From: Candidatus Woesearchaeota archaeon
Lineage (GTDB): Archaea; Nanobdellota; Nanobdellia; Woesearchaeales; BM511
Direction: 5' to 3'
Assembly: GCA_018221135.1 (NCBI GenBank)
Contig: JAAOYB010000003.1
Location: 1 to 38,830 of the forward strand
Length of the DNA: 38,830 nucleotides
In this document: positions 1-38,830 of the stretch, one piece after another
Position numbering within the stretch: the stretch's first letter is position 1
Layout: every line of letters starts with the position of its first letter
Program-made: the position numbers and the translations under genes
Notes under the pieces: model-generated
Database searches by the model: none
Told to the model about the DNA's origin: nothing
Seen by the model: the letters and a program-made list of their open reading frames with translations, nothing else

Positions 1-404
1 ATAGGCCACTTAAACCCTCCTATTATGATGTTGTCCTCTATTATTAACTCATTAGCGTAGATATAATCTATTCCTAAATTGTTTTGTGCTCTTTTTGCCA
101 AGTCAAGACTCCCAGCGCTAATAATTGCTGTTAGATAACCTTCTTCTTTTAATGTTTTAAACACTTCCCCCACTCCTTTTACATACTTTGTGGTGTTGAC
201 TAATTCATAATAAGCGTCAGCGTTTTTGCCTTTCCAAAGCCGTCCAACGACTTCATCAACTAATCTTTGATAATCAGTTTTAAGAAACTCTTTTGTTAGA
301 CTAACACCCTCTTCGTATGTTCCGAGTTTTTTGTGGACTTCCATCCAGAAATTAATACTCTCAAAAATCACGCCGTCCATATCAAAACAAACAAGTCGAA
401 CCAT
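1..404 (-). CDS. HAD-superfamily phosphatase (SerB/phosphoglycolate phosphatase-like), C-terminus outside the window
   Basis: Reverse-strand translation MVRLVCFDMDGVIFESINFWMEVHKKLG...GYLTAIISAGSLDLAKRAQ; DxDG motif I and a motif II-like ISAGS; ATG at 404-402; runs off the window edge. Confidence 0.8.
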   Translation of the reverse strand, partial: MVRLVCFDMDGVIFESINFWMEVHKKLGTYEEGVSLTKEFLKTDYQRLVDEVVGRLWKGKNADAYYELVNTTKYVKGVGEVFKTLKEEGYLTAIISAGSLDLAKRAQNNLGIDYIYANELIIEDNIIIGGFKWP

Positions 405-412
405 TTTATTCT

Positions 413-1630
413 CTAAACTTTCTTCTTTAACCACTCGACTTCTCCATCGTCAAATTCGAGTTCTTCAGCGATTAATCTGCTAGTGGGAGTGTTTGCCTCA
501 AACATCTTCTTCCAATAAGGAAGCACATTTTTAATAGCGTATTTTTGGCTGGTGTGCGTTGCTAAACCTATCTTTCTAGCGATTTCTTTTCTCTTAGCAA
601 AACGCATATTGAACTGCCACAACCTCAAAATCCTCATAGTCGGCGTGTATTTCTCAAACTTCTTGTACTTCTCATCTTTTGAAAGAGCAATCCCTGCTGT
701 TATTAAGTCATTAATGTAAACTAAGAACCTCCAATGTTGCCAACGCCTAATTCTTCCTCTATAAACATCTGCTAAGCTAAGCGCGTCGTACGCCCTAGCG
801 ATGTCTATTGGTTTCTCGTATTCTTTAGGAATATTCCAATCCAGCCACAAAAATCTCTCATCAATGTTTTCTTCGACGTCATCAAAAGCTGTCCTAGCAA
901 TCTCAGGTTTTAAAGTCTTAAAAACTTTGACTAACGCGTTTGGCATACTCTCAGTTCTACGCCTAGAATCGAGTTCGTCAACATCCTCTAAACGAAGCTT
1001 TTTTGAATGCTCAGATAGTGTTTGTAAATCATTAATTCCTCCTCTAAGATCTCCTCCGCTACGCCTAGCAAGAGCGACTAAAGCATCTTTTTGATACGCT
1101 ACGCCTTCATTATTACAAATCTTTTCTAATACTTCTAAGATTCGTTCGTAATCAAGGCTTACAAACTCGATTACTAAGCTTTTCTTTCTAAGATCGCTAA
1201 ACTTCTTATCAAATGGGTTATTAGCAGTCATCACAACAGGGTACTTGCTAGTGGTTATTAATTTAGATAAAGCACCTATTCCTCCTCTGTCCTTAGTTGA
1301 GCTTGCACCGTCAACTTCGTCAACTAGTATTAGTTTGGAGCTAAAAAAAAGACTTCTTTGATTCATAACCGCACTTAACATTGATTCAATTGATTCTTTG
1401 TTTCTTACATCACTAGCGTTAAGCTCGATTAACTCAACACCTAAATCACTAGCTAAAGCGTAAACACTACTAGTCTTTCCACAGCCAGGTTCTCCATATA
1501 TCAAAACAGATTTTTTGATTTCTGAATCAAAATTTTTAAGAAAACCACTTATTTTACTTAACGCCGCGTTTTGCCCTATAACATCTGAAGTTTTTTTTGG
1601 GGCGTACTTATTAGTCCATGACAAACTCAT
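413..1630 (-). CDS. rfcL: Replication factor C large subunit
   Basis: MSLSWTNKYAPKKTSDVIGQ...YGEPGCGKTSSVYALA (Walker A), LILVDEVDG (Walker B); archaeal RFC-L layout. Confidence 0.93.
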   Translation of the reverse strand: MSLSWTNKYAPKKTSDVIGQNAALSKISGFLKNFDSEIKKSVLIYGEPGCGKTSSVYALASDLGVELIELNASDVRNKESIESMLSAVMNQRSLFFSSKLILVDEVDGASSTKDRGGIGALSKLITTSKYPVVMTANNPFDKKFSDLRKKSLVIEFVSLDYERILEVLEKICNNEGVAYQKDALVALARRSGGDLRGGINDLQTLSEHSKKLRLEDVDELDSRRRTESMPNALVKVFKTLKPEIARTAFDDVEENIDERFLWLDWNIPKEYEKPIDIARAYDALSLADVYRGRIRRWQHWRFLVYINDLITAGIALSKDEKYKKFEKYTPTMRILRLWQFNMRFAKRKEIARKIGLATHTSQKYAIKNVLPYWKKMFEANTPTSRLIAEELEFDDGEVEWLKKKV

Positions 1631-1812
1631 AACTTTAAGAGTATAAAGTAAGTATATTTAAATTTTTGTTAAGACGAGAAACAAAAAGCAAAAAGTATTT
1701 AAATAAAAAACGATTTTTTGCTTTTTAGTTACCAAAATTTAATTCTCCAAAAAATGAAAAAAGCGTTATGAACGGGGATTACTAATCAAAAAATAGGTTA
1801 TATAGAGGTTGT

Positions 1813-2463
1813 TTGATAATGAGCGAAAAAAAGTATAAGAAAACCGGGACTACAACTCTCGTAATGGTTTGCAAAGACGGAATATTAATGGCTGCAGATA
1901 AAAGAGCCACGGCAGGCAATTTTATAGCAAACAAGAAAGAAACAAAAGTCTTCCCAGTATCAGACAACATCGCGATTACCACTGCTGGTTTAGTAAGCGA
2001 CGCGCAACTACTAACAAAATACATAAAAGCAGAAATAAAATTAAAAGAGATAAAAACACAAAGAAAAATCTTGGTAAAAGAAGCAATGAACATACTAGCA
2101 GGGCTTAACTACTCAAACATAAGACAATTTAGTAGTGTACCTGGAATAGTTGGTTTCTTAATAGCAGGATTTGATGATACTAATGGTTTATCAGCGTACG
2201 AGATAGGAATAGATGGAAGCATATCACACGTTGATGAATTCGCAAGTGACGGCTCAGGAAGCGTTTTTGTTTACGGGCTCTTAGAAGAACAATACCATAC
2301 TAACCTAACAATAAAAGACGCGATACCACTAGCGATAAAAGCTTTAGAAGTCGCACAAAAAAGAGATAGTGCGAGCGGAAACGGATTTGACATCATAAAA
2401 ATAACTGATAAAGGAGTTGAAAAAGTAGCTTCAAAACACATAGATGTAAAACTAGAACTCTAA
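1813..2463 (+). CDS. psmB: Proteasome beta subunit
   Basis: Short propeptide MIMSEKKYKKTG then TTTLVMVCKDGILMAADKRATAGNFIANK; N-terminal Thr nucleophile context. Confidence 0.93.
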   Translation: MIMSEKKYKKTGTTTLVMVCKDGILMAADKRATAGNFIANKKETKVFPVSDNIAITTAGLVSDAQLLTKYIKAEIKLKEIKTQRKILVKEAMNILAGLNYSNIRQFSSVPGIVGFLIAGFDDTNGLSAYEIGIDGSISHVDEFASDGSGSVFVYGLLEEQYHTNLTIKDAIPLAIKALEVAQKRDSASGNGFDIIKITDKGVEKVASKHIDVKLEL

Positions 2464-2559
2464 AGCATAGAAAAACCTAAAGAAAAAAGAGTTTTTAAAA
2501 AATCATTCTATAATGATCGCGTTTTTTTACAAATATTAAAAGAGCATTATTTAGATAAA

Positions 2560-4452
2560 ATGAGTGAGATAATAAAAGAAATATTAAAAGAATTACCAGA
2601 ATCAAAGATAAGCGACGCTGTTTTTGAAGGAGCAAACATAGTTTTGTACACAAAAGACAAAAAATTCTTCTTAGATGATTCAGGAATAATTCGCGCCGTA
2701 GTTAATAAGTTCAAAAAAAGAGTTGAGCTAAGACCTGATCCTTCAATAACTATGGAAATAGAAAAAGCAGAGATAACCATAAAGAAGATAGTTACAGAAG
2801 AAGCGATGATTGGAAACGTGATTTTTGATCCTCAAAGAAGCATAGTCATAATAGAGGTAGAAAAACCGGGTGTGGCTATTGGGAAACAAGGAGAGAACTT
2901 AAATGAGATAAAAAGTAAGACTCTTTGGGTTCCTCAAATAAAAAGAACTCCAAGCATTAGGAGTGCTCTTATAGAAAGTATAAGGGGTGTATTATATCAA
3001 AACAGTGAGTACAGAAGAAAATTCTTACACAAAACAGGAGAAAGGATATATAATGGTTGGCTTAGAGGAAGAAAAGAAGAATGGGTAAGACTAACTTTCT
3101 TAGGTGCGGGGAGACAAGTAGGTAGAAGTGCTATCTTGCTTCAAACACCAGAGTCACGAGTATTGCTTGATTGCGGAATCGATGTCACGAAGTTTGATCA
3201 AAGCACTTTCCCTCACTTAGAAGCCCCCGAGTTTAGATTAGAAGAATTAGACGCAGTGATTATTAGTCATAGCCACGTTGATCACTCAGGACTTCTTCCT
3301 TGGCTTTTTAAGATGCAGTACAGAGGACCAGTTTATTGCACTGCTCCTACTAGGGATATCATGGCTTTGTTACAACTTGATACGATAAAAATCGCTAGGG
3401 GGGAAGGAAGAGAACCTCTCTATACCTCTGATGACGTAAAAGAAATGGTGAAACACACAATACCTCTTGATTACGAGGAAGTAAGTGATATAACACCAGA
3501 TGTTAGGATTACTCTTTACAACGCAGGACACATGCTTGGAAGCTCAATGGTACACCTTCATGTAGGAAATGGTTTGCATAACATCTTGTACACCGGAGAC
3601 TTAAAGTATGGTCACACCGCTCTTCTTAGCCCTTCAGCCACTAAGTTTCCTCGTCTTGAAACTTTGATAACAGAAGCAACGTATGGTGGTAAAGAAAACA
3701 ATAGTAGTAGCGATGAGGAAAGCGAAGAGTATTTCAAAGACATTATTAGGCAAACCGTTAGTAGAGAAGGTAAGATTCTGATGCCTACTCTTGGAAGCGG
3801 AAGAGCTCAAGAAGTATTAGTAATAATTGAGGAGATGATCAGAAAAGGTGACATCCCTAAAATCCCTGTGTACATTGATGGGATGGTTTGGGACATAACT
3901 GCTATTCACACGGCGTACCCAGAGTTTTTTAATAGTACTATAAGAAATCAAATTTTTCACAAAGACAACAACCCATTTCTTAGTGAGAACTTTAAAAAAG
4001 TTGGTAGTTCTGAGGAGAGAAAAAAGATTATTGAAGAAAAAGCGAGTTGTTTAATCTTGGCTACTAGTGGCATGCTTGTTGGAGGTCCTAGTGTAGAGTA
4101 TCTAAAGAGGCTTTGTGAGAATCCTAAGAACAGCCTTGTTTTTAGTAGTTATCAAGGAGAAGGCAGTCTCGGTAGAAGGGTGCTCAATGGTGAGAAAGAA
4201 ATTAATTTTTTGAGTGGTCAAAAACAAGAGAATTACATTATTAAAATGGAAGTTCACAGAATCGTTGTGAGTGGGCATAGTAATCGTAAACAACTTATTA
4301 ATTTTGTTAAACGGGTTAATCCTAGGCCTAGAAAAATAATTGTTAATCACGGCGACCCAGGTAGTTGTATTGATTTAGCAAGCACGATTCATAAGAAGTT
4401 TAAGATTGAGACTCTTAGCCCTAGGAATCTTGATTCAATAAGACTAAGATAG
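2560..4452 (+). CDS. Beta-CASP ribonuclease with N-terminal KH domains (aCPSF1/FttA-type)
   Basis: KH-like GKQGENLNEI; metallo-beta-lactamase HSHVDHSG; beta-CASP motifs including SGHSNRKQL and VNHGDP. Confidence 0.93.
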   Translation: MSEIIKEILKELPESKISDAVFEGANIVLYTKDKKFFLDDSGIIRAVVNKFKKRVELRPDPSITMEIEKAEITIKKIVTEEAMIGNVIFDPQRSIVIIEVEKPGVAIGKQGENLNEIKSKTLWVPQIKRTPSIRSALIESIRGVLYQNSEYRRKFLHKTGERIYNGWLRGRKEEWVRLTFLGAGRQVGRSAILLQTPESRVLLDCGIDVTKFDQSTFPHLEAPEFRLEELDAVIISHSHVDHSGLLPWLFKMQYRGPVYCTAPTRDIMALLQLDTIKIARGEGREPLYTSDDVKEMVKHTIPLDYEEVSDITPDVRITLYNAGHMLGSSMVHLHVGNGLHNILYTGDLKYGHTALLSPSATKFPRLETLITEATYGGKENNSSSDEESEEYFKDIIRQTVSREGKILMPTLGSGRAQEVLVIIEEMIRKGDIPKIPVYIDGMVWDITAIHTAYPEFFNSTIRNQIFHKDNNPFLSENFKKVGSSEERKKIIEEKASCLILATSGMLVGGPSVEYLKRLCENPKNSLVFSSYQGEGSLGRRVLNGEKEINFLSGQKQENYIIKMEVHRIVVSGHSNRKQLINFVKRVNPRPRKIIVNHGDPGSCIDLASTIHKKFKIETLSPRNLDSIRLR

Positions 4453-4520
4453 TGTTTTTACTTGTTAATAGTAACAAAACAGTAATCTTTATAAATCACA
4501 CCCACTTCTAAAACCCAATT

Positions 4521-5084
4521 ATGACTTTAAAAAGCCTTAATCATCTAAGAATCAGAATTTTTTTAGCGCTTTTCTTAGTATTCATAATTAGCTTTACATT
4601 CGGCGCATTAACACAAAGAGTATTCTCATACCAAAACAATCTTAATCTATTAACTACACAAGCAACCACAGACACAACACTAACAAGAGAAGAAGCACCC
4701 ATGCAAAACGTTTACTCGAGAGAAAAACCCTCCCCTGGTGATTGGGTAAAAGAATCAGAGATAAAAGTATATGATGACAGAGTAGTATTAGAAATTGAAA
4801 ACCCTCAATGGGCGCGTTTTACAAACACTAACAGCATGGACCCATTATTTGATGAAGATTCAAACGCGATAGAAATAGTGCCAAGTAACCCAGAAATGAT
4901 AAGCCCAGGAGACATCGTGAGCTTTAACTACAAAGAAGACACCATCATCCACAGAGTAATAAAAACCGGTTACGACGAACAAGGTTGGTACATGATAACA
5001 AAAGGAGACAACAACGCACAAGCAGACCCAGTAAAGATACGCTTTGTTGACGTGCAAAGATTAGTAGTTGCGATAATCTACTAA
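4521..5084 (+). CDS. Signal peptidase I-like (S26) protein with N-terminal TM segment
   Basis: FTNTNSMDPLFDEDSNAI, ISPGDIVSFNYKEDTIIHRVIK, YMITKGDNNAQADP: SM, HRV and KGDNN motifs of archaeal type I signal peptidases. Confidence 0.85.
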   Translation: MTLKSLNHLRIRIFLALFLVFIISFTFGALTQRVFSYQNNLNLLTTQATTDTTLTREEAPMQNVYSREKPSPGDWVKESEIKVYDDRVVLEIENPQWARFTNTNSMDPLFDEDSNAIEIVPSNPEMISPGDIVSFNYKEDTIIHRVIKTGYDEQGWYMITKGDNNAQADPVKIRFVDVQRLVVAIIY

Positions 5085-5121
5085 AATTTTATAAATAAAA
5101 CTTTTTCTTAATAGTTTTCTA

Positions 5122-6024
5122 ATGGATGAAGAAACCCAAAAAAAATATTTAGAAGCAGGCAGAATAGCAGCTAAAACCTTAGACTACGGGGCGAGCTTGA
5201 TAAGATCTGGTGAAGTCATAAGAGTAGTTCTTGATAAAATAGAAGAAAAAATAGTTGAGTTAGGAGGGCTGCCAGCGTTTCCTGTTCAGATAAGCTTAAA
5301 CAAAGTAGCGGCTCATAGCTGCGCAGATCCAGAAGACGATAAAGTCTTTGTTAAAGATGATTTGTGTAAATTAGATGTAGGCGTTCACATAGATGGCTAC
5401 GTCGCTGATACAGCCAAAACGGTGTACTTAGGAGAAAAAGAAGAATTAAAAGAATTAGTTGAAGCGAGTAGAAACGCGCTTAGCGCCGCTCTAAAAATAA
5501 TAAAGCCAGGCGTCACGCTTGGAGAAATAGGATTAGCTATACAAAACGAGATACAAAAAAAAGGTTTCAGCCCTATTAGGAATTTGTCAGGTCACGGCCT
5601 TGCAAGATATAAAATCCATACAGCACCCACCATCCCTAACGTTGACACAGGCGATAAAACAACACTAAAAGAAAATGAGGTAATAGCAGTTGAGCCTTTT
5701 GCCACTACAGGCAAAGGAGTTATTTATGAGACTGAAAGAGCAAACCTTTTCTCAGTAATACAAGAAAAACCAATCAGAAGCCCTTATGCTAGGGAGTTAC
5801 TAAAAATAATCAAGGAATATAATGGATTGCCTTTTACTACTCGGTGGCTTACAAAAAAAATCCCTGAGATAAAAGTTAATTTTGGAATAAAAGAATTACT
5901 AAATCAAAAAATTATTAGGGCTTACCCAGAACTCCCCGAGCAAGATGGCGGCCTTGTCAGCCAAGCAGAACACACAGTTATAGTAAGAGAAAAACCGATA
6001 ATCACAACTCTTTTAGAGGAGTAA
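5122..6024 (+). CDS. map: Methionine aminopeptidase, type II
   Basis: LDVGVHIDGYVADTAKTV, NLSGHGLARYKIHTAPTIPN, VIAVEPFATTG; TATA box (TTTATAAATA near 5088) about 34 nt upstream of the ATG. Confidence 0.93.
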   Translation: MDEETQKKYLEAGRIAAKTLDYGASLIRSGEVIRVVLDKIEEKIVELGGLPAFPVQISLNKVAAHSCADPEDDKVFVKDDLCKLDVGVHIDGYVADTAKTVYLGEKEELKELVEASRNALSAALKIIKPGVTLGEIGLAIQNEIQKKGFSPIRNLSGHGLARYKIHTAPTIPNVDTGDKTTLKENEVIAVEPFATTGKGVIYETERANLFSVIQEKPIRSPYARELLKIIKEYNGLPFTTRWLTKKIPEIKVNFGIKELLNQKIIRAYPELPEQDGGLVSQAEHTVIVREKPIITTLLEE

Positions 6025-7278
6025 GTCTTCTATCTTAATTTTTTTCTCAAAACCAGTATCTAACTCTTTTATAGTAACGCAATCATCTGCTAAGTCTTTA
6101 GGACCGACAATAACTATGTTTTTCGCGCCGATTGTATTAGCGTAGCTTAATTGATTGGAGAGGTTTCTATTCATCAAATCAATGTCGACTATGTAGTTCT
6201 CTCTTAAGATATTACCTACTTCTATGCTTTTTTTGATCATATCCTTATTAACAGGGATTACTAAGTAATCTGGGCCCAAATCTATTTTTGGAAATAAGCC
6301 CTTATTCATAAGTAACAAGCTAAGAGTGGAAAAACCCATGCCAAAACCCGTAGCGTAATCATTTTCTCCACCAAGCAAACCAATTAATTCATCGTACCTT
6401 CCACCACCGCAAATAGCGCGGTATTTTTCTTCTTTGTCAAAAATTTCAAAGACGGTGCCAGTGTAATAAGCTAAGCCCCTAGCAGTGCTTAGATCCACTA
6501 TTAAACTACTTATTTTTAACAAGTCACAAACACTTTTTAGTTCTTGTAATCCTTGAGTTGCTTTCTTATTAAGATTTGATTTGCTTAATTCCTCAAAGGC
6601 TTTGCTTGGAGAATCCTTAATGTTAATGAGTTTAATTAATTCTTTTATTTTCTTAACCCCTTCTTTTCTTAGTCCTGTTTCGAATTCTTTTGGGCTAATC
6701 TTGCTTTTTTTATCTATTAATCTTATGACGCTTTCTAACTTGTTTTTCTTAACATAATCTTCTACTATTCCTTCTAATAATTTTCTGTTGTTTACTTTAA
6801 TCAAAAAATCACTGTTTTTTAACCTTAGACTAAGCAAGGATTGATTCGCTACGCTTATAACTTGCGCGTCTGCTTGAGGGTTTTTGCTGCCAAATATCTC
6901 GATGCCGAACTGGTAGAATTCGCGAAGACGCCCTTTTTGTGGTTGTTCGTAGCGCCACATACGGGTAAGATAAAACCACTTGGCTGGTTTCGGTATGCTT
7001 TTTTGTTTTTCGATATACATCCTCGCAGCGGGGATGGTTAAGTCAAAACGTAATCCTAGTTCTTCTTTGCTTCTTTTTTTTAAGACAAATATTTGTTCTT
7101 TTATCTCCTCGCCGCTCTTAGCAGTTAATAAATCAACTGTTTCTAAAGCAGGAGTCTCAACTTCTAAGAAGTTGTACTTCGTAGCGGTTTTTTTGAGCTT
7201 AGAGAACACACTATTTTTGAAGCTCATCTCTTCGGGATAAAAATCCTCTGTTCCTTTAACTCTTTGAAACTTTGCCAT
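6013..7278 (-). CDS. hisS: Histidyl-tRNA synthetase
   Basis: RVKGTEDFYPEEMSFKN, ARGLAYYTGTVFEIFD, AICGGGRYDELIGLLGG; class II HisRS motifs. Confidence 0.94.
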   Translation of the reverse strand: MAKFQRVKGTEDFYPEEMSFKNSVFSKLKKTATKYNFLEVETPALETVDLLTAKSGEEIKEQIFVLKKRSKEELGLRFDLTIPAARMYIEKQKSIPKPAKWFYLTRMWRYEQPQKGRLREFYQFGIEIFGSKNPQADAQVISVANQSLLSLRLKNSDFLIKVNNRKLLEGIVEDYVKKNKLESVIRLIDKKSKISPKEFETGLRKEGVKKIKELIKLINIKDSPSKAFEELSKSNLNKKATQGLQELKSVCDLLKISSLIVDLSTARGLAYYTGTVFEIFDKEEKYRAICGGGRYDELIGLLGGENDYATGFGMGFSTLSLLLMNKGLFPKIDLGPDYLVIPVNKDMIKKSIEVGNILRENYIVDIDLMNRNLSNQLSYANTIGAKNIVIVGPKDLADDCVTIKELDTGFEKKIKIEDLLL

Positions 7279-7319
7279 TAAGACAAAAGAATAATTATCT
7301 GGTTTTATATACGTTATGG

Positions 7320-7904
7320 TTATTTGTGCTTGTTTCTGCCTCTTTTCTCAACGATTTCGAAACGATTCATCACAGAGTCATAGTTTTCGCTTTTCTTATA
7401 ACCTTCAAGAAAAGATTTGAAAGCTTTCTCAAACTCTTTGTGGTGTTTTGATTCAAGAGCTCTGTAAAAAAGGTGTAGATCAACTGCTTTATCCTCTACT
7501 TTAGTTGAGAAGAAGCTAAGGCCAAAATCAATAAAGAATACCGTCTTATCTTTTAGTATCATATTAGACGTTGTTAAGTCGCCATGAACGATGCCTGAAT
7601 CATGCATGGTTGCTACGTGTTCACCAATAAGTTTAGAATACTTAACATCAAAAACGTCTTTTAAGACGTCTCCATCAACGTATTCGATTTCTAAGTAATC
7701 ATCGCCGAAACCCAAGAGTTTAGGATGAGGTATGGATAATTTTTCGTAAACTTTTTTTTCCCGCTTAGTCCTGCTAAAACGAAGATTGTCATCGATTACT
7801 CCTAGACGATACTTTTTTGGGTGCCTAACTTTTCTTACAACACCATCTTTTGTTAGGTAAAGAGTTGCCTCTGCTCCTCTACCGATAATAACATCTTTTT
7901 TCAT
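7320..7904 (-). CDS. bud32: KEOPS-associated kinase Bud32
   Basis: GRGAEATLYL, VRHPKKYRLGVIDDNLR, GIVHGDLTTSNMIL, FFIDFGLSF. Confidence 0.93.
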   Translation of the reverse strand: MKKDVIIGRGAEATLYLTKDGVVRKVRHPKKYRLGVIDDNLRFSRTKREKKVYEKLSIPHPKLLGFGDDYLEIEYVDGDVLKDVFDVKYSKLIGEHVATMHDSGIVHGDLTTSNMILKDKTVFFIDFGLSFFSTKVEDKAVDLHLFYRALESKHHKEFEKAFKSFLEGYKKSENYDSVMNRFEIVEKRGRNKHK

Positions 7905-7940
7905 GAGAAAAATAAATAATAAGTTTTTATTTAATAAGCT

Positions 7941-8801
7941 TTATTCTTTTTTAGAACTTGTTTTTGTAGCTTTTTTTGGCTTAGACTCCTTAGCAGTCTC
8001 TACCTTTTCCTCTTTTTTAGGCTTGGCATCTTCTTTTTTGGAATCAGTTTTGCTAGCAGGTTTCTTTTCGGCTTTGACTTCTTTAGATTCTTCTGCTTTT
8101 TCTTCTGGTTTGACTTCTTTTTCAGCTTTAACTTCTTCGCCTTCTGAGTCGTCGTCTTTAACTTTCTTTTTTGAAAGTCTCGGCTTTGGTTCTTCGCCAG
8201 GCATAGGAGATAAAACAGCGGTTTCTTTTTCAAGATTAATAACTCTGATCTCAAAATTCTTTATAGGAACTATCTTGCTAAGTTTTTCTCTGACAACCTT
8301 TTGCAATTTGTAATCAACGACTTCGCTGAACAACTCTAAGTAATCTTTTGACTCAACAACTTTTTTAAGCTCTAATTTAAGCAATTTTCTCATATCACTT
8401 TTTTGAGAACTCTTAATCTTGTTTCTGGTAAGAACAAAAGGCTTAACCCTGACTTTCTTAGAATCCTTAGTTAACAAAACAAGGCTTTCATCAAGGCGAT
8501 CCCTTCTCCTACGAACATACTTCTTAAGCAAAGAAGGACTAATAAAAAAATCTGTTGGAGTAGTAAAACCAGAGGACTCCTTTACATCAACTACAACGAA
8601 TCGAACACTCATGTTCTGCTTTCTAAAGTCTCCAGTTAAAGTCATAAGGTTCGTTTTTACTTTTTTACCAAGAACATCATTACTTTCTAAAACCGGAGTT
8701 TCTCCAATGAATTTTTTGCCAAGGAAATCAGGAGCGTAAATACTAAACCACTTCTTCTTTCCTTTCGGACTACTTCTCTTACTTGCTCTTTTCTTAGCCA
8801 T
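7941..8801 (-). CDS. rps3ae: Ribosomal protein eS1 (S3Ae) with long Lys/Glu-rich C-terminal tail
   Basis: KKKWFSIYAPDFLGKKFIGETPVLESNDVLGKKVKTNLMTLTGDFRKQNMSVRFVV matches eS1; about 80 aa low-complexity tail. Confidence 0.9.
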   Translation of the reverse strand: MAKKRASKRSSPKGKKKWFSIYAPDFLGKKFIGETPVLESNDVLGKKVKTNLMTLTGDFRKQNMSVRFVVVDVKESSGFTTPTDFFISPSLLKKYVRRRRDRLDESLVLLTKDSKKVRVKPFVLTRNKIKSSQKSDMRKLLKLELKKVVESKDYLELFSEVVDYKLQKVVREKLSKIVPIKNFEIRVINLEKETAVLSPMPGEEPKPRLSKKKVKDDDSEGEEVKAEKEVKPEEKAEESKEVKAEKKPASKTDSKKEDAKPKKEEKVETAKESKPKKATKTSSKKE

Positions 8802-8893
8802 TTTAATAATAAAGTAAAAACTTTGATGTTTCAGAGGAAAAACAACCTATTTATAAATGTTTCTTTAATAAAGAATAGACGATAAAAAGCATC

Positions 8894-10294
8894 TTATAAG
8901 TTTGATAACCAATCTTTTACTACGAGTGTAGCTTGGCAATCATCTTTGTTATATTCAACTATTAAATCCTTATACTTTTTTTCTCCTTCTAAATACTTAG
9001 CATACCAAAACATGCTAAGAGCGCCCCCAACACCTTTTTTAGACCAACTAAAACCAAGATGTTTAGCAACGTTTTTAATGCTATACGAATAAACTGGCAA
9101 GACAACATTTCTTGTTAGAACACTAAAAACATCAACGAATCTTTCTTCTATTCTACTAATTAATTTCTCATCGTAGCCATACCTTTTTTTCATTCTCTTA
9201 ATAGAGCTTTTCTCGTAGCTAGTATAGTGATAAATGATAAAATCATCACCTAATCTTCTTATTTCTTCTAAAAAAGATTTCCAAACACTTTTTTCATCAC
9301 AGGAGGTTTTCCCAAAAAAAGAAAAGTATTTCTCAACTTCTTTTTGGTTATCCCTAATTATTAATCCATACAAGTAATCAATGCCTAAGCTAGGCTCGCC
9401 TTCTATATCAAAAAAGACGTCGTACCTAACCTTTTTGAACTCAGGTTTTTTTAAGACCAAAAACTTTTTTTCAACCAAGCTTTTCGATTGTAAAACCCAC
9501 CGCTTAATACCTTTATGCGTGACGCCTTTCCATAAAGAAATACTATTTGGGTTAGTCTTTGCTAATTTTTGATAATCACTTATTTTTTGCTTTACTAAGT
9601 TTTTCTTAGCGTTGTGACCGAGTTTATGAATTAGTGACAAATCCTTTTTTTTCTCAGCTACGCTTAGACAATGATTTCTCCAAACGCACTCAGAACAACT
9701 ACTACTAAGCGAAAAATCCATTTTTTTTTCTTGCTCAAACAAAATCCTTATTTCTCGCAACGTCTTTTTAAACGCGTCATACTCTTCTTTTGAGATATCA
9801 AAACCTATTTTTTCTTTTTCAAAATTAATAATGTAACCTTTACTAGGAAGGACTCCTTGGATCTTGCTTAATAAATAATCATAAAAAACGACTTGGATGC
9901 GATATTCTTTCTTAAGATTTTTTCCGCTTTTGATCTCAACAGCTATATAATAATGATTTCCTAACTTGCTTTTGCCTTTCTCCTTAATCAATAAGTCTGG
10001 TCGGCCAAGCAAATCATCATGTAATAATACTCCTTGATAAATTACTTCTTCACCTCGCCGCATCAAACCAAGTGTTTTATTAAAACCCTCTTCTTCATCT
10101 TTGTAATCAACTTTTAAGTGAGGCAAGTCAAGAATTACGTCTTTTTCGTGGGATAAGCCAGCTTTTATTTTGTTTTGTAAAAAATCACTAATCTTTAACT
10201 TTTTTTTCTCGTCCCCCCATAAATCAAGATAAATTTTTTGAGGGCACTGAACATAATTGTAGAAGTGAGTTGCGCTAACCAAATTTTTCTTCAT
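8894..10294 (-). CDS. TM0106-type RecB-like nuclease with C-terminal RNase H-like domain
   Basis: YNYVQCPQKIYLD start, YYIAVEIKSGKN (PD-ExK-like), SSCSECVWRNHCL Cys cluster, YDVFFDIEGEPSLG (DxE, RNase_H_2-like), YNKDDCQATLVVKDWL end. Confidence 0.75.
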   Translation of the reverse strand: MKKNLVSATHFYNYVQCPQKIYLDLWGDEKKKLKISDFLQNKIKAGLSHEKDVILDLPHLKVDYKDEEEGFNKTLGLMRRGEEVIYQGVLLHDDLLGRPDLLIKEKGKSKLGNHYYIAVEIKSGKNLKKEYRIQVVFYDYLLSKIQGVLPSKGYIINFEKEKIGFDISKEEYDAFKKTLREIRILFEQEKKMDFSLSSSCSECVWRNHCLSVAEKKKDLSLIHKLGHNAKKNLVKQKISDYQKLAKTNPNSISLWKGVTHKGIKRWVLQSKSLVEKKFLVLKKPEFKKVRYDVFFDIEGEPSLGIDYLYGLIIRDNQKEVEKYFSFFGKTSCDEKSVWKSFLEEIRRLGDDFIIYHYTSYEKSSIKRMKKRYGYDEKLISRIEERFVDVFSVLTRNVVLPVYSYSIKNVAKHLGFSWSKKGVGGALSMFWYAKYLEGEKKYKDLIVEYNKDDCQATLVVKDWLSNL

Positions 10295-10402
10295 AAAAAA
10301 ATAATAGTTATACCCTTCTTAATAAAAACTACTATTTCTCTCCCATCCCTAAGAATAAAATGATAAGATTATTAAACAAAGAAAACCATATAATGAAGTG
10401 TT

Positions 10403-11605
10403 ATGAAACTATCAATGACAGACTTAATAAGATTACTCCTTCCAACTAATAGTACGAGAAGAGAACACTTAAGAAATCTCAAAAACTTTTTTGACACAAA
10501 AAATTATTGGAAGATAAAAGCATTGATAAAATCAAAAAAAGCAGGGGTTTCGTACGATTCTTTAAACACGAGCACAGATTTCTTGACTTTTTCGAATTAC
10601 CCAATACTAAACGTTGCCGTAGACGAAGAAAACACCAAGAAATTCGTTGAATTAGCAAACCAAATAATACAAGAAAAAACATACGAAGACGCGTATCAAA
10701 GATTCAAAAAAGAAGCAGAACAAAAAATTATAAGTCTTATAGCACCAAACATAAAAGGACTAGACACAGTCAAACTAGCAAGCGCGCTTCAATTAGTCTC
10801 AACAGAGAACACCCACATACTACTATTAGGAGACCCAGGCACAGGCAAAACAGACATTCTTAGAAGCTCAACAGAAATACACCCCAAAACCAGTATGGGG
10901 CTTGGTAGTGGGATAAGCAAAGCAGGGCTAAGCGTAGCGTTTGACGGAAAACAGATGATAAAAGGGCTTCTCCCTTTAGCAGACCAAGGAATATGTTGTA
11001 TTGATGAATTAAACCTAATGAGAAAAGAAGACAGAGCAAGCCTCTACAACGCCATGGAAAAAGGTTTCATAACCTATGACAAAGCAAACAAACACATACG
11101 CCTTGATGCCAGGATAAGCGTCTTAGCAACAGCGAACCCAAAAGGAGACAACTTTGTGGGTTGGATGACAGACACCCTAAAAAAACAAACACCTTTCGAC
11201 GCAGCTCTTCTAAGCCGCTTCCACTTAGTATTCTTAATCAGAAAACCGGACATAAAAGAATTCTTAGAGATAACACGTCAAATAATAAGACAAGAAAAGA
11301 AAAAAGAATCAATAGCGAATAAGAACTTCGCAAAAAAATACGTTGAGCATAGTAGAAGCATAGAAGTTGAGTTCCCAAAAACTTTTGAAAAAGAAGTTGT
11401 GAGTTTTGTTGAATCACTAAAAAAGAAAGAAAAAGATTACTTAGTAGACATAAGCCCAAGATTAGTCATAGGATTTATTAGGTTCTCAAAAGCTAGTGCC
11501 AGGATGAACTTAAGAAGCAAAGTTAATTACGCAGATATAAAAAAAGTCAAAAAAATCTTTGTTGAAAGCCTAGATATAAAAAAGAAAAAACCACTTGTAG
11601 ATTAA
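10403..11605 (+). CDS. MCM-related AAA+ ATPase with a short, non-canonical N-terminus
   Basis: GDPGTGKTDIL, KAGLSVAFDGKQMIKGLLPLADQGICCIDELNLMRKEDRASLYNAMEKG, LATANPKGD, LLSRFHLVFLI: MCM Walker A/B, sensor 1 and Arg-finger pattern. Confidence 0.8.
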   Translation: MKLSMTDLIRLLLPTNSTRREHLRNLKNFFDTKNYWKIKALIKSKKAGVSYDSLNTSTDFLTFSNYPILNVAVDEENTKKFVELANQIIQEKTYEDAYQRFKKEAEQKIISLIAPNIKGLDTVKLASALQLVSTENTHILLLGDPGTGKTDILRSSTEIHPKTSMGLGSGISKAGLSVAFDGKQMIKGLLPLADQGICCIDELNLMRKEDRASLYNAMEKGFITYDKANKHIRLDARISVLATANPKGDNFVGWMTDTLKKQTPFDAALLSRFHLVFLIRKPDIKEFLEITRQIIRQEKKKESIANKNFAKKYVEHSRSIEVEFPKTFEKEVVSFVESLKKKEKDYLVDISPRLVIGFIRFSKASARMNLRSKVNYADIKKVKKIFVESLDIKKKKPLVD

Positions 11606-11606
11606 T

Positions 11607-12122
11607 CTAATTCAAAATTATCGTGTTGTTTTTTCCTTTCTTTTTTTTGATAACTAACTCTTTTTCTATCAATGATTTTATGACTCTGTGAGCTTTTACT
11701 TTATTATTAGAAAAAATATTAGTTACTTGTTTTTGCAAAATTACTCCTTCGTTTCTTTGTAGTAATTCAATAACTACTTTTTCGTCTTCGCTAAGATAAG
11801 AATCTTCTTTGTCTAAATCAATGCTCACAATATTTTTTTTGATGACATCCTCTTTGGTTTCTTCAGTTTCTTCATCAACGCTTTTTTTGCTCACATTTTT
11901 TTTGGTGAAAACAAAACGTTCCTCTTTCTTCTTTTTTTTATAAAAAGTGGAGAAATACAAAAAGAACAATCCGAATACGAAAATCATCAAGGCAAACACT
12001 TGAAAAAAAACGGCCAAGAAACTTTTCTCAAAATAAGAAAGCCAAACAATTATTATGCTAATAATTAATAAAACAATTGAAATACTTGTTTTTACAAAGA
12101 CCCTCCCCAACGCGTTTCTCAT
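11607..12122 (-). CDS. Membrane-anchored winged-helix protein
   Basis: Two N-terminal hydrophobic segments, charged linker, C-terminal LSEDEKVVIELLQRNEGVILQKQVTNIFSNNKVKAHRVIKSLIEKELVIKKKKGKNNTI wHTH pattern. Confidence 0.65.
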   Translation of the reverse strand: MRNALGRVFVKTSISIVLLIISIIIVWLSYFEKSFLAVFFQVFALMIFVFGLFFLYFSTFYKKKKKEERFVFTKKNVSKKSVDEETEETKEDVIKKNIVSIDLDKEDSYLSEDEKVVIELLQRNEGVILQKQVTNIFSNNKVKAHRVIKSLIEKELVIKKKKGKNNTIILN

Positions 12123-12200
12123 AGTAAAGGGTAGGATAGTGAAACTAATATTAAAAACTTTTCATAAAAAAAGTAGTGATTGAAACCATTATTGTAACTG

Positions 12201-12374
12201 TTATATGTCCCTTCCCATAACAGTTCTTCTACCATTGGCTTCAGCTCTTATTATCGCTTCTTCTATTAACTTTTTTACTTTTTCGTTTAAGACATCAACA
12301 AAGTCGCTTGAAACGCTGTAACCACCAGTAACTTCTTTTATTTTTGCTTTGATAACAATTAAATCCGAACTCAT
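12201..12374 (-). CDS. 57-aa histone-fold-like protein (candidate truncated histone)
   Basis: Not in ORF track. Translation MSSDLIVIKAKIKEVTGGYSVSSDFVDVLNEKVKKLIEEAIIRAEANGRRTVMGRDI*; the A-NGR-TV--RDI end resembles archaeal histone GRKTIKAEDI; directly downstream of GluRS on the same strand. Confidence 0.7.
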   Translation of the reverse strand: MSSDLIVIKAKIKEVTGGYSVSSDFVDVLNEKVKKLIEEAIIRAEANGRRTVMGRDI

Positions 12375-12394
12375 TTTTTATTACCTCTAATAAC

Positions 12395-14080
12395 TTATTT
12401 GTGTGCATATACGAATTTATAAACATTGCTTCTGACTTCATCAAGTCTTACAAAACCGAAACGCTCAAATTGAACAACGCTATCAAGCTTGGCTTTCTTG
12501 ATATTTTTCTCAACAAAACCGTTCTTAACGCTTACATCATCCATTAAGATTTCTGCTTTTATTAATTCATCACTTTTTTTTGGAAGCCAATGAATTATGC
12601 CTTTTCCTTTTTGTTTTTTGTAATCATCATAATATTTAGAGACAAAAACAAAACCCGTCTTTGTTTTCTTAAAATTAAGGCAATCCATCAAACGATAAAT
12701 GACACCAATCTTAATAGAATCATAATCTTTTTTCTCAACCAAGAAAACATCTTCTGTACTCATTTTTCTGCCCCCTTTCCTATCAGGGTGCAAATCGAGC
12801 TCGACATCTAAATTAGGCGCTCCTTCAATAACGATTTCTACAGGGTCTTCGATGAAAAAAAAGCGGTCTGATGAGTTATCAAGTATCCTTCTATTAATAC
12901 TAGCGATGACTGAGTAATCAATATTTGTTTGCTGTTTAGACAAACCAGCAATCTTAGATAATTCAACTAATGTTTCTTTTACAACACCTCTTTTTCTTAG
13001 TGCTCGAAGAGTCACGAGTCTTGGGTCATCCCAACCAAGAAACTCTTTAGCTAGTATTTTTTCTCTTATTTCACGTCCCTGAGTGATGGCACCAGTAATG
13101 TTGAAACGACCATATTGTTTGAACTCAATATGTCTAAAACTAAAAAGGTCAGCGATGTAATGCTGCAATTCGATTCTTGATTCGAACTCATTGCTTCTAA
13201 GAACATGTGTTACTTTGTTAAGACCATCTTCTATAGCGCTTTCAAAATCGTAAAGAGGCCATATCAAATACTTCTTTTTTTGCCTGTAATGAGACGTTTT
13301 ATTAATCCTGAAAATACTTGGGTCTCGCATAACAGCGTTTTTGTGCTTCATATCAATTTTTAGTCTTAACGTGCATTCACCTTCTTTGAAGTCTCCTTTT
13401 CTCATCTGAGACCAAAGACCAAGGTTTTTCCTAGTATCAAAACCTCTATGCTCACAGTCCTTCATCGCTCTACGCTTCGCACTGGTTTGTTCTTTTGTGC
13501 AAAAACAAACATAAGATTTATCGTCGTTTATTAATTTCTCTGCGTAACTATAATAAACATCCATGTGATCAGATGCAAAAATTGTTTTGTCAGGATTGAT
13601 ATCTAAGTAATATACGACGTCTATTTGTATTGCGTCAACAAATTCTTGTTCTTCTCGCTCGGGGTTTGTGTCATCAAATCGAAGAAAACACTTTCCCTTG
13701 TACATCTTTGCATACAAATAATTAATTAAGAAGCTAAGCGCGTGTCCAACGTGGTTGTATTTGCTTGGCTCAGGAGCCATTCTTGTAACTACTTTTCCCT
13801 CCTCAGCGTTTCTTAACGATGGAAGCTCACTTTTTTTGGTTTCCTTTTTCTCTTTAACACTACCTTGTTCTTCAAATAACTTCTTTTGTTTATCAGGAGA
13901 GTAACTATTTACTTCTCTTACTACTTCATTAATTATTTTGGCATGTTCTTTAGGATTAAAACCCTTAAATATCTTCATCAACGGCCCTATCACCGCACCA
14001 GGGTTGGCCTTACCTTTGAACTTAACCGCGTTCTCAAGAGCTAAGCTCTTAGCAAGGCTTTCTAACTCTTTTTTATCCAT
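12395..14080 (-). CDS. gltX: Glutamyl-tRNA synthetase, archaeal type
   Basis: MAPEPSKYNHVGHALSFLINYLYA, GKCFLRFDDTNPEREE; start placed at Met 14080 because a TATA-like TTTAAATA lies about 30 nt upstream; ORF track starts at 14098. Confidence 0.92.
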   Translation of the reverse strand: MDKKELESLAKSLALENAVKFKGKANPGAVIGPLMKIFKGFNPKEHAKIINEVVREVNSYSPDKQKKLFEEQGSVKEKKETKKSELPSLRNAEEGKVVTRMAPEPSKYNHVGHALSFLINYLYAKMYKGKCFLRFDDTNPEREEQEFVDAIQIDVVYYLDINPDKTIFASDHMDVYYSYAEKLINDDKSYVCFCTKEQTSAKRRAMKDCEHRGFDTRKNLGLWSQMRKGDFKEGECTLRLKIDMKHKNAVMRDPSIFRINKTSHYRQKKKYLIWPLYDFESAIEDGLNKVTHVLRSNEFESRIELQHYIADLFSFRHIEFKQYGRFNITGAITQGREIREKILAKEFLGWDDPRLVTLRALRKRGVVKETLVELSKIAGLSKQQTNIDYSVIASINRRILDNSSDRFFFIEDPVEIVIEGAPNLDVELDLHPDRKGGRKMSTEDVFLVEKKDYDSIKIGVIYRLMDCLNFKKTKTGFVFVSKYYDDYKKQKGKGIIHWLPKKSDELIKAEILMDDVSVKNGFVEKNIKKAKLDSVVQFERFGFVRLDEVRSNVYKFVYAHK

Positions 14081-14138
14081 GAAAGTCATAATAGGCACAG
14101 TTTATTTAAAAAACTAACTTATCTCACAGCTCAAAACT

Positions 14139-14147
14139 TTTATAAAT
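14139..14147 (+). promoter_or_regulatory. TATA-box-like element upstream of the Ile-rich leader ORF and ileS
   Basis: TTTATAAAT; 41 nt upstream of the leader ATG and about 180 nt upstream of the ileS ATG. Confidence 0.6.
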
Positions 14148-14179
14148 AAGTAAGAAATAACAAGACAAATTCAAGAAAA

Positions 14180-14224
14180 ATGGTAGAAACAAGAGGCGAA
14201 ATCATCATTTCTATTATTATTTAG
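14180..14224 (+). CDS. Candidate Ile-rich leader peptide MVETRGEIIISIII* upstream of ileS
   Basis: ATG GTA GAA ACA AGA GGC GAA ATC ATC ATT TCT ATT ATT ATT TAG; six Ile codons in the last seven positions; followed by hairpin CAACCA(14232-14237)/TGGTTG(14250-14255). Confidence 0.5.
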   Translation: MVETRGEIIISIII

Positions 14225-14320
14225 CGTAGGTCAACCAATAAAAATATAATGGTTGGCAAAAAACTGATAAGATATAGTAATAAGCCTTTTTATTAATTCA
14301 AAAAAACAAGATATTAGAAG

Positions 14321-17300
14321 ATGAGCGAAGAAAAAACAAATAAGTACGACGCGAAGAGAATAGAAGAAAAAACTATTAGTTTCTGGAATAAAAACAAGAT
14401 TTACGAAAAAGCCAAAGCAAAAAACGCTGGCAAAAAAAAGTTCTACTACTTAGACGGGCCACCATACACCACGGGAAAAATCCATATCGGTCACGCGTGG
14501 GGGAAAGCTCTTCGAGACAGTATTCTGAGATATAAGAGGCTGCAAGGATTCGATGTCTGGGACCAACCAGGGTTCGATATGCACGGCTTACCAATAGAGG
14601 TAAGTGTGGAGAAGAAGTTTGGTATTAATGATAAAAAAGAAATAATTGAGAAGTACGGCATGCAAAAATTTATTGAGATGTGTCAAGAATACGCGCTAGA
14701 ACAACTATACCCTATGATTGATGATTTTAAAAGACTCGGGGTGTGGATGAACTGGGACGACCCTTATATGACTATAAAAAACGAGTACATCGAAGGTGTG
14801 TGGTGGGCGCTTAAGCGAGCACACCAAAACAAATATCTCTATCAAGGAAAAAAAGCGATGTCGTGGTGTCCTAGGTGCGCAACGGCCTTAGCAAAGCACG
14901 AATTAGAATACGAAAACGTAACAGATGATTCTATCTTTGTAAAACTTCCAGTGGTAGGAAGAGAAGATACATATTTCATTATTTGGACTACTACGCCGTG
15001 GACTATTCCTTTTAACTTGGCAGTCATGGCTCACCCAGATTTCGAATACGTAGAAGCAAGAACCGAAGATGATGAGACTTGGATACTCTCAAAAGGGTTA
15101 TCAACAAGTGTTATTGGCGGCGTTGCTAATAAGAAATTCAAAGTAATAAAAACATACAAAGGAGAAAAACTGGGAGGCGTGCGTTACAAGCACATCTTCG
15201 AAGACGAAATTCCTTACCACAAAAAAATTGATGAAGAAAACCCAAAAACTCACACAGTCTTACTAACAGATAAGTATGTTGATTTAAGTGCTGGTACTGG
15301 TTTGGTTCACTGCGCCCCAGGATGCGGAGCAGAGGATTTTGAAGTAGGACGCTCTAATGGCATCCCTGCTTTTAATGAAATAGATGACCACGGCGTATTC
15401 AATGAGACCACAGGAGTTTTTTCTGGGTTGATAGCTAGAAAAGATGATAAGAAATTTATACAAAAAATAAAAGAGAAAGGTGCCCTCATAGAAAGCACAA
15501 AAGTAGACCACGAATACGCTCATTGTTGGAGATGCAAAACCGACGTGATTTACAAAGCAACAGATCAATGGTTCTTAGCAACCGAGAAAGCAAGAGACGA
15601 ACTAGTCAAACAAAACAAGAAGGTTAGTTGGGTTCCTGAATGGGCAGGAAACAAGTGGTTTGATAGCTGGCTTAGAAACCTCCAAGATTGGTGTATTTCA
15701 AGACAAAGATTCTGGGGGATACCCTTGCCGATTTGGAAGTGTAGTTGTGGGGAGACAAGACTCGTAGAATCCGGCGAAGAACTAAAAAAATTAACAGGAA
15801 AAAAACTAGATAACCTTCATCGTCCATGGATTGACAAAATCAAAATAAGATGCGAAAAATGCGATAAGATGACTAGTAGAGTAGAAGACATACTTGATGT
15901 CTGGCTTGATAGTGGGGCAGCTCCTTGGGCGACACTAGGGTATCCAAGCAACAAAAAATTGTATGAACGCCTAGGCGACGTTGATTTCATCTTAGAAGGA
16001 AAAGACCAAATAAGGGGTTGGTTTAACAGCTTAGCGTGTCTGTCTATGGTTTCTCAAAAAAAGATTCCTTTCAAAACAGTTTATATGCACGGATTCATAA
16101 ACGACTCAAAAGGCAGAAAGATGTCAAAGTCACTAAAAAACATTATTAGTCCTTACGAAGTAATCGACACGCAAGGCGCTGATACCTTAAGATATTATGG
16201 GATAGGAGGAAGCAGAGCAGGCCTAGATCTTAACTATAATTTTGAAGATATGAAAACAAAAAATAAGAATTTGTTTATTTTGTGGAACTTACAAAATTAC
16301 TTATTTGATCTAACAAACCAATTAAAAGTTAACCCAGAAAAACTAAAGGTTTCAGATTTAGAGATGGGTCTCGAAGAAGAATACATGTTATCAAAGCTTA
16401 ACTCATCAATAAGCTTAGTCACAAAGCTCTTTGATGAATACAGACTAAACGAAGTACCTTCTGTTATCGAAGAATTATTTTTGGAACTTTCAAGAACATA
16501 TATCCAGCTAGTCCGAGATAAGGCGAGTATAGGAAGTGATGAAGAGAAAAAAACGGTTTCGTACATTGTTTACAAAACATTAACTGAAACCTTAAAATTA
16601 TTAGCTCCTATAACTCCATTTATAAGCGAGGAAATATATTTGAATTTCAAAGCAGAATACGGCTTAAAAGAGGAATCTGTTCACTTAGTTGACTGGCCAA
16701 AAACAGATAACACAAAAATAAATGTTTCATTGGAACAAAGCTTTTTGGTTGCTAAAGAAGTAATCAGCGCAACACTATCTGCTAGGGAACGAGCAAACCT
16801 TGGAATAAGGTGGCCTGTTAAGAAACTAATTGTGGTCTCAAAAGATAAGAAACTAATAAGCGCAGCAAAGAAATTGCTTGGAGTTATAAAACAACAAACA
16901 AACGTAAAAGAAATTGAGTTTAAAGAATCTTTTAGTAAAGTCGAGTTCGAGATTAAACCAAACTATAAAGCGCTTGGACAAATCTTTGGAAAAGACACAG
17001 CGATTATAGGAGAAAAAATAAGAAGCGCTGATTCTAACAAATTAGTTAGTAGTATTAAAGAAAAAGGATTATACAAAATAGGAAAGTACGAGATAAAAAA
17101 TGCTCATATAGAAGTAAGCGAGAAAGTGAGTCTTCCGTATTTCATCGGTGATTTTAGATTTGGAGGTTTATACGTAGATTCAACAAGAACGCCTGAATTA
17201 GAAGCAGAAGGTTACGCCAGGGAACTTATGAGAAGAGTTCAAGTAGCAAGAAAGAATTTAGGCTTGCAAAAACTTGATGATATAAGACTATTATTAGTAT

Positions 17301-17476
17301 GTGATGAGAAATTCGAGAAGTTATTAAAGCCGCATAACGCGTTGCTTAAAGAAAAAGTAGGAGCAAAACAATTAGTGTATTTAAAAGACGAACCTAAACA
17401 CGCAGTTGATTACCACAAAACAGAAAAGATAAAAGACTACCAAATAAAAATATTGGTAGAAAAAATAAACAAATAA
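14321..17476 (+). CDS. ileS: Isoleucyl-tRNA synthetase
   Basis: FYYLDGPPYTTGKIHIGHAWGKALRD, DVWLDSGAAPWA, KMSKSLKN. Confidence 0.95.
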   Translation: MSEEKTNKYDAKRIEEKTISFWNKNKIYEKAKAKNAGKKKFYYLDGPPYTTGKIHIGHAWGKALRDSILRYKRLQGFDVWDQPGFDMHGLPIEVSVEKKFGINDKKEIIEKYGMQKFIEMCQEYALEQLYPMIDDFKRLGVWMNWDDPYMTIKNEYIEGVWWALKRAHQNKYLYQGKKAMSWCPRCATALAKHELEYENVTDDSIFVKLPVVGREDTYFIIWTTTPWTIPFNLAVMAHPDFEYVEARTEDDETWILSKGLSTSVIGGVANKKFKVIKTYKGEKLGGVRYKHIFEDEIPYHKKIDEENPKTHTVLLTDKYVDLSAGTGLVHCAPGCGAEDFEVGRSNGIPAFNEIDDHGVFNETTGVFSGLIARKDDKKFIQKIKEKGALIESTKVDHEYAHCWRCKTDVIYKATDQWFLATEKARDELVKQNKKVSWVPEWAGNKWFDSWLRNLQDWCISRQRFWGIPLPIWKCSCGETRLVESGEELKKLTGKKLDNLHRPWIDKIKIRCEKCDKMTSRVEDILDVWLDSGAAPWATLGYPSNKKLYERLGDVDFILEGKDQIRGWFNSLACLSMVSQKKIPFKTVYMHGFINDSKGRKMSKSLKNIISPYEVIDTQGADTLRYYGIGGSRAGLDLNYNFEDMKTKNKNLFILWNLQNYLFDLTNQLKVNPEKLKVSDLEMGLEEEYMLSKLNSSISLVTKLFDEYRLNEVPSVIEELFLELSRTYIQLVRDKASIGSDEEKKTVSYIVYKTLTETLKLLAPITPFISEEIYLNFKAEYGLKEESVHLVDWPKTDNTKINVSLEQSFLVAKEVISATLSARERANLGIRWPVKKLIVVSKDKKLISAAKKLLGVIKQQTNVKEIEFKESFSKVEFEIKPNYKALGQIFGKDTAIIGEKIRSADSNKLVSSIKEKGLYKIGKYEIKNAHIEVSEKVSLPYFIGDFRFGGLYVDSTRTPELEAEGYARELMRRVQVARKNLGLQKLDDIRLLLVCDEKFEKLLKPHNALLKEKVGAKQLVYLKDEPKHAVDYHKTEKIKDYQIKILVEKINK

Positions 17477-17483
17477 CTTTGCT

Positions 17484-18362
17484 TTAAGTCATGATGATTG
17501 CTATCCAGAGTAGTGTTCGTGGCAAAAAAATAGTCATTAAGTAAGCTAGTAAGAAACTAGGAATAAAAGGAATTCCTTCTTTAACCATCACAAAAACATT
17601 CTTTTTCTTTTTTTTCTCATAAGCTAAGAGTTTTCCTATTTTTTCTTTGCTTATTCCTAAATCTTTTGGACCAACAAAGAATTTTCCATTAATCATGAAG
17701 TCTTTTGCTATCCAATCACCTTCAACAAGGTTTGAAGGACGCACCTTTTTTATCATACACGCCTGCTCGATACTTTTTATGTAGAGCCACAAATAAAAAG
17801 TTAGAAGCGTAAGAACTGATAGTGATAAAAAGCTAAGCCTTAACTCTTCTAAGAAGAAACTAATAATTATTAATGAGGCGCTCATCCCTAAAAAAAGTCT
17901 TCTAGTGATAAAAACACTTTTTTTTGTTGATAATTCCTTTACTTTCTTAACAAAGTCTTCTTTGTGTTTAAATAGTAATATAACACTCCACAAAACGCCG
18001 TAAAGCCCGCCTGCAAGAAATAGGTTTATGTTGAAATTCAAAAAGAAATCACCAAGTAACTCGTTAGCGTTGAGGGGTATGCCCAGGAGGCTTCCTAACC
18101 CCATAAGAATCTTAGCGTCTCCTCCTCCCCATTGCCCGGTGTAGAACATTAGCGCTGCTAGTAAGAAACCAAAAAATAAGCCTGTTAAGGACTCAAGTAA
18201 GGGGATTAATGAATTGTTGTTTAAGAAGAGGACAAAGTTAAAAATTAGTCCAAAAGATATGAGCGAGTAACTAAGCCAATCAGGGACTTCTCTTTTTTTT
18301 ATGTCAGTGATGCTTGCAAGAATCAAAACAGTTAACCCAAGGTAAATAACGAATCTTATCAT
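17484..18362 (-). CDS. Prepilin/preflagellin peptidase (A24 family)
   Basis: ASITDIKKREVPDWLSY and GGGDAKILMGLGSLLG catalytic Asp motifs; multiple TM segments. Confidence 0.87.
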   Translation of the reverse strand: MIRFVIYLGLTVLILASITDIKKREVPDWLSYSLISFGLIFNFVLFLNNNSLIPLLESLTGLFFGFLLAALMFYTGQWGGGDAKILMGLGSLLGIPLNANELLGDFFLNFNINLFLAGGLYGVLWSVILLFKHKEDFVKKVKELSTKKSVFITRRLFLGMSASLIIISFFLEELRLSFLSLSVLTLLTFYLWLYIKSIEQACMIKKVRPSNLVEGDWIAKDFMINGKFFVGPKDLGISKEKIGKLLAYEKKKKKNVFVMVKEGIPFIPSFLLAYLMTIFLPRTLLWIAIIMT

Positions 18363-18508
18363 GATAACAAAAACGTTTTTTTTATGTAATTAAATAATTA
18401 TCTATGCTAGAAAAAAAAGGTTTTTCTTCATAATTCAATAAATTTATATAATAATTTTGTTTTATATAAGGATAATAAGCTTTTAAAAACATAGAAATCC
18501 AAGGTATA

Positions 18509-18799
18509 ATGACTCAAAACTCAGAGACAATACAGTTAGGAGAAAAAATAGTCTTAGGAGGGTTTAGCGAAGTTGACGGCGCTTCTATGATAATCCTAAA
18601 AAAAATAATTGGGAACTACACTAGAAGATTAATAGAGTCTAATCCTGGCTTTGAAAAAATAGAGATAAGCCTTGACCAAAAAAAAACTGGGTTTGAGACG
18701 ATGATCTCTTTGACTATAAAAAAAGAAGCAAAAGAGTACGCAAACAAAGACAAAAACTTGTTCGTCTCAATTGACGGTGCTTTTAAGAAAATAAAATAA
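18509..18799 (+). CDS. Conserved small protein, possible HPF/RaiA-like beta-alpha-beta-beta-alpha fold
   Basis: IQLGEKIVLGGFSEVDGASMIILKKIIGNYTRRLIES...EKIEISLDQKKTGFETMISLTIKKEAKEYANKDKNLFVSIDGAFKKIK; pattern resembles hibernation-factor domains. Confidence 0.55.
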   Translation: MTQNSETIQLGEKIVLGGFSEVDGASMIILKKIIGNYTRRLIESNPGFEKIEISLDQKKTGFETMISLTIKKEAKEYANKDKNLFVSIDGAFKKIK

Positions 18800-18806
18800 G
18801 TTAAGA

Positions 18807-19229
18807 TTAATCTTTTTTCTCAACTTTTTTAGGTTTAGGAGTCGGTTCTTCTTTTTTTGAAGACTCTTTCTCATCGCTTTTTGCCTTAACTGGGGCTTTA
18901 TCAACTGGTTTAGAAGCTTCTTTTTTCTTATCATCAGTTTTTTCGTCTTTAGGCTTTTCTGTTAATAAGTCTTCAAAACCAACAAGTTCTGCTTTGACAA
19001 CACCCTCATCGTCTTTTATAGCGATAACTTCCACTTGGTGAGGCGGGTTCTTTATACCTCTCTTCCAGATGTGCTCATTAAGGTTTTTGCCTACCTTCAC
19101 GATGTCGCTTTTCATATGTTTTTTTAGAAAAATAATTACTTCACCAACAGCTCTTTTACTCCTCTTATACATAGGAACTTTTTGGAATTCGCGTCGCAGA
19201 GGAATATTATACGTTCTTTTCAGTACCAT
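18807..19229 (-). CDS. rpl31e: Ribosomal protein eL31 with Lys/Glu/Pro-rich C-terminal tail
   Basis: MVLKRTYNIPLRREFQKVPMYKRSKRAVGEVIIFLKKHMK...VGKNLNEHIWKRGIKNPPHQVEV; start at the internal Met just after the eL39 stop. Confidence 0.92.
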   Translation of the reverse strand: MVLKRTYNIPLRREFQKVPMYKRSKRAVGEVIIFLKKHMKSDIVKVGKNLNEHIWKRGIKNPPHQVEVIAIKDDEGVVKAELVGFEDLLTEKPKDEKTDDKKKEASKPVDKAPVKAKSDEKESSKKEEPTPKPKKVEKKD

Positions 19230-19231
19230 TT

Positions 19232-19405
19232 TTATGCCTTTATTTTTGTTCTTCTCCAATTCCTCTTAACTTTGGTGTGTCTTCCTGGATGAACGCGTCT
19301 ACCAGTACCATAGATTTTTGGAACCGTCCAAAAAGGAGCCCACTTAGTTCTCTCGCCTTGCTTAGCAAGTCTTTTCTTTCTTGATGGATGTTTGAACCTA
19401 GCCAT
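19232..19405 (-). CDS. rpl39e: Ribosomal protein eL39
   Basis: Not in ORF track. MARFKHPSRKKRLAKQGERTKWAPFWTVPKIYGTGRRVHPGRHTKVKRNWRRTKIKA*. Confidence 0.92.
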   Translation of the reverse strand: MARFKHPSRKKRLAKQGERTKWAPFWTVPKIYGTGRRVHPGRHTKVKRNWRRTKIKA

Positions 19406-19407
19406 TT

Positions 19408-19869
19408 TTATTCCTTTTTAGATGTTTTTTTTATCTTACTCGAAATAGTGTCTAGTAAGCTAACACCTTTAGGTGTTATAACTCTTCCTCTTCTTTGATC
19501 TTTCTCTACTTTTTTTGTTAATTCAACTACGTCGAGTTGTTGAAGAATTTTTCTTAGTATGTTCCCGGAGCCTTTCATGAACTTCGCAGGTTTAACACCT
19601 CTGTTCTTTTTGCCTCCATAAAACGTTCGAAGCTTAGAAACCCCTATGGGTCCGAAGTTCTGAATCTTAAAAAGAACAGCTGCGCTTCTAGTATACCACC
19701 AATCAGGATCGATTGGAGGTCTATCTTTATGGGTTCCAGTCTTTACAAAATCAGCCCATTCAGGAGCTCTCATTTCAGGGAGTTTTTTAAGTTCTTTTGC
19801 GACTTCTTTTATTAAATCATTACTTTTGATATCTTTTGAAATAACCATTCTTATCTTTTTTCCTCTCAA
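19408..19869 (-). CDS. rps19e: Ribosomal protein eS19
   Basis: APEWADFVKTGTHKDRPPIDPDWWYTRSAAVLFKI...GVSKLRTFYGGKKNRG; actual start may be the internal Met (MVISKD). Confidence 0.92.
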   Translation of the reverse strand: MRGKKIRMVISKDIKSNDLIKEVAKELKKLPEMRAPEWADFVKTGTHKDRPPIDPDWWYTRSAAVLFKIQNFGPIGVSKLRTFYGGKKNRGVKPAKFMKGSGNILRKILQQLDVVELTKKVEKDQRRGRVITPKGVSLLDTISSKIKKTSKKE

Positions 19870-20140
19870 ATAATTTTTTTTAACTTGGTTGATTACCTCA
19901 AAACCTTTGTCTTCAAAGAAATTTGGACCTATTTAAAAACGTTTCGAAAAAACAGAAAGACGATAAACAAAACCAAAGAAACAACTCAGAAAAACATATC
20001 ATGGGTATATACAGAATATACATTAAATATATATAGTCTAAAAAATAATTACTATAGTTAAGGGGGTTTTTAATAAGTTGCAAATCCAATAAAAAATCCT
20101 TTTATTACTAATAAAATATATTTGGGGGAAAGAACATTAA

Positions 20141-20287
20141 ATGAGCGAAAAAATACCTTTTTTCGTTTACGACAAAGAAAAAAACGCTTTGTTACTATTA
20201 ATAATAGATACACCTAGAAATAACAAGGGATACATAAGAGAAATAGAAGATGAAAAGGTTGAGAAATATGAACAAAACATCGTATAA
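20141..20287 (+). CDS. 48-aa hypothetical protein
   Basis: Not in ORF track. MSEKIPFFVYDKEKNALLLLIIDTPRNNKGYIREIEDEKVEKYEQNIV*; purine-rich GGGGGAAAGAAC upstream as possible SD. Confidence 0.5.
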   Translation: MSEKIPFFVYDKEKNALLLLIIDTPRNNKGYIREIEDEKVEKYEQNIV

Positions 20288-20387
20288 GAAAACGAGATCG
20301 TCAAGTTACCACGATTTATTGTTTGAGCTTGACAAGATGTGTCTTTGTGGAAGTGAACAATCCTTTACTAGGTGTTGCGGAAAATAA
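20268..20387 (+). CDS. 39-aa SEC-C motif zinc-binding mini-protein
   Basis: Not in ORF track. MNKTSYKKTRSSSYHDLLFELDKMCLCGSEQSFTRCCGK*; CxCGS...F..CCG matches the SEC-C motif; overlaps the preceding ORF by 20 nt. Confidence 0.65.
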   Translation: MNKTSYKKTRSSSYHDLLFELDKMCLCGSEQSFTRCCGK

Positions 20388-20410
20388 AAAATACATGCTT
20401 TTTTTATGAT

Positions 20411-20522
20411 AAAAAACCCTGCGTAATCGCTTTTGGGTGGTTTTAGTCGCGCCTCTTTTTTTTCCACCCAGAAGCACCTTTTTCTTCTATACCACCTTTT
20501 TTTGGGGAACGCAGGATTTAAA
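20411..20522 (-). ncRNA. Candidate structured ncRNA, about 105 nt, family unknown
   Basis: Minus strand: CCTGCGT...ACGCAGG closing helix (20509-20515/20418-20424), TGGGTGG/CCACCCA helix (20464-20470/20434-20440), AGAAG/CTTCT helix (20484-20488/20470-20474), A-rich loops, 3' oligo-U, TATA-like element about 25-30 nt upstream. Confidence 0.45.
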
Positions 20523-20548
20523 TATTAGTTTTTGCAAAAATAATATTT
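20520..20548. promoter_or_regulatory. Palindromic divergent promoter/operator candidate
   Basis: AAATATTA-g-TTTTTGCAAAAA-TAATATTT: nearly perfect 29-nt inverted repeat with TATA-like arms between the candidate ncRNA and the 20555 ORF. Confidence 0.5.
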
Positions 20549-20554
20549 AAGGAA

Positions 20555-20833
20555 ATGGTGACGACAAACATATTTTTTTGGATAGACTTAGTCTCAGTAG
20601 TTTCCTTATCAATATTTGCGGTGTTATTCATATACTATGGCTCTAAATACTACTTATTAGACAAAATCTTTGTTATTAGACAACAAAAAATGATACACAC
20701 CTTTTCAGAAACAGTTCATTACTCAAAAAAAATGGATAAAACACTAGATAGATTTATGAAAATCTTTATAACCTTTGAAACATTAATGATAATGTTTTTC
20801 ATATACAAGATACTAACATTTAACACGATATAA
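20555..20833 (+). CDS. Small membrane protein (about 2 TM), unknown function
   Basis: MVTTNIFFWIDLVSVVSLSIFAVLFIYYGSKYY...FETLMIMFFIYKIL; first gene of the run leading to HerA. Confidence 0.65.
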   Translation: MVTTNIFFWIDLVSVVSLSIFAVLFIYYGSKYYLLDKIFVIRQQKMIHTFSETVHYSKKMDKTLDRFMKIFITFETLMIMFFIYKILTFNTI

Positions 20834-20837
20834 AAAA

Positions 20838-21119
20838 ATGGCACTACTAAATTTTTTGAATCCGACTTACCAAATATCTTTGTTACTAGCAGGAATAACA
20901 ATATTTTTCTTAGGGTTCATAAGCGGGATTAAGACGTTTAAGTATTTAAAAAAATATTTTGATTTATCTTTTAAGTTTCAAAAAGAAGAAGACAAAAACA
21001 AACTCGAAGAAGAAGGATACAAGATGAGCGAGACCTTAACACAACTAATCCCATGGTCATTGACGTACATGATGAGCGTTGTCTTATTTATAATAATTCT
21101 TTACTCATTAACAAACTAA
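20838..21119 (+). CDS. Small membrane protein (about 2 TM), unknown function
   Basis: ISLLLAGITIFFLGFISGIK...LIPWSLTYMMSVVLFIIILYSLTN; 4-nt gap from the previous gene. Confidence 0.65.
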   Translation: MALLNFLNPTYQISLLLAGITIFFLGFISGIKTFKYLKKYFDLSFKFQKEEDKNKLEEEGYKMSETLTQLIPWSLTYMMSVVLFIIILYSLTN

Positions 21120-21162
21120 AATAATAATGCTTAAATATTTAGCAATAATCCTTTTTTTCTAG

Positions 21163-22710
21163 ATGGGTTTTAAGGGGCAAGTAATAAGTGGTAGTTTCGG
21201 GGAAATCTTAATAAGGCAAAAAAGTGACTGTGAGATAGAAATAGGAGAAATCTTGGTTAGTGAATCAAAAAAAAAAAAGTCATTACTCCAAGTTTACGAC
21301 CTTGTTTTTAGTTCTCAGATATCAAAACAAAATCTTGAATTAATAAGTGGGCTGAGCTTAGAAGAAGATGAAAAACTGGAGTTCTTCGAGCCGCATCTTC
21401 GAAACTACACATTAGCACTAGCAAAGAACATGCTGAGCTTAAAAGACGAGAAAATAAGTATTAGTAAGTCTCTGCCAGGATTCTTTAGTAATGTAAGAGA
21501 AGTAAGAAAAGAAGATTTAAGCTTTCTCTCAACGCCAAAGAACCCTTTATTTTTTGGAAAACTAAGAAGCGGATCAAAAACATTGGACGTCGACGTCTTC
21601 TTAGACGGAATAGATGTTTTTTCTCACCACGTATTAATACCTGCGACTACGGGTAGGGGTAAGAGTAATCTTACAAGCAACATATTGTTTAGTTGCGTTG
21701 ACAAGGATTACGTCGGAACGCTCGTTCTTGACCCGCACGACGAGTATTATGGTAGGAATGGTCTTGGCTTAAAAGACCACCCAAGAAAAGAACGAGTAAT
21801 ATATTATACTTTCGAGGCTCCCCCCGTGGGTGCTAGGACTCTAAAAATAAATTTGGAGCAAGTAAGACCCACTCATTTTAATGGGGTTCTTGATTGGAGC
21901 ACGCCACAAAAAGATGCGATAAGCGCTTATCATAAAGCTTACGGTGATAAATGGGTAGAAGCAGTGATATTAGAAAAACCTCTAAAAACCGAGTTTAATG
22001 AGGCAACTATTAGCGTTGTTAAAAGAAGAATAACGAATTTGTTAGACTTAGAATACACTGGTTCTGAACTGATTTGTAATGGGGTATTTGATTTTTCATC
22101 AGGGAAAACCACTATTAACGATATCTGTGACAAGCTAGAAGAATCATGCACAGTAATAATTGATACTAGTTGTTTTAGTGGCTCACTTGAGATATTAATT
22201 GGTAGTTTGGTAACAACAGAAGTCTTTAATCGCTATAAGCGCTACAAGACAAAGGGGTTGTTAAAAGACAAACCTGTTATTAGCATTGTCATCGAAGAAG
22301 CGCCAAGAGTCTTAGGTAGAGAAGTCTTGGAGAAAGGAAGCAACATATTCTCAACTATTGCAAGAGAAGGCAGAAAGTTCAGAGTTGGACTTCTTGCTAT
22401 CACTCAACTTCCAAGCCTGATTCCTAGGCAAATACTGGCTAATATGAACACAAAAATAATATTAGGAATCGAGATGGCGCCTGAGCGAGCCGCGATAATT
22501 GAGAGCGCAAGCCAAGATTTGAGCAGTGATAACCGCGCCATCGCCTCGCTTGATAGAGGAGAAGCAATAATCACTAGTAATTTTAGTCGTTTCGCAACAC
22601 CAATAAAAACACCACTATTTAGCAAGTTAGTAGAAGAACTTAAAAAAACAAAAAATAATAAAGAAGAAAACACGAAAAAGAATTATTTTGGGATAAAAGG
22701 TGCTGATTAG
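21163..22710 (+). CDS. herA: HerA-type FtsK-like DNA translocase/helicase
   Basis: [20 protein letters not shown] (Walker A), [27 protein letters not shown] (Walker B), [40 protein letters not shown]. Confidence 0.87.
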
Positions 22711-22713
22711 AAG

Positions 22714-23169
22714 ATGAGTTGGTTTGGTAAGTGCAAAGAACTAAAAGAAGAAAAAGATTGGGAGAGGTTAAGAAAAATAATAGTTTACCTCCTAAAGAAA
22801 TCTACTAAGGATTATAGAGAAGCAGTAATTAAGCAAATAAAAAATAAAAACCCTCCTTTGAACATAAATGAGAAACAAAGAAAAGAAGAAAGAGATAAAG
22901 ACGAGAAATATTTCAAGAAATTAATTGAAGACTTGAATAGAATTCTGGAAGCGTGTTCTTTTTTTGTTGAGAAAATGAAGCTTCATGACTGTGAAAAAAA
23001 AATAATTGAAAGATTTAAAAATAACGCAAAACAAGCATTTGATGAATATAAAAAGACAAAAAAATTAAGGGATGAATTAGAAAAGTTTAATATATTAAAA
23101 GAATTAGATAATTATTATTTGGGGAAAAGAACTAATCACCCAGTTTATGAACTAAAAAAGAAATTATAA
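22714..23169 (+). CDS. Charged alpha-helical protein, unknown
   Basis: ORF of 151 aa starting 3 nt after herA; MSWFGKCKELKEEKDWERLRKIIVYLLKKSTKDYREAVIKQ; Lys/Glu-rich helical composition. Confidence 0.6.
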   Translation: MSWFGKCKELKEEKDWERLRKIIVYLLKKSTKDYREAVIKQIKNKNPPLNINEKQRKEERDKDEKYFKKLIEDLNRILEACSFFVEKMKLHDCEKKIIERFKNNAKQAFDEYKKTKKLRDELEKFNILKELDNYYLGKRTNHPVYELKKKL

Positions 23170-23192
23170 AAGTTTAAGGGATATGAATTATT

Positions 23193-23663
23193 ATGAGCGA
23201 AGTAAAAAGAGCGATTAAAGAAATAACAAAAGACAGCGCTGCTAGAAGAAAAGCCTCAAAAAACGAGATGGAAGCATTCCAAGAAATTTACAAAAAAACA
23301 CAAGAAGCATTTAAGAAAGTGCAACGCGCTATAAGCAACCACCAAGAAGCTGATTTTACTCAAGCAAACCCTCAAGCAACTCTTAGCTCAATCACATCAG
23401 AACTATCTGAGACCATAGAAATATGGAATGACATAAAAAAACTAAGAAGAGCAGAAGGAAAAATACTAAGAGACTTAGGAGATTACGCAAGTAGCGTATG
23501 GACGCGCCTAGCACACCTAAAAGAAGACATACTAAAAAGTCATTACAAAAACAAAAAACAATTACTACACGATTTTAACTCATTAGTACAAAACATAGAT
23601 AATAACTTCAAAATCAGGATAAATAATGAATTACGAATAGACCAATACAACCTAGCAGCATAA
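23193..23663 (+). CDS. Alpha-helical/coiled-coil protein, unknown
   Basis: ORF of 156 aa MSEVKRAIKEITKDSAARRKASKNEMEAFQEIYKK; collinear with herA and mre11. Confidence 0.6.
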   Translation: MSEVKRAIKEITKDSAARRKASKNEMEAFQEIYKKTQEAFKKVQRAISNHQEADFTQANPQATLSSITSELSETIEIWNDIKKLRRAEGKILRDLGDYASSVWTRLAHLKEDILKSHYKNKKQLLHDFNSLVQNIDNNFKIRINNELRIDQYNLAA

Positions 23664-23684
23664 AAAAAAACCTAATTTTTTTTT

Positions 23685-24899
23685 TTGATTCTTATGAGAT
23701 TCATACACATAGCAGACTGTCACGTCGGAGGGTGGCGTGACGAGAAGATGAAGACGCTCTCAACACAGAGCTTCAAAGACGTAATAGAGACAACAATAAG
23801 AAAAAACGCGGACTTCTTATTGATATCAGGTGACTTGTTCAATACGAGCCACCCAGCGATCGACGCCTTAAAAACAGTTGTTATAAGCCTAAAAAAATTA
23901 AGAGACAAAAAAATAGGTGTGTACGTCACTCCAGGAAGCCACGATTTTAGTCCTAGTGGCAAGACAATAATAGACGTATTAGAAGAAGCAGGACTCTTAG
24001 TAAACGTTGTAAAAGCAGAAATCGAGGATGAGAAACTAAGATTAAGCTACACAGTTGATGAGAAGACAGGAGCGAAGATAACAGGGATGCTTGGACGGCG
24101 AGGAAGCCTAGAATCAAAATACTACGAAGACCTAGACAGAAAAAAATTAGAAGCTGAAGAGGGCTTCAAGATTTTCTTGTTTCACTCAAGCATCGAAGAA
24201 TTAAAACCAAAAAGTTTGGAGAAGATGAGCGCGGAGCCAGTAAGCATGCTACCAAAAGGCTTTGATTACTACGCAGGCGGTCACATACACATAACCGAGA
24301 AGAGAAGTTTTGAGAACCACAAAAACGTGGTGTACCCAGGCCCGACATACCCTAATAATTTTAAGGAATTAGAAGAGTTAGAAAGCGGAAGCTACGCGTT
24401 TTACGAAGATGGAGACGTAAGTGTTAAGAAGATACCAAGCAAGAAAGTAATTAAGATATTAGTGGACGCAAAGAACAAAGAAGCAAAAAGCGTAGAAGAA
24501 CAAGCAATAAACGAATTAGGAAAACAAGACCTAGAAGACACAATAGTACTAATACGATTCACTGGCAGAATGATTCATTCAAAAACAAGCGACATCAACT
24601 TTAACAACATAACAAGAAAAGCCCAAGAAAAAAAAGCTTTTTTTGTTATGAGAAACACATACAACCTAAGAGGAGAAGAATTCGAAGAAATAAAAATAGA
24701 AGAAAACACGATAGAAGAAATAGAAGAAAAACTAATAGATGAACACATAACTAGTTTCAAAAAAGAAAAAGTATGGATAGAAAAAGACCTACTAAAAAAA
24801 TTGTTAAACGTATTATCAGAAGAGAAAAAAGAAGGAGAAACCAATACTGACTACGAAGAGAGAATCCAAAAAGAAATAAGCCAAACAATACAAATATAA
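23685..24899 (+). CDS. mre11: Mre11-like DNA repair exonuclease
   Basis: MRFIHIADCHVGGW, FLLISGDLFNTSHPAIDALK, VYVTPGSHDFSPSGKTIIDVLE, FLFHSSIEEL, YYAGGHIHI. Confidence 0.87.
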   Translation: MILMRFIHIADCHVGGWRDEKMKTLSTQSFKDVIETTIRKNADFLLISGDLFNTSHPAIDALKTVVISLKKLRDKKIGVYVTPGSHDFSPSGKTIIDVLEEAGLLVNVVKAEIEDEKLRLSYTVDEKTGAKITGMLGRRGSLESKYYEDLDRKKLEAEEGFKIFLFHSSIEELKPKSLEKMSAEPVSMLPKGFDYYAGGHIHITEKRSFENHKNVVYPGPTYPNNFKELEELESGSYAFYEDGDVSVKKIPSKKVIKILVDAKNKEAKSVEEQAINELGKQDLEDTIVLIRFTGRMIHSKTSDINFNNITRKAQEKKAFFVMRNTYNLRGEEFEEIKIEENTIEEIEEKLIDEHITSFKKEKVWIEKDLLKKLLNVLSEEKKEGETNTDYEERIQKEISQTIQI

Positions 24900-24969
24900 A
24901 AAAAATAAATAAGGTTAATAAATATTCATAAAGTTTATTAAGGCCCCTTATTTCCTTATGTGATTGACG

Positions 24970-26745
24970 ATGGGTGAATACACACTTGATTTAACTAAGT
25001 TCTCAGAAAAAAAAGAAGAACAACCAAGAAAAGAAGAAGTAGAAGATAGTATTAGCACTCCTAAACCAATTTCGACTAAGAACAACAATACTAAGGCTCA
25101 CGAATTAGCAAAAGGCCACAGAGAGATAAGCATAGCGGAGTTCTTCGAAAAAAACAGGCATCTCTTAGGGTTTGATAACAAGAGAAAAGCACTATTGACA
25201 ACTATTAAAGAAGCAGTAGATAACGCGCTCGACGCATGCGAGGAAGCGGACATATTACCTGAGCTTAACATAGAAATAGTTGAGATGGGAGACGAGCGCT
25301 TTCGAGTAATAGTAGAAGATAACGGTCCAGGAATCCTGAGTGGACAAGTACCAAAAATCTTCGCTAAGTTATTGTACGGCTCGAAGTTTCACAGCTTAAA
25401 ACAGAGCAGGGGACAACAAGGAATAGGCATAAGCGCAGCGGCTTTGTACGGGCAACTAACAACTGGCAAACCTATTAGGATAACAACAAAGATTCACCCT
25501 GACGAACCCGCTTATTACTGTGAGCTTCACATCGACACAGCAAAGAATAAGCCAACCGTGTTAAACAAAGCCCAAAAGGAGTGGTATAAGGACCACGGAA
25601 CAAGGATAGAACTAGACTTAGAAGCCTTGTACCAAAAAGGAAACCAATCAGTAGATGAATACCTTAAGGAAACAGCGATTACTAATCCTCACGTAACCAT
25701 TATTTATACTAATCCTAAAGCTGAACAAATAATTTTTCCAAGAGCAACCGACAAGAAACCGCGTCAGCCAAAAGAGATAAAACCCCACCCTTACGGCATC
25801 GAACTCGGTATTTTTATAAAAATGCTTCAGTACACCTCTGCGAGTACGTTGCAGCAATTCTTAACAAAGGAGTTCAGCCGAGTCAGCCCTAATAACGCTA
25901 GGCAGATATGCCAAGAAGCAGCGGTGCTCCCAACCACGAAGCCTTCTAAAGTATCTAGGGAGATGGCAGAGAATTTGATGAAAGGTATAAAGAAGACAAA
26001 ACTCATCGCTCCTCCTACTGATTGCATAATACCCATAGGAGAAGAATTAGTAATAAGAGGTCTCAAAAAAGAGATAAACGCAGAGTTCTACGACGCGGTG
26101 ACTCGCCCACCAAACGTTTACAGAGGCAATCCTTTCGCTATAGAAGCAGGGATAGCTTACGGCGGAGAACTAAAAGCTGACGGGCAAATAAAGATTATGA
26201 GATTCGCAAACAGAGTCCCATTACTTTACCAACAAGGTGGTTGCGCGATAACAGACTCAATACAAAAAACTAGTTGGAGAAGCTACGGTCTTAGCCAATC
26301 ACAAAACAACATCCCACAAGGACCAGCAGTAGTGCTTGTTCACATGGCATCAGTTTGGGTTCCGTTTACTAGCGAAGCTAAAGAAGCACTCGCTCATTAC
26401 CCTGAGATAATAAAAGAGATAAAACTAGCAATACAAGAATTGGGGCGAAAACTCGCTAGTTACGTAAATAAGAAGAAAAGAGTAAAAGACGAGTTCAAAA
26501 AGAGGAGTTTCATTGAGAAATACATTCCGCACGTTGCTTTAGCATTACAAGACTTGCTTGAGTTGTCAAAACTTGAAGAACAAGACATAGAAAATAACCT
26601 TAAGGAATTACTTGAGGAGTCAAGAGGAAAACTCGAAGAAGTAGAGTTTGACGCAACAAAAAACGAGGAGTACGACGAGGACTTCGCAAAGATAGGACGC
26701 GAAGAAGAAGAGAACGGCAACGATGTTGGAGAGGATGATTTATGA
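24970..26745 (+). CDS. top6B: DNA topoisomerase VI subunit B
   Basis: IAEFFEKNRHLLGFDNKRKALLTTIKEAVDNALDACEEA, VIVEDNGPGI, SRGQQGIGISAAALYGQLTTGKP (GHKL motifs). Confidence 0.94.
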   Translation: MGEYTLDLTKFSEKKEEQPRKEEVEDSISTPKPISTKNNNTKAHELAKGHREISIAEFFEKNRHLLGFDNKRKALLTTIKEAVDNALDACEEADILPELNIEIVEMGDERFRVIVEDNGPGILSGQVPKIFAKLLYGSKFHSLKQSRGQQGIGISAAALYGQLTTGKPIRITTKIHPDEPAYYCELHIDTAKNKPTVLNKAQKEWYKDHGTRIELDLEALYQKGNQSVDEYLKETAITNPHVTIIYTNPKAEQIIFPRATDKKPRQPKEIKPHPYGIELGIFIKMLQYTSASTLQQFLTKEFSRVSPNNARQICQEAAVLPTTKPSKVSREMAENLMKGIKKTKLIAPPTDCIIPIGEELVIRGLKKEINAEFYDAVTRPPNVYRGNPFAIEAGIAYGGELKADGQIKIMRFANRVPLLYQQGGCAITDSIQKTSWRSYGLSQSQNNIPQGPAVVLVHMASVWVPFTSEAKEALAHYPEIIKEIKLAIQELGRKLASYVNKKKRVKDEFKKRSFIEKYIPHVALALQDLLELSKLEEQDIENNLKELLEESRGKLEEVEFDATKNEEYDEDFAKIGREEEENGNDVGEDDL

Positions 26746-27827
26746 GCCAAAAAAAAGTAGTCGAGACAATAAAAGAGAAAAGCAACGAAGTCTATCAAGA
26801 CATCATAAAGAAATCTTTGCCAAAACTAAAGATTCCTATTAGGAGTCTTCAAAACGTGAATTTCAGCAAAGAAAAAGGATACTTTGAACAGGGCGACAAG
26901 GTTAAAGAAAGAACTCTTACAGCTTCAACCATCAAAACATTCGCACAGTCCTTAAGAATGATGGGATTATCAAAAGAACTAGTCCGAACTGATGACATAG
27001 CCACTAAGAGAGAAGCTTATTACACCGCGTATAACTGGGAAGAAGCAAAGTTTAACGCTCAACCAGAATCAGACACAGTAATAGATGATATGGAAGCCAT
27101 GATGGGAATAAACAGAGAACAACTAGGTTTTATCCCAGAAGAAAAAGGAGGCGACGTAGCAGGAGAATTGACTGTTATAGACAAAGACTCTGATGGCAAC
27201 GAACTAAGAATTGACTGCACAAAAATGGGTAGTGGCGCTTATTCTGTACCGAGCAGCGTTGAAGAATTAAGATTTGAGACAAAAGCACAGTTCATATTAG
27301 CAATAGAGACAAGCGGTATGTTTCAGCGTCTCGTAAAACATAATTACTGGAAGAAAGCCAATTGCGTATTAATCGCTATGGGGGGAGTGCCAACAAGGGC
27401 GTGCAGGCGGTTCATCAGGAAATTAGCTGATGACAAAAAAATACCTGTTTACGTCTTTACAGACGGAGACTTCTATGGTCACATGAACATTTACAGGACG
27501 CTAAAGGTTGGTAGTGGTAACGCGGCTCACATAAACGAGTTTTTTTGTGTTCCTCAAGCAAAGTTTATTGGTGTCACTCCTCAAGACATAATCGATTATA
27601 AATTACCTTCTCATCAATTAAAAGAAGTTGATGTTAAGCGTGGAAAAGACGCGATAAAAAACGATCCGTTCGTTCACGCGCACCCAGAGTGGAGAAAAGC
27701 AATTGAGTTACAACTAAAACTCGGTGTTAGGGCAGAGCAACAAGCTTTCGCAAAATATGATCTTAATTACGTGGTGAACACGTACCTCCCTGAGAAAATA
27801 GGCAATCCTAAGACGTGGCTCCCATAA
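26742..27827 (+). CDS. top6A: DNA topoisomerase VI subunit A (Spo11-like)
   Basis: REAYYTAYNWEEAKFNAQPESD (catalytic Tyr), ILAIETSGMFQRLV (Toprim Glu), PVYVFTDGDFYGHMNIYRTLKVGS; overlaps the top6B stop by 4 nt. Confidence 0.94.
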   Translation: MSQKKVVETIKEKSNEVYQDIIKKSLPKLKIPIRSLQNVNFSKEKGYFEQGDKVKERTLTASTIKTFAQSLRMMGLSKELVRTDDIATKREAYYTAYNWEEAKFNAQPESDTVIDDMEAMMGINREQLGFIPEEKGGDVAGELTVIDKDSDGNELRIDCTKMGSGAYSVPSSVEELRFETKAQFILAIETSGMFQRLVKHNYWKKANCVLIAMGGVPTRACRRFIRKLADDKKIPVYVFTDGDFYGHMNIYRTLKVGSGNAAHINEFFCVPQAKFIGVTPQDIIDYKLPSHQLKEVDVKRGKDAIKNDPFVHAHPEWRKAIELQLKLGVRAEQQAFAKYDLNYVVNTYLPEKIGNPKTWLP

Positions 27828-27920
27828 GATTCATACAATAAAAATCGTTTCATGACTTTAAGTTTGAAAGCTTTCATTCAAAACTTTTATAAATTAACCA
27901 CAATTCTTTAGTCGATACTT

Positions 27921-27995
27921 GGACCCGTAGCGTAGCCTGGATAGCGCGACAGCCTTCTAAGCTGTAGATCGGGGGTTCGAATCCCTCCGGGTTCA
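27921..27995 (+). tRNA. tRNA-Arg (anticodon TCT)
   Basis: GGACCCG...CGGGTTC acceptor, ACAGC-cttctaa-GCTGT anticodon arm, GGGGGTTCGAATCCCTC T-arm; TATA TTTATAAAT upstream. Confidence 0.93.
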
Positions 27996-28054
27996 CTTTT
28001 TATTAATAACTTTTAAAAATAATGGGTTCTTTTCCAACACAAAAGAATTTGTTT

Positions 28055-28128
28055 GCAGGTGTGGCCAAGCGGTAAGGCAAGAGGCTGCAACCCTCTGATC
28101 CCCGGTTCGAACCCGGGCACCTGCTCCA
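28055..28128 (+). tRNA. tRNA-Cys (anticodon GCA), CCA encoded
   Basis: GCAGGTG...CACCTGC acceptor, AGAGG-ctgcaac-CCTCT anticodon arm, CCCGGTTCGAACCCGGG T-arm, discriminator T then CCA. Confidence 0.94.
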
Positions 28129-28163
28129 AAATAATCTTTTGAGAAATGGGGGGGGAATGATTC

Positions 28164-28700
28164 ATGGATGTCGTAGATGCTATAAAGAAAAGAACGACGA
28201 TTAGGCGGTTCTTAGACAAAAAAGTCCCAAAAGAATTAATAAAACAAGTAATAGACGCAGCTAGGCTTGCTCCGAGTGGCAACAACGCTCAGCCATGGCA
28301 GTTTTACATAATAGAAAATGATGAGAAGACTAAGCGTATGCTAAAAGCAAACCAAGTCTTCGTGCAAAACTTCTGCTACGACGCACCACTAATAATTCTT
28401 TGCTTAGCAGACCCAAACGTTTACAAAAAAAGTGCTCACGATGACGAAAACGAAAAAAGAGCGCTTAGAGATTTATCTATTAGTAGCGCTTTTATGGTTC
28501 TTCGAGCTCAAGAACTATATCTTAGCAGCGCGTATATAGGGTGGGTGAACCGCCAAAAATTCAAGCAACTATATGAGTTAGACGAAGAATTAATACTTCC
28601 TTACGCCATACTATTTGGCTATACGGACTCAGAGACTACAAGTCACATGAGAAAAAGGTTAAGCGAAGTAGTATTAAACTATGATGAAGTCCTAAAATAA
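28164..28700 (+). CDS. Nitroreductase family protein
   Basis: MDVVDAIKKRTTIRRFLDKKVPKELIKQVIDAARLAPSGNNAQPWQFYII. Confidence 0.9.
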   Translation: MDVVDAIKKRTTIRRFLDKKVPKELIKQVIDAARLAPSGNNAQPWQFYIIENDEKTKRMLKANQVFVQNFCYDAPLIILCLADPNVYKKSAHDDENEKRALRDLSISSAFMVLRAQELYLSSAYIGWVNRQKFKQLYELDEELILPYAILFGYTDSETTSHMRKRLSEVVLNYDEVLK

Positions 28701-28739
28701 ATAATCTTAAATATAAAAAGAATCGAGTTTTTTCTTAAT

Positions 28740-29285
28740 ATGAACGAGCAAGTAAGAACAGATATTCTAAACGTGCTTAACAACGCAGAAAAAATAATAG
28801 AGTCAGAAGACTTCGTCGGCCTAAAAGATTTGTCTAATCACGTCATACACAACGCGAGCATATTCCAAGATAAAGACTCAATAAACATAGCTGTCTTAAT
28901 ATACTCTATAAGCAAGATTTTTGATCGTCACAAACGAGTCGATCAAAATATTATGAAGCTTCTAAAAAAATCTAAGGACTCACTAACAAATAATGATTTA
29001 TCAAAGTATGAGAAGAATATCAAAGCGTTATACGGTGAGGTCTCAAAAACAGATGATAAACTAAAAGTTTACATTGATAAAGTTATAAGCCAAGCACAAA
29101 TAAAAAAAGGAAGCAAGATTTACGAGCATGGTATAAGCTTAGCGCAGTCAGCGCAGATACTTGGGATAAGTCAATGGGAGTTAATGAAATACGTTGGTAA
29201 TACTAGTATCAACGAGGGTTTCGAAGATGATACAAAGATAGAGTCAAAGATTAAGTTTATCAAAAAAATCTTTAATATAAGCTAA
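28740..29285 (+). CDS. Conserved hypothetical alpha-helical protein
   Basis: ORF of 181 aa with C-terminal HGISLAQSAQILGISQWELMKYVGNT (HTH-like); collinear with the PIN-domain gene. Confidence 0.6.
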   Translation: MNEQVRTDILNVLNNAEKIIESEDFVGLKDLSNHVIHNASIFQDKDSINIAVLIYSISKIFDRHKRVDQNIMKLLKKSKDSLTNNDLSKYEKNIKALYGEVSKTDDKLKVYIDKVISQAQIKKGSKIYEHGISLAQSAQILGISQWELMKYVGNTSINEGFEDDTKIESKIKFIKKIFNIS

Positions 29286-29309
29286 AAAAATGGTTGATAG
29301 GTGATTTTT

Positions 29310-29501
29310 ATGAGTGAAGATAAAAATGAAAGGGAATTTTCGATAAAGTTTGTTCTCAAAAAAAATATTCAGACCCAGATGCAGATAAAAAATGTTAGTG
29401 CCCAAGAAGCTATTGGGTTACTTGAGATGGCAAAAGACCAAATAATGGAGAATATTAGGAAAGGAAGACAGAACGTTTTTGATATTAGAGGAAAACCATG
29501 A
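29310..29501 (+). CDS. Small protein paired with PIN-domain protein
   Basis: MSEDKNEREFSIKFVLKKNIQTQMQIKNVSAQEAIGLLEMAKDQIMENIRKG; overlaps the PIN ORF start by 4 nt. Confidence 0.6.
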   Translation: MSEDKNEREFSIKFVLKKNIQTQMQIKNVSAQEAIGLLEMAKDQIMENIRKGRQNVFDIRGKP

Positions 29502-30199
29502 GTGACGCGTTAATATTTGATACCGGCCCGATTATTAGTTTAGCAAATAATAATTTGTTGTTTGTTCTTTCTAATCTTAAAGAAAGTTTCGGAGGAGATT
29601 TTTTTATTACTGACGCGGTCAAAAAAGAAATAATTGATAAGCCTCTTAGCTCAAAGAAATGGAAGTTTGAGGCTTTTCAGATAAAGAAGTTGGTTCGTGA
29701 AGGCATACTAAAAATTTATGATGGGCCAAAAACTCATGATTTAACAACGGAGTTATTAAATTTGGCTAATAAGATCTATTCTGCTCACAATAACCCCATC
29801 CAAATAGTTCATTACGCTGAGATGCAAGTATTGGCTGCTTCTTTGATAACTAGTAGTGATAAAGTAGTAGTTGATGAGAGAACGACTAGGATGCTTGTTG
29901 AGAACCCAAACAAGGTAAAAGAGCGTCTTGAGAGAAAGCTTCATACCAAGATATTTATTGATAAGAAAGCCTTATCTAACTTAGAGGACAAAATTAGGGG
30001 TGTTAAGGTTATTAGGAGCACCGAATTAATAGTTGCGGCGTACGAGTTAGGATTGCTTGATGATTACTTAGCAGAGGACATGCAGAATTCTAATACTGAA
30101 TTATTAGATGCTCTTTTATGGGCACTAAAACTTAACGGTTGCTCGATTAGTGAGAGAGAAATAAGTGCTATTAAGAAAGTTGAAGTTAGAAAAACGTAA
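29498..30199 (+). CDS. PIN-domain protein
   Basis: ALIFDTGPIISLANNN...FFITDAVKKEIIDKP...SSDKVVVDERTTRMLVENP: ordered acidic PIN residues. Confidence 0.7.
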   Translation: MSDALIFDTGPIISLANNNLLFVLSNLKESFGGDFFITDAVKKEIIDKPLSSKKWKFEAFQIKKLVREGILKIYDGPKTHDLTTELLNLANKIYSAHNNPIQIVHYAEMQVLAASLITSSDKVVVDERTTRMLVENPNKVKERLERKLHTKIFIDKKALSNLEDKIRGVKVIRSTELIVAAYELGLLDDYLAEDMQNSNTELLDALLWALKLNGCSISEREISAIKKVEVRKT

Positions 30200-30357
30200 A
30201 AAAAGAGTTTTTTTAGGGGTTGTTTCCTAAATTTTTTTCTCGTCGAAGCAAAAACTTTATATATATGAAGTTCTAGAGAATAAAGTAGTGGGTGATTGAT
30301 CTTTTTAAACACTCATAAAAATATTTATATAAAAATTGATTTGGAGGAATGCAAAAA

Positions 30358-30591
30358 ATGGCTGAAAAAGTTGCAAAAGCAGGAGTTTCAAAAGAAGGAG
30401 GATATCTTTACTATGTTGATAAAGCAGGGGATATCTCAAGAGCAGTAATGGCTCGGGGAGGAAGAAAGAAAGGATCAACTGGCAGCGAGAAAGTCGCAAA
30501 AGTTGGTGTTAAAAAAGAATCTGGATACTTATACTTCGTAGACAAACAAGGAGACGTATCAAGAGCTAAGATGGCTCGAGGAAGAAAATAA
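30358..30591 (+). CDS. Small basic protein made of two tandem about-35-aa repeats
   Basis: EKVAKAGVSKEGGYLYYVDKAGDISRAVMARGGRKKG / EKVAKVGVKKESGYLYFVDKQGDVSRAKMARGRK; GGAGG SD about 11 nt upstream of ATG 30358 (ORF track start 30349). Confidence 0.75.
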   Translation: MAEKVAKAGVSKEGGYLYYVDKAGDISRAVMARGGRKKGSTGSEKVAKVGVKKESGYLYFVDKQGDVSRAKMARGRK

Positions 30592-30621
30592 ATTTCTTCC
30601 TAACACCTTTTTTTCTAATAA

Positions 30622-31224
30622 TTATTTTAATTTCTTTAATAGAATTCTTTCTTTTCTCCAAAGATGCCTAAATATCCTCTCATATGCTTTGACACATTTA
30701 TAAATTTGAACAAAGTAAAACTCTTCTTTTTTCTTAAATTCACTTTTTTGTTTATCGGTTAAAAGATTTTCTTCTAAAGTTTTGATTAATTTGTTTTTCT
30801 TTACTAATTTCATTATCTTTATGAACATAGAGTGTAAATCTTTTAATTCTTCTTTTTTAAGACCTAATTCTTTTCTTGATTTTTTCTCTAAATTTTCTCT
30901 TAGAGCAACCCATTCTCTATGCTCAACATTTTCCCCTAATTTTTTAAAATCATCCCCAAATTCCCTTATTATTTGTAGGTTATCTATTTGTTTTTCATTT
31001 AGGTAACCTTCTATTTCACTAAGCACATCATTAATTTCTCCATTTAATTCATGTAATTTAGTCATATTATCAGGAATTACTTCTTGGTCTAGAACAAATA
31101 CATGGTGAAATAAAGCAGCAAATATATCCTCTAATTCATGCTCTTTTTCAACAAATTGTTTTTCAGTATTAATGAATCCTCGTAGGAGGCTTACTGCAAT
31201 TTTTTCTTCTTCACTTTCTTCCAT
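30622..31224 (-). CDS. Hypothetical alpha-helical protein
   Basis: ORF of 200 aa, charged helical composition, no recognised motif. Confidence 0.5.
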   Translation of the reverse strand: MEESEEEKIAVSLLRGFINTEKQFVEKEHELEDIFAALFHHVFVLDQEVIPDNMTKLHELNGEINDVLSEIEGYLNEKQIDNLQIIREFGDDFKKLGENVEHREWVALRENLEKKSRKELGLKKEELKDLHSMFIKIMKLVKKNKLIKTLEENLLTDKQKSEFKKKEEFYFVQIYKCVKAYERIFRHLWRKERILLKKLK

Positions 31225-31408
31225 AATTCTTCAGTGAATTTACTAATATTTAAGTTTTTTAGATAGTTTTATAAATAAAACGCTGTTTCTTTGAAGTTAT
31301 TCAATCGATGGGCAACACGGTTCAAAAGCTGGGCTTTGTTGTGCTGGAGAAACAATTTTTTTTTTGGTTCTCTTTTTATTTAACTCTTCGATTAGGAGGA
31401 AAATTAAT

Positions 31409-31864
31409 ATGGCAAGAATGCACTCAAGAAAAAGAGGGAAGTCAGGAAGCACTAAACCTAACACTGAGAAAACCCCTAGCTGGGTTACTTATAAGCCAAA
31501 AGAAGTAGAAGTGCTGATATCAAAACTTGCAAAAGATGGGAAACCACCTTCTCAGATAGGCATGTACCTTAGAGACGTCTACGGGATTCCTAGTGTTAAG
31601 TTGTTGACTAAGAGGAGCATAACAAGTATTTTAGAGGAAAAAAAGCTTCAAGGAGAACTTCCAGAAGACTTACTAGCTCTTATTAGAAAAGCAGCGCTTC
31701 TAAAAAAGCACTTAGAAGAAAACCACAAAGACATGACCTCTCTTAGAGGATTGCAACTTACTGAATCAAAGATTTTTAGGCTTGTAAAATATTATAAGAA
31801 CACAGACAAGCTAAGAAGTGATTGGAAGTACGATCCATCAAAGATTAGTTTCTACGCAGAATAA
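31409..31864 (+). CDS. rps15: Ribosomal protein uS15
   Basis: MARMHSRKRGKSGSTKPNTEKTPSWVTYKPKEVEVLISKLAKDGKPPSQIGMYLRDVYGIPSVKLLTKRSI; SD AGGAGGA at 31394-31400. Confidence 0.94.
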   Translation: MARMHSRKRGKSGSTKPNTEKTPSWVTYKPKEVEVLISKLAKDGKPPSQIGMYLRDVYGIPSVKLLTKRSITSILEEKKLQGELPEDLLALIRKAALLKKHLEENHKDMTSLRGLQLTESKIFRLVKYYKNTDKLRSDWKYDPSKISFYAE

Positions 31865-31923
31865 ACAACAAAACTAATTTTTTTCTTAATTTTTATTAAT
31901 GTTTTAGAAGAAAAACCGGGGCT

Positions 31924-32202
31924 TTATTTTTTGTGTAGGAGAGTTCTTATCTTGTCAATGTGTTCAGCGATTTCCTCTCCTTTCTTAGTAAGGGTTAGTA
32001 ATTTTAGCCTGCCTTCTTTCTCAAAATTAACAAGACCTGCTTTTTCCATCTCCTGTAAGATTTTGACGACGTGAGAATACGTGCAATCGATTACTTTAGC
32101 AAGGCTAGAAGCATAGATTTCGTTCTTGCTGTTTTTTAAGCTGACCAGCATCATGGCTGGTTTTTCTCGAAAAAAAACATTGAAAATTGCGTTATTCTCC
32201 AT
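31924..32202 (-). CDS. Winged-helix (MarR-like) transcriptional regulator
   Basis: MLVSLKNSKNEIYASSLAKVIDCTYSHVVKILQEMEKAGLVNFEKEGRLKLLTLTKKGEEIAEHIDKI. Confidence 0.8.
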   Translation of the reverse strand: MENNAIFNVFFREKPAMMLVSLKNSKNEIYASSLAKVIDCTYSHVVKILQEMEKAGLVNFEKEGRLKLLTLTKKGEEIAEHIDKIRTLLHKK

Positions 32203-32364
32203 TAACTAAATCCCCCAACAAAAGGTATAAATAATCATTAAATTTTTATCATTTAAATATTTATCTATTCAAAACCTTATTTTTTAATATAGATTTTCGA
32301 AAATATAGTATCTATTTATAAATTTTTCCTAAGAACCAACCAAAATCATAAGTGATGTGAAATA

Positions 32365-32483
32365 CGCCCCTACCGGGACTTTCGAAGATAACAATTTTGG
32401 TTTTTAATATTTAAATGTATCTTTTTCGAACCCGGGTCTATAGCTCCGCAAGCTACCGTGCTATCCGCCTACACTATAGGAGC
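32365..32483 (-). tRNA. tRNA-Arg (anticodon GCG) with a 46-nt intron in the T-loop (exons 32483-32425 and 32378-32365)
   Basis: Minus strand GCTCCTA acceptor pairs with TAGGGGC; D-arm GTGT/GCAC; anticodon arm GTAGC-TTGCGGA-GCTAT; T-stem CCGGG/CCCGG; BHB at the T-loop; spliced loop TTCGAAT. Confidence 0.85.
32379..32424 (-). other. tRNA intron with bulge-helix-bulge
   Basis: 5' CCGGG-TTCG-[AAA]-AAGATA ... TATCTT-CGAA-[AGT]-CCCGG 3': 4-bp central helix between two 3-nt bulges, cleavage expected after the second bulge nucleotide. Confidence 0.82.
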
Positions 32484-32500
32484 AAAAAACACATCAAAAA

Positions 32501-33340
32501 CTACGTTGTTATGACTTTCTTTAAATAATTATAGTTTTTCTTAACATAACTAATAGGGTTCTTTATAGGCACAGTAATTTTTTTAGAATGACAAACCGCT
32601 TTAGAAATAATATTAGATTCTTTTCCAATAACAAAACCTTCATTTCTTTTTATCTTATTTAGAAACTCATTAGGTGAGACTTCTTCTTTAACATAAGTTA
32701 ATACTCCTCCAAGTTCCCCTAAACTATGACCATCGCTTCCACCAACAATAGGTTTTTTAAGTTCCTCAGATAATTTTAACGCTTTTTGATTATAATGGCT
32801 GAGGTTTTCTCCATTCATAACTTCGATTAAGTCAAATGAGGACAATAATTTTTTGTCAACTATTTTTTTATGAGCGCCATCACAAACACCCATCCAAGCA
32901 ACGCTATGAGGGTGCGCGGCGCATATAACTGCTTTGAAATCCTTAGCGAAATCTAATAAGTCCTTTAAAGGGAGGTTAACTACGAAATTGCTTTTTTTGA
33001 CAGGCAATATTATGTGATTATAAAACGCGGATAACTCGCTAGTATCAAAAAAATATAAAAGAACGTGAATTCCTTCTTTTGTCGATACTTCTATTCCTGG
33101 AATACTAGGCACATCGTCGTATTTTGCTATCTCCAAGGCTCCTTTTATTTCGTTATGGTCAGTTATAGCCACGCCTATTCCTAACTTCCTAGCTTTTCTT
33201 ACTATCTCAGAAATAGTTTTTGAACCATCACTGTATTTTGTGTGATAATGCATATCAAAAGCGGTGTATCTTTTTTCTTTTAATCCCTTGATTTTTCTTG
33301 GATTAATTTTTTGTGTTTTTATCTTTGCTCTGTTTAACAT
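32501..33340 (-). CDS. PHP-domain phosphoesterase
   Basis: FDMHYHTKYSDGSKTISEIVRKARKLGIGVAITDHNEIKGALEIAK, VICAAHPHS, IVGGSDGHSLGELGG. Confidence 0.88.
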   Translation of the reverse strand: MLNRAKIKTQKINPRKIKGLKEKRYTAFDMHYHTKYSDGSKTISEIVRKARKLGIGVAITDHNEIKGALEIAKYDDVPSIPGIEVSTKEGIHVLLYFFDTSELSAFYNHIILPVKKSNFVVNLPLKDLLDFAKDFKAVICAAHPHSVAWMGVCDGAHKKIVDKKLLSSFDLIEVMNGENLSHYNQKALKLSEELKKPIVGGSDGHSLGELGGVLTYVKEEVSPNEFLNKIKRNEGFVIGKESNIISKAVCHSKKITVPIKNPISYVKKNYNYLKKVITT

Positions 33341-33557
33341 CCTTGTATAACCACTAATATTTTATTTTTTTCTTACTCTATAAAAACTTATTGTTTATAC
33401 CTTTAATTCTCTCATATCGGAAAAAAGTTCCACAGGAAACAAAGGGGTTCGTATGCTAGTATACAATAATGTGATATTATTACTATATAAACTTTGCTTA
33501 GCACAAAAAAACCTTAAATAAACCTTATAAATAGCAAATAATCACTTAATAAATAAA

Positions 33558-33902
33558 ATGGAATATAAACAAGTAATCTTAGTTCGCAGTGACTTAAAGC
33601 TTCCTAAAGGCAAAATGAGTGCTCAAGCGGCGCACGCAAGCGTAGAAGCAACACTTAGGGCAGACTCAAAAAAAGTTGCTTCTTGGAGGGCGCAAGGCCA
33701 AAAAAAGGTAGTTCTTAAAGTTGATGATGAAAAAGCTTTGATAAAATTTTTCCAAGAAGCAAAAGACAACAATTTATCTGCCAGTCTCATTACTGACGCA
33801 GGAAAAACAATTATTGCTCCAGGAACAAAGACTTGTGTAGGCATAGGCCCCGACCTAGAAGAAGAAATAGACTCCATAACAGGAGAACTAAAAATGATGT
33901 GA
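33558..33902 (+). CDS. pth2: Peptidyl-tRNA hydrolase Pth2
   Basis: YKQVILVRSDLKLPKGKMSAQAAHASVEA...LITDAGKTIIAPGTKTCVGIGPDLEEEIDSITGELKM. Confidence 0.94.
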   Translation: MEYKQVILVRSDLKLPKGKMSAQAAHASVEATLRADSKKVASWRAQGQKKVVLKVDDEKALIKFFQEAKDNNLSASLITDAGKTIIAPGTKTCVGIGPDLEEEIDSITGELKMM

Positions 33903-33953
33903 TAACATAAAACTTTAAAAATAGCAAGACTTTCTTAAAACAAATTATCTAAG

Positions 33954-35453
33954 ATGACAATAAAAACAACAGAACAAGACCATAACCGCTTAGTTGAAGA
34001 GAGAATAAGAAAACTAAATGATATAAGAGCTTTAGGAATCAATCCTTACCCTTATTCTTATGACAAGAAACACACGGCAAACGAGCTTAACACGAAGTAT
34101 TCAAAGCTAAAAAAAGAAGAAAAAACAAAGAACTCTGTAAGCGTAGCTGGTCGAATCATGCAGTTTAGACGTATGGGACGCGCAAGCTTTGTTCACATAC
34201 AAGACGAAACAGGAAGACTACAAGCTTATTTTAGAGAAGAAGACCTAGGAAAAAAAGAATATAAACTCCTAAAAAAAGTTGATATCGGAGACATAATCGG
34301 CATAAAAGGCACAATATTCAAAACAAAAACTGGGGAAGTAACAGTTTACGCAAAAGAATTCACTCTACTCACAAAAACGATAAGGCCACTCCCAGAAAAA
34401 TATCACGGATTAGTAGACAAAGAACAAAGATACAGAAAAAGATACCTTGACTTAATAATGAACCCAGAAGTTCGAGAAGTCTTTGTTAAAAGAAGCCAAA
34501 TACTAAAAGCGATAAGAGAATTCCTTGACAAAAAAGGATTTTTAGAAGTACAAACACCAATCCTACAACCCCTGTACGGAGGAGGATTCGCAAAGCCATT
34601 CAAGACAAAGATTCACGCGTGGGACATGGATATGTATCTAAGAATAGCATACGAGATATACCTAAAAAAACTCCTCGTTGGAGGATTTGAAAAAATCTAT
34701 GATCTAAGCTCATGTTTTAGAAATGAAGGAAGCGACAAAACACACAACCCCGAGTTTAGCATGATAGAAATCCAATGGGCTTGGGCAGACTACAACGACG
34801 CATTAAAACTAACAGAAGAACTATGGGAGTACGTAGCCAAAAAAGTAAATAGCACAACAAAAATAAAATACGGCAAAACAACCATAGACCTAAAAGCACC
34901 ATGGAAGAAACTAACAGTGAGCCAAGCAATAAAAAAATACGCTGATATCGACGTAGACAAACACGACGACAAAACACTTTTTAAACTAATAGAAAAACAC
35001 AATATCACCTATCAAGGAAAACTAAACAGAGGCCTAGCAATAAGCCTCTTATTTGAAGAACTCTGCGAGGAGAAACTAATACAACCAACCCATATAATAG
35101 ACCACCCAATCGAGATATGCCCACTAGCAAAAGAGCACAGAAAAAATCCTCTTTTAGCTGAGCGAGTCGAACCATTTATTAATGGTTGGGAAGTAGCAAA
35201 TATTTACTCAGAACTAAACGATCCAAAAAAACAAAAAGAAACATTCCAAGACCAAATCAAGCAAAGAGCAGCAGGAGACGAAGAAGCTCACCCAATGGAT
35301 GAAGACTACATAGAAGCACTAGAATACGGCTTACCCCCAAACGCGGGCATAGGAATCGGTGTTGATAGAATGATAATGCTCTTAACAGGGTCTGAATCAA
35401 TAAGAGACATAATACTCTTTCCTACGATGAAACCAATACCAAAAAATGAATAA
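33954..35453 (+). CDS. lysS: Lysyl-tRNA synthetase, class II
   Basis: VAGRIMQFRRMGRASFVHIQDETGRLQ, FLEVQTPILQPLYGGGFAKPF, RNEGSDKTHNPEFSMIE, GIGIGVDRMIMLLTG. Confidence 0.94.
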   Translation: MTIKTTEQDHNRLVEERIRKLNDIRALGINPYPYSYDKKHTANELNTKYSKLKKEEKTKNSVSVAGRIMQFRRMGRASFVHIQDETGRLQAYFREEDLGKKEYKLLKKVDIGDIIGIKGTIFKTKTGEVTVYAKEFTLLTKTIRPLPEKYHGLVDKEQRYRKRYLDLIMNPEVREVFVKRSQILKAIREFLDKKGFLEVQTPILQPLYGGGFAKPFKTKIHAWDMDMYLRIAYEIYLKKLLVGGFEKIYDLSSCFRNEGSDKTHNPEFSMIEIQWAWADYNDALKLTEELWEYVAKKVNSTTKIKYGKTTIDLKAPWKKLTVSQAIKKYADIDVDKHDDKTLFKLIEKHNITYQGKLNRGLAISLLFEELCEEKLIQPTHIIDHPIEICPLAKEHRKNPLLAERVEPFINGWEVANIYSELNDPKKQKETFQDQIKQRAAGDEEAHPMDEDYIEALEYGLPPNAGIGIGVDRMIMLLTGSESIRDIILFPTMKPIPKNE

Positions 35454-35463
35454 AGAAAATAAG

Positions 35464-35823
35464 ATGAGCGAAGCAAAAATTGTTTTAGGACTATACGAAA
35501 ACATCAAAATACTAGATAATAAAGAGAGTAGCGAAAGCAAAGAATACTTCTCAAGAATAGACACCGGAGCCACTAAGAGCAGCTTAGACTTAGTACTAGC
35601 AGCAAAACACAACCTAGGACCTATTCTCAGAACGAAATACGTAAAGAGCGCGCACGGAAACAAACTACGACCAATAATAGAAGTTGAGATACTAATCGCA
35701 GGCAAAAAAATAAAAGGAGACTTCACCTTATCTGATAGAAGCCACATGAAATACCCAATACTCATAGGACAAAACATACTAAGACAAGGATTCATAATCG
35801 ATCCGAACTTCGAGCGAAAATAA
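35464..35823 (+). CDS. RimB-like retropepsin-fold protease (COG4067/PF05618-type)
   Basis: SRIDTGATKSSLDLVLA (DTGA aspartyl motif), HGNKLRPIIEVEILIAGKKIKGDFTLSDRSHMKYPILIGQNILRQGFIIDP; immediately upstream of rimK. Confidence 0.82.
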   Translation: MSEAKIVLGLYENIKILDNKESSESKEYFSRIDTGATKSSLDLVLAAKHNLGPILRTKYVKSAHGNKLRPIIEVEILIAGKKIKGDFTLSDRSHMKYPILIGQNILRQGFIIDPNFERK

Positions 35824-35824
35824 A

Positions 35825-36916
35825 ATGAAAGCGGCAATGATTAGTTTAGGCAGTAAAAGCTCAAAATGGACGGCGGAAGCTATGAGGAAATACTTCGAAA
35901 TAGTAGATGAGATAAACCTAAAAAAAGTCGAAGTAAACATAGGAAGCAAAGAAGACAAGATATTAGTAGAAGGCAAACCAATAGGGAAATATGATTGTGT
36001 TTACGTTAAAGGAAGCTATAAATACGCGGGGCTTCTAAGAGCGATAGTAACAGAGCTTGATGATTCTACTTATTCTCCTTTTGAGCCCAGAAGTTTTACA
36101 TTAGTGCATAATAAGTTATTAACACAACTCCAATTAGAAAAAGAAAACATTCCGATGCCTAAGACTTACGTAGCAGCCACTACGGACGCGGCAAAAAAGA
36201 TTCTTGAAAAAATAAATTATCCAATAATTATGAAGTTGCCCTCAGGGACTCAAGGAAAAGGAGTCATGGTAGCTGATAGCTACGCAGCGGCTGCTAGCAT
36301 GCTTGACACGCTTGAGAGCTTAAACCAACCTTTTATTTTACAAGAATACATCGAGACTGACAGCGAAGACGTAAGGCTTTTTGTAGTGGGAGAAAAAGTG
36401 GTTGCTTGTATGAAAAGAAAATCGTTAACAGAAGAAGTCAGAAGTAATATTCACGCTGGAGGAGTCGGCGAAGCATACGAAGCGGATACGAACACAAAAA
36501 AAATTGCTATTAGAACAGCTAAGCTTTTAGGAGCAGAGGTTTGCGGTGTTGACATTCTTGAAAGCATCAAAGGACCACTAGTTATAGAAGCGAATCTAAG
36601 CCCGGGACTTCAAGGAATAATGGATGTTACAAATATAAACGTAGCGGACAAGATCGCTAAGTACTTATACGAGAAGACTCTTAGTTTTAAAGAACAAAGC
36701 GGAAACGGAAAAAAACGAGAACTACTAAAAGATTTAGGGATAAACCAAGCAGAGAAAAACGGCGATCAAAGCATTATATCAACACTCGATTTTAGAGGGG
36801 GAAGAATATTACTTCCTGAATTAATAACTAATTTTTCTAAGTTTAAAGAAGGAGAAGAATACGTTATCGAAGCAAGCGAAGGAAAACTTGTCATAAAGAA
36901 ACTTAACATAAAATAA
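35825..36916 (+). CDS. rimK: RimK-family ATP-grasp ligase with apparent C-terminal AbrB-like domain
   Basis: HNKLLTQLQLEKENIPMPKTYVA, PIIMKLPSGTQGKGVMVADS, FILQEYIE, VIEANLSPGLQGI; C-terminus STLDFRGGRILLPELITNFSKFKEGEEYVIEASEGKLVIKKL. Confidence 0.87.
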   Translation: MKAAMISLGSKSSKWTAEAMRKYFEIVDEINLKKVEVNIGSKEDKILVEGKPIGKYDCVYVKGSYKYAGLLRAIVTELDDSTYSPFEPRSFTLVHNKLLTQLQLEKENIPMPKTYVAATTDAAKKILEKINYPIIMKLPSGTQGKGVMVADSYAAAASMLDTLESLNQPFILQEYIETDSEDVRLFVVGEKVVACMKRKSLTEEVRSNIHAGGVGEAYEADTNTKKIAIRTAKLLGAEVCGVDILESIKGPLVIEANLSPGLQGIMDVTNINVADKIAKYLYEKTLSFKEQSGNGKKRELLKDLGINQAEKNGDQSIISTLDFRGGRILLPELITNFSKFKEGEEYVIEASEGKLVIKKLNIK

Positions 36917-36931
36917 ACCAAATTTTTTTTT

Positions 36932-37945
36932 TTATTCGTGTTCTATTATCGCTTTTGCGATGTTGCAAACACCGCTTTCAAATCGTTTGAATTTCTCAAC
37001 TATGAATGTTATGTTTGATATGTGTCCTGGGTTCTCGCATTCTTCGCTTGGAATTAAATCTAACATTTTTTCGAATTCTACAAACATCAAATTCCTTTTT
37101 TGCAAGCATGAATCCGCGACGTCTTTATCTATTTTGTACAAAGCTTTGATGATGACAGAGTATTCTTCTGCTAATGTGTTGAAAGCTTTTCTTATCAATA
37201 GTTTTTCTTCTTTACAACTCAAATTATTAGCTATTCTTATTATTCTTTTTAGTTGGTCTCCTAACTTCTCAAAGTTTGATAATATTTTGTATTTGAATAA
37301 TAAATCTTTTATTGGCATGTTCATCTCTTTTGATAACCTTGGGCTGTTAAGCACCTTATTTATTAATTTGTTTCCGACATAGAAAAGTCTATTTATGTCT
37401 TTATCTCTAGAATCAAGATCTATTTTTTCATCTTTTTGAAATGCTTCTTTGGTTTCTTCTATCATGGCTCGAATTATCATATCAATTCTTTTTACTATGC
37501 TATCAAGGCTTATGTCGTTTGTGTTTAAGAAATCCTTTATAATAACTTTTTTTGGGCCTAATTCCATTATTTCAAGAGCCACAAGGTTTTGAGTTACTTG
37601 TTTTATCTCATCCAAGTGCTTTGAGAGGTCGCTTCCGTGAATTTCGATGACGTCATAATTGTTCATGTAAGCAGCGATTATTTTACGATTTACCTTTCTT
37701 TTTAAAGAATCGAACTCTATCCTTTTAATTCTTGTTTCTTCTTCTATGCTGCTTTGGTCTTCTGTGCTTAAGACTAACATGTCAAAGGTTTCTTCTATGT
37801 TTATCTCATCACCTTTTTTTATGTTGTTTCGCAAAACCCAATTTTTTGGAAGACTAACAACATAAGAACTTTTCCCAAAACTAATTACTTTTCTCTTACT
37901 CACCTTATCATTTTCCCCCAAAAAATTTTTTTGGTGATTATACAA
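36932..37945 (-). CDS. PhoU-domain protein with N-terminal AbrB/SpoVT-like domain
   Basis: KRKVISFGKSSYVVSLPKNWVLRNNIKKGDEINIEE then helical PhoU-like repeats; start may be internal. Confidence 0.8.
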   Translation of the reverse strand: MYNHQKNFLGENDKVSKRKVISFGKSSYVVSLPKNWVLRNNIKKGDEINIEETFDMLVLSTEDQSSIEEETRIKRIEFDSLKRKVNRKIIAAYMNNYDVIEIHGSDLSKHLDEIKQVTQNLVALEIMELGPKKVIIKDFLNTNDISLDSIVKRIDMIIRAMIEETKEAFQKDEKIDLDSRDKDINRLFYVGNKLINKVLNSPRLSKEMNMPIKDLLFKYKILSNFEKLGDQLKRIIRIANNLSCKEEKLLIRKAFNTLAEEYSVIIKALYKIDKDVADSCLQKRNLMFVEFEKMLDLIPSEECENPGHISNITFIVEKFKRFESGVCNIAKAIIEHE

Positions 37946-38016
37946 TTACTAAGTAATATATGCTATATATAACATATAGTAAATTAATATATAAATATTT
38001 GCATTAAAAAACATAA

Positions 38017-38044
38017 TCCTAAAAAAAACTTTTTATTTTTAGGA
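38017..38044 (+). promoter_or_regulatory. 5'-end hairpin ahead of the 47-aa acidic ORF
   Basis: TCCTAAAAA (38017-38025) / TTTTTAGGA (38036-38044), 9 bp perfect; TATA-like TATATAAATATT about 25-30 nt upstream. Confidence 0.45.
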
Positions 38045-38075
38045 AACTAAGTTAAGGGGATGAGGTGGTGAACTC

Positions 38076-38219
38076 ATGGTTGAAGACTACAGCGAATACG
38101 ACTTATACGAAGAAGAATCAATATACTCAGATAGTGGAAGAGAAAAACTCTTAGAAGATGGCGAGATAAGCTTATCAGAGTATGCTTTTATGAAAGGCTA
38201 CGACGAAGCGATGGGATAG
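38076..38219 (+). CDS. 47-aa acidic hypothetical protein
   Basis: Not in ORF track. MVEDYSEYDLYEEESIYSDSGREKLLEDGEISLSEYAFMKGYDEAMG*; SD-like GAGGTGGTGA 5 nt upstream of the ATG. Confidence 0.7.
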   Translation: MVEDYSEYDLYEEESIYSDSGREKLLEDGEISLSEYAFMKGYDEAMG

Positions 38220-38377
38220 AAAAACAAGGGAAAAAACGTTTTTTTAACCTTTTTTTTAGCAAGTTTTATAAACAATAAAATAATTATTTCCACATAACAA
38301 AAAACAGGGTTTTTATAGAGGAAAAAAACAATAAAAATTCTATTCAGATAATTAATAAAAATGGCTTTAGATATAAG

Positions 38378-38830
38378 ATGAGTGATAAAACAAAATACGA
38401 CTCGAAAAAAATAACTGTTCTAGAAGGACTAGAAGCAGTACGAAAAAGACCTAGTATGTACGTTGGAAGCACGGGTATTCGCGGAATACACCACATGGTC
38501 TACGAAGTAGTAGACAACGCGATAGACGAAGCCATGGCTGGGTATTGTGATAAGATAACAATAACGATAACAAAAGAAAACAAAGTCGTAGTAGAAGATA
38601 ACGGTCGAGGAATACCTGTTGATAAACACTCAAAATATGGTGTGAGCGCTTTAGAGATAGTTATGACAAAACTTCACGCAGGAGGAAAATTTGATAAAGA
38701 CACTTACAAAGTATCAGGTGGGTTGCACGGAGTAGGAGTCTCGGTGGTAAACGCGTTATCAAAAGAATTAGAAGCTTACGTTTACAAAGATGGAGACGTG
38801 TATTACCAGAAATATCTTAAGGGAAAACCA
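38378..38830 (+). CDS. gyrB: DNA gyrase subunit B (N-terminal part, runs off window)
   Basis: [88 protein letters not shown]. Confidence 0.93.

Follow-up and report, generated by a model that had tools for sequence, protein, structure and literature searches.

Candidate amino-acid-specific leader peptides upstream of aminoacyl-tRNA synthetase genes in Woesearchaeales

The isoleucyl-tRNA synthetase gene (ileS) of a woesearchaeal genome is preceded by a short open reading frame (ORF) that ends in a cluster of isoleucine codons. On comparative grounds, this ORF appears to encode an amino-acid-specific leader peptide controlling ileS in cis, with ribosome stalling that depends on tRNA charging raising expression of the gene; we put the probability of this reading at roughly 85%. 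An initial annotation of the locus had proposed that Ile-tRNA charging tunes ileS, and the comparisons described below support that proposal, the decisive addition being the presence of cognate leaders at sibling synthetase genes.

The stretch of DNA analyzed here (the window, 38,830 nt) comes from G000, a member of the Woesearchaeales (DPANN) with a genome of 1.05 Mb. Within it, gltX (12395-14098) and ileS (14321-17476) are divergently oriented, and the elements of the putative leader lie between them:

14139-14147, plus strand: perfect TATA box TTTATAAAT, recognized from the sequence 41 nt 5' of the leader ATG; putative leader promoter.
14180-14224, plus strand: leader ORF, read from the sequence as MVETRGEIIISIII and a stop, 14 codons with six Ile; candidate Ile-tRNA sensor.
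14201-14221, plus strand: putative regulatory codons I-I-I-S-I-I-I (ATC ATC ATT TCT ATT ATT ATT), followed by TAG.
14230-14257, plus strand: hairpin after the stop, with arms 14230-14237 (GTCAACCA) and 14250-14257 (TGGTTGGC); z -2.4, p 0.025.
14264-14282, plus strand: 3' side of a predicted pairing with the Ile codons, in which 14274-14282 (ATAGTAATA) stands opposite 14212-14220 and CTGA at 14264-14267 opposite 14221-14224.
14284-14291, plus strand: GCC-T5, of which 14284-14290 could pair with leader codons 14191-14197 (AAGAGGC) in a predicted fold.
14321-17476, plus strand: ileS, isoleucyl-tRNA synthetase (TIGR00392, E 8e-257); putative regulated gene.

The elements named by the initial annotation, a TATA box at 14139, an ATG 41 nt further on and a 14-codon ORF with six Ile codons, are all present in the sequence. 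The hairpin that it placed 3' of the ORF is there as well, slightly longer than claimed, as are TAATAA (14278-14283) and the T-run, a T5 at 14287-14291. Three other observations concern the surrounding genes. The listed GTG start of gltX_arch (minus strand) at 14098 is probably too far upstream; gltX probably starts, leaderless, at the ATG at 14080, which is preceded by a perfect TATA box at -30. A 400-aa protein encoded at 10403-11605 (plus strand) matches an MCM-type ATPase domain far under the family cut-off. Finally, a tiny ORF at 21127-21162 (plus strand; MLKYLAIILFF, then stop), with a perfect TATA box at -40, ends directly 5' of a 515-aa ORF that begins at 21163.

The upstream regions of ileS were collected from relatives with about 45-72% IleRS identity, 172 distinct regions in total, and were searched for short ATG ORFs with at least 4 Ile among the last 9 codons. 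The first 134 distinct regions contained 16 such ORFs, as against a mean of 1.47 and a maximum of 6 in 200 dinucleotide shuffles, and their reverse strands contained one. All told, leaders with clustered Ile codons precede ileS in at least 24 of the 172 regions, with S-I-I-I-stop as the typical ending; they span at least 12 families of Woesearchaeales, among which IleRS identity is near 50%. The N-termini are unrelated while the Ile-rich ends are shared (MNKLLIVQIIISIIIIA, MRTIASLIISIIII, MKIEKGIIISIIV, MFSDNIVVSIIII and MNQNATGIISIIII), and further examples include MPFGVAYSIIIM, MATSITNAGIISTIII, MKNIFINIISMIIIS, MSADLIQLQISVIII and others, along with one found by its position (MFHKKTKEVSPVIASSLII) and one from a genome of 55% GC (MLIARGTDAGSIIIIR). 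A short Ile-codon ORF, ending in S-I-I-I or a close variant, has thus been conserved despite nucleotide divergence. It is not universal: counterparts precede ileS in at least 23 related regions, the majority of Woesearchaeales ileS genes are without one, and G001, the closest relative by IleRS (72%), has none.

Once the pattern was fixed, 40 further places, corresponding to 38 distinct regions, were fetched as a held-out set. Three of these regions carried new Ile leaders (MRQTIIANISIIIIS, MHMHIKNKNIISIIIIA and MKQGMTQKNATSFIGNSIIIS), and these three were the only short ORFs in the held-out regions with a TATA box at -33 to -28. The initial annotation had cautioned that AT-rich DNA favors ATT codons by chance, in which case the ORF need not be translated at all. 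The intergenic DNA is indeed AT-rich, and the shuffled sequences show that about 1.5 Ile-run ORFs are to be expected per 134 regions; the excess over the shuffle maximum, the near absence of such ORFs from the reverse strand, the held-out replication, the 55% GC member and the cognate Val, Thr and Leu leaders described next make this explanation extremely unlikely.

Similar leaders, specific for other amino acids, are found before other synthetase genes. Seventeen genomes were picked solely because they have an Ile leader, and the residue forming the tail runs of short ORFs was scored upstream of their other synthetase genes. Val tail runs were found before valS in 5 of 6 cases (MFKTVVVVVVG, MICVVVVVA, MRLAKDHVTAVGVVVVA and MSAYVVVVVG, the last from the window's own genome), Thr runs before thrS in 5 of 7 (for example MVVNNIFETQVLTTTTTTA) and Leu runs before leuS in 5 of 6 (for example MKLNGLDLLLLLVL). 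Over all the non-Ile synthetases tested, 16 of 23 tail runs were cognate (permutation p 5e-6). In G000 itself, MSAYVVVVVG-stop lies 54 nt 5' of valS (contig C1 near 41286, minus strand; L192), and its ATG is preceded by a TATA box at -40; thrS of this genome has no such leader, and its leuS is cut by the contig end. No convincing leader was seen before hisS, tyrS, trpS or serS in the 17 genomes, a cognate run being scored in one of three serS cases, where the ORF MKYKSISGSSI passed the run test. A likely Phe leader, MDTYVVSFNHIFFFI and a stop, is located 134-86 nt 5' of pheS at L352 (G137), with a strong hairpin after the stop and a TATA-like box about 30 nt upstream.

A pattern scan over 371 genomes approached the same association from the side of the peptide. 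The Thr pattern was an ATG ORF ending in a Thr run, Ala and stop, and 30 loci with this pattern were checked. All seven of the ORFs that also had a TATA box at -29 to -32 lie upstream of a ThrRS match, which at one of them (L415) is partial and about 225 nt away. Likewise, every ORF with an ATG that ends in VVVV, G or A, and stop, and that lies outside other genes, precedes valS. Matches to the Val pattern away from valS (L289, L308 and L310) were rejected as antisense or out-of-frame within genes. Leader peptides likely extend past Woesearchaeales: among 29 regions from other orders of the class there was one Leu leader, MQNNLLLLLL-stop at L347 (G389), 92-59 nt 5' of leuS with a TATA-like box and a hairpin after the stop. 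No leaders were found in a small sample of other archaea (Methanobrevibacter, Methanosarcinales, Methanomassiliicoccaceae, Lokiarchaeota, Sigynarchaeum, Halobacteriales and Pacearchaeota).

The leader ORFs share a characteristic promoter position. Of 37 leaders, 28 have a perfect TATA box between -46 and -24 of their ATG, against a background of 5.5%; the positions peak sharply at -30/-31, and perfect boxes have no fixed place relative to the synthetase start. The peak suggests that the leader begins the transcript and would be translated from a leaderless mRNA. Motifs resembling a Shine-Dalgarno (SD) sequence are found at 20 of the 37 synthetase starts (background 10%) and at only 2 of the 37 leader starts, as expected if the synthetase genes are read from a longer RNA. 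In the window, where the TATA box is at -41, the mRNA would have about 11-14 nt 5' of the leader ATG and so be nearly leaderless; ileS there has no clear SD.

The peak at the leader weakens the suggestion, made in the initial annotation, that the true promoter lies just before ileS, and leaves a weaker second promoter as a possibility. TATA-like boxes (7 of 8 matches) before the synthetase start are modestly enriched (16 of 37, against a background of 17%), and some species may have a second promoter that bypasses the leader. Perhaps one such promoter is ATATATAAAC, which resembles a TATA box and stands directly 3' of the 3' arm in several ileS leaders.

A hairpin directly after the leader stop is significant over 20 ileS leaders (Fisher p 7e-6). 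In the Val and Thr leaders and some of the Leu leaders it takes in the stop codon, and its 5' arm is made up of the last codons. Most of the Ser-type ileS leaders also have a pairing between TTTCTATCAT, part of the codon run, and ATGATAGAAA, located 28-37 nt past the stop; it encloses the hairpin. Taken over the ileS leaders, this codon-run helix gives Fisher p values of 2e-5 and 6e-4, and L132 and L149 carry matching changes on both of its strands. The three held-out leaders have the corresponding pairing of TTCTATC with GATAGAAA 28-34 nt past the stop (individual p 0.014, 0.084 and 0.074). Duplex-energy tests of the codon strand against downstream sequence were low-powered for single sequences, and helix tests were used in their place; alignment with MAFFT put the 3' arm out of register in some sequences.

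For the window, both the minimum free energy and centroid folds of 14180-14335 pair 14212-14220 with 14274-14282 around the hairpin (z -1.87), and the codon-run helix by itself is not significant in this single sequence (p 0.69-0.80). The TTATTA/TAATAA switch put forward in the initial annotation thus finds partial support: its general topology, with the codon run pairing downstream around the hairpin, is conserved in relatives, and in the window it stands as a predicted fold only. The folds form one nested structure with no conserved competitor, and mutually exclusive terminator and antiterminator hairpins of the classical trp type were not found. GCC-T5 (14284-14291) may be a terminator-like base of the modeled leader structure, a tentative assignment because T-runs are not significantly enriched family-wide: T5 or longer is present in 6 of 20 Ile leaders (2.9 expected) and in 8 of 17 others (6.4 expected). 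Of the 17 Val, Thr and Leu leaders (L183-L228), 10 carry a separate motif, CATYG (often TCATTGT), in the first 30 nt past the stop, against 0.7 expected; none of the 20 Ile leaders has it.

The inverted repeat formed by TTTCTATCAT and ATGATAGAAA might be read instead as a DNA operator or as part of a second ileS promoter (BRE/TATA), with the Ile codons a by-product. The modest enrichment of TATA-like boxes before the gene would fit, as would the TATA-like sequence directly after the 3' copy in several species. We consider this very improbable: the Val, Leu and Thr leaders differ in nucleotides and share the logic, Ile runs are kept in leaders that lack the inverted repeat (L021, L035 and L151), and changes after the Ser codon fall mainly at third codon positions.

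Codon choice within the leaders is also distinctive. ATA makes up 12.6% of the Ile codons in leaders and 39.9% of those in ileS genes (p 1.4e-9), an avoidance that would fit a sensor for the charging of a single tRNA-Ile species. All 17 Ser-type leaders use TCT for the Ser that precedes the Ile run, and the sequence NTTCT before the run is invariant even where no pairing partner is visible (L021, L035 and L122). An invariant Ser of this kind might mark a nascent arrest peptide ending in S-I-I-I, with the peptide itself, and not tRNA-Ile charging, as the stalling signal. We regard this as very unlikely, since the amino acid of the run (Ile, Val, Leu or Thr) agrees with that of the synthetase encoded downstream, an agreement not required of an arrest peptide, and since in most species the conservation of TTCT is explained by pairing with a downstream AGAA.

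The mechanism that we infer for a charging-sensitive leader is as follows. Transcription would start near the leader ATG, and the first ribosome would load onto the leaderless, or nearly leaderless, mRNA and translate the 14 codons. When tRNA-Ile is charged, the ribosome would pass the Ile codons, stop and leave, whereupon the RNA of the codon run and stop would fold into the hairpin structure, lowering ileS expression. When tRNA-Ile is uncharged, the ribosome would stall on the Ile codons and cover the 5' strand of the structure, and ileS expression would rise. Such a direction of response, with higher expression when the cognate tRNA is uncharged, would be sensible for a synthetase gene.

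The output of this putative switch would probably be mainly premature transcription termination rather than a change in ileS translation, perhaps aided by FttA once the ribosome has left; exclusion of FttA by a coupled ribosome is an existing hypothesis (PMC11616081, PMC8116511). Termination is favored because no overlap of the hairpin or the helix with the SD or start codon is apparent, and the outer helix in most cases ends before them. Against termination, U-tracts are not enriched. The same sensor might instead have a translational output, in which stalling alters RNA folding or reinitiation and ileS is translated more, with no termination involved. The SD motifs at over half of the synthetase starts point in this direction, as do the missing family-wide U-tract and the distance from leader stop to gene, often only 40-100 nt. 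Set against these are the position of the conserved structure, apparently clear of the SD and start codon, and the window ileS, which has no clear SD to hide; we judge a translational output the less probable of the two, though a real contender.

If the leaders work as proposed, amino-acid-specific attenuation exists in a second domain of life, built on archaeal promoters, leaderless mRNAs and archaeal termination, and it would give archaeal transcription-translation coupling a natural regulatory role. These small DPANN genomes probably belong to host-dependent organisms living on imported amino acids, and the leaders show how such amino acids may be sensed. Ribosome stalling, known as a strategy of bacteria, is probably how these archaea detect a shortage of amino acids.

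Ribosome-mediated attenuators operate at the trp, his, ilv, thr and pheST leaders of Proteobacteria. The present leaders resemble them in having a short upstream ORF rich in cognate codons that is expected to report tRNA charging through stalling. They differ in that no terminator/antiterminator pair and no shared U-tract was found, and in that the codon run itself supplies one strand of the putative regulatory hairpin, so that a stalled ribosome would block it directly. The Ile leader would work like a bacterial leader-peptide attenuator while falling outside the classical definition, because it has neither an antiterminator nor a common U-tract. The T-box riboswitch controls ileS, valS, leuS and thrS in many bacteria, also according to tRNA charging; the T-box binds tRNA directly, whereas the sensor here would be a translated codon run, and an Rfam search of 13900-14600, read up to E 1, gave no T-box family and no relevant match.

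Closer parallels come from Actinobacteria, where runs of branched-chain codons near the stop of ilvB leaders overlap the terminator hairpin and where, in the LEU element of leuA, the run of Leu codons pairs with a downstream segment to make a base stem (PMC1262725). The likeness lies in a codon run near the stop that overlaps a hairpin or itself pairs downstream. Those elements are bacterial and precede biosynthesis operons, whereas the present leaders are archaeal, precede synthetase genes, and have TATA promoters, predicted leaderless starts and a downstream partner that is not the SD. Synthetase genes are controlled by leader peptides in bacteria too, with His leaders before hisS/hisZ in bacilli and leaders at leuS and trpS in Streptomyces (PMC2965389, PMC1262725). 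Those cases are bacterial with intrinsic terminators; the set described here, with none found for His, Tyr or Trp, comprises Ile, Val, Leu, Thr and probably Phe in essentially one archaeal order. A 2010 survey stated that Proteobacteria and Actinobacteria were the only groups with known leader peptides, and added Firmicutes to them (PMC2965389). Full-text searches of open-licence papers, in which absence is no proof, returned no archaeal precedent for a cognate-codon leader peptide, and one tool paper includes archaea when it speaks generally of upstream ORFs (PMC10219788). It is quite probable, judging by the comparative evidence, that these leaders are the first case of amino-acid-specific leader-peptide attenuation in Archaea: an Ile, Val, Leu, Thr and possibly Phe set in Woesearchaeales, joined by a likely Leu case from another order of the class, in which the leaders are leaderless and the codon run is the 5' strand of a repressing hairpin, so that a stalled ribosome would switch the gene on by occlusion, without the antiterminator of the classical bacterial systems.
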